Shown here piece after piece: positions 1-64,000 of a stretch of DNA of 64,000 nucleotides. Position 1 is the first letter of the stretch; each line of letters starts with the position of its first letter. This DNA comes from Blattamonas nauphoetae. Its lineage: Eukaryota > Preaxostyla > Oxymonadida. The notes below the pieces were generated by a model, which saw only the letters and a list, made by a program, of their open reading frames with translations, had not been told where the DNA came from and made no database searches. Made by a program: the position numbers and the translations under genes. Location of the stretch: positions 186,001 through 250,000 of the forward strand of contig JARBJD010000011.1 of the NCBI GenBank assembly GCA_033064195.1. The letters run 5' to 3'.

Positions 1-230
1 AGATGGGCAAGTTGATCAGATCATTGGACAGGACAGGACAAAGACATGTCCTGTTTTGAGAAATGTACAGAAATTGGATGAACTAATTAAGAGAAAGCGA
101 GCGTGTGAAGATAAGGGGCTTGTCTGATTGATCCTCTACTCTGTCATTTCTTGGGCCGATCGTCGTTGAAACTCCGAATTCGGAGTTTGAAGGACAGAAC
201 CCCTGAAGCTCGTAATTCGTCAACAAACAT
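1..230. repeat. Partial copy of a dispersed repeat (also at about 2870-3075)
   Basis: The segment shares recognisable blocks with about 2870-3075, including a common 'cttgggccgatcgt' core. A run of similar codons precedes that core in both copies. Both look like eroded remnants of one coding repeat, a basic peptide on the + strand that ends just before the core. The copy is cut by the window edge. No transposase motif is visible, so the family is unknown. Confidence 0.45.
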
Positions 231-280
231 GTTTTCTCGCACTTTTACGTCCTTTTTAGCGTCCACTTCATCACCCAAAT

Positions 281-879
281 TATAGTGGTGTCACCAATAC
301 GTTCCATGTCAACAATTCGTGCTTTTTTCTGGAATTATCACTTTTTGTCAAACTAAGAAAAAAATAAAATTTTAGAATTTTCTTCCCACTGGATCCCGAG
401 AAAACCGGACAATAGCTCTTTTCAACCACTTTTTTCATGTGTTCTCGTCATAACTTCACAACCTGTGAACCGATTTTGATGAAATTTTCCACAGAAACGA
501 TTTTTTGATGAAACGAACAATCAGAAAAAAATTTGGGAAAAAAAGGATGGGTATCTGGGAAGATATGAAAAAAGGCTGTTTTTCGCCCAGAAAAATTTCA
601 TGGGAAAAAATTTTTATTTTTTTGAGCGTCTTTTATCGATATGTTTACGAAAATAATGCTTTTTCTTCGGTCTCAAACGGATGTCTGGTTATGGAAAAAT
701 GATCGTCAGAAGTTTGGTAAAAGTGTGGCGTTTCGCTGTATAACGTATTTTGAGGTTTTCTCGGGATTCAGTGGGAGGAAAAGTCTAAAATTTTACTTTT
801 TTCTTAGTCTGACCAAAAGTGATAATTCCAGAAAAAAGCACGAATTGTTGACATGGAACTCATTGGTGACGCCACTATA
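281..879. mobile_element. Miniature inverted-repeat element, family A, copy 1
   Basis: The unit starts TA-TAGTGGTGTCACC and ends GGTGACGCCACTA-TA. Long imperfect inverted repeats of about 120 bp follow. The left arm has 'tgtcaaactaagaaaaaa' near 340-357, and its reverse complement lies near 800. Flanking TA dinucleotides fit a Tc1/mariner or pogo-type target duplication. The interior is AT-rich, carries no transposase and is palindrome-like. It is non-autonomous and an immediate neighbour of a truncated second copy. Confidence 0.7.
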
Positions 880-1400
880 AGAAAAAAATAAATTTTTAGA
901 ATTCTACTCCCACGCAATCCCGACAAAACCTCAAAATACCCCCTTTTGCCCGTTGAAAAAAATCGTTTTGGCAATATCTCAACAACTAATGTACCGATTT
1001 TGATGAAATTTTTCACAGAAACGTTTTTTTGGTGAAATGAACATTTTGAAAAAAATTTGGAGAAAAAATTCTGGGTATATGGGAAGATAGAAAAAAACCA
1101 TATTTTTCTTGACGAAAACTTCTTAGGAAAAAAAAGGTTTATTTTTTGAGCACTATTTGTCGAGATCTATACGATCACAATGCCTTTTATTTGAGTCAAA
1201 ACGGATGGCTAGTTGTGGAGAAATGAGGGAAAAAAGTTAAGAAAAATGTGTGCTTTCGTAACGTTATAGGTATTTTGAGGTTTTCTCGGGATCGAGCCGG
1301 AGAATAATTCAAAAATTTTTTTTTCGTAGTTTGACCAAAAGTGATAAGTCCAGAAAAAAGCTCCGATTGATGACAGGACACCGATTGGTGACGCCACTAT
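880..1400. mobile_element. Family A element, copy 2, lacking its left terminus
   Basis: The right end, GGTGACGCCACTA at about 1387-1399, matches copy 1. The left side begins inside the inverted repeat ('gaaaaaaataaatttttag'), so the outer part of the left arm is gone. It abuts copy 1 directly, as if one unit had inserted into or recombined with another. The interior shares 'ccgattttgatgaaat' and related blocks with 430-490 and 17470-17490. Confidence 0.6.
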
Positions 1401-1860
1401 TATCATCTGCACCGAACGACAGAACAAAATCCAACGCATCGTCTTCCAGTAGTCCTAAAGTCTCGATATTTGATCACTTCCGTCTGCTTGTCAAATCATA
1501 CTTCATATCTCTGAATGAAACTGTCGAGTCGAGCTTATTTGTTTGGAAGATCAGAGGAAGAATGTGAAGATCCTAATCAATGAATTTGAATGGACAACTT
1601 TAGTCGTGTATACTGATTTTGTGTGTTTTCCATATGGGACAGAATTTTTGACATCATTCAAAAGTCCGAAAACCTACATTCAAAACTTGTCTCCTCTCAT
1701 GGTTGAGAAATGCATCAACCTTTCTCGAGAATTGGTGGATGACATGATTGAACAATCTTTTTGAGAACTTTGATCAAGCTGCGACAAGCGTGGTTAATTG
1801 CGTTTTTTGAATGTTGGTCTTCGGACTTTTGAATGATGTCAAAAATTCTGACCCATATCA
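1401..1860. repeat. Non-coding stretch with hairpin 1 (arms about 1632-1671 and 1819-1858)
   Basis: Two arms of about 40 bp form a near-perfect inverted repeat around a loop of about 150 bp. The core is GACATCATTCAAAAGT. On the outward strand each arm reads like the start of the Merlin-like transposase at 15269-15925 (residues LLNDVKNSD). The same hairpin occurs twice more in the window. The rest of this stretch (1401-1630) shows no gene I can support. Confidence 0.55.
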
Positions 1861-2625
1861 TACAGCTCGACTAGTTCTGAATTGTAAATAAATTATTCAG
1901 AAATGAACATAATTATTCAGAAATGAACAAATTTATTCACGAATGAACAGTGATTTTTCAGAAATGAACAGATTCTTCTGAAATGAATAGAGATTATTTT
2001 GAATTGAACGACTCCTTTCCGTGTTCAGATTTGTGCTCAATTCTCGAAGTTCAACTCAACATGATCCTTTAGGGGAGATCTAATCGTCGTTATCGGTGAT
2101 GTTCATTGGTATTCGAAGTGGAATAATCGTGCACAGTCCTGGACAATGTCCTCCAGTGTTGGAGTTCTATTTTTTGTGTTCTTTTCACAAGAAAGCATGA
2201 AAACCACGAGTAAGTCAGAGTAGATGTTGGTTGATTTTCGTCATGGTGGAATTCTTTTTTGTAAAACCCAGATTTTTGCTCCTCATCTGTCAAAATACCT
2301 GTGAACTGGACCCGATTGAAGAAAACATTGGAAAAATGAACCATGAGAGTTGGTCGGTCTCTTCTCAGATGAGAACAACCACTTTTCAAATATCATTTAC
2401 AATCTCTCAGTGTGATTACTTGACGATACATGACAGTAGCTATTTAAATTGAGTTCCATTCGTTCTTTCAACATCTTGTAAAACGTATCGCCAAAAATAA
2501 ACATGTAAAAGTACTGTTCATTTACGAATAATCAATGTTCATTTCAGAACAATTCAAATCCATTTCTGAATAATTATGTTCATTTCTGAATAATTAAAAT
2601 ACAATTCAGAACTAGTCTAGCTGTA
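1861..2625. mobile_element. TA-flanked foldback-like element, family B, copy 1
   Basis: The ends are TACAGCTCGACTAGTTCTG on the left and its near reverse complement on the right. They give CAG...CTG termini inside TA dinucleotides, as in Tc1/mariner-type insertions. Just inside each end, a unit of about 19 bp (ttcagaaatgaacataatt and variants) repeats several times in opposite orientation on the two sides. The interior (2060-2480) contains a short minus-strand open stretch that aligns with the same part of copy 2. No transposase domain was recognised. The element is 765 bp. Confidence 0.7.
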
Positions 2626-3565
2626 TATGATTCATTCCACCTTAGAATTGAGACTGATATTGTGAGACTGGCATCTATCAAAACATTCTGACGTCGTTGA
2701 GAGCGAGTGGTGATGTTTGATGTGAGTCGAACAGATTTTCACGAATATGGATTCAACAGAGTTGAAAGTGAGAATAATTCAGTCAATGAAGAGGTTGGCT
2801 GGAGGTGTGCATCCAATAATCGATTTCATTAACTCTAAAAGAACAGTGATTGTGAGAAGGAATTGTGACGGGGAGGACGATCAAGAACCAGATCGATCCA
2901 GACATGTCCATGATGTCCACATTGGAGATAGGTACAGAAGATGGATGAAACAATTGAGAGAGGACTCCTGTATGAATATAAGGTGCTTGTCCGATTAATC
3001 ATCTTCAATGTCATCTCTTGGGCCGATCGTTCTCTCGACTCCTGAAAGGAGTTCATAGTGTTGTCATATAAGCGCCGAAATTCATTAAACCACCATAAAT
3101 CGAGATTTTGTCTGGGAAATGTTGTTTTGGTGAGAAAATAATTCTGCAAAAAATTTTGGAGCTATAGACACATTTTTGAGCCCTGTAGCCTCATACAGCA
3201 AAACACACAAAACAACTGTGAACATTTTGACGTTACATCTGTACAACCAATCATCCGTTTTCAACCAAATAAAGTCCATTCTATTCGTACAGGCCTCAAA
3301 AAACAACTTTTATAAAAAAAGATGGCAATATTTTGCCTCTGTGAGTGTTTTCGAGAAAATATGGGTTTTTTGGTTTTTTTCCAGATTCCCATAATTGCTT
3401 GCCGAATTTTTTCTTAAATGTTCGGATCATCAACAAAAGTATCTGGTAAAAAAGTTACATGACAATTGATTCACTGGTTGTTGAGATAGTGCAAATATGA
3501 GATGTAAAAAGTGGCACTTTCCATATTCAAGGCGGTTTTCTCAAAGAGTAGCAGGAGATTTGGGT
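2626..3565. repeat. Decayed repeat sequence, no supported gene
   Basis: A plus-strand open stretch of 83 codons (2747-2998) is rich in basic and acidic residues and overlaps the dispersed repeat shared with 1-230. From about 3085 to 3420 the sequence resembles the interior of family A: blocks around 'caaccaatcatccgtttt' match 17981-18035. I see no conserved domain, and the whole stretch looks like eroded mobile DNA. Confidence 0.4.
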
Positions 3566-3738
3566 CGGGATTTTTGACATCATAAAAAAGTTCGAGGACT
3601 CGCATCAAAAAACGAGACTTGTCCATCGAGCCAGTATCTGGACTGGTTTCACGATAAAGACGTTGAATGGTCTCTCCTGTGTGATGAGACGAGTTTCGAT
3701 GATGTGGATTCGAACTTTTTTATGACATCAAAAATTCT
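3566..3738. repeat. Hairpin 2 (arms about 3566-3594 and 3711-3738)
   Basis: A second, more diverged copy of the small inverted repeat with the GACATCAT core. The arms are about 28 bp and the loop about 115 bp. The outward-facing coding resemblance to the Merlin-like N-terminus is weaker than in hairpins 1 and 3. Confidence 0.45.
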
Positions 3739-3954
3739 CACCCATTTAATAAAACAAAATAATTGTCTTGTTTGGACTATGTCCATCAGATTCTAGGAAA
3801 ACTAGATTTATGGCGGTTTAATGCTATTCTGCGCTTTTGTGAAGGCACTATCAGGAGACAAGACGCATGAAGTTTGTGATTCTCTTAAAGCAAGTAAATT
3901 CTTGTTTCGCACCCTATACAACGTCACTCGATGGTTTTGCACCAATCGTTGTGT

Positions 3955-5293
3955 ATCATTTCATTCTTGAATTTTGGGAAACATTCCGATCACTTCCAAA
4001 CGACTCTGAGCCATCCAGATCACGTCCTGAGAATCAACTCTCATTCCGATCACATTCTCCCCATCACTGAACTTAAATCGACTCCAAACATTCAACGCAA
4101 TCATGCATCGGAACAATCAATCTTCAGCAATCATGCCTCAGATCTATCATGCACATAGCAGAACATCTGATCCGGACTGTATCACCATCGTGATATCTGT
4201 TCATGAACCAAGGAACAGACTGTTTAGTATCAATTCACATGAACAAACTAGGTCCAACTTTTTTTACATGAAATTGGTGATAGTCTATACGTGTTGTGAC
4301 AGAAGAGTCAACAGAACCACCTATTTCCATCCCCCACATCTACCAAAAACCCCTCAAATGGATTTTCTGAGCTTCAACAGTAAATGAATCTGTTTTCTGA
4401 GTTTTGCACGAGCTGTTTTTCCATCAATTCCATGCACCCGTCCAATCTACAAAAGTCAAACGTCCCGAAAAAAGTGAAAGAGAATCAAAATAGAATGGGT
4501 TCGATCAAACTGGTCCCTCTTTCTTGTTGACAGATTCGTCACGTCGCATTTCACTGAAGGCTCCAAGAATTGCCTTGTTGGTTTCATCGGATATTTTGTC
4601 ACATGTTCTTTCTTCGTTTAGTCTTTTCAAGGAAGCGATGTACACAATTGATCACGGAAGGAAGGCTGTATTCGCAAGTTTTGCAATGATACCGGATAAA
4701 GCCGGTCGCCAATTGAGGTTGAAGAGGGAATGGTTCGCCAGAGAATTGCGTAGTTGTGAGGAATGAAGTATACATCAATAAAGTTTGATTGTGTTGGGCA
4801 ATGGTCGAGGGTGCATGGAATTGATGGAAAAACAGCTCGTGCAAAACTCAGAAAACAGATTCATTTACTGTTGAAGCTCAGAAAATCCATTTGAGGGGTT
4901 TTTGGTAGATGTGGGGGATGGAAATAGGTGGTTCTGTTGACTCTTCTGTCACAACACGTATAGACTATCACCAATTTCATGTAAAAAAAGTTGGACCTAG
5001 TTTGTTCATGTGAATTGATACTAAACAGTCTGTTCCTTGGTTCATGAACAGATATCACGATGGTGATACAGTCCGGATCAGATGTTCTGCTATGTGCATG
5101 ATAGATCTGAGGCATGATTGCTGAAGATTGATTGTTCCGATGCATGATTGCGTTGAATGTTTGGAGTCGATTTAAGTTCAGTGATGGGGAGAATGTGATC
5201 GGAATGAGAGTTGATTCTCAGGACGTGATCTGGATGGCTCAGAGTCGTTTGGAAGTGATCGGAATGTAATCCAAAATACAATAATGAAATGGA
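3955..5293. repeat. Large inverted repeat with about 460-bp near-perfect arms
   Basis: Positions 3980-4439 are repeated in inverted orientation at 4809-5268. Paired coordinates sum to 9248 throughout, so there are no length differences between the arms. A 94-codon open stretch at 4103-4387 (+) reappears residue for residue at 4861-5145 (-). Homology continues with substitutions outward to about 3955 and 5293. The spacer (4440-4808) has an 80-codon open stretch of no known family. The outer right side runs into an hAT-like fragment. Identity this high implies recent duplication or gene conversion. Confidence 0.85.
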
Positions 5294-5309
5294 GTGATGG
5301 AAAAGGCAT

Positions 5310-5558
5310 ACTTAATGAAGAGAAAACGGATATTATCTTTGTAACATGTGCCTCATCGAGCGGTGTTCTGAAATTGAGGTAAATCTTCATCAGAATTTGT
5401 AGATGTTCGGCGGTTAATCTGCTTCGATTGGGTGTTTTGATGAGTTTCATTTTGTTAATACCTGACTCAACAGATACGGTCATCACAGCTGCAATAGAAT
5501 CAATTTCGAGTAATTGTTTTATTATCGGACATTTGAAGGAGGTTTCGTCGTCCATCAC
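5310..5558 (-). pseudogene. hAT-type transposase C-terminal fragment
   Basis: The minus-strand reading contains a segment typical of the hAT C-terminal dimerisation region. It has Ser-Val-Glu-Ser-Gly, then Met/Leu-Ile-Lys-Thr, an Asn-Arg-Ser-Arg-Leu block and an acidic helix (TAEHLQILMKI). Only this C-terminal part survives. No zinc finger or DDE core precedes it, and its downstream end merges with the large inverted repeat, which may have been inserted into it. The assignment rests on the motif pattern alone. Confidence 0.5.
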
Positions 5559-5744
5559 CAGATAGAAAATGCAGCAGAATTTTTTGGCCTGGCGAGTTGA
5601 TTTTCTTGGAGTTTCTTGTGAATCATCCCGATTTCTGTTTTCAAGTCGGTCCTTTTAATTCGGTGTTATGTTTGGAAACATCTTTTTGTTAATATCATGC
5701 TTTTTTCGAGACAGAAGGACAATTTGTTAGGATTGAGGAAATGT

Positions 5745-5850
5745 GAAGTTTTCTCGGGATCGTGTAGGAGGATAGTTTTTGCTTTTTTTTTCTTAGTTTG
5801 ACCAAAATGGTCCCTCACAGAAAAAAGGTCGGATTGGTGACACATTCAGA
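5745..5850. mobile_element. Family A element, right-end fragment
   Basis: The segment carries the family A subterminal sequence 'tttctcgggatcg', then 'cttagtttgaccaaaa' and a terminal GATTGGTGACAC. A left counterpart was not found nearby. It directly precedes the pogo-like coding remnant that starts at 5851. Confidence 0.55.
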
Positions 5851-6475
5851 ATGCCTAAAGTTGGGATAGGCAAAAAGAGAAAATTTTCAGAACCTTGGAG
5901 TCGCGGCATCGTCCTGAAAAATCTAGAAAGATGGAAAAAGATTCAACAGAGACTTAGACAAAAAATTGACCTGAAAAAGAAGGCAGAACTCGAAGGAAGG
6001 CAGCCGCATCAAAACTGTCGACCAACAATTTGAACAGAGGTTGAGGAGGAGGAGGTGGTATCTATTTTTGTGAATGGGAGAGAGGGATTACCTACCCCAA
6101 CAGAGAAGGATGTTGGACCTTTGGTTTGTGTTTGTGTGGATCAGGAATCTCCAGGTCCATTCAGTTCGCCAGAAACATCGCCCCCTCACCCATCATGTCA
6201 GAGAGCCACCGTCTCCAGAGTGGACAAGGAAGTTTCGCCTTCGGCACCCTGAGCTTCGTCTTCTGAAGCCCACTTTCTTCGACAAGTATCGTCTGTTCCA
6301 AACGACATCCGACACCAAAATCCCGTTCCAAGAGAATGTCAGAGAGAGAATAAAGAATGAGAAATGCCTCCCCGCACTTATCCTGAACCTTGATGAAACT
6401 GGCTGCCATATCAAGGGCACATCAAGGAGTGGGCGGGTTGTGTCGTCGAAGACGAAGTTTCTGCCAGGTCTATAA
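5851..6475 (+). pseudogene. pogo/Tigger-like DDE transposase, N-terminal remnant
   Basis: The opening peptide is basic (MPKVGIGKKRKFSEPW), as expected for a DNA-binding N-terminus. The reading then shifts frame around 6035-6075. It continues with a CENP-B-type helix-turn-helix-like stretch (PEWTRKFRLRHPELRLL) and reaches ALILNLDETG, the signature around the first catalytic Asp of pogo-type DDE_1 transposases. It ends at 6475, before the remaining catalytic residues. The copy is inactive. Family is inferred from these motifs. Confidence 0.55.
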
Positions 6476-6803
6476 ATTATTCCTCTCCACCACCTCACCT
6501 GTCTCTTCATTGTTCAGTCAATACGTCTGTTCAGACATCGCAGTGAAAAATGCGATAGAATCCAAGCCCAATTTGGAGAAATGATTACGGAAGACTTGTC
6601 ACAAGATCGGCCACCTTCTTACTGGTTGTGCAGAACTGGATACAGACAGTGAGACGCAAATGCAGGTGTGGAGTCAGTAACGAACCTAAATCACTTATTT
6701 GCGCAGAAAACAATAAATGTCTCAATATTTTTCAAAACCCACACTGGTTTCACTGCATTATCGATACTGATACATCATAAATGTGTCAGGAAATTCAAAC
6801 AAC
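6476..6803. other. Non-coding stretch
   Basis: No open reading frame with a recognisable domain. It lies between the pogo-like remnant and the 3' end of the unassigned transposase and may hold the unrecognised tail of either. Confidence 0.4.
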
Positions 6804-8153
6804 TCAAAACTCTCCATGTCTGAGTAGGTCCTCATACTCTTCTCGTTGAATGGGTGTCCTGAGTGGGACATTTTCTCCATGAATGACTGTTTTTGAACGA
6901 GCCTTTTCGGTTTTTCCATCTTCCGAGTTCTGATTCTCGTCAATCACATACAAGTCCATCAGTTGATGTGATTTGCGCATTCTTTTCGGTTTCTATTCCT
7001 CATTTTCTGCAGTTAGTTTGGTGCTTCTTGAACGCCGAATTGGTACGATTGGTTCATATTCAACTTCTTTGTATTCCCTATCCTGAAGGAGAAAATGAAA
7101 ATTTGGGAAACCATGATCTGCTTTTCATCTTTGAGTATCTGTTTGCACGATTTTTGTGTCAAGGCTGAAAATCGCTCTGTCCATTTCTTGATCTTCAGAG
7201 GAGAGGACCCTTGCCTTTTGGAAAGTATCTGTTCTTGCCACTTTTTGACTTCAAAGGTCTAGATCACCTTCATATGGTGATATTTCAGTTCGTTCCACTC
7301 TTGAATGTCGATCGAGACGGAGGTACTAGCATAAAGCTGTTTGTTGTCTATTCTAAAGCAGAGATACCTTGACACACCAACAAATTCGAGTTGGGGAACT
7401 TCAGCAGGGAAGGTTGGTTCAAGGTGGATGTAATCAATGGGTCTTGATGAGCGTGTAGCGTTCTCGTTTCTAAAATATGAAATAAAGTCTGAGATTGTTG
7501 TAAGTGTCGTTTCGGTGGGAGATTGTTTCAGAGTCCGAACCATCGCACCAAACTCCGCATCACAAATGTTCTTTCCGTGATGCTCAAAGTAGAAGAGGAC
7601 GGTTGTAGATACTGACGGATCAAGTGTTGGTAGATCTGATAGTAGATAACACAGGAGCTGTTTGTTTCGGAAATGAGGGCCACAATCGGAGACAGAAAAA
7701 ATCTTGTGGGCTTGATCAAAGAACGGATTTTCCATCAGAACCTCCAATGCTTCAATTTCGAACGCCACATGATGATTCAGAATCTCAGAGATAAAATGGA
7801 ACACTCGTTTGACTTCTTTTCCATCTTCATTCTTCGAAAATACCACAACCCCCAAATCTGTCAACTGCTGTTTGTTGAACCAGTCTTGCTGGGATTCATC
7901 TCCACCTGCTGGAATTATCCAGTTTTCTTTAAAGTCCGCGACCATCAAAAATTCACCTTTCACGAGGTTTGATGGCATTTTCTTGATCGCATTTCGTTGG
8001 ACTTCAGCTCCCACCAGATGTCGATCTAAAGCCAGTATCTCTTTCATTCTCTCTTCTTTCTTTGAATCATCATTAGCTCCAAGATGCTTCAGTTCCTTGT
8101 TTGCTTCTTGTAACCTCAAACAATCAGGACAAACGTCGCTCCTCTTCTTGGGG
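6804..8153 (-). pseudogene. DDE transposase, C-terminal half (split gene)
   Basis: Minus-strand coding begins at the insertion point of the 8154-12787 element with a Cys-Pro-Asp-Cys motif. It carries three acidic residues in DDE-like context: VADFKEN (about 7945), FSVSDCGPHFRN (about 7690) and YFEHHGKN (about 7590). I recall this DFKEN / SDCGPHFR / EHHGK pattern from DDE-type transposases but cannot name the superfamily. Coding potential continues past an in-frame TAG at 7259-7261, through a likely 29-nt intron (7083-7111), to a basic tail. A second in-frame TAG lies at 6993-6995. The matching N-terminal half is at 12798-13545. The gene is dead. Confidence 0.65.
8144..8153. repeat. 10-bp target site duplication, left copy
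   Basis: CTTCTTGGGG here is repeated at 12788-12797, immediately outside both ends of the 4.63-kb element. Removing the element and one copy rejoins the surrounding reading frame (lysine-lysine-arginine context followed by Cys-Pro-Asp-Cys). That confirms it as a true insertion duplication. Confidence 0.85.
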
Positions 8154-8168
8154 GGTGTCTCAATTTTC

Positions 8169-8315
8169 AGGGGAAAAACTCGAGCTCAGGGGAAAAACTC
8201 GATCACAGGGGAAGATCTCAATCACAGGGGAGAATCTCAATCACAGGGGAAAATCTCAATCACAGGGGAAAATCTCGGGCCACAGGGGAAGAATCTCAAG
8301 GACAAGGGGATTGAA
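8169..8315. repeat. Tandem repeat, about 19-bp unit, left arm
   Basis: About seven or eight units of the type CAGGGGAAAATCTCAATCA. The first units carry AACTCG variants and the last ones degenerate toward CAGGGGAAGAATCTCAAGG. The right arm (about 12630-12773) has one unit fewer. This shows change in unit number between arms since they were formed. Confidence 0.8.
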
Positions 8316-8583
8316 GGTGGATCAATTTTTGAACATGTGTGGATTAGGGAGTTAGAACGCGGGACTTTCAACCCTCGGTCCCGGGATCGAGGTTGGTCAT
8401 CGGCACTTTTTCTCGTTTTTGAAACATTTTTGTCAACGATCACAGATTCTCTCTCTTTTCAATCCGATTTTTTGTTTAAACTTTTCAGAAAGGCTCTGCG
8501 ATGAACAGAATGTTGCTGATGAGCGGGCAATCACGATCCTGCTTTTTTTCTCAAATTCAGACATTATTCTCCAAAATAACTTA

Positions 8584-9645
8584 TAGACATGGGACATAAT
8601 TCAATTTCGGGACATAATTCCCTCTTTGAGCGATCTATTGACAATTAAGGTCTAATATTTGTGAAAATAATTCGTGAACTGGTCTGTTCACGCCACAAAA
8701 GTCAACGGAAAGGAAAAATTGTCTTGAAGTGGAGAAAGGAGGATCAACGTCTGATCTTCCCACAATCAATGTGACAAAATCTCCGTTCTCCGAAAAAAGT
8801 CATATCCCAGTCCTTCTCACCTTCCACGTCTCAGATGACATGGCACAAACCTAATAACAAGAGTCCGAAAAAATTGAGAAACCCAATAATGGATGGGATC
8901 AAACATCCAAAATACCCCCTTGCCCGCTCAAAAATCCCCATTCAAGGATCCTGTCTTAAAGATTAACGCACTCACGGACAATGACCTGATGGTCACTGCA
9001 GTGCAATCCCGGTATGCTTTCCACCAATCAAAGCTCAATTCGCTCTTTTTATGGAATGCAATTGTTGCTTCATTTTTCTTGCATGGATCTGTCTCTCTCC
9101 TTCATCACTCATTCTCTTCCTCTTTTTCCTCATTTTTCAGTGTTTGTCGGTCAAACTTTATTGATTCAACAAATTAGACGAACAGTTTGGTCACTCCACC
9201 AATCAGTTCAGATCCAGCATATTTCCCGTGTTTTTCAGGTTTGCTCTCATTTTTATTCCTTACTTTTCATTCTCTTCACATTTTTAGGCAGATGCATGGA
9301 TTTCATGTTGTTAATACGATGATCCATGACACAGGAGGAGATCTCTGCAATAAGATGGCGGAGAAACGTCACTCAGACTTCGGTCATATCACTTGTATTT
9401 CACTACTGTTTGTATTGATGATTTTTTTGGGTAATGTGATGTAATGATCAGTTCTGAAAAATGGAGAGACCCATCATAAAGTGGAAAAAGGATCGAGAAT
9501 TTGGACCATCTCCAATTTAGTTCATACTTAGTGAGGATGTGTAATAGGCTCCCTACAACCTGTAATTCACTCTCCAACAGAAATTGATTCTTATTTAGGT
9601 AGAAAAGCGAATTATGTCTCCAAATTGTTTTGTGTCCCACATCTA
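8584..9645. mobile_element. PIF/Harbinger-type miniature element, copy 1 (nested)
   Basis: The ends are TAGACATGGGACATAATTC and the reverse complement of TAGATGTGGGACACAAAAC. A TTA duplication flanks the unit at 8581-8583 and 9646-9648. The empty site survives in the right arm of the host element near 12377-12384, which proves the insertion. The 1062-bp length and most of the interior match the copy at 49379-50436. A 3-bp TWA target duplication is characteristic of PIF/Harbinger. No transposase is encoded; small plus-strand open stretches have no recognisable domain. Confidence 0.85.
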
Positions 9646-10079
9646 TTAACATACAACATAATAGTGACATGTTTGATGCTTCTTCTTCATCTTTTCTCAT
9701 TGTCCATTCACCCATTCTCAAAACTTTCGCATTCGTTTTCCCACTCTCGATCAATCATCTTTCAGATCATCGCACATGGAAGAGACATTGTCGACTCAAT
9801 CTACTTCTCCAGCTCCTCACGTGCCTTCTTCGCCTGCTCCACTGACACAGCCACTTCCGACTGGCCTGTTGCGACACTGCTCTGTGCATCTCCTTCTTCC
9901 ATCGCTTTCAGATTCCTCTTTGTCTTTTCATGTATTGATGTGAATGTTGAGTGTTTGGTCGGGAAGAGTGACCAATGCGATCAGAGACGAATCGTGATCT
10001 TCTTCGCTTGTCGGATCACTCCCCAAAGCTCGTCCAGCTCTTTCCGCTTCTCCTTGTTCCCCACACACCCTCCCACACA

Positions 10080-11750
10080 TCACTCATAGTCTCCGAGCAG
10101 ACTGTAGCTGTATTGATCCAGCTCGTCTCTGTTATCCTCGTTGTGTGTGGCCTGCACATCGCTTCGGATCATCAGTAACTCCTCATTACCCCAGCGCTGA
10201 TGGAGCGAGGGAGTTGGTTGAGATGGGGCGGGAGGGAGACAAGTACGAGCTGTATTGGACGAGGGAGGATGTGGAGGGGGTAAGGTGGAGAAGGGCCGTG
10301 TGGAGGGGAGAGAGGAATGATGGAGGACGGGCGGCGACACAGACGGTAGTGGAGTGGGATGTGAGATGGGTGTTCGTCCGAAGTTGGGGGTTGTGCCTCT
10401 TTCGCTCTTTTCTCCTGTTCGTTTGTCTCCTCTGCCACTTTGTTCAATTCTTGCTCCTTCCTCTCCTCTCTCAGCCGCTCCTCCTCTTCCTTCGCCTCTG
10501 TCTCCTTCCGCCTCTCTTCTTCTTCCTCGTCCACTTCTGGCAGCCCGCCCATCCCAATCCAGTCCATCATTCCGGCACACGACCTCTCCATCAGCTCGTT
10601 CTCTGCTCCGATCTCTTCCAGCATGTTCGTCTTGTGAAGCATGAACACTTCGTTGGCATCGACTTCGGCAACAATGCTAGCCAAGTCGGTGAGAGGCGAA
10701 GAGTTGAGCAGGACAGCCGAGATGCAAGTTTGCGAGATGAACTGTGGCTGTGTTCGTGCTTCCACCAAAATCTGGACTGTATCCTCTCTTTTCCGCTCCT
10801 CTTCACTTCATCTGAGCATCTCTCCCACTCTCTCCTGTATATCAATCCGAATCGTTCCCATCCGCTGGTTCGAGAATGGATTCGCGTTGAGTGAAAATTG
10901 GCGAAAGAGAGTCTTTGTGTCGCCCTGCTCTTCCACGATAATCTCAAACACACACGCCATCCCTTCCTCGTCCTCCCTACTGCAGAACGCAACATGATCG
11001 TTGTCCCACGGTTCGTGCACAGAAGAGCACACTGGAATCATCCAATCACTGTGCATACGCTCCCCTCCCTCCCCTTGCCCTCCTCCCCCAACATCCCTCC
11101 CGCTTGTCCGTCCTTCTTCTTCCATGTCTTCACACTGTGCAAACCGGCCAGCGCCTTTTTCATCAGAAGCGTATTCCTTATGTCCTCCTCTTTCATCCTC
11201 TTCTCGGATGCCACCATCACGTCCCGCACAAACACATACCACGATGTATACGCAACCAGGTCGCTTGTCGGCTCGTCCAGCAGAAGCAGACCGGGGCTGT
11301 TGGCCAATGCTCGTGCGATGGTGCTGAGAGGAGTGAAGAGAAGGGGAAGAGGTGAATGAAAAGGAAAAGAAACCGGAAGGTGTGAAAGAGAGAGAGGGTG
11401 GGAAAGTCAAACAGTGTATATACACTCGCTGCTGCTCGCCGCAGGACAGCATCAACGGGTAGTGCGTCAGTCGGCAGCTCCACATTCTCCAGTGCTGTCA
11501 TCGATCTCAGAGTGTTGAAGGTTTGGACTGGTGTTGATATTCCTTCTGCAGCTCGCCCTCCTCACCGCATTCACTCCACAGTCGCTCCCTCTCTCAAATC
11601 ACCACCTTCTGCTGGAATTTCCTCCTCAACCTTTGTGGTTGCCTTTTCCGGGAGCAACTCAGAGAATTTTGGCGGTGGTCTTTCAGATTCTTTAACAGAA
11701 GGTGTGAATTAAAGCATTGAACATCACTCTGAGGAGATCTGCGACGACTG
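10080..11750 (-). pseudogene. Captured fragment of an ABC-transporter ATPase gene
   Basis: On the minus strand, pieces of one ABC ATPase appear in order: VQTFNTLRSMTALENVELP (Q-loop region typical of LolD/MacB-type ATPases), then LMLSCGEQQRV (signature motif, second Gly replaced by Cys). After a 100-nt GT-AG intron (11324-11423) comes ARALANSPGLLLLDEPTSDL (Walker B). The segment between the Q-loop and the signature motif is shortened and out of frame. No Walker A was found. A charged coiled-coil-like tail continues to about 10170. Retention of an intron points to capture of genomic DNA rather than mRNA. Not expected to make a working transporter. Confidence 0.65.
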
Positions 11751-12272
11751 GCCGGTTCTTGATCTGGCAGACATTAGCAACGAGAAGCATACAATTCACT
11801 TTTCAGGATTGTTGTCGAAGGTTGGTACTGGCTTTTTCAGTGTTCATTTCACATGTTATTAAAGTCGGATTGTGTCTGTGACTTAGCTGCATTCGACATG
11901 CAAATCAGCTTCAAATAATGAAGTATAAACTGTCAAACATACATGATGATGGGTAGGTCAGCATTTCAAAATGAACTTCTCCAATCTTGAAGAGATCTCT
12001 GCATGCAACCGATCAGCCTGAAAGCGTCAATGCATTCGTCCTGCTCTGGCACGACACACATAAAGCAAAAGAAGATTAGACGATGAAGGGTGGAAGTGGA
12101 TCAAATACTTGAGATTTGGACGGAAGAGAACAACAGGGTAGGGACATGAAAAAAGAGTTCATACAGGACGAGAACCACCCAACAGATATATACATTTCGG
12201 CGAAAAGAGATCGGGATGTGTGTGATCGAGAATATGAGAGAGATGAGAAAGTTCTTTCGTTGGTTCATAACA

Positions 12273-12787
12273 GATCGAGAGTGGGAAAACGAATGCGAAA
12301 GTTTTGAGAATGGGTGAATGGACAATGAGAAAAGATGAAGAAGAAGCATCAAACATGTCATTATTATGTTGTATGTTAAGTTATTTTGGAGAATAATGTC
12401 TGAATTTGAGAAAAAAAGTAGGATCGTGATTGCCCGCTCATCAGCAACATTCTGTTCATCGCAGAGCCTTTCTGAAAAGTTTAAACAAAAAATCGGATTG
12501 AAAAGAGAGAGAATCTGTGATCGTTGACAAAAATGTTTCAAAAACGAGAAAAAGTGCCGATGACCAACCTCGATCCCGGGACCGAGGGTTGAAAGTCCCG
12601 CGTTCTAACTCCCTAATCCACACATGTTCAAAAATTGATCCACCTTCAATCCCCTTGTCCTTGAGATTCTTCCCCTGTGGCCCGAGATTTTCCCCTGTGA
12701 TTGAGATTTTCCCCTGTGATTGAGATTCTCCCCTGTGATTGAGATCTTCCCCTGAGCTCGAGTTTTTCCCCTGAAAATTGAGGTACC
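12273..12787. repeat. Right terminal inverted repeat of the 4.63-kb element
   Basis: This 515-bp arm is the inverted match of 8154-8583 plus 9646-9752. It includes the tandem 19-bp units at its outer end. It preserves the uninterrupted site where the left arm received the Harbinger-type insertion. Confidence 0.85.
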
Positions 12788-12797
12788 CTTCTTGGGG
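12788..12797. repeat. 10-bp target site duplication, right copy
   Basis: CTTCTTGGGG, matching 8144-8153. It belongs to the reading frame of the interrupted transposase. Confidence 0.85.
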
Positions 12798-13545
12798 TAC
12801 TTGATCCTTTTCGTCATGTTGTAGAAGGTGCTGTATAACATTGTTAGTTTTGTTTCTTTGATCATCTTTGTCCACAGAACAGATTTTATCTTGGTTAGAA
12901 CTCGTCCATACATCCAAGAATCCGCTGAAGAGATCGATTGTGTTTGATTCGTGCAGCTCTCAGTGGAGTTGTTAAGTAAGAAAGTTTTGAATAACTCTAG
13001 CTCCTCCTTGGACATTTCGGATTTTGATGGTGGTGGACGGGTTTTTTTTCTCTCTTTTGTGTAGACTTTTTTTAAAGTGTCTTTTGCCTTCATTGAACCG
13101 ACTTCTGGATTGTCCGTACCCATTATCACTAATTGTTTGATATCTGAAGTGTGTGCCAAGCACAGATTCGACATCAATAGCTTGGATTCGCGGCTTTTTG
13201 CAGATGTCCAGAAGATCCTTCAGTAAATTTTTCTCTTTCTCTAAATTTTTGTAGGATTTTTCAGTGATTTCACAAATCGGTGCAAACCATTCTGGACCTC
13301 CTTGATCCTTTTCAAAACATCTGGACACCAGCACGACTTTGTGATGAGGTGAAAGATTAAGTCGCACGGATCAGTCTCCCTGATTTTCTTGATGGCTTCG
13401 AATGCGCTTTTTGTCAAACGACTTCTTCTGACTTTCCCAATGTCGCAAAGCTGCTCAGTCATTGTTGGTATTACCATTGTTGGAAACCATCCCCAATATT
13501 GCACATCCATCCCCACTTGGTTCGCTCCAAAACTGGATACTTGAA
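12798..13545 (-). pseudogene. DDE transposase, N-terminal half (split gene)
   Basis: Minus-strand coding can be followed from about 13545 to the insertion duplication at 12797. It changes frame at least twice (near 13310 and near 13130), so the copy is degenerate. The peptide is rich in Lys, Glu and Ser with no named domain. It ends KRIKYPKK and is continued by RSDVCPDC at 8153. Together the halves would make a transposase of more than 500 residues. The start is not identified; a stop lies just upstream of 13545 in this frame. Confidence 0.55.
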
Positions 13546-14086
13546 AACCACTTCACAGAAACTATCTCAGAACACACCTCCTCATCATTCATCCAATTCA
13601 ATCCACTTCTCCATGTTGTATCGTCTGAATACGTTTTTGATTGAAATCAGGGCCAAAAAGACGATTCAGGTGTTGATCGTCACTCTATCTCATCTCCCGA
13701 CTCGAACTCTCGACAAAGAAAATTGGAACGTTCATTGGAAGACTTCGATAAAATTGAAACCAACCATAGTGTTTTGTGGGTTTTCAAAAATATTGAGACA
13801 AATCAGACAAGATCTGACCCCTTCAACTTGACAAATTCAACTGTCGTCGTCTCAATTTCAGTTTTTTTGCATCCCTTTAACTCAATCATTTCTCATTTGT
13901 CTTCCTAGATGTTCATACGAAAGTCACACGAAACTTACCTCCTGAGTGAATCATCACGATCCGATCATCAAATCCATTCTTTCGCCTGATTCAAAGATCG
14001 AATGATAACAAGGAAACACGGACAGACAAATTACTCCAGGAGAAGTTGATGAACGACAGAAAAAAGTGAATTGTTTCTGACAGAAC
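13546..14086. other. Non-coding or eroded sequence
   Basis: A plus-strand open stretch of about 110 codons at 13499-13831 overlaps the transposase remnant on the other strand and has no recognisable domain. Otherwise I see no gene, repeat or RNA here. Confidence 0.35.
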
Positions 14087-14169
14087 GTGCTCCATAAAAT
14101 CAAAACAATGTCAAATGAACACATTCAGGTATTCTCCACGAAACATTTGCTCATCATTCCTCTTATCAA

Positions 14170-14358
14170 GTGTCAGAAGGCTGTTCTGCCATCCGTCAAA
14201 ACATCGCAAAGATCTCCTCACACCATCATCCAACCGCTGGACAGGGCGCCCAACCCTATCTTCAAGCGACGGTAGAGGAAGTTCTCCTCCCTTCCGTGAT
14301 TCGGGTAGGGTTTCGTAATGCAGGTATCACCAGTGATGATCTGGCTCACCTCAATTGA
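14170..14358 (+). pseudogene. Possible transposase C-terminal fragment
   Basis: One plus-strand frame ends EEVLLPSVIRVGFRNAGI. This resembles the end of pogo/Tigger-type transposase cores, where a helix carrying Phe-x-x-Ala-Gly-Ile follows the catalytic domain. The overlapping frames are equally open, so support is weak. Confidence 0.25.
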
Positions 14359-14739
14359 TTGCCTGAACAAGACGAAGTGGTCAAAGCAAACGGAAGTACA
14401 TACAACAAACCATCCTTCACTCTGTCAGGACAAACACTAACATGTCCCTTCTTCAGGGATGAATGGGCATCTAACATTCAAAGGAGACAACGGACAAAGA
14501 AAAGTGATGAAAAGAAAACTGTCAACCCTCGAGTGGAAATCGATTTTGATGATGAAGAAGTGCGTGATGTGGTTGTGACTACCTATACAAGGAGGTTGAT
14601 TGATGGTGTGATTGAACTCTCTGATTCAAATGAGGAGTCAGATCATTCTCATCTGATAGGTGTGTCATTCATCCGAACTTTTCAAAAATCCGGAACATGG
14701 GGCTTGAAAAATATAGATTGGTCAAACTACGAAACATAA
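14359..14739 (+). CDS. Hypothetical protein, 126 residues, possibly an eroded remnant
   Basis: The reading starts at an in-frame ATG or continues from the fragment upstream. It is hydrophilic, with a Lys/Arg patch at about residues 41-54 and acidic stretches (DFDDEEVRD at about 62-70, SDSNEESDHS later). The last residues run into a family A-type terminus (about 14719). The coding end is therefore probably transposon sequence and the true end unknown. No domain recognised. Confidence 0.3.
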   Translation: MPEQDEVVKANGSTYNKPSFTLSGQTLTCPFFRDEWASNIQRRQRTKKSDEKKTVNPRVEIDFDDEEVRDVVVTTYTRRLIDGVIELSDSNEESDHSHLIGVSFIRTFQKSGTWGLKNIDWSNYET

Positions 14740-14800
14740 AATTTGGTTCCGCGCCGAAACGCCTGTGTCGGGAGAAAACCTCAAAATACTATAGATGGTT
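14680..14800. mobile_element. Family A terminus fragment
   Basis: The stretch 'ttggtcaaactacgaaa' followed by 'aaatttggttccgcgccg' is the inverted match of the right arm at 18250-18360. Similarity includes the outer flank with 'aacatggggcttg'. Only one end is present. Confidence 0.55.
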
Positions 14801-15268
14801 CCTGATTTGAATTTTTTCTCTATTTTATTTAAAATCATTTCACTATGATGGAAATGTGGTTCGTTTCGACATTGAGGTTCGATCACGATGAAGATAGTCT
14901 TTTTTCTGAACGTCTTTTCAATGCACTTTTTGAAACAAAAGGGGATGAACGAGAAGATATCGGTGAAATAAGGTGAAAAAAGCTAATTCTATGATTGGGT
15001 GTTGTGTATAGTCGTATTGTCGATTGAAAAGAACGAAACACTGATCCTTGTGAAGAACGATGTAAACAACTTGAGAGGTCAAATAAAGACGAGAATCAAT
15101 CAAGTACCAGGATTTAATCGTCGTGATTCTTGAAGAAAAATGGGAGACCTGCGCTGATTCGGCGATTTGGACCAGTCAACCGTTGCATACTTCAATGACC
15201 AACGGAAAGTCAGATGTCCGTTGATCTTCAAAGGTGTGTGCAACACCTAGGTGGAAAGAATGAGCTCC
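14801..15268. other. No supported gene; possible frame-shifted tail of the adjacent transposase
   Basis: On the minus strand a shifted frame after 15269 could extend the Merlin-like transposase. No catalytic motif is recognisable, and nothing else is supported. Confidence 0.3.
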
Positions 15269-15925
15269 TCAGTGAAACCACATAATTTTGGGATTTGTCA
15301 TCTGAACGAAGTGACGGAAGCCCACTTTGGGACTCACCATTGTAGCGTCGCCATCTGTGCAAAGAGACACACATTTTGATTGGCTGAGGTGATTTTGGGC
15401 TAGTGCAGTTTGGAGAAGATCAAATAAATGTTTGCCTGTACCGGAAGTCTTTTGCGGCAGAAGGATTCCGCGAGGCGGCCCATTTCGCGGCCGCTCGACC
15501 AGTCCAACGATCCATCTTTGTGGTCTGTCATTTCCTCTTCCATTTTTTCTTCGTCCAAAATGGGCCTCATCCACTTCCACAATTCTCCCTTCACCCCCCA
15601 ACGGCGTAAAACCGCTCCACACAGCAACAGTGGCGGCTTGTCGACATAAACAGTATATCAACCTCACAGTATCCTTGGAGGCTCCAGAGAGGGTGTCTAC
15701 ATGCTGTTGTGTGACTTTGGTATGGCAGGAGCGGGCAATTTCCAAGGCAAGATTGATCGGGATATGAGAATTGATGAATGGAGTACCAGACAGGATGGAT
15801 CTGTTCTGATTCTCGGGCCGACACCTCCAACGACGATTTGCTTCGTTGGAGGCTGTCATCTCTTCCCCACACACAGGACATGTGTCAGAATTTTTGACAT
15901 CATTCAAAAGTCTGAAGACCAACAA
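15269..15925 (-). pseudogene. Merlin/IS1016-like (ISXO2 domain) transposase, truncated
   Basis: 218 codons. Residues about 18-45 form a zinc ribbon (CPVCGEEM ... WRCRPE). The DDE core starts with VEVDEAHFGRRK (first Asp) around residue 117 and continues with WIVGLVER and a LCTDGDATM block (second Asp) near residue 192. The third acidic residue is not present before the stop, so the protein lacks the C-terminal part of an ISXO2/Merlin transposase (about 300 residues). The N-terminal coding sequence forms one arm of hairpin 3. The 15928 side faces the family B copy at 16221. Confidence 0.75.
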
Positions 15926-16100
15926 TCGAAACCAATCTCCTCTCAGGATTGAGAAATGAATCGACTTTTCTTTCGAAGGGATGTGGGATATGAGTGAACA
16001 GTATTTACGAGATCATGGATAAAGTCGTGGCAATTGTGGATAATTTCATCTTTTGTCTGTGACCGTCGAACTTTTGAATGATGTCAAAAATTCTGACACA
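15882..16100. repeat. Hairpin 3 (arms about 15882-15919 and 16066-16100)
   Basis: The left arm is the first codons of the Merlin-like transposase (minus strand). The right arm is an inverted copy that reads LLNDVKNSD on the plus strand. It is thus the head-to-head start of a second, missing transposase copy. The loop is about 145 bp. Core and geometry match hairpins 1 and 2. Confidence 0.6.
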
Positions 16101-16220
16101 CATGTTGGTGCGTGGAGGAGATCATGATCCAGTAGGTATGTGATTGTTGCTGCCTTTACTTCGAATACTCTCTTCCATTCTTGTGCTGTTGGCTCGTTTT
16201 CTTGTAACATTTCAACAATC

Positions 16221-17115
16221 TACAGGTAGACTAGTTCTGAATTGTATTTTAATTTTTCAGAAATGTATTTTAATATTTCAGAAATGAACATAATTGTTCA
16301 GAAATGTATTTTAATTGTTCAGAAATGAACATGATAGTTCACAAATGAACAGAGATTTTTCAGAAATGAACAGCGATTATTCTGAAATGAACAGTGATTT
16401 TTCAGAATTGAACGGCCTCTCTCTGTGTTCAGATTTGTGATTCATTCTCGACTTTAAACTCAACATGAGAATATCGAGGCGATCTCATCGTCGTCATCGG
16501 TGATGATCATTGGTTTTCGAAGTGGAATTATCGTGCACTATCCTGGACAATGTCCTTCAGTGTTTGAGTTCAATTTTTTGTGCTCTTTTCATAAGAAATG
16601 ATGAAAACCACGAGTAAGACAGAGTAGATGTTGGTTGATTTTTGTCATGGTGGAATTCTATCTCGCAAAAAACCAGATTTTAGCTCCTCGTCTGTCAAAA
16701 TACCTGTGAACTGAACCCGATTAAAGAAAACTTTGGAACTATGGCCCGGGAGAGTAAGTAGGTCTCTTCTGAGATGAGAACAACCATTTATCTTATATAA
16801 TTCAAAATCTCTCAGTGCGATTACCTGACGATATATGACAGTGGTCATTGAAATGGAGTTCCATCCGTTCTTTCAACCTCTTGTAAAACGTGTCGTCGAA
16901 AAAATATGCATGTAAAAGGACTGTTCATTTACGAACAATCCCTGTTCATTTCAGAAAAATCTCTATTCATATATGAATAATTCATGTTCATTTTTGAATA
17001 ATTAAAATACATTTCTGAACAATTATGTTCATTTCTGAACAATAAAAATGCATTTCTGAACAATTATGTTCATTTCTGAATAATTAAAATACAATTCAGA
17101 ACTAGTCTAGCTGTA
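16221..17115. mobile_element. TA-flanked foldback-like element, family B, copy 2
   Basis: The ends are TACAGGTAGACTAGTTCTG and the reverse complement of TACAGCTAGACTAGTTCTG. Inside lie more subterminal units than in copy 1 (ttcagaaatgaacataattg and ttcagaaatgtattttaat variants), which accounts for its greater length (895 bp). The interior 16460-16860 aligns with 2060-2460, including the short minus-strand open stretch (GCSHLRRD ... RVQFTGILTDEE). Confidence 0.7.
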
Positions 17116-17291
17116 TTGGTTTCCAGAGATACTTTTGAATGAAAAAGGCAATAATGGGTGAATGAACGTCTCGATCATCGTGCAATGATCTCCACAATGA
17201 GAAATAGGGTTGATCATTCGTTCCTAAATCGATACATCTTTGACCAAATCGCAAAGTTATAATTTTCTTGAAGAGATGAATTGAATATTTA

Positions 17292-18464
17292 TAGTAGTGT
17301 CAATAATCCAAGAAAATCAATAATCCACGCTCTTCTCGGTGTGGGACCATAATGGACCAACTAAGAAAAAAATAAAATTTTAGTTATATCCCAGCGCTAT
17401 TCCGAGAAAACCTCAAAATACCCCGTTTTGCCCAAGAAAAAAAAGTGTTTCGGCAATATCTTCACAACCTGTGAACCGATTTTGATGAAATTTTTTGTAG
17501 AATCGTTTGTTTGGAGAAATGAATTGTTTGAAAAAAAATTCAAGAAAAAATTATGGGTCTCTGGGACGATGTGAAAAAACGTTATTTTTCGCCCAAAAAA
17601 ATTTCATGGGAAATTTTTTTCTTTTTTTTGTGTCTTTGATCGATATATACACGATAAAAACGCTTTTTCTTCGGTCCAAAACGGACGTCTGGTCGTGGAG
17701 AAATGACCCCAAAAAGTTTCAAAAAAATGTGTGTGTTTTCCTACAGGGCGATATGAGGCACTCTGAAATTTGTGTCGTCAAATAAATCTAATAGTAGTGT
17801 CAATAATCCGTACATATTCAAAAATCCGTACAGTGGGGATTGAAAAATTTAGATGGGTCAAACTAAGAAAAATAAAATTTGGTTCCGCGCGGAAACCCCT
17901 GTGTCGGGAGAAAACCTCAAAATACTGTTTCCTTTAGGCATCCACATATTTTTCTCAACTTTTTGCCCTCATTTCTCCACAACCAGCCATCCGTTTTGAA
18001 TCAAATAAAATGCATTGTGATCGTAAAGATCTCGACAAAAGCTGCTCAAAACACAAAAGATATTTTTTCCCAAGAATTTTTTGTCGAGAAAAATATGGGT
18101 TTTTTTCCACTATCCCAAATATCCAGAATTTTTTCTCCAAATTTTTTTCAAAATGTTCATTTCGCCAAAAAAACGTTTTTGTGGAAAACTTCAACAAAAT
18201 CGGTTCACTGGTTGTTGAGATATTGCCGAAACAATTTTTTTTATAGGGCAAAAGGGGGTATTTTGAGGTTTTCTCCCGACACAGGGGTTTCGGCGCGGAA
18301 CCAAATTTTATTTTTCTTAGTTTGACCAATATATATTTTTCAAGCCCCATGTTTCGGGTTTATGAAAAGTTCGGTTTATTGAAACATCTATAAAATTTTA
18401 TTTTTTTCTTAGTTAGACCAATTGTGATTTATCCTTAACAGATCGTGGATTATTGACACTACTA
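17292..18464. mobile_element. Family A elements, tandem or nested pair
   Basis: Left termini TAGTAGTGTCAATAATCC occur at 17292 and again at 17792. A single right terminus (GGATTATTGACACTACTA) ends at 18464. Within the second unit, 17856-17925 and 18258-18327 form inverted arms of about 70 bp differing at only a position or two. The arms start GGTCAAACTAAG and contain 'ggttccgcg' and 'cctgtgtcgggag'. The interior resembles copies at 281-1400. The layout of two left ends and one right end suggests insertion of one copy into another or unequal exchange. Confidence 0.65.
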
Positions 18465-18807
18465 TTACGTGTTCAACCTCAAAAAGAAACACGACTGTCA
18501 GAGACAGATTCTAGGAAGAAAAACCTGAAAATCAGTCCCTCAATTTCATTTTAAATCAAGTGTTATCCCCCCTTTTCTAAAAATCAATGTTTAAGTGGTC
18601 TTCAAGAGGACCCTAGTCCCAAGTGAACAACACAAAAAAAACTTCCTAAATGCAACAAATAATTGAAAAAAGATCACCAGAGGGTGCCAGGAAACAGATT
18701 TTAAGAAAAATATCTGCCAGCTTGCCGAGTTTTAGCAATTTATTGCGATTTAGTGATCGAGTCAGATCAGCCCGACATTTTCTCTTTTCATATCGATTCG
18801 TCTTTTG
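18465..18807. other. Non-coding boundary between the repeat-rich and gene-rich parts
   Basis: AT-rich sequence without repeats shared elsewhere in the window and without a supported gene. It holds the presumed promoter of the gene starting at 18808. Confidence 0.4.
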
Positions 18808-20890
18808 ATGAATCTAGAGACATTTGACGAGAATGCAGCAACAATAGAACTCTCTCCACGCTCTCTCGAAACATGTTTGGGCTTATCTATTATTTTTTAT
18901 TCCAAATCCCCACCTCTCTTGAATTCAATTTTTGAATTCTTTCACTTCGACATATATTCAGGCAAACTTCATGACATAAATCCAACAGATCTCTTGTATC
19001 GATCACAGGATTCTTTTGCACATTCACGTCTTACTAACTCTCAAGTTGAGTCACTCTTCAAGCTGTTCGAATCTCGACGACAATGTCTCTTATAATCACT
19101 TACAACTGAATTTCTTTCACTATCTCCTTTGTATATTCAGTGACTCTCCAGAATCTTCGAACTTTTCGACAGTTTTTGATTAATGACCAACTCAACTCTC
19201 AATCAATCGAACCCACACTGACATCATTTTCTATGAACCCCACTCCTCGTTCACGGCTTGAACTATCTCCTTCTGAATCTGACGATGATAGTTCAGAAGA
19301 ACCGACAGCTCGTGATGGCTCTCAACTCTTCCTTGATCAAAGTCGCCCAATTGAACAAACAACGTTTCTATTGTTGCTTTTCATCAAGGACCAATCTCTT
19401 TCTTAGAATAGGTTCTCTTTCTGCACGTCGTAGTTCAGCCACGTCTCCGATGTCACGAACTAAGGATGGCCTGACAGAATCGAGACCATTCCATCCTCAA
19501 CTCTCCATCCGCTCACTCCAAATGTCAGATGACGGTGGTATTCTTCGACGTAGTCAGAGACTGGAATCTCAAAGAAAGGCAAAAGTTGAACAACTCAGAG
19601 CTGCGATGGAAAAGAAAGAACTCTCTGAGAATCGGCCCCCTACCCTGAACCAGCGATCACTTCAACTTATGTCAGGGAAAGAGAGTGTTACAGAACGAAA
19701 TGATCGATTCTTGTCCGACAAACAAGAAAAATTGGACGAGATGAGACAAGACGAGCTTGAACGGACACTCCAAACGATACAACCACCAAAAATCAACCGA
19801 AAAAGCAAAGTTCTTGATCGATCTGTCAACGATTTGTTTGAATGGGAGGATGAAAGACAGAAAAGACTCGAAGATGAAGAGAACAGGATTCTACTGGAAG
19901 AAAGACAAAATGCTACCTTTTCACCGCATCTATCGCAAAGGTCTCGCGCATTGGCGAAAGATCGTCATGTATGGATCATTTTCACATTTATTATGTTGTC
20001 TCCCATGCTTCTAATGTTCCTCTTTTTAACAGACTGACGTTGCTGCTCAAATTCATAAAGAACAACTATACAACAAACTCATATTCTCTCAACGCTTCGA
20101 AAACGAGAAACGTCAACAACAAGAGGCTTTGGAAGCTGAAAAAAGGAAGCGACGGGAAAGAGCCGAAAAGATCCTCCAAGAACGTCGATACCGACCAGCA
20201 AGAGAACCCCAACCAGCTCCAAAAGAGGAGGTTCGGTGGTCAAGAAAGAAAATGAACAAAACCGAAGAGCTTTTGATGATTGCACGATTGGGGAAGACAT
20301 CTCGGTCTGAAACAGAGGAAGGGGAGACGAAGGCACCCGCTCGATCCCAATCTGCTCGAAATCGAAACCCAACGCAAGTCAAGCCAGTGGCGGGAACAGA
20401 ACATTTTCTGCAGCAAACAAGGGCTTCTAGTGCACAGAGAAAGCAGCCACTCAAACACCTCACTTCATCGCCAGAAACGACACAGAAAGTTCCTCCACCA
20501 AAACGAAGCGAAAGCGCGAAAAAACGACAGAGTGATGAGTTCTATCGAAGGAGTATTGAGTTGGAACAAAAGAGAGTCGAGCGATTGAAGCTGGAGAAGG
20601 AGGCACTGCATCAGAAAGCCAGAGCGAAGGAGAAGGAGATGCTCCCACCGACGCCAAAACGTGTCGCCACTGCCCAACCAGCTGAAGTGAAGGCTGTACA
20701 CAATATGAGGGTCTGTTTATCCATCTTGTTCCTCTCATTCTTGCAGGTTCGCGGAGCATTGATGCGACAAGAGAAAGGCACTGTTCGGCAATCTCTCAAC
20801 ATCAGCACTGATGTCAAGTCGTGGCTGGAAAAAGAAGGAGAGGTTGGATGAATGATTCTCAATTTTTAATGTGAACAGGAAAAAGACTAG
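18808..20890 (+). CDS. Coiled-coil protein with P-x-[LI]-N-x-[KR]-S repeats, flagellar-type
   Basis: The start is ATG at 18808. Exons join in one frame across introns 18875-18961, 19085-19140, 19364-19406, 19969-20032, 20711-20746 and probably 20843-20878, all GT-AG and mostly 36-64 nt. The last intron gives a tail ending at TAG 20888-20890; unspliced, it would stop at 20851. The protein is basic and Glu/Lys-rich. Charged helices alternate with repeats PPTLNQRSLQL, PPKINRKSKVL and SPHLSQRSRAL. Such short repeats between helices are frequent in protist axonemal and basal-body proteins. A cytoskeletal or flagellar role is inference. No enzyme motif. Confidence 0.6.
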
Positions 20891-21128
20891 TTGTTAATCA
20901 ACTCAGTCTTGCGTCTTTCTTCTGTATTGATTTTAGATCTTGCCATACTCTTTTTTTCTTGGACCAACATCTCTCCTTCTGTCGTATTTTCATTATTAAA
21001 ACCAAACATCTAAATTCCCAAATGAATAAGTCAGGAGAACAATGATTGAAGACGAGTCAAACATAATCTGGCTGTATCTAAGGAAAAAAGGTTCCACCGT
21101 GAGAATAACTGTTTGTTTTTATTAATAA
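20891..21128. other. Short convergent intergenic spacer
   Basis: 3' regions of two convergent genes (the coiled-coil protein on + and LCAT on -). It is AT-rich and contains AATAA-like and TTTTTATTAATAAT runs that may serve 3'-end formation. Confidence 0.35.
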
Positions 21129-24100
21129 TCAGTCATTGGGATAGGGAAGAGGAATGCCAAGAATACACGCAATGAGATTCATGGAGCGTTTGTCCCACAT
21201 AAGCCCCATATGTGTAGCACCTTCCAGACTGAACTTGGCCACAGCTCCCATCATGTCATTCGAAGCAGAGAATGATGGGATGGTCCAATCGCCGTCCACG
21301 CTGGTCCATTTGATCGGACACGTCATGAAATCGTCAGGGACGACAGAATCAAAGGCAGCCCTCTCCTCGTCCGTCAGCGGATAGAACGACGGGAATGGGA
21401 AATAGTCGCTATCTGGATTGGGAGACGGGGGGAGGGGTGACTGTGACGGGACTGAAGACGGGAGAGGGGGTACATTCTCAGCGAGTTCAGTCACAAGCGG
21501 AGACGTGGCATCGACGAGAGGCGTTCCTTCGTCGTTTTTGGAGGCAGCTGGTTTGTCTTTGATGGCTTCTTTGGCGCCCTTTCTGACTCTGGCGCGAGTG
21601 TCAATGTCGCAGAGAACATGCCATTCCACAGGGAGTCCGGAACCATAAATAGAAAAGAGACGAATGTTGAGTGTTGGGAGATGGATGGGGTACGTACAAG
21701 GTTGGAAAAGCGTCAGCGGGATGGGAACAGAAGATGTTGGGACAAACTGAACACAAAATGAGGAAAAAGAAGTCAAACCCTCCGATGGGGAGAGAATTGT
21801 GTGATGGCAGGTACAGCACGGTCTTGAGAGGGGCTCTGCTGTGGCTCCTCTGCCACTGTCAGCGTTGTTTCTTCGGTGTACACGCGCTTCGGGTAGTCTG
21901 GGTAGGGGTACATCCGATACATCCGAATGTGCTCCTTCAACTTCTCAGCGCCAAATGGATGCAGAAAGTGGGGGTGGGTTTTGTGATGGATGAAGCGGTA
22001 GAGGTCGAAGATGGAGTGCTGCAGGAGAGTGGGGGGGTGCAGGCGAGCATCCACAAAATGGTTTGGATCGAGCGTGACATTCTGCATCCACGACTTCTTC
22101 TCGCTCTTCGCCTTGCCGTCCTTCGCTGCTTTCTCTTTTTGCTTCTTTTCCTTCTCTTTTTGGGCTTTTCTCGCCTTTCGATCCGGTTTCCCTTTCTTTT
22201 CGTTGCTCGAAGGGGTGTGAGCATCGGGTGGATTCTGAACAGGCGTGGAAACTTGTGGCTGGTTGTGGAACGTTGTTGCCATTTCCACAACTGTCCCGTC
22301 AAAGCACTCCAAAGTCTGGTGGGAGTTGGCCGATGGGGTCGGAGAGGGCCGGTCACTGTGTGCGGGGTTGACTGCTTCTTGCTCTGTGTGGATGGTGGTG
22401 ATGGGAGATCCAACCAGTTTGACACTCTGTCGCTGGATGGGTTGAGCGATGGGACGATGCGGCGAGAAGCAAAGGGCTTGGTCAGTCTGGAAATCGGACG
22501 GAGACGTGATTGACGGTGCCGAATCACTCCGTTCTGCGGTTGGTGACTGTGCTGCTGTTTCTGTGAAGGGAATAGACGGAGAGGCGGGTTCAAGAAGAGC
22601 TTTCTTTGCTGTCTCATCGACAGTCTCCAACACTCGTGCCTGTGTCTCTTCTTCTGCACCTTCACCCAACACGAGGAGGTTCATGGTCCCGCCCTGCATT
22701 TCTGGGAGGGGATGGAGCGTGCCGCTTTTCATCAGGTCAGTTTGTTCGGCTGCGAGTTCTTGATCCTCCTTCACAGCCGTGCTGGATGAGGTTGTGGGAA
22801 GCAGGTTGAATGATGGGAGATCAGCCGCTTCGATGTCAACGTGCGGTTCTGACTGTGGCGGGAGTGGGGACAGGACGATGTTGGGACGAGTTTGGAGTGG
22901 AGTGTTGTGTTCGAAGAAAAGTTGGACTGACTCGTTGACAGTACGTTCAGAAGAGTTCGTTGAGGAATAACTGTTCAAAACAAGAACAGGTTTCCCTTCG
23001 TCCTCGCTCTGCTCGTCAATCTCTCCTTCTCCTTCTGGTTGAGAATTGTGAACAAGTGAATCGCGAGACGAGCTGTGTCCTTCCTTCTTCTCGTTCTTTC
23101 CTTTGATGAACATTGTTTGCATTGAACTGACGGATGGAGTTGGCTGCCCAGGAAGGAATGTGCGGTGAAGAGGGCTCTGCTGGAACTCCTCTCTCGAAGC
23201 ATACGCGAGGTGCTCGCCTGTGAAAAGTGTGGAGAGAGGAGGAAGAGCTTCCGGTGAGAGACAGAGAGCAGAGTGTGAATGGAGATGCTTATAAGTGGCT
23301 TGTGCAGTGACGGGAATGTTTGTGATGAGAGGAGACTCCGCTTGAGGGAGGGGATTAGGGAGCTCGGCGTGTTGAAGAAGTGAAGCAGGGATGGAAGGAG
23401 TAGACGAGATATAAACTGTGCTTGGAGTGGGTGATGTCTGGTGCGGAGTCGACTCACTCGCAGGAGATTCCACACCGACAGGCGAAGAATGTGGAGTCGC
23501 GTTATTCTGCAAGTTGGATGGAGCACCAGGAACACGGTTGACAAGATCGATGTTGGTCTGGCTGTCGTAATCCCACGACTCGTGCGTGACTGGGTCGACG
23601 TGGTATCCAAACCACATGTACGGCGTCCACCTCTCCTTCCCCACACCACCCTTCTCTTTGCCACGAGTGGGATCAGGCTCGTCTTCCAGTCTCACTCGGA
23701 CTGCCATTTTGGGAGAGAAGGGGATGTGCTCGGGTTGGATGAACCAGAGCATCCCGAGCGAGTTGGAGGTGGCTTCGAACATGGACATCCCACGGCAGAG
23801 GATCGAAGGGACACCGAATGCATATCCACGAAAGTATGCTTGGAGATGACGTCCGGCACCCTGGAAGGGACCAGCAAGGGCAACCCAATTTTCGATAAAT
23901 CGGGAGCAGAAGTCGGGATGGAGTTGCATGAATGCTTTCATTGTGATACCTCCCTGAGAATGGGTGATAACAGTGACTCTCTGACGTCCCCCCTTCTCGT
24001 AAGCTTCCTCGATCCGTCGTTGAATGTTTTCATGCAATTTTTTGTGTGTACTATCCTGTCGCCAGTCAAGGGGGCATCTTGAAAGGATGATGGACACGAA

Positions 24101-24640
24101 GAGAGGAATACCCCCAGAGATTCACGCCTGGCTTATATCCACTGAGCATTAAAAACTTGAACAAGTAGTGGTAGTAAGTGTGCATTCTGATAATTTGACA
24201 GGATCGTGAGTTGGTGGATGAAAGAAAGAAAATGTCAAACGATTTGGGAAGAATTGAATTAGGCATCAACAGATCACATGACCAAAGACCAAAATTATCA
24301 TCAGGTGCAAAAACATCCCATTCCTATTTGTAAATCCAATATTCGGAGAAAAAAATGAGAAAAACAAGATCATCAGACTGAATCTGGATTCTTTACAGTG
24401 AGGTCTGCTGGATCTAAATTGCCTCCAAGAATATTTCTTACATAGGAATCACCATGGCGGAGACGAGGCCACACGACCTTGCTCTTTCCCGTTGTTCTAT
24501 TCTTCGCCGAGAGGATTGTGCCTGAGAGTATGGAAACGAGTTGAAGAAAGTGTAAAAACACCTCCGCACCCAGGAAAAATAACAACAGATGGTTTCCCAT
24601 TTCCGGTTTGGACAGAATTCGGTGTAGTCATGTGGATCAT
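21129..24640 (-). CDS. Lecithin:cholesterol acyltransferase (LCAT)-family acyltransferase/lipase
   Basis: An alpha/beta-hydrolase of the LCAT/PDAT/PLA2G15 family, which moves or releases acyl chains of phospholipids. Conserved segments in order: FPGCGGTILSAKN (first exon junction), KVVWPRLRHGDSYVRNILGG, YYHYLFKFLMLSGYKPGVNL, CPLDWRQDS, VTVITHSQGG (nucleophile Ser), IYGSGLPVEWHV, DGDWTIPSFSA (catalytic Asp) and ATHMGLM (catalytic His). Introns lie after PGCGG, after the VKNPDS segment, after NLWG (34 nt) and after SPHRR (32 nt). Between the nucleophile and acid parts sits a Pro/Ser/Thr-rich insert of about 460 residues, far beyond family norm. ATG at 24640 or 24631; no clear signal peptide. 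It is divergent from the next gene. Confidence 0.85.
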
Positions 24641-24741
24641 CGGTGATCGTTTTGGGATGTTATGATGGGTTGGTTTTCGGAAGTGAAAAAGGTTCGGTCG
24701 CAGGTGAAAATGGTTCAAACCAATTTTATCAACATGGATCA
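24641..24741. promoter_or_regulatory. Divergent promoter region, about 100 bp
   Basis: Only about 100 bp separate the LCAT start (minus, 24640) from the first in-frame ATG of the acidic protein (plus, 24742). Both genes must draw on overlapping control sequence if both starts are right. No TATA-like box is obvious. Confidence 0.4.
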
Positions 24742-27700
24742 ATGCATAACATGTCCCATGGAGCCGTACCGTTTGACTCTGATAATCAATGGAGGGGCGA
24801 TCAATTCTTCAATCAAATGTCAAGCGATCACGAATGGTCTGAACATGAAGACGGATCCCAAGAGGAGGAAATTTCTCCTGAAGTTCAATATGAACCAGAT
24901 TATGAAGAAAATGAGGAAGAACAAGATGAACAAATCGAAGATGGAAAGGAAGAAGGTGAACTGGAGAACGATGAAGATCAAGAGGAAAATGCATCAAACG
25001 GCGAGGAAGAAGCACAAGTCGACGAAGGTGGAGATTTCGAACAAGCTGAAGATGAACAAGATGATCCACAAGACCATGAATCAAATAATGAACAGGAAGA
25101 AGACGGTCAACAAGAAGAGGAAGCTGATGAAGGTGGAGAAGAACCGGTTGAGGACGATCAAGAGGACATTGTACCTGAGGATGACGCAGAAAAAATGGAA
25201 GAAGATGAGAAAGAAGAAGATGTAGAAGAAGCTCCCGATGATGAGAAAGAAGAAGATGATATTGATGAAGAACAGCCAAAGGATGAGGTTGACAACGAAG
25301 GGGAAGAGGGAGACTTCGAGAAATCTGAAGCAGAGGAAGAAGAAGTGAAAACACGGGAATTTGGGGCCCCTGCTGAGCCAGAAGAACAAGAAGATGTTGT
25401 CGATGATGAACAAGAACAAGGTAGTCAAGATGAGCACGAGGAGGAGCAGGATGAAGAGGAACAAAACCAAGATCAACAAGCCAAAGAAATTGATCCAGAA
25501 TCTGAGAAAGACAAGGAACAAAGTGATGATGAAGGTGTGATTGCAACAAGAGATTATAAACAGGAGCAACAAAATGATGATGAAGAAGAAGATGAAGCAA
25601 ACAAAGAGGAAGAAGTAAAGGAGGAAAAAATCAAGGAAAGGCAAGCAAAAATCGCAGAAATAAGTAAGAAAACAGATGATGAAATTGCACAATATGAAGA
25701 ACAAGATACAGCCAATCAGGATCGAAACGGAAATGATCAAAAAAAGAAGAAACAAAATTCGAGCAAAACAGACAAGCAAACTCGCGAGCAGGAAGCCAAA
25801 GAATACGAACGGAGAAGGCGGCAGAAGCAACGAGAGGCAGAAAGAGCCCGATTGGCACGGATGGAAGCCCAGTGGGACAATCGTGTGACGCCAATCTATG
25901 AAAAGCCAATGCGGGAGTACAACGCGATTGAGGACAAGCTGTGCCCAGTCATCGACTCCAAGCACATGCGGAGAGACATCAAGCGGCACATGGGACCGGA
26001 TCTCACAGAGGAGGAGAAGGAGGTGCTGGAAGTGAGGAGGAAGGTGGTGGAGAGGGAAAACAGGGACATTGGGAGGGATTATGGACTGACGGGAAATAAG
26101 AGGAGAGGAGAGATGACACAACACGAGTTCAACCGGCGTGCGGAGGGCAGAAGACAGCCAACAGCAGATGGAAGGGGAGGAGCGAGTGGCGACGGCTCTC
26201 GCCGCAGAGGAGGAGGACGAGGAGGCGGAAGAGGAGGACGAAGCGGTGCCCGCCGAAGTGGTTCGGGTCAACGCCAACCATCCCGCGATCGGTACAACCG
26301 TCGGGAAGAGGAAGGCGAAGGACGGCCAGTGACGAGAGAAGGCGGGAGAGGCGGAAGGAAGGTTCGTGAGGACGAGTATGACGAAGAATACAGGTCGGAG
26401 GAGGAGCCCGTCAGAACACGCAGTTTCGAATCGAAAGGAGGGGCAAATTCTCGTCCACAGAGCAACACTCCGTCGTCACTCGGAGCGCTCGAGGAGAATG
26501 CAACACCATCGCCGTTCTTGAAGCAGTTTGACAGAGCACGGAAGTTACACAATCAGATGATGGAGATGAAGAAAAAAGAGCGTGAAGACGAAAGGAAGGG
26601 GAAGGGGGAGGAGAGTGACAGCGACAGTAGCTCAAGTTCATCAAGCAGCGACAGCAACAAAGAAAAGGAGGAGAAGCAGAAGAAGACCAAGTCCACAAAG
26701 ATAATCTCCCCCAAGAAGCTCAAGTCCAAAATCGAGAAACTGGACGGCGCAGACAGCGTCCTCAACCCGTCCATGGAGAACACAGGCGGGTCGCGTGCAA
26801 GCTCAAGCCAGACTCCATCGCCCGCTCGGACGAAGTTCGACAAGTACTTCCATGCTCTCGTCGAGAGTGTGAAAGGGCTGTGGAGACTCCTGCGCGTGCC
26901 AGCCCACAATCGACAGGCCATTGCTCCTTTCCTGAGTGATGGTGGGATGGGCGGAGGAGACACTAACCGCTACGAAGACAGTGGACTGCTGACGACGGGG
27001 TCGACGATTGGGTTGGAGGAGTACGATCTTCTTTATCAGCACCTCGACGAATTGAAGGAGGTCGACGATAAGCGCGAGGAGGTGCTGGGCGAACTTCGAC
27101 TGTACGAAGAGTTTGAGAACATCCTCTACTCGGGAATCGCTGCGGAGGAGGACGAGCTGCAGGAGAAGTTGGAGAGCAGTGGCAAGCGAGGGGAGAGCAT
27201 GAACGAGTCGAGAGAGGTTCAGCAGTATCTCGCTTCACAGCTGAATCCACTTTTCCTCCGAGTTCTTCAACAAGCCACAGCTGCTCTTCGAATGTTGAGA
27301 GAGTACGAAAGCATGCGGGAATGGACACACAACGAGCTGCAGCGGAAAGGACGCGACGAGGAAGAAGAGCTGGATCGTCGTGTCAGTGAAATCCGGAAGC
27401 TCATGCGGAAATATGAAGACGGATCAAGTCCGCAGGGACGAGGAGGGTCTGGCGGAGGAGGAGACGGGATGAGGGACGACGATTGGCGAGGAAGGGCGGG
27501 TGAGGACGGGAGGCCACGCACTTCGGAAGGTGGTCAGCGAGGCGGACAGGGTGGTCGAAGCAGAGACACAAGGAAGGGATATGCTTCTACAGAGCCGCAT
27601 TCCAAGAGACAAGGTGGGCGAGGACACTCACGCGAGGATGGACCCGGACAGAGCGGGATGAGGAAGAGTGCAGCTTCGCAGAAGAAGAAGCAGCAGGCAG

Positions 27701-27828
27701 ACATTGTGGGGAAACCGTACTTCTTCAGTTTCAGTGGAATGCAGGACCCATTGGCACTGGCGATGGAGAAGGAGGAGAGGAGGAGGCGGATGGCAAAGAC
27801 TGGCAAGGCAGGCGGCGGGTACAAATGA
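24742..27828 (+). CDS. Large acidic, low-complexity protein of unknown function
   Basis: 1028 residues from the ATG at 24742; the frame is open about 99 bp further up without an ATG. Residues about 25-330 are very acidic (long Glu/Asp/Gln runs). Then come a basic coiled-coil (EQEAKEYERRRRQKQREAER), a conserved-looking segment with DLTEEEKEVLEVRRKVVERE, an RGG-like Gly/Arg-rich stretch near 520, a Ser-rich run, and a leucine-rich helical part around 840-920. A second Gly/Arg stretch precedes the C-terminus. Acidic plus RGG regions suit a nucleic-acid or chromatin-associated protein, but I recognise no named domain. No intron seen. Confidence 0.6.
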   Translation: MHNMSHGAVPFDSDNQWRGDQFFNQMSSDHEWSEHEDGSQEEEISPEVQYEPDYEENEEEQDEQIEDGKEEGELENDEDQEENASNGEEEAQVDEGGDFEQAEDEQDDPQDHESNNEQEEDGQQEEEADEGGEEPVEDDQEDIVPEDDAEKMEEDEKEEDVEEAPDDEKEEDDIDEEQPKDEVDNEGEEGDFEKSEAEEEEVKTREFGAPAEPEEQEDVVDDEQEQGSQDEHEEEQDEEEQNQDQQAKEIDPESEKDKEQSDDEGVIATRDYKQEQQNDDEEEDEANKEEEVKEEKIKERQAKIAEISKKTDDEIAQYEEQDTANQDRNGNDQKKKKQNSSKTDKQTREQEAKEYERRRRQKQREAERARLARMEAQWDNRVTPIYEKPMREYNAIEDKLCPVIDSKHMRRDIKRHMGPDLTEEEKEVLEVRRKVVERENRDIGRDYGLTGNKRRGEMTQHEFNRRAEGRRQPTADGRGGASGDGSRRRGGGRGGGRGGRSGARRSGSGQRQPSRDRYNRREEEGEGRPVTREGGRGGRKVREDEYDEEYRSEEEPVRTRSFESKGGANSRPQSNTPSSLGALEENATPSPFLKQFDRARKLHNQMMEMKKKEREDERKGKGEESDSDSSSSSSSSDSNKEKEEKQKKTKSTKIISPKKLKSKIEKLDGADSVLNPSMENTGGSRASSSQTPSPARTKFDKYFHALVESVKGLWRLLRVPAHNRQAIAPFLSDGGMGGGDTNRYEDSGLLTTGSTIGLEEYDLLYQHLDELKEVDDKREEVLGELRLYEEFENILYSGIAAEEDELQEKLESSGKRGESMNESREVQQYLASQLNPLFLRVLQQATAALRMLREYESMREWTHNELQRKGRDEEEELDRRVSEIRKLMRKYEDGSSPQGRGGSGGGGDGMRDDDWRGRAGEDGRPRTSEGGQRGGQGGRSRDTRKGYASTEPHSKRQGGRGHSREDGPGQSGMRKSAASQKKKQQADIVGKPYFFSFSGMQDPLALAMEKEERRRRMAKTGKAGGGYK

Positions 27829-27958
27829 AGAGAATGACACGTCACCATTATTTGTTTTGAAGAGAGTGATCGAGCAAGTGGTGAAATGGAAAAGAAGAAA
27901 GGTAAGCCACAAAAAACGCAACAGATAAACAGAGAAGTGACAGCGATAGACAGATGGC

Positions 27959-28810
27959 TTAGTCAGGCTCCTGCGTCTGCGAATCATCCAACATCGTCAG
28001 CGACATCGACGGCTGGTTTTCGGCAGCCACGAGGATGTTGGAGAGCTTCTTGTAGTACGAGTAGAGCGGCTTAAGTGCCTCTTTGTCTCGCTTGCCCGGC
28101 CGCCGACCGTGGAACCCTTCGAAGAGACGGTCGAAGCGGCGGAGCTCTTCTTTCACAGCGGACTTCTCGTCGAGGAGCTGGTCGACATCGTGGATGAGCA
28201 CATTCAGATCTGCAGAGCGCTCTTCGATCTGTCGGAGGCGTGCCAGGCGATGCTGGATGACAATGTTTGGGTGGGCGAAGTAGAAGAGCCGCTCCTGCCT
28301 CAGCTTGGCGGCTATTTTCCGAGAAAGGAACAGACGAAAGGCGCACTGGATGAGAACGGCTGCGCAGTTCTGCAATTCCATGCGGATCATTTTGTATTCG
28401 TCGACAATCTTCTTGATTGGATGGATTTCTCTTCGTCTTGGTTTCCGGTGATGAACTTTCATGAAATCATCCTCAAATTTGCGGATTTGTGACAGTAGAT
28501 CACGTGAGATGGTTGTAACCTGCAACAGATACTTGAACCGCCGTGTGGTGTTCTCCGGCCTGAATCGATGAATTGTTCGTGAACCTTCCGGTCCTAACAT
28601 ATATCGTGTATCTTGAGGTACAAGCTTCGTGAGTTGTATCTGTTTGGTCTTCGCTAAAGGATGTTTTGTTTGTCTTTGGTGTGTTTGTGAGAGAATCTAT
28701 TTTGAGGTGGTTCGAAGAGGATGAATAACAAACCTTAGTGGATGTTGTGGAAGAAAATGAATACAAATCTTTTGACAGTGAGGTGTGTTCTGATGTCAGA
28801 TCTGTAAGAG
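27959..28810 (-). CDS. IQ-motif coiled-coil protein with FAM13-like repeats
   Basis: The C-terminal exon ends at 27959. Two similar helical units of the type R/K-x-F-E-x-x-F ... H-R/G-R-x-P occur: IRKFEDDFMKVHHRKPRRRE and LRRFDRLFEGFHGRRPGKRD. They resemble the repeated unit of FAM13-type C-termini. Between them sits an IQ motif (VLIQCAFRLFLSRK), a calmodulin-binding signature. Upstream coding continues through a 37-nt intron (ends before ILSQTH) to further exons with Ser/Thr-rich sequence; the first exon and start codon are not resolved. Family assignment is by motif pattern. Confidence 0.55.
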
Positions 28811-29233
28811 GGATAGGAAGAGTGAGTTCTACAAAAAGAGAGATGTCAATGGAGGATTGAGACCTGGTTGAGGTGGAATGACAAATAGTTGGGTGTGTAT
28901 CGTTGACGAAAGAATATCATCAACCTTGGTCTTAAAGAATGTACAATGAGACAGCTTTACTCTGGAAGATGGAGTCGTTGTTCAGAGATGACATAGTTCA
29001 GATTATTGAATGAAAAAGAATAGAAAATACGGTGAGCACTGAGAGATAACACTCTGACAATCAGTTGATCGCCGTAGCAAGGCCATTCTCGTGAGATAGA
29101 AATAATGAAAAATGAATGTTGGATAGATCTGCAGTTTCGAAGAGTCTCAAGAAAGAAGAGATATACGTGAAATGAAAATGAAAAAAAACTCGGAAAAGGA
29201 AGAATTAAGATCAAAAAAGAGGATTATATCGGA
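28811..29233. other. Intergenic sequence or unresolved 5' exons
   Basis: AT-rich. It may contain the first exon of the IQ protein on the minus strand: acceptor-like 'tttttgtag' and 'cctcttacag' sequences occur on that strand near 28800-28830. No other gene is supported. Confidence 0.3.
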
Positions 29234-31626
29234 TTAAAAGTCGCCATCGTCCCAACGACTCGACGTGACAGGTGTTGCATAAGACAGATCTCCTCTGGAT
29301 TGCAATCTTGTCTGAGCGTTGTGATTGGGGGTCTTCTGATAAGGGTCATTTCTGCCCTGGAGAGGAACAAGAGGGCGAGATGATCCTTTGGGCGGTGACT
29401 GATTGAAAGTGCGGAATGGTGGAGTGGGTGTGTTGTGAGTGAGACGAGATGGAGAATCGTTTCGAAGTGTCTGACGCGGCTGCCTCTGCGGAGATGCAGG
29501 CTTGAACTGCTGCTTCATCTGTTTGTTGGCGAACGGGGTGCTTGATTTCTTGTCGCGCGTGCCGTCTTTGTTGCGCTTCTCCTCATTCTTTGCCTTCGTC
29601 TTCTGTTTGTACGGATTGTGCAATCCCATCATGGCCATGTTCTGGTATGGCCACAGAACACCGGGTTTGGCGTCCTTCTGTGGATAGGAATCGTTGTGCA
29701 TGCGGTTGGGAGCGTTGGGAGACGCGAGGCGCTCGTCCTTCCGCCGTTTCTTCTCTTTCTTCCCCGCCACTTCACCATCTTTGCCGCGACTCGGAGGAAG
29801 TTGGACCTGTCCAGGAAGGGTTCCGAGTTCGTCGAAAGTGATTCTGTCCACGTCTCTGTCCTTCTCTCTGCTTTGCTTCCGACTGTCGTTCCTTCTTTCG
29901 TACGTGTCTCCCCATTTGTCCTCCTCGCGCGTCTTCCGATTGGGTGGCTGGGTTGGGAGTGTGGGTTGTGCATATTTTGAGATTCTCGCCGCTTTCTTGT
30001 CCTCCTGGCTGTCTCTCTCCTTCTCGTCCCTTCTCTTCCCTGGCTGATGTTGCCTTCCATGCAGGTCAGACTCCGAATCTTCTCCAATCGAGAACTGTGG
30101 CAGGATGTGGTCCTGCCTCCCATCCTTCGCCCCATCGTACCCGCCAGTGAGCTCCAACTGCTGCTGCTGAAGGGCAGACGGCAGGCGAGGCAGGTTTGAA
30201 TCTCCTTTCCTCTTCTCGTCCCCATCCCCCTTCCTCTCCTTTTTGCCACCAGGTGGATGAAGTGATTGGAAAGAAGGGATGGTTGGCAGCTCGAATGCTA
30301 TTTTTTTGGTTTGGGGAGCTTCGTCTTTTGGAGAGTCGGACGGCTTTTCGGTGGTGGGGAGTGGGTTTGGTGCGTGTTTTCTGTTTTTCCTGTCTCTGAC
30401 GATGTCGATTCCGCAATTTGTGGCAAGTTCAGGATGCAGATCCTCCATACCTTCGAAATAGCTGAAATGAATGAAAAAAGACGATGGGCAGACGGATGCT
30501 TCAGGCATTCAGCAGCAGTGAGTCTGTCTTTTGGGTCCATTCGAATTGTCGCTTTCATGAATTGTAGGGCACGTTTTGAGGCATGACCAAAGTACTTGCG
30601 ATCAAGCGTCTCTGGATGAGAGAGGTTTGGCTGTGGGACTTTGGCGAATGCCCTGTTTTTCATGTATAACTGGAAAAGAATGGATGTGAATGGAAATAGA
30701 AACTTCTTTATGTTCAGGCATCATTGGGCCCATCACTTTTTGAATTACATGCAACTGGTCGAGGTCACTATCACCGGGAAACATTGGTTGCCCGTCGAGC
30801 AGTTCACCCATGATGCACCCCATTGCCCAGATATCAACGGCAGTTGTATAATTTGTTGTGCTAAGGAGCAACTCTGGAGCTCGATACCATCTTGTTGCGA
30901 CGTAATCAGTATAATCACCTTTTGAACTTGTGTATCGTGCAAAGCCTTTTGAAGATGATCAGTTGGTGGGAGAGAATATGGAAGTGGATCATGAAAAACA
31001 TACCAAAGTCACATATTTTCAGTTCTTTGTTACGGCAAACAAGGAGATTCTCAGGCTTGACATCTAAATGAGAAAAATGAGACAAAGCATCATGTGATGA
31101 GTGAAAGATTGCCGAATCAGATGATAATTGGTTGAAAAATGAAAAAAATGAGTAATACCTCGATGAATAATCCCGTTCCTATGGAGGTATTCCAGTGATC
31201 GGCACAATTGCCACATATAGAATCGAACATCCTCTGGATCGATTCCATCTGGGTTTTGTTGGAGGATTGCAAGCATATCCAATTCACAATACTCAAAAAC
31301 AAGAAAAAGTTGATCTCTTCGTTTGAATGCCTCAAGAAGGTTAACGATATTGGGATGGTTCAGCTCTCTGAGGATTTTCACTTCACGAAGCGTTGCCTTT
31401 TTGTCAATCTCGTCCTCTAAAGAGGAAAAAGACAAGACAGAGTTAATAAAGAAACATGAAAACCAGTGCTCCCCTTGAATTGTTTGACAGCGACGAGTTC
31501 GCCCGATTTTTTGTTTCTGCAACGGAGAACGACACCATAAGCTCCTAAAAATAGATATACGCAAGATTGAAGAGAATAATCTGACACACCTTCACCTTGA
31601 ACGCAAATAACATCGTATTTGTTCAT
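29234..31626 (-). CDS. CDKL-family protein kinase (CMGC group)
   Basis: The start [13 protein letters not shown] at 31626 is followed by an intron and [20 protein letters not shown] (Gly loop and VAVK lysine). Next come [30 protein letters not shown] (across an intron), CDFG, then [15 protein letters not shown], whose TDY activation motif is typical of CDKL kinases. [21 protein letters not shown] and [16 protein letters not shown] complete the fold. Introns include 30462-30493 (32 nt) and 30670-30703 (34 nt). A long basic Ser/Pro/Gln-rich tail of about 400 residues follows, as in CDKL5-like proteins. CDKL kinases act in ciliary length control and microtubule regulation. Introns are confined to the kinase-domain half. 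Confidence 0.9.
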
Positions 31627-31922
31627 CTTCCGTCAAGACAACTCGTCCCATTATTCTTCAAGAGTTCATGTCCAAGTGATGGTTGCCCAATACCAGGATC
31701 ATCTCACATTTTCTGGCATGGTTGTAGTAAATAAGAAACAATTGAGGAATTTTCACTGTGTCCTGACACATCAGAATGGTGGATAACTCCATCGTATCTG
31801 ATCTCGTGAAGTATGAAACAAACAGACACAGCTCCCGGAATTTCAGATATATTTGGCGCTGATAATCAACATGAAATCAATCGAAAGATGAAATGAACAG
31901 ACGATTAATGGTGAAGTGGTGT
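31627..31922. other. Intergenic; contains a duplicated 5' gene fragment
   Basis: About 55 bp at 31804-31860 (around 'gaaacaaacagacacagctc') nearly repeat 34167-34222. That is the start region of the neighbouring minus-strand gene (APNISEI ... GAVSVCF). It looks like a stray duplicate of the first exon left beyond the 3' end of the same gene. Confidence 0.55.
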
Positions 31923-34240
31923 TCAGGTGGAGGATGGGCAATTAGGCATCGACGGGACGGCAATAAGGCACTGTTTCGGAATTGTCCCCAGAAACGTTCG
32001 CAGACGTCGGTAACATGCCCTGATGGCTGGAGATTCGTGGTTGCACATTTCGTCTAATTCCACCGCAAATGATTCTTTTTCAATCTGTTTCAGAAGAACC
32101 GTGGCTACTGCGGGCGATGATTCGTCGTTTTGGGAGAGAAGCCGCTTGAACGAATGCACCAGATACTTCGCCGCATCACAGTTCAGAACGAATCGGTGAT
32201 TCCATGCAAGCCGCAGCAATTTTGACTCAACCAACACCAATTGATGCTCCGGTGGCAGGTCAGACAACAAATAAATACATCGCATCATGCCTTTTCGCAA
32301 TTTCAGCGGGAGTCGGTAAAAAAATGTTTGCAGGCAGTCAATCACTTTCCTCGTGGTCTCTATGGCTGGGTGGTTCGGGAGCAGCGAAGACAGAACAATT
32401 TGAACATGTGCAGGTGTCCCGCCCAACGCGTTCCCGACGATGAACAGCACATTCTTCATAAGAGATTCTTGTGCATTTTTCAGCTCCAGAACATCTTTAT
32501 ATAACAGCGTGTGGTCCACTGTATCATGCAGAACGAACTTTTGAATGCTGTCCCGATATGCAAGAGGTGGCCATAAGTTGTGTTGTCGGAAGGCAGTTTG
32601 GAGAGGTTCAAGAAGGCAAAAAGGCTCCTTCAACTGAGAATCGGTCTCCACTGCCGCTCGGAAATATTCATAATCCTCCTCTGTCGACATCGTGGGAGGC
32701 GGAGTTCCTTCATTCGTGGCAGTAACCGACCAGTCCAGTAGTCTCCCCAACTGCAGGTAAATTCCAGTGTCTATCACAGTCTCCAAAAAAATCAAAAGAA
32801 AGAGCACACACCTGTTCCAGTTCCTCTGACTTATATGTAAGCTCCCCGAAGATCGCAAGAATCGTCCCAATCGTCTTCAAGCAATTTCGAAATATAGCCA
32901 TCACTTCCCCTTCAACAATTCGTAAACGAGATGGCTCTGGCTGGGCTGTTCCTTTTTGATGCCCTATTTGGTATCTGATGTCTGCACACACTCGCCGGAA
33001 CACGTGGAGTACTCGCACGTTTTGCTCGTAGTCTATCTGCTTCTCTCTCAGCAAGTCCACCAGATAACTGAGAACGGGAATCCTTGTAGTATCCGGGGCA
33101 TCCATCTGGTTGTTTTGAAGCGAGAACTGCAAGAAATACCCCATTTCTGATTTCAACACAAAATGCCGCGCATATTTCAGTGCCAGTAGTTTAACATTTT
33201 TGTTCCCGCTCAGAAAGTACGGAACGCATGCTGCCACAACTTCTTTCTTTAGAGTGTTTGGAAACGATACTTTGATCAGCGCCGTCAACAGAAGCAGGCA
33301 AGTTGCAATCGTTTGTTTTCGACTCTCCTCCAGTTCTAATCTCCCACAGCAACTCTTCTCATTTCGAACAACCGATAACGGTTGACATGCATGAAGGTAT
33401 CGTAGGAGATGAGCAGTAACATCACATCCCACTTCAAATGCACAGTAATCATTCCCAGCGACAGCTGAATTGTACAACACATTCAGAACCTTCAAACAAA
33501 ACCAAAATAATGCCGAGAAAGAAAAACACAAACATTCAGGGCAAGTGCATCATCCACTGGAGAGATCAGCGACAGACTCTTCCACAAGAAGTCGGGAACC
33601 ATTATTCTTGACACAACTGCAACAGACACAGAAGCTGAACAAAATAAACAATCAAATGGCACACTCAAACGATCGAGGATGTGATACACTGCCATCTGGA
33701 GACATAATGAAAGATGGAAAATACCAAAACGGTCCTATCATCATTCGACGAAACTATTTTAAGAAGCTTGTCAATCATATTGGCTTGCAGGATCACGGTC
33801 ACAATTTCAAATCCTTCCGTGTTCTCAATCAGGGCCATGATTGATAAGAGAGATAACAAAATAGAATTGAGATCCTTCCTCTTTGACGAGGCTGAAAGCT
33901 TGTAAATATGCTCAAAAATGAATTGGTTGAGACTGGAGAGCGGATTTGGTTGGGGTAATCCGATTCGTCGTGATGATCTCAGTTGAAGAGAATCATAATC
34001 GCTTTCACATCGACCTCGTTCCGAATTAGATCCCTCAAAATTAATGAATCGTTGGGTCATTTCGAAGAGAGGGTTGTTACACTTTCCAAGTCGAGTCACG
34101 AACAGATAGCGACAGACAAATGAGCCAGATCGATGTCCCAAACTGTCGAGCTCCTTAATCAACTTGTAAAGTACGAAACAAACAGACACAGCTCCCAGAA
34201 TTTCAGATATATTTGGAGCGTAGATATGAGATAAGTTCAT
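31923..34240 (-). CDS. Helical-repeat (ARM/HEAT-like) protein of unknown function
   Basis: The start MNLSHIYAPN is at 34240 and the stop at 31923. Coding is continued across introns around 33690, 33500-33530 and 32750-32820. The protein (about 700 residues) is almost all alpha-helical, with leucine-rich segments such as LLLLTALIKVSF, LALKYARHFVLKSEMGYFL and IVLSSLLPNHPAIETTRKVI. They are spaced like ARM/HEAT repeats. No signal peptide or enzyme motif. Several central pieces are only joined by inference. Exact boundaries of the 33500-33690 exons are unsure. Confidence 0.5.
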
Positions 34241-35733
34241 GATAGAACTCAATTTACTCTCATTTGACGAACTTCAATTTAGAGAACCTCGGTAATGGGG
34301 AGAAATGACTCGGAGGGATTTCTTGATCAACGTATCGAACCAATCTCACACAACCATACCATCGCTCACGCTTTTTCATTCAACCAATTTTGTTACAACA
34401 TATCAAATTTTCCAAAGCCATCATCCAGTCTTTAATGGTTTGCTCAATTAAACTACATCTTTTTCGCTGATGAAAAAGTAATCACCTGTGGTAGCTGACT
34501 CATGATGAGAACACTTACCTCTAATCGCACTGAAAACAATCATTTTTATTTCGATTTCTTCCACCATTTGTCTCCGTCACTCCTCATTTTCAGATTTCTT
34601 TCAGGACATAATCCTTCCTTTCTTCTCTATCACGAACATCCACTTTCTTCCTTTGGACGATATTTTCTCTTGATTTCACCCTCCTTTCTCATTTTCTGAT
34701 GAACACGGATTGCACACATGTATGCTATCGTCCTCCCTCGCCATTTTTTCTGATGAATTTTTGCAATTATTCTGAGGGAACTGATGTGCATTGATGACAT
34801 TTTTAAATTGCTCTGATTTGAATTTGTTTACTTCTCCAAGAATTTCATTAACTTTCATTATTTCTTAGTTTCATTTTTCAGCAGTTATGATTTTCTATGA
34901 ACTTCTATTCGTCGATCGATGTCAAAGGTATGATTTGTTTTCCTTGTATTGGATGATGAACTAAAACGACTTGCTTGATTTTTTAAACCGAATATCTTTT
35001 GACGATTCGTTTACCCGTCTGACTTTCTTCAGACTCATTCATTTTGAACACCCTTTTTTTCTTCTCTCATTCATTTTTTCGTTTGATTTCAGATCTAGTC
35101 ACTTTTCTCATCGCAACATTCCCTGACATTCAACATTTTGTGACTTGTATGTCTTTCTTCGATGTTCATCATCACTGATGAAATTCGAACAAAAAAATTA
35201 GTCTTCTTTTCCCGTCTGAAAATAATGGTGACAACCTGTTCTTCTGATACAGTTTTATTTCTTGATTTCTCATTTTTGTTCTTTATATTCATGATTCTCT
35301 TTTTTTCTATTCAATTTCAGATTCATCTCAATCTCGTTATGCAATCTGTACGTTGAGTATTTATTGTCTTTTGTGATGAAAGCACATCCGTTTCTGATTC
35401 TTACTGCAGAAAGAAAAGTGCTTGCCTTCCTTCTGATATTTGTTTCTTTAAGCCATTCTCGTCACTTTTCTTTTTTTCAATTATTCTCTCCTTTTCCCTT
35501 TCTCAGCTCACATTCTATCAGTTATTCTTCCAAACATGCTTTGAAGACTTTTAAATCATTCACCCTCTGCTCATCATCTCACAACTGCAGTTATCGATTA
35601 TTCATCTTTCAAAGACTATCAATGATTGGTTCTGTGATTTCAATCTCGTTTAAGGTAAATTCTTGGTAGTTATCAGTTGGAATGTTCTGAAAACAGTGGA
35701 AGCAGATATCCATAATTAAACTTTTCTGAGCAG
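34241..35733. other. T-rich gene desert with repeated acceptor-like sites
   Basis: 1.49 kb with no open reading frame above 101 codons. The plus strand is strikingly pyrimidine-rich. It contains many polypyrimidine-AG sequences resembling 3' splice sites, for example before 34591, 34882, 35094 and 35322. The nearest downstream gene (uracil-DNA glycosylase, +) has a complete N-terminus, so a long 5' leader is possible but not needed. A non-coding transcript or an eroded gene cannot be excluded. Confidence 0.35.
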
Positions 35734-36633
35734 ATGGATACAACAGTAGATCTCCCCTCGCTGCTAAATGAAGCCTGGCTTCCATATCTTCGTGATACCA
35801 TCATGGGGTTGCCTAGAGTCGCGTCATATCTCTCAACTTCTCGTCACAAAATGATCCCGTCATTACCCAATACTTTCCGAGCGCTTCACTTAACAAACCC
35901 AGAAGATTGCCGGGTAGTTATTTTTGGGCAGGATCCCTATCCAAGAGAAGATTCAGCAATGGGAGTATCGTTTTGTGATGGACGTTTTCGCAGCTGGGCT
36001 GAGCCTTCATCTCCTTCTGTCAGAAATCTCTTCAAAAGTGTTCTGATTAACGCAAATCACCTTCGAACAGACTCTAAAGTTCCTGAGCTCCGACAAAAAA
36101 TGAAAGAGATTGAAATGATCAATCCGTACGATTGGTTCTTTGAAACAGGGTCTCAAGGAGTTCTTTGGCTCAATACCGTTCTCACACTCTCAGAAGAGGT
36201 TTGATTTCACTGCCTTTTCTATTATTCTACATAGGAATCTCTTGAAGTCCGAGAAAGATTCTGGGCACCAGTCATCGATTCCATCTTCACTGCTATCATT
36301 AAATCGAAACAAGACCTCCCAGAAAATGACACAAGGCGAGGGGTTGTGTTTGTTTTGTGGGGAGGTACTGCCAAGAAACTCAAATCACGAATTGAGAAAG
36401 CCAAGAAAGGGTTGAATTCCACTGTTCCCATCTACTTCGTGTCGGCGCCTCACCCTTCAGTCGAGTCGTTCCACACGGTGTGTACTTTCAAGGATATCGA
36501 CGATGCCATGCAGAAAGGGAACCTCGGCCGCATTCAGTGGATCATCAAAGGTAAAGACTCGGGAAAGAAAGAAGTGCGGGACAAGGCTGTCTCGTTCGGG
36601 GGGCGGTCGAAGGGGAAGACTGCCAAAGAGTAA
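35734..36633 (+). CDS. UNG: Uracil-DNA glycosylase, family 1
   Basis: Removes uracil from DNA as the first step of base-excision repair. The motif GQDPYPREDSAMGVSF gives the water-activating Asp and uracil pocket. NPYDWFFETGSQGVLWLNTVLT holds the ring-stacking and specificity segment. HPSVES matches the conserved HPSPLS-type loop with the catalytic His. One 36-nt intron (36199-36234) splits the gene; joined, it gives about 287 residues, normal for the family. The C-terminus is Lys/Arg-rich (KGKDSGKKEVRDK), suggesting nuclear localisation. The start ATG at 35734 is preceded by a pyrimidine tract. Confidence 0.95.
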
Positions 36634-36734
36634 CTTTTGCTTTCATTTCATTTTAGAGTGTTGAATTATCCTCTCAAATCAGCAAACAATGATCCAGATG
36701 AGATGAGAACATAAGAATAATCCAAAACAAGACA

Positions 36735-39700
36735 TCATTCTCTCTCCTCTTCTTCGTATTCGGGATCTGGTTCTCCTCGTTCCATCCCAACTTCGTCCAG
36801 AACCTCGTCGATCATGCCAGTCGCTATTTCTTCAACAAACATTTCCACAATGAAATCAGACATCACCTGAAGATCCCAATCATTGTGCTCTTCTTTCAAA
36901 ACGGCATACGACACAAGCAGGTCCACATTTTGTTCCTGTGCCACTTCCATTGTTTCCCTCTCTTGGCCAGCTGAAATCCAGTCCAGTTTCTCCTCGTCTC
37001 TGAGCTTGAGTTGCGGCTCGTCTTCTTCCATCTGGGTGAGGGTCCATTGAGCAGATGGCGAGAGGGGAGGAAGGAGGAGAGCGTAAGAAAGAATGGACGT
37101 GTCGAGTCTGACAGGTGCTTGCTTGAGGAGGTAAGATTGCTGATCTTTGAGAAGATACTCATCGCCAGAAAGAGACGACGGCGGCCGGTTGACAATGGAC
37201 GTGATTGTGTTGTAGTTGAGAGGGAGGCAGGCCTGGAAGACGAGGTAGTGGAAGGTGAGTTGGGCGACCCGAAGGATGAACAACGGAGCATGCTTCATTT
37301 GCGAAGACTGAGAGGGAACATGTAGTTTCATGAAAGGCGACGACAACTCGTCTTGCGATAGTTGTCCGGAAACGTCCTTCCTCCAAAGGGACATTGTCAC
37401 AGCTTCTGAAAGTTGGCTCTCCTTGACAAGTTCTCTCCGATCGCTTCCGAGCTTCTCGTTGAGTGTGTCGAACAGAGGAAACGTCACTTTGTTCACGATC
37501 GTTCTGATTTCTTCGGATGATGGAACAGAATTTGGGAGGATCTCAAAGTGTGGCGTCTGCTTGTCTTTCGATGGCAGCAGAAGGTTGGCCTTTGTGTTGC
37601 TTCGGACGGTCTTGTCGACCATCGCCTTCACAACATTTTGGACTTCTGGATTGACAGTGTCGAAGACCGTCACATCGATTTCTTCAGGCACGGGAAGGAA
37701 GAAATGGCGCTGTTTGGGGTTCTGAATTGTTGGCGGAGGAGACTTGGACGCCTTTTTGAAGATTTCCAAATCTGAATAAGACCAATCGACTTGCTCATCA
37801 ACGCCGTAAAGAGGCAGAGATTGGTCCTCCTGTTCGACAAACCTGAAAACGGCGTCGAGGAACAGTGAAACGAAGTGGGCAGAGGAGAGGTACTGCTTCA
37901 GAAGGTACCTGCAATCCACTTGAACCTTCTCGCTCCGGCGGATGCGGAGAGGCGAGGCGGGAGATGTGGGGAGGCCAAGAAGGGTGCCGAGGAAGACCTC
38001 GTCTTTACTGCTCGGTGCAGCCACATCTGCTTTGTGTGGAGAGACTGCGGAGTCATCCTGAGCCCCCATCCTCTTCTTCTGCTCCTCTTCATTGTGCTGT
38101 TTGATGTACTCCTCCAACTTCGCCTTGTCTTTCCTCTTTTTGACATTCTCGACAGTGTTCCGCTCTTGTTCACGGGGTGAGATGCTTTCTGTCAAAACTG
38201 GGAGATCGAAAGGTGTTGTGAGTGCTTCGAGTGTGGGGAACGACGAATTCAAGTCGGACATGTCGCTCAGGTCATTCTTTTCCAGAATGGCGGGGCTGTG
38301 GGAGGGAGACGGGACAATGTCAGCGTCTGGCTCTTCATCACGCTCCCGAGGGGGTGAAAGATCGAGGTGCTGTTTGGAAAGTGTGTGGAGAACGGAATGG
38401 ACAGTCTGCGATGGGCTGAGAAGAAGCACTGTCTGTTCATTCGACACTGCGCTTGTGAGGAGGTGATCGACTTGCTGAGGAGTGAGAACGACAGGCTCGG
38501 TCACAATCGGGGCAGGCCGAACTGGCGTTGATTTTTGTTCATTCACTTTCTCTTCCTCTTCTTCGTCCTCTTCGTGTGTGCTGTAGCGAGTGGAACTCCG
38601 CAAGTTTGGCTCTTCTTCTGCTTCCTCTTCTTCGTCGCCTGGAGGAGTGTGTGTCTCCTCGACGGCAATCTCCTCTCTCTTCGCTTTCAGAGTGGAGTGC
38701 GAACGTGGAGTGACCGGCATCGAAACGCCTGCAACTTTCTCGTCCTCCTCTTTTCGCTTTTCCAGAACATCAACCAATTCTTCATTTGTCATCCTGTTGT
38801 CTTCTTTGGGTTCGTGCTCCAACTTCTCCATGAACATCCGCTGAGACTCGAGTTGTTGAAGACGACGGTTTGATTCGGAGCATTCTCTCCGAACGTCACT
38901 CTCGATTCGCTGGAGGTCTGCAGAGAGGTTGCGTTTGGCGTCCTTCGCGCGATCCTTCAGTTCAACCATCTTTCGGACGATTTCGGTCATTTCGTGTTTT
39001 CGTGCTTCTTCCTCTTCCTCTTCCATCTTACTTTTGAATCCGGACGTCCGCTCCTTCCAGTCCGCATCCATCTGAGCCAAAGCTGCGAGCTTCTTCTTCT
39101 CTGCGCCATACTCTCGCTTCATCATTCCAATTTCATTGCGACACATCCGCATTTTCTTCTCCCATTCACTGAACAAGTCATAAAGCTTCTTTTCTCTCCG
39201 TTTCGATTCAGTTTCATGCAAATTTTGCCAAAATGACGATGTTTCACTGTCGGCGTCAGAGCGCATCGAAGGACTAAGTTTTCGAGTGGATGGAGTGAAT
39301 GACTTTGGTGTGAATGGCGTGACATTGAAAGGCGAGCCGTGTTTCTCTGATTGAGGCGAGAATTTTGGAGTATCCAAAATGGAGACATTCGCAGTGTGGT
39401 CTCCATGCCGCGGTGGAGTGGAAGGTGTGTGTGAATTGGACGGTGTGAACGTAGCTGGGTGTGCTCTCATGTCAAACGCGAATTGAGTGTTTCGTGGTGA
39501 GAGACCTAACTTGGCGCTCAGGTTGTTGCTGGCTGTGTTGAACTGGAGTGGACTGATAAGCCTTGTTCTTCCGTCCTGTTTCTGTGTTTTGGAATGCTCT
39601 TCTCGTTTCAGCTGTTCCTGGATCCAGCGGAGGGGATGGAGATCGCGATCGGGTCGAGAACGCGAGGATGCTGAAGACGCCGAGAATGTCTCAGTGTCGA

Positions 39701-42257
39701 GTTTGTCCCCATCAGATGTCGTTTGGGGGGTTGGATCTTGAGGGGTCACTGGAGTTGAGTGAGGAGATGTGGGGGATTGAACAGACTTTGAATGATCGTC
39801 AGTCTGTTCTGGTTCAGGCGGGTGGTCTGACTTCACTTCATCATCATCCACGCTTGATTCCTGTTCGGAGGATGATTCCTGACTTTGAACGTAGATATTA
39901 TCTTCATGGATGGATTTCATCTCATCGTTCCTCCTGTCTGTGCTCTCTTCCTCTTCTGTTCTGTGATGATGCGGTTTTGTTGGTGAATCTTTTTTGGTAT
40001 TTTCATTTTCGTCCTGTTCACCAAGATCGGACTCAGATTCATCCTTTTCTTCATCAGACTCACTGTCTCGAACAGACGAAGTGGGAGATTGTCCCGTTGC
40101 AGATTGAAGTCGAATTGGGGTGGGGACTGTCATCTCGTCGCTGGTCCTGAGAGGCGTTTCTGGCTCACTTTTCTGGCTTTCAGAAGACTGCTCTTCTTCA
40201 CCGGAATGGTCTGAATCTTCACTCGGTTCGGGGGTGGGTGCTTTCTTCGGTTTCGAGTGACTTTCCTTGGGCTGTTTCTGTTTTTTTGCTTTCTCTTGCC
40301 GAGTCCTCTTCTCTCGTCGTTCTTTTTTTCGTTTCTCTTCGCTGTCTGTTTCATCTTGGTCGCTGTCGTGACGATCGTCGATCGATTCTTCCACCTTCCT
40401 TTTCACAACCTTCCGCAGCAGCTTCATCACTTCCTTCTGCCTCCTCGCTTTCTCAGTCGACACAATTCCAGTCACATCCGGACTCGTCAGAGGAGTGGTG
40501 AGGCTTGTTCTGTCTGTTTCGTTCTTTGGAGTCGATTGTGGAGACAGCTGGTGGACACCGCTTCTGTTCTGTCTGTCTGACTGCGAATGAGGGTACGCTG
40601 GTGACATCTCGTGCTTGCTCGACGGCGGGTGAGTGTGAGACAGTGGATCATGCGCTGACCCCGAAGTGTGCGGGTGGGAAGTGGGTTGATATGGATGCGG
40701 CGGAGTGTGTTCTTGGTGATGATCATACACGTGATCGCGTTGAGTGTGTGATGGGCGTTCGTCGTTTGAGCTGAGTGAGGAGAGTGAAGTGTGGGAGGAG
40801 TACGTTTGTGTGGCGTGTCGTCGAGGATGGCTGCGCGAGGGTGTTGACTGTGGGTATGTCCGATTTGACAAAGCTTCGAGTTCTGCCTGGACTCGTTTCA
40901 GCTGCTCCTGCGTCCGCGCTTCTTCGTCCTCGAGATGATGCATCTCGGCAGACATTCGATGGCGATTGTCTTGAGTCTGCCGTGCGGGGGTGTGTGGCGA
41001 GACGACGACCTCCCTTCGCGACATGACCGAGACAGTGGAACCAGAAGAGGCAAGTGAGGTGCGATTGATGGGATGGGCGGAGCTTAGATTTCGGTCCTGT
41101 TTTTGGGGGGTTGTGAGCGAGATCATGGTTCCGATCATTCTTTGTTCGAACAAGACGCAGAGATAACTCAAAAGATCAGAGGACAAAACAATGGAATGAT
41201 CCGCACTCACAACAAGCTCCCCAGATGGACAGGAGACAAGGAGGGTGATGTTCTCTCGACCAACGTGGAGTGTTTTGAATGGTGGAGATGGCATTTGCTG
41301 TTGGAACGCAGGTTGAGGCGGGGAAAAAGGATAAAATGGCACAGACGGTGGATATGGGTGAGGTGGAAGTTGTGGTGAGGGAAAATAAGAGGGATTGGAG
41401 ACTGTTGGCTGAGGATAGTTCATTCTTGACGAAGGTGATGAATGTGGGCGTGTCTTCTTCACTGGACGACGTGATGGTGCTTCTATTGGCATTGTAGATG
41501 GTAATTTGTCAGATTTTGTGTTTTCTTTTGGTTGTGAAGTGTGAGTTTGTTTTTCACGTCGATTTTCGGGTGATTTCTTTGGCTCCGTGGGGCCCCCTCT
41601 TACAACAGGCGATAAGTGACGATTTTTCTTCGATTTTTTGGGTTTTTTCTCTGAGTTTCCTTTTGGTTGCTGATGGGTGACATCTTCATGTTTTTCTGAT
41701 TGAGTTCGCGATTTTCGTTTTACAGAGGAGGCTGATGGTGGAGAACTCTTGATTTTGGAAGCTGGGCTCTTTTTTCTTTCGGCATCTCGTTTTGGTGGGG
41801 GTGGTTTCACAGGAGGTTTCGAATGAGAGGGCGAGACTTTTCGAGATTTGTGCTGTGATGGTTTAGTCTGAATATGAGAAGTTGGGTGCGCTGTTGCAGG
41901 GCGTTGCTTTTCTTTTCGTGCAGATTGGGGAATATTTGTGTTTGAAAGGATACTTGAAGAATGTTTGCTTGGATGCTGTTGTGTTGATGAGGATCTCGAT
42001 TTTCTTTTCTTCTTTGTTGAATAAATCAACGTTTGATCACCAAAATAATCTTCTGGGGTATATTCAAGAGTCCAGCCGTCCTCTAAATCTTTCAATCTTT
42101 GTTGTTCAGGTGTTAGAACAGGTGGTGGTTTTGGACGGCGAATTTTTCCTTTGGTGCGGCTTTTTCCTTCTTTAACTTTCTAAGATGCATCAAGAACAAT
42201 GAAATATAATCAATAAGAAAGTGGAAATGTGGATTAGCATACAGATGGTGAGCTCAT
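36735..42257 (-). CDS. Giant disordered coiled-coil protein, about 1820 residues
   Basis: A first exon of five codons (MSSPS, 42243-42257) joins across a 63-nt intron (42180-42242) to KVKEGKSRTKG and one uninterrupted exon. The order of parts: a basic Ser/Pro-rich N-terminus, with a folded-looking DGWTLEYTPEDYFGDQ near residue 50, and a long Ser/Pro/His/Gln-rich disordered stretch. Then come a charged coiled-coil (about 1000-1130) starting FWQNLHETESKRREKKL, an acidic stretch, and a structured C-terminal 400 residues with RYLLKQYLSSAHFVSLFLDAV. The final amphipathic helix is MSDFIVEMFVEEIATGMIDE. The C-terminal arrangement recalls large centrosomal or microtubule-binding proteins, but I cannot name a family. 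Confidence 0.65.
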
Positions 42258-42382
42258 GCATTTCAAAATGTTGGATGAGGGATGATCGATTGAGGGTCTT
42301 TCAAAAGCTCATATTTTACACACTGTCTTCTTGAATTCACAAAAACAAATGAAGAAATGAAGTGGATAAGTAATAAAGCAGG

Positions 42383-44061
42383 TCAAGTCGACTCCAGTCT
42401 TGAGAACGTGGCGTAGTCGAGGATGGTGAAGATGCTTTCATAGAGAGGAGAGATTGGCAGATACATCAGCAAATTGTCGCTTGCTAAACGCTGCTTTTTT
42501 ATCCTGTTGGCTAGATCGACAGTATCAGGGGCTCGAAAGAAGAGAGAACAGAAAGAGAAGGAGAGGAGGGAAAGATTTTGTTTGTAAGCTTGTTCATCAC
42601 AAAATGTGAGGACCTATGTAAACAAAATAGAATAATATAAAGATGAAGTTGATGAAGAAGACAAACGAGACGGAGGAAGCGGACGAGGTACAGAACTGTG
42701 AAATAATTGATAGGGCAGAGATGATGGACTAAGAAATTGCACATCACTGTTCCTTTCTCAGCCAGATCGGTGAGAGGGTTACCGAATCCAACCGGAATGA
42801 GCGGCTCAGTGAGATTTTTGAGAAATTGGCGGATGAGAGTTGATAAATACGAAACAGGGCGACGGTAGAAGGAGCGAGTAGCAAGTTCCTCCTTCCATCC
42901 TTCAGGGAGATCGTCCTTCTTGTTAAAGTCGCTGACCTGAACAGGAGTTGAAGGGTCCGAGTTGTGTGCTGTGATGTAACTCACACAGAGGGATACAAGG
43001 ACTTCCGGCACAAGATACTCAACGTGAGGGATGAACAGTGGTATCCAATCAGGTGAATGCGATGCATCATATTTGAAGCTCGAAGACGGAGTGACTTGAT
43101 GGTGTGCGTCGGAGAGTGAGGAGTACGTGAATGATTTTTGAAATCGGGAAGATGGAAGGGAGACATCCGTTTTAGGTGGAAGTGAATATCCTTGCCAATA
43201 AACGATAGTCCCAAGTGACACATCTGTGAGGAGTGAATCCCAACCGGTAGGTGTACAGATCTTGAGTTGGCCCATTTTGGTATATCCTCCGAGATGGATA
43301 CCATAAAAAAGTCGGAAAATGATTTCATCACACAGTTGGTGGATTAGACTGAGAGGAGGATTTGTTTCCTGAAAGAGTTCTTTTGATCCACTTTTTTCCA
43401 TAAATTGTGTTTGGTGGACAACCAAAAGAATCACCTCCTCTAGTGATCGTGATGGGCATAAAATTCCAGCGGTATCGCAGAGAATTTTCCAGAGGTTCGC
43501 CCGCATTTCGAGATCATCGTTTCGATTAATTAATCGAAGAATAAGTACGAAAGCTTCATCCCATAGCTCACTAGTTGCGGATGCTTTTTGCAGAAAAGCC
43601 TTTCCTGCAACAATTTTTTCTGACATGGAGGGGGTAGTGAAGCAGAATGCATGGAGAGAGTCATTCATCTCCTTCCATTCTTCCTTTCCGAGAGATGTGC
43701 TTGATGCAACATTTCTATGAAGAGGTTTTTTCAATTGCTCCTTGGAGAATGTTATTAGTTCTTCAAATGAATAATTTCCTTTCGCAAATCCTTTGGAGTG
43801 TTCACAGAAGTTTTGTTTGGCATAATCCAGAAAAGTTTTGTCAGAAACCATCTCAGTAAGATGAAAGTCAAGTTCTCTGAGAACAAAAACTCGTCGGAGA
43901 TGAACAAATGAACTGTCAGTGAATGTTCGAGATTGTGCCATTGTGCTTTTCCATCGAAATTTGGGTTCTGTGCCAGATTGGATGTTGTTACGAACAAGAT
44001 CTGTCGTACACTGGTGATCTGGAGAGGGTGAATCCCGAGGAATGTCGCTAGACGGTTCCAT
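42383..44061 (-). CDS. RhoGAP-like domain protein
   Basis: The start MEPSSDIPRDS is at 44061; one intron near 42615-42670 joins VRFLRL to VLTFCDEQAYKQ, and TGA is at 42383-42385. Residues about 1-330 are helical without a known domain. The C-terminal part has the RhoGAP layout: VPEVLVSLCVSYI, LIRQFLKNLTEPLIPV, HHLCPINYFTVLYLVRFL, then FCSLFFRAPDTVDLANRI. The first helix lacks the G-x-x-R-x-x-G arginine-finger loop seen in active GAPs; the loop is replaced by an STPVQVSDF stretch. The domain may therefore bind a small GTPase without stimulating it, as reported for OCRL-type RhoGAP domains. Confidence 0.6.
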
Positions 44062-44407
44062 TCGATAGAGTCCAAACAAAACCGTGGTCCGATCGAGACA
44101 GCTCCAGATTAAGTTGAAACAATCTGAATTACTTCTTCTTTGATTTGATCATATGGTGTATAAGAAGCATGAATGAGAATTGTAGACACCGATAGTGCGA
44201 GGGATCGTCGACTCCTTTCCGAAGAGGGTTGATCGATTCTTCATCAGAAACATCTCACTTTCTCGCTCTTTTCCTGAAAGAATTCCTTGTTAATGCACAT
44301 TTTCTGTGATTTTTTTGTGATGTAGCAGTCGTCCACTATCTCTCCCAATCTTCTACTGTAATATGACGTACCCTCAACTTGTACAACAATTTTTTTCTTA
44401 GGATGTC
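44062..44407. promoter_or_regulatory. Divergent intergenic region
   Basis: About 346 bp between two divergent genes (RhoGAP-like on -, secreted protein on +). It contains T-rich stretches and AT-rich sequence. No repeat or RNA gene recognised; presumed to hold both promoters. Confidence 0.35.
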
Positions 44408-46603
44408 ATGCTTTTGATTGCGCTGTTATCCATATTGATCCTGCTTGGACAAGCACCCCAACATATTGACTATTTCCCTCTGCAGACAACAATCATCAAA
44501 ACTTTGAATCAACAAGAGGTGTTCTACGAGCATGATCTCCAATATCGAGAACTTACTCCATCAGATCTTGTTTATTCAGCAAAACAATCAGTACCACGAA
44601 TAAACACCTCAACTTCATCTTTGAAAGACATCATCCCAATCTTTCGAGGTTTTGACACTTTCGCCCTGTATTTCCTTAGGAACTGTGTATCCACAACACC
44701 CATTGAGATGGATTGATAGGTGTCATCAAGTGAATCAAGCTACCCTCGCAATACATCCCGAAACTGGTTACGAATTGAATATCACTGCCACAGAACCTTT
44801 AACATGGTACTGCGCTGATCACTACATATATTCGACATCTATTACTCAAATGATTGATACTATTTTCAAAACAGTGTGAATTTGAAGATATTCTCACAAC
44901 TCGTCGAATTCTCAGGGAAAGCACATCATAAAACAAAAACAATGGCGAGCTCCCGGAGAATATGAACACGTCAAACAGCACGGCATCCAAATTTTTAGCT
45001 TTGATACAGAGTTTGTGAAGTTTTGTCGATAAATTTCGATGTCAGTTCCTGGTCTCTCCTCCGCTCCAGTCTCCTTCTTGAGCGCCTTGTGAAGAAGATT
45101 GATTCTCTCAAAGAAAAAGAACTTATCAACTTGACATCACAACTCTTGGGGATCACCCTTTTTCCAAGAAACGAGGTCCTCTACCACATTGACCTCCATC
45201 CTCACATATCCTCGGGGGATGTGCTCGTTGTTAATCGCCTGAGCGGCGAGTCACTGCTGCGATGGTACGTTACCAGTTCACCAGTTGCACACGTCGCAAT
45301 TGCTGTTCGGGAAGAGACAGATGATGGATGCAGCGAGTTGTTCGTCTGTGAATCAAGTGCGGCTCCTCTCCGTCTCAAAGAGAGCGAGCAGACTGGATTC
45401 CGAAAAGTCCCTTTCGCTGCCTGGCTGGATGCACTCCACAGAGACGGCTATTCTGTCTCGTGGCTGCCTCTCCAAAAGACGCTTTCCCAAAACTTCGATT
45501 CGCAACGAGCGATGGACTGGTTCAACAAGAACATCCAACCAGTCCACAACGAAACAAGACTCTTTGCGTTTCTGGACAACCCTCAGTCAGACTTCCCGGA
45601 GGAGTTCCCGATTGAGACAGCCATCGTTGCAATGGCTCTCTTCGACGTGTCTGATGACGTTCCCAGCGACAGTCTGTTCGATGTCAGACGTCGAGTTGTG
45701 CCTGGCCTCTCCAAACGACTCTCCGTCCTTCACAACACAACCTGCTCCACTTTTGCTGAGTGCTTGTCGGAGATGGCGCGAGTTGGGGCCAACGTGAAAG
45801 ATGTGCTTTCGGCTGTGGAGAAGGACAGCTGGACGTATCCTTCGGAGAATTCAACACGAACGATTGTCTCTCCTGCAGGACTCGTGGCGAATATGCTGCG
45901 GGAAGGCGGGGCTCTGCGATGCAAGTCCAGCGAGATGGAAAGGAACCAAAAGTTGGAGACGAGAAGCCAAAAGCACGAAAAGAAGGCAGAACTCTCCGAG
46001 GACGATTTCCTCCAATTGAAAACAGTTGCTAAACAACGCCTCTCGCAGCTCAAAGCGAAATCAGCAAATTCAACGCATTTGTCGAATGAAGAATCTCTCT
46101 CTCTCGACGAGTTGATTCAGAACTCTGTCCTTTCTGGATTGGGAGAAACTGAAAAACACAAAAATCACACATCGCGAACACTCCCATCTTCGAATTTGAC
46201 ATCCTCTCCATCCTCCCCATCGAACTCCACTTTTCACAACTCTAGAACACCTCCACATGAACAGGACGAACCCAGTCCCATCCCGTTGATGCTCCTCGTG
46301 AAGTGGATGGAGATGATGACGCCGTCCACCTCACATCAGCCTGCCCTCCCATCTTCACCGCCACTCTCTTCGTCCTCCTCTGCGAATGTTCCTCCAGACT
46401 CGCTTCGGACTCCTCTCTTCAACGCAAACGAGCTGACCGAGGGCGACATCACCAAGCTTCACATCTTCGACCCCAACAGGGTTCCTCCACAATGCTCCCG
46501 TGGAATGGTGACGAAGGCGACGTTTTGCCAGCTTACTGGAAAGTATTGGATGCTTATTCCAAACTATAACACGATTGATCCTGCTGACGGGATGTTTGAG
46601 TGA
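44408..46603 (+). CDS. Secreted protein with GDV-x(n)-H-V-A-I fold (permuted papain-like?)
   Basis: The start at 44408 gives a signal peptide (MLLIALLSILILLG). Introns near 44650-44681 and 44877-44919 keep the frame. A third junction near 45000-45030 joins the large 3' exon and is not resolved. The core SSGDVLVVNRLSGESLLRW ... VAHVAIAV ... LFVCESSA resembles the GD-x(n)-SHVAI-x(n)-E layout of YiiX/NlpC-P60-type permuted papain proteins, where the His and Glu belong to the active site. That match is inference. A Ser/Pro-rich tail and a conserved-looking end (VTKATFCQLTGKYWML) follow. Probable secretory-pathway protein of unknown substrate. Confidence 0.55.
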
Positions 46604-46902
46604 CTCCAACCGTTCCAGACTCTTTTTTCATTTTCTTCGAACTTTTCTTTGTTCTATACTCTGAATTTGGCATGATATGACTTTCAGCTACATTCCAAAT
46701 TTACCTTTTTCACACTCATTTGAACATTAAAATACTGTTTTTGTAGGTGGAAGCACAATAGTCTGAATTCGGGATATCCATGACCTTAATGGGGAAAGAA
46801 GAGCGGCTATTTGATGGAATTTTGAGTTGTAAAATTGAATACTTTGATCAAACCATCGAATTGTGTTTTCAGAACTGACATCGTCGTTTCATTGACCAAG
46901 CC
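46604..46902. other. Short intergenic region
   Basis: About 300 bp of AT-rich sequence between two plus-strand genes. Pyrimidine-rich runs end at 'gtgttttcag' just before the next start, so an untranslated first exon or leader intron of the HCNGP-like gene is possible. Confidence 0.35.
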
Positions 46903-47422
46903 ATGATGCATCTCCTGAATGATTACGGTGATAGTGATTCAGACGTGGAATTACATCAAGATCCCCATTCAAATTCGTTCAGTGGAGCACAAACATCTTT
47001 CGAATCTCCACTCAAAAGTGAGAGGAAAAATCTAGATCCTCAACTTGAACAATTAGAAACGAAATTTGAAACTGTTTCGTCTCGAATTCGAGAAGACCAC
47101 AAACATGGGATCAACATCATTGAAGAGTTATCTAAAGTTGGCAATGACACGCCTGCAGAAGTTTTTTTCATCATCATTTTATCGTATTTCCCTTTTTGGG
47201 TTCAAGGATTTGATGGAATTTGTTCAACGGATCGGACTCGATGAACATGGCACGTTCGCGTATGCGTCAGGGTACATTGCCTTTGAACATCTTTCAAGAG
47301 ATAATTATCTACAAGTTCAGAAGGAAAGAGAAGAATACACCCGAAAACTGTCTGAGGAACAAGATAGAGCACTCAGTGCTGGAAAACCATACCGCACATT
47401 TTATGATGCTCCTCCTGGCTGA
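46903..47422 (+). CDS. HCNGP/SAP30BP-like protein
   Basis: The start is ATG at 46903. A 45-50-nt intron after TPAE (about 47161-47206) restores the frame to DLMEFVQRIGLDEHGTFAY. The protein is small (about 157 residues) and acidic at its N-terminus, with a helix LEQLETKFETVSSRIREDHK. This is followed by the D-L/F-M-E-F-x(5)-I-D/G-x-x-G-T arrangement seen in HCNGP-domain proteins, which are transcription- and splicing-associated. The tail is charged (REEYTRKLSEEQDRAL). Assignment rests on that segment. Confidence 0.5.
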
Positions 47423-47604
47423 TGATGGGCATAATGTCGTTATTTTAGAGCTTTTTCCCATTTTTATGCCGTGTACATTTGCCGATTTATTAAAACGTTG
47501 CGGGATCTCGACCAAAGTCAGAACAAGATGAAATCTGAAAAAAAGAGACAAACAAACAATGAACATTACAAGAAAGCACAAGAAAGACATAAACAAGATT
47601 CTGT

Positions 47605-49374
47605 TCACTGCTCAAGAGCAGCCTTAGCTATGTTCGCCGTCGCCTTTCGGTAAATGTTGGCAGACCAAACAAGGATGAAGACAAACGACACAGCGACAAC
47701 AATCGCAACCAAAGCGATGAGGATGGATGACGTGACAATGTGCTTCTTCTGGAGCTTGTTGCAGTTCATCCGTGTGGTGAGGAATTGGACGAGGATGGAG
47801 CGTGATGTGAATGTGGTGTTGAGGACTGAATGGTTCAGCCCGAGCACAGTGTTGATCTCGCCCATCGTCTGGTTCGGATGTGGCAGTGTGGCCGCGATGG
47901 TATACACAGCATCGGCCTTCAGCTTCTTGCTCTGCAGTTTGTACTTTTGCGTGAAATTGATGTTCTCCGCCGGGTCCACAATCGACTTTTTGAGCTTCTC
48001 GATCTGTGCACCAGTCAGGTTCGTGTACAGATAGAACGGCCTGTCGTACGGGTCGGTGAGGATGGCGTCCCCCTTCTCAACAGCCTTGAAGCCGAGTGGC
48101 TGTCTGACCGACCCGTTCTCCGTCATGTACAGCACAGCTTGGTCGGAAGGGAAGTTGTCGATGTCTGCGGGGAGGAGAAGAGCGGGGTAGACCTTGTTGA
48201 CGAGGTGTGTGTAGAGGGACTCTTTGGCGGTGAAGTTGGAGGAGTACTGGCTGAGAGGACAGCCCATCAGTTGGGTGATGTTCTGTTGAATTGAGAAGGC
48301 TTCGATGTTGCTCCGGATCTCCTTTCCGTCTTGGGTTTCCCATTCTGTCTCTTTGATGCCCAGCGAGTCCATCATCTCAGACTTCTGCATGTCGAACCAT
48401 TCCAGGCCCATTTCTTGAAAGATCGATGGGTTGGTTGGATCGATCTCAAAATGAATCACACGGAAAGTTTGCAAAAAGGCTCCGTCTTCAACCATAATGG
48501 CTGTTTCGTCGACGCGTTCCTTGTAAAGATGGCTTCGTCCACAAAGTAACACAAGAGGGGTTTTCCGTTTCACAAAGAAATCTCTGATTTGTTGGGCCTC
48601 TCCAGAATCCAGGTCAAGATGGCATAGACAGACAACTAATGCAATATCCGGATCTTTCAGTGAGTCATTAAAATATGATGATTTGAGGCTTTGGTCAATT
48701 GAATGATAAAATATGCGACTCGGATGATCAGGATATGGTGCAGAAAATCCGAGAACCAATATTTTCTTGGAAGAATTGGTGATAGGAATGTAGAGATGTG
48801 GTTCACCGAATGGAGAGTCGTAATCATCCCAGAAAACGTTCGTTGTGATTATTCTTGAAGGAATTTGATTGAAATGAAACAGTACCTGTTCTTCAGTAGT
48901 ATGTCATCTTCAGTATATGGATGGGCATAGCCATGGAGAGTCTCTGACGCTTGATTAGTTAAGAGATCATGCTCTCCAACAGTTGTAGCCGCAAGCCTTG
49001 ACCGAACAAGTTGATCAAAGACAAACGCACCGTATGGTTCTTCACAATCAGAGAAACACGACCCCTGAAGAATAAAAACATAATGTAAAGAATACTCTTG
49101 CGAAGTCGCCACTATCGAACCAATACACGTCACGATCTGGATTCTTGCGTTTTAAGTGTTCAATAAAGTTAATTAAATCAGGAAATTGAGCTGAGAGGAA
49201 GGTATCGATTCGTGTTGGATTGAGAGTGGCATGGACTGGAATGAGCTACAGGACGAAGAAAAGAGAATCCATACTATCCGAAGTGTATACAAATGAAAAT
49301 TTTCGAGAATTAATCTGGTCAGTGTTTGCAGTAAAACCAGAAATAAGAAAAAAGATGACTGCGATGGGAGTCAT
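47605..49374 (-). CDS. Secreted metallophosphoesterase / 5'-nucleotidase-like, membrane-anchored
   Basis: Exon 1 (ATG at 49374) encodes a signal peptide (MTPIAVIFFLISGFTANTD). Splicing adds IPVHATLNPTRIDTFLSAQF, YWFDSGDFAR, then TTVGEHDLLTNQA and SKKILVLGFSAPY. This is the N-terminal Asp/His, GD and GNHD-type layout of calcineurin-like phosphoesterases related to fungal 5'-nucleotidases. The GNHD Asn is Glu here. The middle has several N-glycosylation sequons. A transmembrane helix (SSILIALVAIVVAVSFVFILV) precedes a short cytoplasmic end. Introns are short (about 32-45 nt) and lie only in the first third. The start codon abuts a Harbinger-type insertion. Confidence 0.7.
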
Positions 49375-49378
49375 CTAA

Positions 49379-50436
49379 TAGACATGGGACATAATTCTTT
49401 TTCGGGACATAATTCCGTCTTTGAGCGATCTATAGACAAGTGCGGTCTAATATTTGTGAATATTATTCGTGAACTGGTATGTTCACGCCACAAAAGTCAA
49501 TGGAAAGGTAAAATTGTCTTGAAGTGGAGAAAGGAAAATCAAGGTATGATCTTCCCACAACCAATGTGAAAAGGTCTCCGTTCTCCGAGAAAACTCATAT
49601 CCCAATCCTTCTCACCTGCCACGTCTCAGATGACATGACGAAAACTTAATACCAAGAGTCCAAAAATATTGATAAACTCGATAATGGATGTGATCAAACA
49701 GCCTAAATACCCTCTTGCCCGCTCAAAAATCCCCGATCAAGGATCCTGACTTCGAGATTTGCCAACTCGCGGACAATGACCTGATGTTCGCTGAAATGCT
49801 ATTCGGGTGTGTTTTCCTTCATACACAACTCAATTGATCAATTTTTTCAACAACAATTGTTTCATCACTTTTCTTGCCAATATCTCCCTGTTTCCTTCAT
49901 CACTCAATTTCCTTCTTGTTTTTCACATTTTTCAGTGTTTATCCATCCAACTTTGTTGATTCAACAAATTAGACGAACAGGTTGGTCACTCCACCAATCC
50001 AAAAGGATCCAGCCTCTTTTCCGTGTTTTGCACGTTTGCTCTCTTTCTCATTCCTTCTTTTTCATCCTCTTCACAAATTTAGGCAAGCACAGGGATACCA
50101 TGTCGTCATACTTTGATCGTGGATGCAGAAAGAGATCTCTCCAATTGAAGACGGATCACGTTCATCTCAACTTCATACATTTCACACGTGTTTTCATTCA
50201 GTTTTTATTGATCTTTTTTTCGTTACCATATGGAAATAGTTAATGTGAGAATCGAGATCAGCCCATAACAAATGAGAAAAGCAATGAGATTCCCGAAAAT
50301 CTCCATTTGAGTTCACACTCCTTTAGAAGGTGTAATAAGCTTCCTTCAATCTCTCCTTTACTCTACAACTGTCCTTGTTGCGTATTTATGATGAAATGTG
50401 AATTATGTCTCCAAATTCAATTGAGTCCCACATCTA
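49379..50436. mobile_element. PIF/Harbinger-type miniature element, copy 2
   Basis: The ends are TAGACATGGGACATAATTC and the reverse complement of TAGATGTGGGACTCAATTG. A TAA duplication lies at 49376-49378 and 50437-50439. The element is 1058 bp and collinear with the copy at 8584-9645. No transposase. It lies between the start codon of the phosphoesterase gene (ATG at 49374, minus strand) and the 3' end of RPL8, so it now forms the upstream region of the former. Confidence 0.85.
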
Positions 50437-50551
50437 TAAAATCGGTGGGAGGATCAACTCAATCCAGAAAGACGATTTCATCCCATGAAAATATTATTGA
50501 ATACATTGGAAAAAGAAAAGTTCCAAAAGGATCGTGTGGTTTCTGAGATGA

Positions 50552-51438
50552 TTACTCGCCCTTTGCCTTTACACGACCAAGACGACGACCAGTACGTCTA
50601 GCAGCCACAAGACCGACTTTCTGTCCGGCTGGTCTCATTCTGCCAACAGTTGTGGGAACACCAACGTGTTGATGGTTTCCTCCTCCGTGGGGATGATCAA
50701 CTGGGTTCATTGACACAGCGCTAGTGCGTGGCCAGCACTTCCTCTTTGCCTTATATTTGTGGTAGCAGATACCAGCTTTCATGATGGGTTTTTCGTTACG
50801 TCCACCACCGGCGACGATACCAACCATGGCGCGGCATTTTGAGTCGAGAACCTTCTTTGAACCTGAAGGAAGACGGACGCGAGTTTTGCCGGTTTCGTGG
50901 TTGTGGGAGATGACAACAGCAGAGTCTCCAGAAGCACGAGCGAGGTTGCCACGGTCGCCGAATTTGGATTCGACGTTGCACACAACTGTACCTTCAGGGA
51001 GTGAGCCAACTTGGACGACATTGCCAACATCAATGGCAGCTGTTGAATGGATGGATAGATGTGAATTTTAATGATGGAGAAGAAGTACAGGGTGATGGTT
51101 TGAGAAAATGTGGATGACAATGATTAATGAGAAAAGGAGAATGTTAGGAAGATAATACCTTTCTTGCCACAGTAAATGAACTGTCCGCTGAACAATCCCT
51201 CTGGAGCAATCATTGTCTGTGTGACGCGCTTGTATTTGTAGGGGTGACGGAATTCGACTTGTGCGAGTGGAGCGCCACGACCTGGATCGTGGATAATGGA
51301 ACGGACGACACCCTTGACATAGCCTTTCTTCTCAGCATAGTCAATGGCACGGAACTTCGCGGCACCAACGCGGTGGTGGGTATTTGCCTTGAAGAGAGGT
51401 GAACCTCCCTTTCTCTGGTTACGGATGACACGACCCAT
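50552..51438 (-). CDS. RPL8: Large-subunit ribosomal protein uL2 (RPL8)
   Basis: Binds 23S/28S rRNA at the peptidyl-transferase region and is essential for translation. The start is [12 protein letters not shown]. Conserved segments [36 protein letters not shown] and [18 protein letters not shown] (the universally conserved His-rich loop with the functional His) are intact. One 119-nt intron (51040-51158) interrupts after YCGKKA. Joined length is about 255 residues, as expected for eukaryotic uL2. The stop is TAA. Confidence 0.97.
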
Positions 51439-51648
51439 TTGGAACTGCGAGAATGAAAGGTAAATAGATCAGGGACGTAAAGAAAAGCTGATATAATGTA
51501 ATAGAACAGACTTCACCAGATCAGTAAATACCTTTTTGCCCGTGATCAAAAAACACGTTCATTGGTTTGATCAAATCATCCATCTTGAATGTTCGTTTAT
51601 CCTTCATATTCCTCGGCATCCTGATATTTTTCATTTTCTAGATTGTTT
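51439..51648. promoter_or_regulatory. Divergent promoter region RPL8 / chagasin
   Basis: About 210 bp between the RPL8 start (minus) and the inhibitor start (plus). AT-rich; no distinct box recognised. Confidence 0.35.
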
Positions 51649-52179
51649 ATGCTCCTTTTTCTAATTGTCATGGCCACTACTACTGCTGAAATCACAACAC
51701 TCACAAAGAAAGTTGGGGAAACATTTGTAATTGAGTTACCCTCAAATCCAACCACTGGATATCAATGGTATATGAACCCGATTGAGTCAAATGCGCCAAG
51801 TTTGTCACGACTTCATTCACTATAATCTTTCAACCCAGAAATCTGTGATCTTGTATCGCAAAAATACCAATCGGACACTAAACAATCCAATAGTGCTCTC
51901 TTTAGGAAGGTTTTTATCTCAATTCTTTTGGATTTTCTCTGTATTTACCTTGAATCATCAACATTTCAGGTTGGTGGAGGTGGAAAACAAGTTTTTACGA
52001 TGAAAGCAAAAGAAAAGGGAACATCAAACTATGAGTTTGTTTATGTATGCTCCTTTTTTATTTCTCGGCATTTGTTTCTCCCTCTTGTTCTCAATCGACG
52101 TTCTCTAAAACTCATCAAGAAACGGAGCTGGGAGAATACAAACCCTGCCCCAACCATCTACCAGATTATTGTTGAGTAA
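51649..52179 (+). CDS. Chagasin-type cysteine protease inhibitor (MEROPS I42)
   Basis: The start ATG at 51649 gives a signal peptide (MLLFLIVMATTTA). Exons join across three introns (near 51797, 51913 and 52050). The conserved loops are present: LPSNPTTGYQW (NPTTGY wedge motif), VGGGGKQVF (GxGG loop) and KRSWE in place of the usual RPWE. These three loops fill the active-site cleft of papain-family proteases. Joined length is about 120 residues, normal for chagasins. Target is likely a lysosomal/secretory cathepsin of the cell or of prey; this is inference. Confidence 0.85.
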
Positions 52180-52429
52180 AATCAATCAAATATATCATAG
52201 TTTTATGTTCATCATACAAGGACACTTCTCCAGTCATTCTTTTGTTTATTTTGGACTTTGGGTGAATATAGTGGTGTAATATGATATCATATCATTGAGA
52301 TGATTCCTTTCTACATTGTTCCTTTGACTATTTGCAGATTTGTTACAATCAATCAACCGAACCCACAGAAGAAATTTCTTTGTCAACAGAACAACAAAGC
52401 GCTTCCTTGGAAGCAATTCCAAGACTTCC

Positions 52430-55400
52430 ATGGCTGCCAGACGCGATAGTTGCCCTTTCAAAGCCGGCGATGTTGTCCAGAAATACTTTACAATAAAAAA
52501 ACGTCTCGGTGCAGGTTCATTCGGCGATATCTATCATGCCACATATGATAATGGTCGTTACACAAAAGAAGTTGCTATAAAGTTCGAGAAGTATAATCCA
52601 AACCGGCTTTTATTGTTCGCAGAGGTCCAGACCCTCACGGTCGTTGGAGGTTTCTATCTCTTACATCTCCTTCATTCCTCCATTCGTCAAATAGGCAAAC
52701 CACACTTTCCCAAATACTATCATGCAGGATCAGAAGGTGAATATCGATTTTATGCAATGGAATTACTTGGACCAAGTTTAATGTCTGCCTCAATTTTTCA
52801 TCCTCACTATCGCCAGCGATCTCATCAATCGAAAGCCCCCATATCGTTTCAGTATCCCCACCATTGTGAATATGGATATTCAATGCATAGAAGCCCTCCG
52901 AACTCTTCATAAGCATGGCTTTGTCCATCGAGATGTAAAACCTGTTTGTTCTGTGCAATAACATATTTCATCTTCTCTTAGGGAAACTTTGTGATTGGAC
53001 GGACAGCAGAAACAGGTCATCGGATTTATCTCATCGATTATGGACTTTGTAAGCCAATTCTTACTGAAGAACAATACAAGCTCAGTGTATGTAAACCAGT
53101 TTCTTCCCACTCCATTTCTGAACTTTCCATCATACCATTCCTTTTCATCCCCATATATTGAATCATTTTCTTTTTTTGCCAGATGACAAGCAAATCATCA
53201 TTCAGAGGAACAGTTCGTTATGCTTCTCTCACAACCCATTACGGAAAAGAACTTGGACGGAAGGACGATTTAATTAGTCTTCTGTACATGAGTGTTGAAC
53301 TTGCAACAGGTCGCCTTCCATGGACGGATGTTCAAGACAAAGTCTGCTATCATTATTTCCTTATTGAGTCGTCCTCTCCTTGCTCTGTGATGTAGGAGGA
53401 AGTCGCCAGAATTAAAGAGAAATTCCAGGATGGGAAATTAGTCAAAGCGCTACCTGTTGAGTACGAGCAGATTTTTGCGTATCTGCTCAAGATTGAGCCA
53501 CAGCAGGAGCCAGACTACGAACACATTTTGGGGATCCTCAAAAAAATAGGAAAACGAATGGGCTTTACACCTTCCACACATTTTGAATGGGAAAGGAAGC
53601 CAGGAGGTATCGCCACTTCTTCGATCATCGTCATTCGTCGTTCTCTCCTCCCTCCTCAGCCGAAAAACCACACATGCGCCCAACAATTGAACCTCTCCCC
53701 GACATTGACCTTTCAGTCTTCCGAAACCGTCGGAAAATGAACAACGAACCCAACCGCGCCAAGTCGCCTATCGATGAACCCTCTGCCAGCCTCGAAAGCC
53801 CAAAACAAGTTGGGTTTGAGGATTCACTGACAGAGCCAAAGGCACCCACACCAACACTCCCCTCCGCACGACCTCCATCTGTTGAAGGACAGAAGCAGGA
53901 AGAAGCTGGAGAAGGGAAAGAGGTCCTGCCTGATCAACGCAGCTCTCCAAACAAGATCCCTCAAACCACTCTTCTTTTCGGAACCACGCAAGCTGCCGTC
54001 TCCGTCCCTCCAAAAGGACACACCCCGCTTCTCCCTCCACTTCAGACACCAATCGACACGTCTCCGCCTCGTCCAGACCCATCGCCAGTCAACCAGAACT
54101 GCTTCACGCCACTCGTCCCAGTCACTCCCAACAAGACAGCTCCGAAAGTGTCACTCCTCTTTCCTGGGTCGGGGAAACCAGCCCCCGCTGTTGCCTCTCC
54201 ACCTCCCACACCGCCCCCAGCTTCTGCGAGCCCTGTCGACCAGAACCCGCTTTCCGGACGGGAACCCAACGAACGGTACGCCCCTCGGAAGCCCCACATG
54301 CACTCCACTGCACTTCAAAACGCTCTTCTTTCGCCGTTCCTCTCCAACTACGCGAGCATCCCTGTCTTTGCCAACCAGAACCTCTCGTCCATGCCCGAGC
54401 TGAAGACGGAGCAGCCTGGCATCCGCGGCACGAACGCTGCGGTCATCACCACACTCTCACAGAACATCCCGATTGGCCAGTACCCACAAGCCAACCCATC
54501 GTTTGGCGTCGAGGCTGGAAACCTGCACACCGTTGTTGCTCCGCAGACAGGGTTGACACAAATAATGTCCCCGTTCGCACAGCATCATCTTTTGTCTCCG
54601 CTCGCTGCCCATTTTCTTTCGCCGATTGCTTCGCATCGGTTCTTGTCCCCACAATCACAACACTTCCCACGCACACTCACCGCCATTCCACCCAAAATCA
54701 CTCCCCCACACAAGCCGACACGCGTTCAGGACAACGAAGGGACAGCGCCTGGCCGAGATGGTCTCTCCCAAGCCGACCTGTCTTTGCAGTCCACTCCGCA
54801 CCGCTCACAAATCTCTAACGAGGCGGTGTCGAAGTATTCAGAATCAGAAACATCGTCGGTTCACCCAAACTTCAGCGGGCGGGTTCAGTTTGTTCATCAA
54901 ACAGAGTACACCAGCCACACCAACAGCGGTCCCGTTGGTGAGGATGCAAGCTCTGTTCCGATGACGCACACCACGCCAACATCTTCAAACGAGCCCCAGC
55001 CCGCAATTCATAAATCCACTCCTCTGGACCCCGCACCTGGTCTTGCGATGATCCAGGTGCCTGGCCAGACAAGTCTTGCTAGTTTTTCTTCAACTCCTCG
55101 TTTGGGATCGCGCCACAACACTCCACACCACAACGACATTGACGAGCATGCCCGCACAACCTTGCTCTTCCCTCACAACCAACGTCACTCTCTCTCTGGA
55201 TCGGCCCAGCTCAGATCCGACAACAGGAGCCACTCGCCGTTCCTCGACAGGCTTGATTCTCGCTGGCGAGATGATCCGACAGACCCTGGTCAGCCGCTCA
55301 ATCCGAACTCGACTGCTCATACACCTTCGCCTCCTGCCCAGCCCAATCGGATGATGTCTCAGTCGGATGAGGACGACGAGGTTCGGCACAACCATCACTC

Positions 55401-55596
55401 CGACACACATCACCTCAGCGCCAGCCAGTCGCGAAAGAAGATCCAGTCCAGTGCAAGTGCAAAGAGCACAATCGAAGAGGTGCTCGAAGAATCTGATGAG
55501 TTAGAAGGGACTGGTGCTCACCACAAAGAGGGAACGATACGAGACAACGAGACTCAAACCGTTCAACAAGTCGTCTGTGACTGCTATCTATTTTGA
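52430..55596 (+). CDS. CK1-family protein kinase with long disordered tail
   Basis: The kinase domain is spread over several exons. [16 protein letters not shown] is the Gly loop and VAIKFE the lysine. Next come [22 protein letters not shown] (across an intron), [13 protein letters not shown] (catalytic loop, across an intron), [10 protein letters not shown] (DYG instead of DFG) and [24 protein letters not shown]. The order and the last motif are typical of CK1/TTBK kinases. Introns are 34-80 nt and all lie in the first 1.2 kb. The tail of about 650 residues is Pro/Ser/Thr/His-rich and GC-rich. ATG at 52430; an upstream in-frame reading to 52340 has no better start. Confidence 0.88.
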
Positions 55597-55756
55597 ATCA
55601 GCTTCATAACAAATCTGTGTGTCCATTAAATATACGCAACTTAGTTTATTTTCTTTCTTTTCTATATCACCGAGACTTTTTACTGTACATTAAGTTTTCA
55701 CTTCATTAGGGTTTTAGTATGGTACTTTGGATCTTTGTTTCATCTTTTCTGGAACT

Positions 55757-58558
55757 ATGTCAGAACCGGAGATCAAGAAGGAAAAACGAGATAAATCAGA
55801 ACATTACCGAAAAAAAAGAAATGAAAAGAAAGAGAAGAAGCGCCATTTCGAGAAAGAAAAAAAACGCCTCGACGAAGAAGAATCCAAACAAAATCAACGT
55901 ACAAATGATTCACATCAAGTATCTGATCCAAAATCAACCGACCGTCCCAAAACTGACAACGGACAAAATTCTACCACCGAAGAAAGTCTCTTCACTCTTT
56001 CTCTCATTTAATCCATGTTAGAGCAAAAATCATTCCCTTCAGGAATTTGCGAACATACACAAAAGTGTTTAAAAGCACGAGGAATTACATCACTCTTCCC
56101 AATTCAAGAACAAACCTTCGAACATGTCATGAAAGGAGTCGACCTCGTAGGTCGAGCGTTGACTGGCTCAGGAAAAACCCTTGCTTTCGCAAGTATCTAC
56201 ACATCTATTTTCATCATCTTCTCTTTTTTCGCGTCAGTTCCAATCATAGAACGCCTGAAAAAACTAATCTCAGACGATGCATCTTGGCGGGAGTCTTGCA
56301 GGCAACGCCGTGTTGGACCAAAGATAGTCCCGTCAGCATTAGTTCTTGTTCCAACAAGAGAATTGGTGATACAAATTGGACGAGAATTCTCGTCTCTCAT
56401 CTCAGGCGTTCCTCCAACCAGTGCAATTATCGCACGCCAACCAGGCTTCAATCGAGGATATACCCCAACACAGACGAAGGATGACTCACCTGAAGCAGAA
56501 CAAATCCGATATCGTCTCGCTGCCGATCCATCACTTCGTCCTGAAATTCTGGGACAATCTCCACTTGCCAAACTGAAAGTTGTAGAAGTGTATGGAGGAA
56601 CACCTATTGTTGAGCAAATACAGAAGATTAAACAGGGATGTGATATTATTGTCGCAACACCTGGTCGATTAATCGATCTCATAGAGCGAAACACCATCTC
56701 TCTGTTTGAAGCTAAATCTGGATCAGATCCAGTCTTTGTACAGTTTCTTGCCATGGATGAAGTTGATCGCATGCTCGATTTTGGATTCATGCCCTCTGTT
56801 GAGCGCATTCTTGCGTATTGTTTTGGTCTCCAACAACCGGACAAGAGCAAAGAAGATGAATGGCCAGACAACGCCTCATCTCCTGTTCCCCCAGCCCCCT
56901 CGCCTGCCTGGAACGCCCACTCGTCCCACAATCGAGATGGGAGCATTGCAGGAGGCACACTGACACTCAAACCGTCGCGCGACGTCAACCGGTCTGGCCC
57001 TCAGATCCTCCTCTTCTCCGCCACAATGCCGCCGTGGATCTCCAAACTGACCAACCACTTCCTCCGCCCCCCTCCCTTCTCCATCAAAATCGACCTTGTC
57101 GGACAAGGCAAGCTGTCCACGCCGTCTCGTGTCCGCCACTTGGCCATCCAAGTCCTCCGCTCGACTCGCACAAGCATCCTCGGCGACTGCCTTCGATGCT
57201 ACGGTGGTCTCCGCCGACGCGCTATCATCTTCTGCGACACAAAGGCAGAGTGCAACGAACTGTGTGTCTGCTCGGAGCTGAAGGCGTATCGATGCCAACC
57301 ACTCCACGGAGACATCCCTCAGAACCAACGAGAACAGACCCTCGAATCCTTCCGACGAGGATTGTTCGGCCTTCTTGTCGCGACAGACGTGGCAGCGCGT
57401 GGACTCGACATTCCTCAGGTCGATTTGATCGTCTTGATGCACCCGCCGAAGGATGTGGAGACGTACGTTCACCGAAGTGGACGGACAGGACGATGTGGGC
57501 GATCCGGAACATGCATTGTCTACTACACAGCGGCTGAGAAGAGCTCTGTGGACGTCATCGAGCGAGTCACCAAAATCAAGTTTGAGCGGACGGGGGCTCC
57601 TCAGATGGATGAGATGATGGCTGCGGCTGGACGAGACGCTGCTGAGCAGATCGCGTCCATCCCTCCGTCGGTCGTCCCATTCTTCTCCGTCGTTGCAATG
57701 GAACTTGTGACAAGATGGAGTGACGAAGGCTTCCTCCAGAAAACGAAGGAAGAAGGCGAAGAAAAGGAAGAAGTTGTGGTTCAGTGGGGACAGTTCGATG
57801 CCGACCTGATGCGTGCTCGGGCTCGCGCTGCTACCGAAGCCGCCGCTGCTCCCGCCACCCTCGTCGACCAGATCATCACCGACAACGACCTCGAACCGTC
57901 AGCTGCTCCATCGCCCGGTCTCGATTCCGACAAGAATCCGCTGGTGACGTCGGTGGAGATGGATCCCCGTGTCGAGCAGATCCTCTCGCGTGCCATTGCG
58001 TACATCGCTGGATACACTAAGCCAGTCTCCACTCGCTCGCTCATCACATCTGAGCCTGACTTGACGACACTTCTGTTTGAGCTGCAGCAGTACAATCCCC
58101 AATCGCCTTTCACCATCCGCTCGCCTGCACTTGTCTGGAGCTATCTGAAGGCTGTGATTGAAGAGGGTACGGTGGAGAAGATCACACACATGCGACTGTG
58201 CAAGGATCAGATCAGCGCTGTCTTCGACGTTCCTGCCGACTTGGCAGACATGTTTGTGTCCAAATTTGAGAAGCACAGACAGGCGAAATTGACTGTCGCT
58301 ACTAAATTGCCAGAATTAACAGAACGACCCGAGAGACGCGATGGAGACAGATTCGGACAGAGTGGCGGCGGAGGGTTTGGAAACAGAGGAGGAGGGGGAG
58401 GAGGGTATGGGAACAGAGGAGGGGGAGGGTACGGAAACGGAGGAGGGGGAGGGTATGGAGGAAGGTCAGGAGGAGGAAACTATAACAGAAGTGGCAGTGG
58501 AGGGAGAAGCGGTGGTGGAGGTGGTGGATCGTGGGGAGGAAGAGGAGGACGAAGATAG
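55757..58558 (+). CDS. DDX21/DDX50-type DEAD-box RNA helicase (nucleolar)
   Basis: The start is MSEPEIKKEKRDKSEHY, a Lys-rich leader; a 36-nt intron (55986-56021) leads into the helicase core and a 45-nt intron follows GKTLAFA. Motifs: ALTGSGKT (I), LVPTREL (Ia), TPGR (Ib), MDEVDRMLDFG (II, DEVD as in the Gu family), SATMP (III), IIFCDTKAE (IV), TDVAARGLD (V), HRSGRTGR (VI). A GUCT domain follows (SEPDLTTLLFELQQY, SPALVWSYLKAVIEEG). The C-terminus is a Gly/Arg/Tyr-rich RGG tail. The family unwinds rRNA and snoRNA structures in ribosome biogenesis. Confidence 0.93.
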
Positions 58559-58684
58559 ATCTAACTCGGTATTGATGAATTCATTTCACGACTTTTGAAG
58601 AATATGAATCGTTTGAAAGGTGTAGATCCACGAAAATCATACTGTTTGTCTCGTTAAGACGGTTTTCTGGGTCGTGGAATTTTG

Positions 58685-61345
58685 ATGACTTCCATCCAAC
58701 TCCTACCAAACACAGCTAAAAAAGAACTCAAAGATGCTGAACAGGATATCCAGAGGAATGCATACAATATGAACGCATGGAAAAAACTTCTTGGCTATGC
58801 ATCAGCCGAAAATCAACGATCGAATATTGAACATATCCGAGCCATTTATGAATATTTTCTCAGTATTTTTCCAACGTCAGGGCGCCAGTGGAAGGCATAT
58901 ATCGAAATGGAAAACCGCTTTGGAAACCAGGACAATGTACAACTCCTTTTTCAACGATGCTTGAAAAAGTCCACATATCTCCCACTATGGCAGATGTACC
59001 TAAATTATCTCGAACTTCAAGCTGATATCAGGCCTAGTGAGATTATTGTAGCATATGAAACAATGCTCCGACACGTGGGATTCGATCCTCAGAGTTCAGA
59101 ACTCTGGATGTCTTACATCAAATTTATTACACAGTATGGTTCGCGTGGAAGTATTGAACTTAAACGAAAAACGTTTCAACGAGGATCTTGTACTCCTCTC
59201 GAAGATGGAGATGATTTCTTGAACGAGTATGAACAGTGGGAAGAGAAACTCAAGAAAAATGGTCATGCCGAAGGCAACAATTTCGATGAACGATATTCAG
59301 ATATGGAATACAATACGACACGTCGCTATGTGGATGTGGAATTGAAAGAGTGTAAAAATCGCCATGCCCACGCACAAAGTGTTCTCATGCGACGGGGATA
59401 TCTGAGCACGAACCTTCTCTTCAATGCTCTCCCCCAACCACCTAGCGAAGATAGCACTGAAAAGATCCAAGTGACTCTTTGGCGACGACTCATTGCCTAT
59501 GAGGAATCTAACCCTCTCGACCTCGATCCTGTCACACTCCGCGATCGAGTTTCACATGTCTATCGTCAAGCACTCCAACCGCTTTATTTCTTCCCCGAGT
59601 TATGGATTTCATTTGCACATTATTACACACACATCGGTCTCATCGACGACGCGGACCTGATCTACCGCGAAGCCGAAGCTGCTCTCCCGTCCTCCCCTCT
59701 TGTGTCATATTCTCGAGCGGAATTTCTGGAGCACTTTGGGTACACTGCGCAGGCACAGCAGGTCTATTTGGATCTGATCGAAAGACTCAAGGACTCGTAC
59801 TCTGCAACCAAGGCTAAGCGTGTTCAGGTCCTCGAAAGGCTCAACAATGTCTTCATCACTTTCCAGAAGTTCCTCCGACGGACAGAGGGAATCGGTGCAG
59901 CTCGAGCGTGGCTTGTGGACTGCATCAGACAGCTGAGTGATCTCCGCGCTCAGGATCGGTCTTCTCAGGATGTCCCTCTGAAGGCCTGCATCTCCCCGCT
60001 CCTCTTCATCTCGGCTGCTGAGATCGAAGTCCATCAGAACCACGACCTTGATTCTGCGCAGGCCATCTTCGAGCTGGGAAAGGACCTCTGCACGTCGAAT
60101 GATGAGTTCGCTCTCGCATTCGCCAACTTCTTCGCCATCCATCGAAACGACCAGTCTGAAGCGAGGAACGTGTTTGAAGCATTCCTCACTCACGCAGAGA
60201 CAACCACGCGAGGAAGCGATGATCGGCTGGAGAAGGAGAGACTGGAGCGCCTGCATCGAGTCTTCGAGGCGTATTTGTTGTTCGAGGCCAAAACAGGAAA
60301 CGTGGACAGGTCGACAGAGATCCAACGGCGGATGAACGAAGCACTCGGACTCAGCCACTTCTCAATCCCATCACTCTTCCAGTCAGTCTCCTCCATCTCC
60401 TCCAACTTCTCGTCTTTCGCTCCATTCTCTCTCACTCCCGTCCACGCCAACCTCCTCTCATCTCAAGCCGACTCTCTCGGCCTCCAACGCAAACAGCCCA
60501 TGCTCCTCCAGCCATTTGAGAACAGAAACCGCTACAAATGGCAGACAGACGACCAAAAAGGCAGCGGAAAGACAAAAGTGTCGCAAGGGTCTCGGATTGG
60601 CGAGAAGTTCGACCCAATCTTCGCCGTGTCGCTGTATTCGCAAGCCGAAGCAGAAGCGATCCAAACATCGTCCATCCGCGTTCGTCACTTGTCGTCGTCA
60701 CTCAGCCTCCTCACCCCGCAGCTGTTTGACTTCAGGCATCCTCACTTCACCCCCTTCCAACAGTGGAGAGCGTCGTTCTACGAAGCAAAGCGAGACGAGA
60801 GCGAGGCGATCGTGGCTGACATTCGAATGAAACTGGAGATTATTGAAAAGCAGAAAGAAGATCACAGCGAACCACTGCAAATCGAAGAACAGGGCGATCG
60901 AGAGCAGGATCTGCGGCGGATGGAGCAGAGTCATCTCGGACTGGCTGCAATGCGGCAAGCTCAACTTCAGGACTTGATGTCGTCAGTGCTCGTTCCGCCA
61001 GACATCAAGCGACTTGTCTGCCTGGACATCCCACCACTCCCCGACCTTCCTCGGGACGACTCGGGGGCGGTGATGGAGGATTCGCTGAGGAGCAGTCTGT
61101 CGGACATTCTGATCAAAACCCAACACACAAAATTGGACCCTCTCCCGCCGTACTCGTTCTTCCCCACTTCGCTGTACCCACCTGCTCTTGCTGCCTCTCT
61201 GATTCCATCTGTCACTCCGCCTTCTTTCCTCCAGCCTCTCCTTTCTGCTCTTCCGTCTGTTGACGATTTTGGAGGATTCAGTCCATGCGCTGAGATTGTG
61301 ATGATGTGTGTGTTAATGAGAAGTGAAAAGCGGGGAAGAAGATAA
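58685..61345 (+). CDS. CstF77/Rna14-type mRNA 3'-end processing factor (Suf/HAT repeats)
   Basis: About 886 residues, no intron seen. HAT-type repeats run through the first 560 residues: AEQDIQRNAYNMNAWKKLLG, YEYFLSIFPTSGRQWKAYIE, LFQRCLKKSTYLPLWQMYLN, YETMLRHVGFDPQSSELWMS, then ARAWLVDCIRQLSDLRAQ and DSAQAIFELGKDL. Their order and the early YE-x-x-L-x-x-x-P, W-x-x-Y-I-x-x-E spacing match the Suf domain of CstF77/Rna14, which bridges poly(A)-site factors. The C-terminal 300 residues are Ser/Pro/Gln-rich and diverged. The ATG at 58685 follows a short intergenic gap after the helicase. Confidence 0.85.
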   Translation: MTSIQLLPNTAKKELKDAEQDIQRNAYNMNAWKKLLGYASAENQRSNIEHIRAIYEYFLSIFPTSGRQWKAYIEMENRFGNQDNVQLLFQRCLKKSTYLPLWQMYLNYLELQADIRPSEIIVAYETMLRHVGFDPQSSELWMSYIKFITQYGSRGSIELKRKTFQRGSCTPLEDGDDFLNEYEQWEEKLKKNGHAEGNNFDERYSDMEYNTTRRYVDVELKECKNRHAHAQSVLMRRGYLSTNLLFNALPQPPSEDSTEKIQVTLWRRLIAYEESNPLDLDPVTLRDRVSHVYRQALQPLYFFPELWISFAHYYTHIGLIDDADLIYREAEAALPSSPLVSYSRAEFLEHFGYTAQAQQVYLDLIERLKDSYSATKAKRVQVLERLNNVFITFQKFLRRTEGIGAARAWLVDCIRQLSDLRAQDRSSQDVPLKACISPLLFISAAEIEVHQNHDLDSAQAIFELGKDLCTSNDEFALAFANFFAIHRNDQSEARNVFEAFLTHAETTTRGSDDRLEKERLERLHRVFEAYLLFEAKTGNVDRSTEIQRRMNEALGLSHFSIPSLFQSVSSISSNFSSFAPFSLTPVHANLLSSQADSLGLQRKQPMLLQPFENRNRYKWQTDDQKGSGKTKVSQGSRIGEKFDPIFAVSLYSQAEAEAIQTSSIRVRHLSSSLSLLTPQLFDFRHPHFTPFQQWRASFYEAKRDESEAIVADIRMKLEIIEKQKEDHSEPLQIEEQGDREQDLRRMEQSHLGLAAMRQAQLQDLMSSVLVPPDIKRLVCLDIPPLPDLPRDDSGAVMEDSLRSSLSDILIKTQHTKLDPLPPYSFFPTSLYPPALAASLIPSVTPPSFLQPLLSALPSVDDFGGFSPCAEIVMMCVLMRSEKRGRR

Positions 61346-61455
61346 AATTGGTTTCTTTCATTTCTTGATATGCCAAGATTTGTGTGTTCTCGCCAATGTT
61401 GTCGTCTGTTCATTGATCGACCCATCTTTTATTTCTGTGTCTAGGAGGACTCCAC

Positions 61456-63148
61456 ATGGCGATGAATATCGTCACTGTGGGGCCAAAGCTCCATAAACTA
61501 CCAAAAATTATCTATATTTCTATCTTGTCTTTCATTGCTTTGGTCGGGATTGCTGTCATCGTTCTTCCTGTGATTGTCATCGCTCAAGCAGGTGCAGTTC
61601 GACCAATCCTCATTATATTGATACTCGTTGGTGTTGGAATCCTTGCTCTTGTTACAATAGGATTTCTTGCACTATTTTTGGATTACAGTGTCTTTCCAAT
61701 AATCGTATGTCTTCTTGGCACGGTTTCGAGTCTCCTTCGAGCAATTTTCCCACCCTTATCATTATCCTTTGTTTCTCTTCATTTATTTTTGGATTAACTG
61801 TCAATCTAACGCATTCTCACACTAGTTCTTCCTTGCATCCCTTGTTGCTGATGTAATCCTCTTCATTGCCTCAACGATCTGCATGGTTTCCCCTGACACA
61901 TTGAAATCCGCATTAGAGGTTTCTTCTATTTGATCTCGTTGAACTTACCATCCATCTTCAGTCGATAGCTGCCAGTTCAGGCTGTACAGCAGATTCTTCC
62001 CTTGCACTCTGTGTATTTATACAAGTGTGCTTTTCCTTTTATGTTTTTCATTATTCACTCATCTTAGGGCATGGAAGGAGGTCTGGTTGCTGTGGGAATC
62101 TTGATGTTCCTGTGTTCATTTCTCCTTGTATCCTCTTTACTCCTTTTAAAGTCTTTCATTGCGTAGCTTATTGTGATGGCAATTGATGCGTATTTGCTTG
62201 GCATCAGAAAAACAGCCACAACCTCAATCTTGTTCGGTTTCATCATCTCGATCGTAATCGGAGCGGTTTTCATAGTTTTTGGAGTATACCTCATCATCGC
62301 TGTTATCAAAACGTCTCATTGGATGATCATCGTCCTTGTTGTGATTGGAGCTGTCATTGCAGCAGCGGGAGTGATTGGGCTCCTTGGCGGTGTCTGGAAG
62401 AAGCTAAAATCAACCCTTCTTCTTGTATTGATTGTCTACTTCGCAGTTGGTGGACTTAGTATGCTTTTGGGAATTCTGCAGTTCATCAACCAAAATACAT
62501 CTGCCATCATGTTCACCAATGAAACCATCAGCACAATTTGTGGTTTCAACTGCCTCAAGTCAGAAACCCCGAATTGTGGGTCCGAGTCTCCGGCAGAAGG
62601 CTCCTATCTTGTCGGCTGCTGCGCCTATTTGGATATTTCACTCGATGACGGCCTGTGTCTGAAGGGGAGAAACAACGATTACGTGGAGGGACGATACATT
62701 CAAAAAACTAAATCTACTCTCTTTCCCACGGCTACAATGATTTTCTACATTTCGTTGTTCATGCTGTGGGTGGGATTCTGTGTATTCTTCTACCGACACA
62801 AAATGGACGAATGGCGGCTGCAGGACTTGCAAGATGCCATAGCCAAAAAGGGAGGAATGCTGACAGAAGACGAACTTTCAACTTTGTCGGGAAAGAAAGT
62901 CAAAAAGAAGGTGACGTACCAGCCAGCAAGAGGAGGCTCAACAATCTACGTTTTTGGTCTGCCGTTCTCCATTACATTCTTCTCTAGACAAGCTCGTGAA
63001 GGAAAAACGGTCGACTGATGACGAAGAGGGTGATTCTGTGAAGAAAAAACCGAAGGATGAGGACGACGCTGACTCAAGTTCATCGGAATCAATCAGTGAC
63101 TCAGATGGCGACTTCATTCCGGGATCCCTGATTCCAAATTACTTTTAG
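61456..63148 (+). CDS. Multi-pass membrane protein (tetraspanin-like layout)
   Basis: The start MAMNIVTVGPKLHKL is followed by hydrophobic helices ISILSFIALVGIAVIVLPVI and PILIILILVGVGILALVTIG. Further exons add LVADVILFIASTICMV, LVAVGILMFLCSFLL, SILFGFIISIVIGAVFIVFG and IIVLVVIGAVIAAAGVIG. An extracellular-type loop has eight or nine Cys (GFNCLKSETPNCGSESP, CCAY). A last helix precedes a charged tail (DEEGDSVKKKPKDEDD). The CCAY pair recalls the tetraspanin CCG loop, but the number of helices exceeds four. Introns are about 36-60 nt plus a 77-nt one before the tail. Confidence 0.6.
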
Positions 63149-63317
63149 ATGTCTTGTTTGATCATTTAGTTCCTGAGAGTGCACGGTTCCCTCTTTATTT
63201 CATTATTCTTCATTTTCACTTCAACTTGAGTAGAGATACGCTATTTCTCTCAATAGACGTTCATTGATGGAGAAAAATGATGTGGTGTGGGGTATTTACA
63301 GATCTCAGAAAACAGAC
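63149..63317. other. Convergent intergenic spacer
   Basis: 3' ends of two convergent genes. AT-rich; nothing else seen. Confidence 0.35.
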
Positions 63318-64000
63318 TTAGTGGTAGGTGATCGTGATGGAGTTTTGGCGTGTTGACAACTTTTGCGTCGGGGGGAGGTAATCGTACTTTTGCTCAGATT
63401 CAAGATAAAGAGGAATGCACTCCTCATCAGAAATTGCTGTTTCGGGGTTCATCCAATCTTGAAGATCTGAGTTTGTGGAGAAATGATCGGTACTCTTTGG
63501 TTTGTCTCTCGAAGTTTTTTGTGTGGTGACAGAGTACTTGGGAAGATACGAGATAGAGGGATAACGTGGTGATTTGTGTGGAGATTTGATAGAATTGCTA
63601 TCTTCAGATTGCTGGTCAGAGAACTGAAAGAAAGAATGTGACGAAGACAATAAAAAGAGTCTAAGAGACATAGAAAAGAGGCTACCTTTCTGGTAAGGTT
63701 GGCCTGGATGAGACCTAACACATATGTTACCACAACAAGAACGATAAGGCTTATATAGTACAAAGAGACTTTGAGAATTGATTGTTGATGAACAAACGAA
63801 AATAGCATACGAAAGATGTTCTTGCTGCTCACAGACAATGAAATGGTGATCCAAGACAGCAAAATGAAGGCAAGGACAGTGATACAGAGTAGCGTTGTTG
63901 AGAGAATTGGGATGATGATGAGTCGCCGGGTTTTACGGCGACGCCGGACAAGAGAGTAGATTTGACACCCAACAAACAATAAAAGAAGAATCGGAGTGAC
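63318..64000 (-). CDS. Membrane protein, C-terminal part, cut by the window edge
   Basis: Coding enters from beyond 64000 and ends at 63318. Helices FVGCQIYSLV (partial), IIIPILSTTLLCITVLAFIL and VSLYYISLIVLVVVTYVLGL are separated by basic and polar loops. An intron of about 60 nt (63624-63685 region) joins ANLTRK to FSDQQSEDSNS. The tail of about 95 residues is Ser/Pro/Tyr-rich and ends ITITYH, likely cytosolic. Not enough is present to assign a family. Confidence 0.6.

What the first reader, a model, noticed from the sequence alone, without database searches (positions are those of the whole stretch)
9753..12272. Gene capture: ABC-transporter pieces, intron included, inside a TIR element
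The interior of the long-TIR element carries Q-loop, signature and Walker B segments of an ABC ATPase with a 100-nt intron kept between signature and Walker B. This is the hallmark of DNA-level capture (Pack-MULE style), which is poorly documented in protists. The missing transposase means a partner element must move it.
Basis: partly seen in the sequence, partly recalled or inferred. Interest (0 to 1): 0.75.

Follow-up and report, generated by a model that had tools for sequence, protein, structure and literature searches.

The report
Mutator transposon carrying stolen gene pieces
A Mutator-type jumping gene in an oxymonad protist (probably Blattamonas nauphoetae) carries copied pieces of two host genes, one still with its intron; likely donor genes, sister elements with other contents, and a larger element that encodes the needed enzyme are in the same genome.

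Summary
The element spans 8154-12788 between 9-bp target duplications (TTCTTGGGG); a 1062-bp element is nested in its left TIR. Other copies occupy about 15 further sites, with an exact 9-bp duplication in 13 of 13 other copies where both tips were found. The cargo is a chimera: pieces of an ABC ATPase gene (donor-like genes C412 and C29, 81-87% identical, intron at the same codon, 100 nt versus 104/122) inside pieces of an Hsp70/BiP-like gene (C434, 71-89%). Related TIRs enclose other cargo, including one further host-gene piece (C445, 93%). No PF10551 (MULE transposase) match lies in 37 tip-paired short elements, but a 10.6-kb element (C393) with related TIRs, the tip motif and a 9-bp duplication encloses an open MULE transposase frame; four more pairs do so by coordinates. 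This is a Pack-MULE system with a candidate autonomous partner. The cargo is decayed (stops, frameshifts). New member of a known kind, in a lineage where my limited searches found no report.

The parts
8145..8153 (.). left 9-bp target-site duplication TTCTTGGGG
   Evidence: matches 12789-12797 (flanks printed); the first G of the usual GGGTGTCTC tip is then counted as target, and without that shift the scan scored the window as a mismatch
8154..8583 (.). left TIR, outer part, with 19-bp minisatellite units near the tip
   Evidence: 8186-8583 is 99% complementary to 12377-12774; tip shared with the other copies
8584..9645 (.). nested 1062-bp element with its own ~44-bp TIRs and apparent TTA duplication (not part of the capture)
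   Evidence: absent at this point from the other copies shown
9789..10857 (-). captured Hsp70/BiP-like gene pieces, 3' part (element positions 144-1212), with deletions and stops; its last 39 bp also align to ABC
   Evidence: 71-89% DNA identity to a >=1000-aa open frame on C434; BiP similarity of that frame E 3.4e-7
10819..11527 (-). captured ABC ATPase gene pieces (Q-loop, signature, Walker B, C-terminal extension) lacking 80, 96 and 117 bp of the donor sequence
   Evidence: 81-87% identity to C412 and C29
11324..11423 (-). retained intron, 100 nt, GT...AG
   Evidence: same codon position as in C412 (104 nt) and C29 (122 nt)
11523..11658 (-). captured Hsp70/BiP-like gene piece, 5' part
   Evidence: 80-85% identity to C434 (outer limit carried over from the copy L020)
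11659..12272 (.). interior sequence of unknown origin
   Evidence: search with 11600-12280 matched only copies of this family
12273..12379 (.). right TIR, inner part
12380..12788 (.). right TIR, outer part with 19-bp minisatellite, ending CCCCTGAAAATTGAGGTACCC
12789..12797 (.). right 9-bp target-site duplication TTCTTGGGG

Best explanation
A multi-copy, non-autonomous Mutator-like element (Pack-MULE) that acquired host genomic DNA, not cDNA: first a stretch of an Hsp70/BiP-like gene, then (order inferred) a stretch of an ABC ATPase gene that replaced about 190 bp inside it, probably by microhomology-guided gap filling or template switching during repair of the element. It then spread, making a 9-bp target duplication each time, presumably with transposase made in trans by the 10-14-kb MULEs of the same TIR clan. 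Shown here: TIRs, target duplications, donor-like genes, retained intron, chimeric order, other cargos, and a candidate autonomous partner. Inferred: the repair mechanism, the order of the two captures, trans-mobilisation.
For: Copies: 18 fetched loci besides the window carry the core; 14 full-length cores are 98.0-100% identical in pairs; contigs sharing an insertion counted once (by eye) leave about 16 sites. Exact 9-bp duplications in 13 of 13 other copies with both tips found, and in the window after a one-G shift. Donors: the C412/C29 ABC gene has Walker A (split by an intron), Q-loop, LSGGEQQRV, DEPTGDLD and THD, and the same intron site; the C434 Hsp-like frame runs 1000 aa without a stop through the 3-kb stretch. 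No TIR of this clan by BLAST in the donor stretches L049, L050, L051. Both donor joins fall in short shared sequence (TCCAA; CGAT; read by eye). Other cargo between related TIRs: about 450 bp 93% identical to C445, inside a >=699-aa frame, and family C. The tip pattern gives 158 hits, reversed control 0; the 100 listed hits form 37 pairs: 14 this family, 5 B, 9 C, 9 unassigned at that step. Partner: the C393 element has tips at both ends, TIRs 92% alike over 248 bp and 79-84% to those of the window family in the main aligned pieces, ATCCTTTCA on both sides, and encloses a PF10551 match in a 646-aa open frame; C21, C288, C151 and C212 also enclose one by coordinates.
Against: No expression or transposition data. 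The C393 TIRs are only 79-84% like those of the window family, so this family may use another transposase. Cargo and donors are 71-89% identical, so the true donor may be a lost or unsampled paralog. Donor flanks were read for only a few hundred bases in places. 614 bp of the interior has no source. C220 and C447 hold ABC/Hsp junction pieces without these TIRs, which I cannot fully explain.
Confidence: 0.93

Rival explanations
1. The ABC/Hsp chimera was a host pseudogene or fused gene first, and the TIRs arose around it or it was carried off whole as one piece.
For: C220 has an ABC 3' piece next to an Hsp 3' piece, and C447 holds a 341-bp piece with the junction, neither with these TIRs in 4.6 and 3.8 kb.
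Against: The same TIR clan encloses other, unrelated interiors; C447 is 97% like the element, so it is better read as derived from it; C220 joins other Hsp positions and has no long frame across them; the two donors are separate on C412/C29 and C434.
Confidence: 0.04
2. The ABC pieces came from a spliced transcript (retrocopy), as in retrotransposon-mediated capture.
For: None found.
Against: The intron is kept at the donor position. One possible spliced-cargo case in family C was checked and its gaps do not look like introns.
Confidence: 0.01
3. The cargo is a working chimeric gene of the element, kept by selection.
For: The ABC-to-Hsp join is in frame; two of three ABC deletions are multiples of 3 (96, 117 bp); element-donor dN/dS is 0.19-0.50 in seven blocks.
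Against: The third ABC deletion (80 bp) shifts the frame between Q-loop and signature; 4-bp (ABC) and 25-, 5- and 80-bp (Hsp) deletions shift it again; stops in donor frame in 4 of 7 blocks; out-of-frame 5' join; no Walker A. A dN/dS below 1 is expected from constraint on the donor alone.
Confidence: 0.02

Closest known systems
Pack-MULEs of plants (rice, maize, tomato, Arabidopsis)
   Same: Non-autonomous MULEs with long TIRs and 9-11-bp target duplications that carry host gene fragments, mobilised by a transposase given in trans (passages of PMC3310237 and PMC6431247). Retained introns as a mark of DNA-level capture: recalled.
   Different: Host is an oxymonad protist; the TIR tips are minisatellite arrays of 19-bp units; the TIR-matched transposase carriers found here are 10-14 kb.
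Pack-TIRs of animals
   Same: Host DNA captured between TIRs, microhomology at joins, multi-copy cases explained by template switching followed by transposition (abstract and passages of PMC8277862).
   Different: Those are mostly single-copy and attributed to gap filling without transposition; this family transposed repeatedly.
Rehavkus/Foldback-type Mutator relatives
   Same: Minisatellite repeats in the TIR and 9-bp target duplications (recalled; one search showed only that Rehavkus is discussed beside MULEs).
   Different: The candidate partner carries a standard PF10551 MULE transposase; its phylogenetic place was not tested.
TvMULEs (Trichomonas) and EMULE-Ei1 (Entamoeba)
   Same: Protist Mutator-like elements; EMULE-Ei1 has 187-bp TIRs and a 9-bp duplication (passages of PMC2725143).
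   Different: Described there as transposase-bearing elements; the passages I saw report no captured host gene fragments in them.

Membership tests
Mutator-like element (MULE) | long TIRs (100 bp or more) | tested here: met
   463-554-bp inverted repeats in 15 of 15 copies other than the window with both ends fetched; the window's left TIR is split by a nested element
Mutator-like element (MULE) | 9-11-bp target-site duplication | tested here: met
   13 of 13 other copies with both tips found; window exact after a one-G shift; C65 and C272 gave no left tip in the same scan; C699, C236, C439 were not given to it. Also 4 of 4 other-interior elements with both tips and C393
Mutator-like element (MULE) | MULE transposase (PF10551) in an autonomous member of the same TIR clan | tested here: met
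   C393 read at both ends with PF10551 in a 646-aa frame inside; C21, C288, C151, C212 by coordinates only. TIR identity to the window family 79-84%
Pack-MULE | no transposase in the element | tested here: met
   none of the 100 PF10551 places lies inside any of the 37 tip pairs made from the 100 listed tips; a badly decayed transposase would be missed
Pack-MULE | cargo derived from host genes that exist elsewhere without the TIRs | tested here: met
   C412, C29, C434; TIR BLAST negative in the 2.6-3.0 kb fetched around each
Pack-MULE | DNA-level capture (intron retained) | tested here: met
   intron at the same codon, 100 vs 104/122 nt
Pack-MULE | mobilised in trans by the MULE transposase | not testable with these tools
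   only TIR and tip similarity
Rehavkus/Foldback | transposase of the Rehavkus branch | not tested
   no phylogeny of the transposases was made

The most novel reading that the evidence does not exclude
This clan is a capture machine in an oxymonad: short families grew by repeated microhomology-led filling-in from host genes, sampling the same Hsp-like gene at different times (dS to donor 0.13 in one block, 0.28-0.64 in the other four; blocks are short), nesting one donor's exons and intron inside another's, and leaving pieces in the genome (C447, C535, perhaps C220) as raw material for new chimeric genes.
Probability: 0.3. Interest if true: 0.65.

Novelty: new member of a known kind. Interest (0 to 1): 0.56.

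Why it matters
Pack-MULEs are known chiefly from plants, with related captures in animals. Here the parts of such a system lie in one protist genome: donor-like genes, two-gene chimeric cargo with intron, sister families with other interiors, exact 9-bp duplications, and a TIR-matched transposase carrier. My searches found no report in oxymonads, but they cover only an open-licence library and several listings were capped. It suggests that DNA-level exon shuffling by Mutator elements is not special to plants, and it offers a compact genome in which capture steps can be reconstructed.

Tried and rejected
TTAA-ended element (piggyBac or Kolobok type): the arm ends look like TTAA, but in 15 of 15 other copies with both ends fetched the inverted repeat continues outward, with 9-bp duplications at the outer tips. 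The window's 8186-8626 stretch as an empty site: rejected, it is the outer left TIR plus part of a nested element. Autonomous copies at C83 and C778 (7.4-7.5 kb core): rejected; they are interrupted by two different 4.67-kb insertions, and the one in C83 reads as a reverse-transcriptase plus tyrosine-recombinase retroelement (by eye). MULE loci C68, C823, C55 as partner: no matching TIR in the 4.4 kb fetched of each. Spliced cargo in family C: gaps do not look like introns. In-frame deletions as a sign of selection: a first estimate of 81 bp for the Q-loop/signature deletion was wrong; it is 80 bp and shifts the frame. Protein search with the Hsp-like frame: no hit; Pfam gave no Hsp70 match, so the name rests on BiP similarity. 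PDB search with the element's Q-loop frame: no hit.

Full report
Source. The window is G000:C13:186001-250000 of an 88.31-Mb, 837-contig genome. A MULE transposase frame from this genome (L062, C55) matches a Blattamonas nauphoetae protein at 99% identity over 97%, and the published assembly of that oxymonad is 88.54 Mb in 879 contigs (passages of PMC10703272). I take it to be B. nauphoetae.

The element. In the 15 other copies with both ends fetched the inverted repeat runs unbroken for 463-554 bp. In the window copy the left TIR is split by a 1062-bp nested element (8584-9645) with its own TIRs and an apparent TTA duplication. The tips read GGGTGTCTCAATTTTCAGGGG (left) and GGGTACCTCAATTTTCAGGGG (right, reverse strand) and run into 19-bp minisatellite units that vary in number. 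The window element is 8154-12788, flanked by TTCTTGGGG on both sides; this counts one G of the usual GGG tip as target.

Copies and target duplications. Besides the window, 18 fetched loci carry the core. Of these, C272 and C699 share outer flanks with C378, and C236 and C439 look like two halves of one insertion (shared TTGTCAGAC at the tips), read by eye; about 16 independent sites remain. The 14 full-length cores compared are 98.0-100% identical in pairs. The duplication scan took 16 copies: 13 have both tips and an exact 9-bp duplication, all different; the window has both tips but was scored a mismatch before the one-G shift; C65 and C272 gave no left tip. C699, C236 and C439 were not given to it. 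In the C236/C439 copy the two tip types are swapped relative to the core. Five of the 14 full cores (window, C572, one C190 copy, C135, C267) lack 87 bp, and C83 too by its alignment; the breakpoint lies in a 9-bp repeat.

Cargo. The genome search with 10200-11800 found, beyond the copies, ABC loci C412 and C29 (with pieces on C220 and C158) and an Hsp-like locus C434. On the coding (minus) strand the order is Hsp 5' piece, ABC pieces, Hsp 3' pieces; ABC replaces about 190 bp of the Hsp gene. The ABC donor has Walker A (split by an intron), Q-loop, LSGGEQQRV, LLLLDEPTGDLD and THD; the element keeps the Q-loop, signature and Walker B only and lacks 80, 96 and 117 bp. The intron sits at the same codon: 100 nt in the element, 104 in C412, 122 in C29. 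C412 and C29 are 96.7% alike over 1.7 kb, dN/dS 0.14 in the Walker B exon. The Hsp donor is an open frame of 1000 aa running through the whole stretch read, similar to BiP (E 3.4e-7); Pfam gave no Hsp70 match. Element-donor dS is 0.13-0.64 and dN/dS 0.19-0.50 across seven blocks of 17-225 codons; 4 of 7 blocks have a stop in the donor frame. The cargo is decaying. 11659-12272 has no source outside this family.

Joins. Both changes of donor fall in short shared sequence (TCCAA at the Hsp-to-ABC join, CGAT at the ABC-to-Hsp join; read by eye). With colinear Hsp pieces on both sides, this suggests repair of a break inside an element that already held the Hsp stretch, by copying from the ABC gene. 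This is inference.

Sister elements. The tip pattern has 158 matches genome-wide with up to 3 mismatches, reversed control 0; 100 are listed. These give 37 tip pairs: 14 of this family, 5 B, 9 C, 9 unassigned; 26 listed tips stay unpaired. Family B carries about 450 bp that are 93% identical to C445, where an open frame of at least 699 aa covers them. Family C carries a coiled-coil sequence that is also multi-copy in the genome (best blocks 88-91%), so it may come from another repeat rather than from a single host gene. Family D (L057) has an interior found in 8 of the 9 unassigned pairs (all but C59) and, at 71%, inside the transposase-bearing C393 element: it looks like a relative of the autonomous elements, not a captured host gene. 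L055, L056, L057 and L058 have exact 9-bp duplications (by eye); L054 was fetched with its right tip only.

Partner. PF10551 has 100 matches in the genome; none lies inside the 37 pairs. Family D interior matches lie 4-12 kb from MULE loci on C393, C288, C212, C151 and C21. Reading both ends on C393 gave a 10.6-kb element: tips at both ends, TIRs 92% alike over 248 bp, 78-84% in the main aligned pieces to the TIRs of families A, C and D, ATCCTTTCA on both sides, enclosing the PF10551 match in a 646-aa frame. TIR places enclose a PF10551 match on C21, C288, C151 and C212 too, and lie on one side of it on C688, C734, C136 and C39; only C393 was read. Three other MULE loci (C68, C823, C55) showed no such TIR in 4.4 kb each.

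Loose ends. C447 and C535 hold a piece about 97% like the element; for C447 the donor junction is included. C220 holds ABC and Hsp 3' pieces in another arrangement. No TIR of this clan was found in 3.8 kb of C447 or 4.6 kb of C220; C535 was not fetched.

Literature. Passages of PMC6446971, PMC3310237, PMC6431247, PMC8277862, PMC12477816, PMC2725143, PMC8767320 and PMC10703272 were seen; other papers only as search listings. The genome paper's main text has no match for transpos, MULE or Mutator. Ectocarpus giant families are called analogous to Pack-MULEs. I found no report of host-gene capture by MULEs in an oxymonad in searches; of these, 42, 74, 76 and 82 listed only part of their hits (15 of 62, 20 of 4,130, 15 of 330, 40 of 170).

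Check. On rechecking, one number changed (the Q-loop/signature deletion is 80 bp, not 81) and family D was moved from captured cargo to relatives of the autonomous elements; neither changes the odds given.

Noticed in passing
window 8584-9645: Nested 1062-bp element with ~44-bp imperfect TIRs (TAGACATGGGACA...) and an apparent 3-bp TTA duplication, PIF/Harbinger-like by duplication length (recalled); longest stop-to-stop frame 110 aa.
   Followed up: partly
window 3957-5291: Inverted repeat with 483-bp arms, 99% complementary, only 369 bp apart: another foldback-like element; this clan's tip motif is not seen at the arm ends printed.
   Followed up: no
L013 1662-6328 (C83): 4.67-kb insertion inside a copy of this family, with reverse transcriptase/RNase H-like and tyrosine-recombinase-like frames (DIRS-like, by eye).
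   Followed up: partly
L022 (C236) and L026 (C439): Apparently two halves of one insertion on different contigs, with the two tip types swapped relative to the core, as if core and ends had been inverted (by eye).
   Followed up: partly
L018 (C378), L025 (C272), L016 (C699): Same insertion on three contigs by their flanks: redundant or haplotype contigs; C272 has many small deletions, perhaps unpolished sequence.
   Followed up: partly
window 8093-8153 and 12789-12850: The insertion site may lie in the coding sequence of a gene (minus strand...KRIKYPKK/RSDVCPDC..., by eye); the right flank has relatives at 72% on several contigs, and L027 has a similar frame (by eye).
   Followed up: partly
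L052 with L063/L064 (C220:37700-42300): Degenerate locus with ABC 3' and Hsp-like 3' pieces side by side in another arrangement, without these TIRs; origin unexplained.
   Followed up: partly
L027 3580-4125 (C17): Single TIR 78-80% like the window family's, inner part included; no second end within the 8 kb fetched and no match to the window cargo: a further family.
   Followed up: partly
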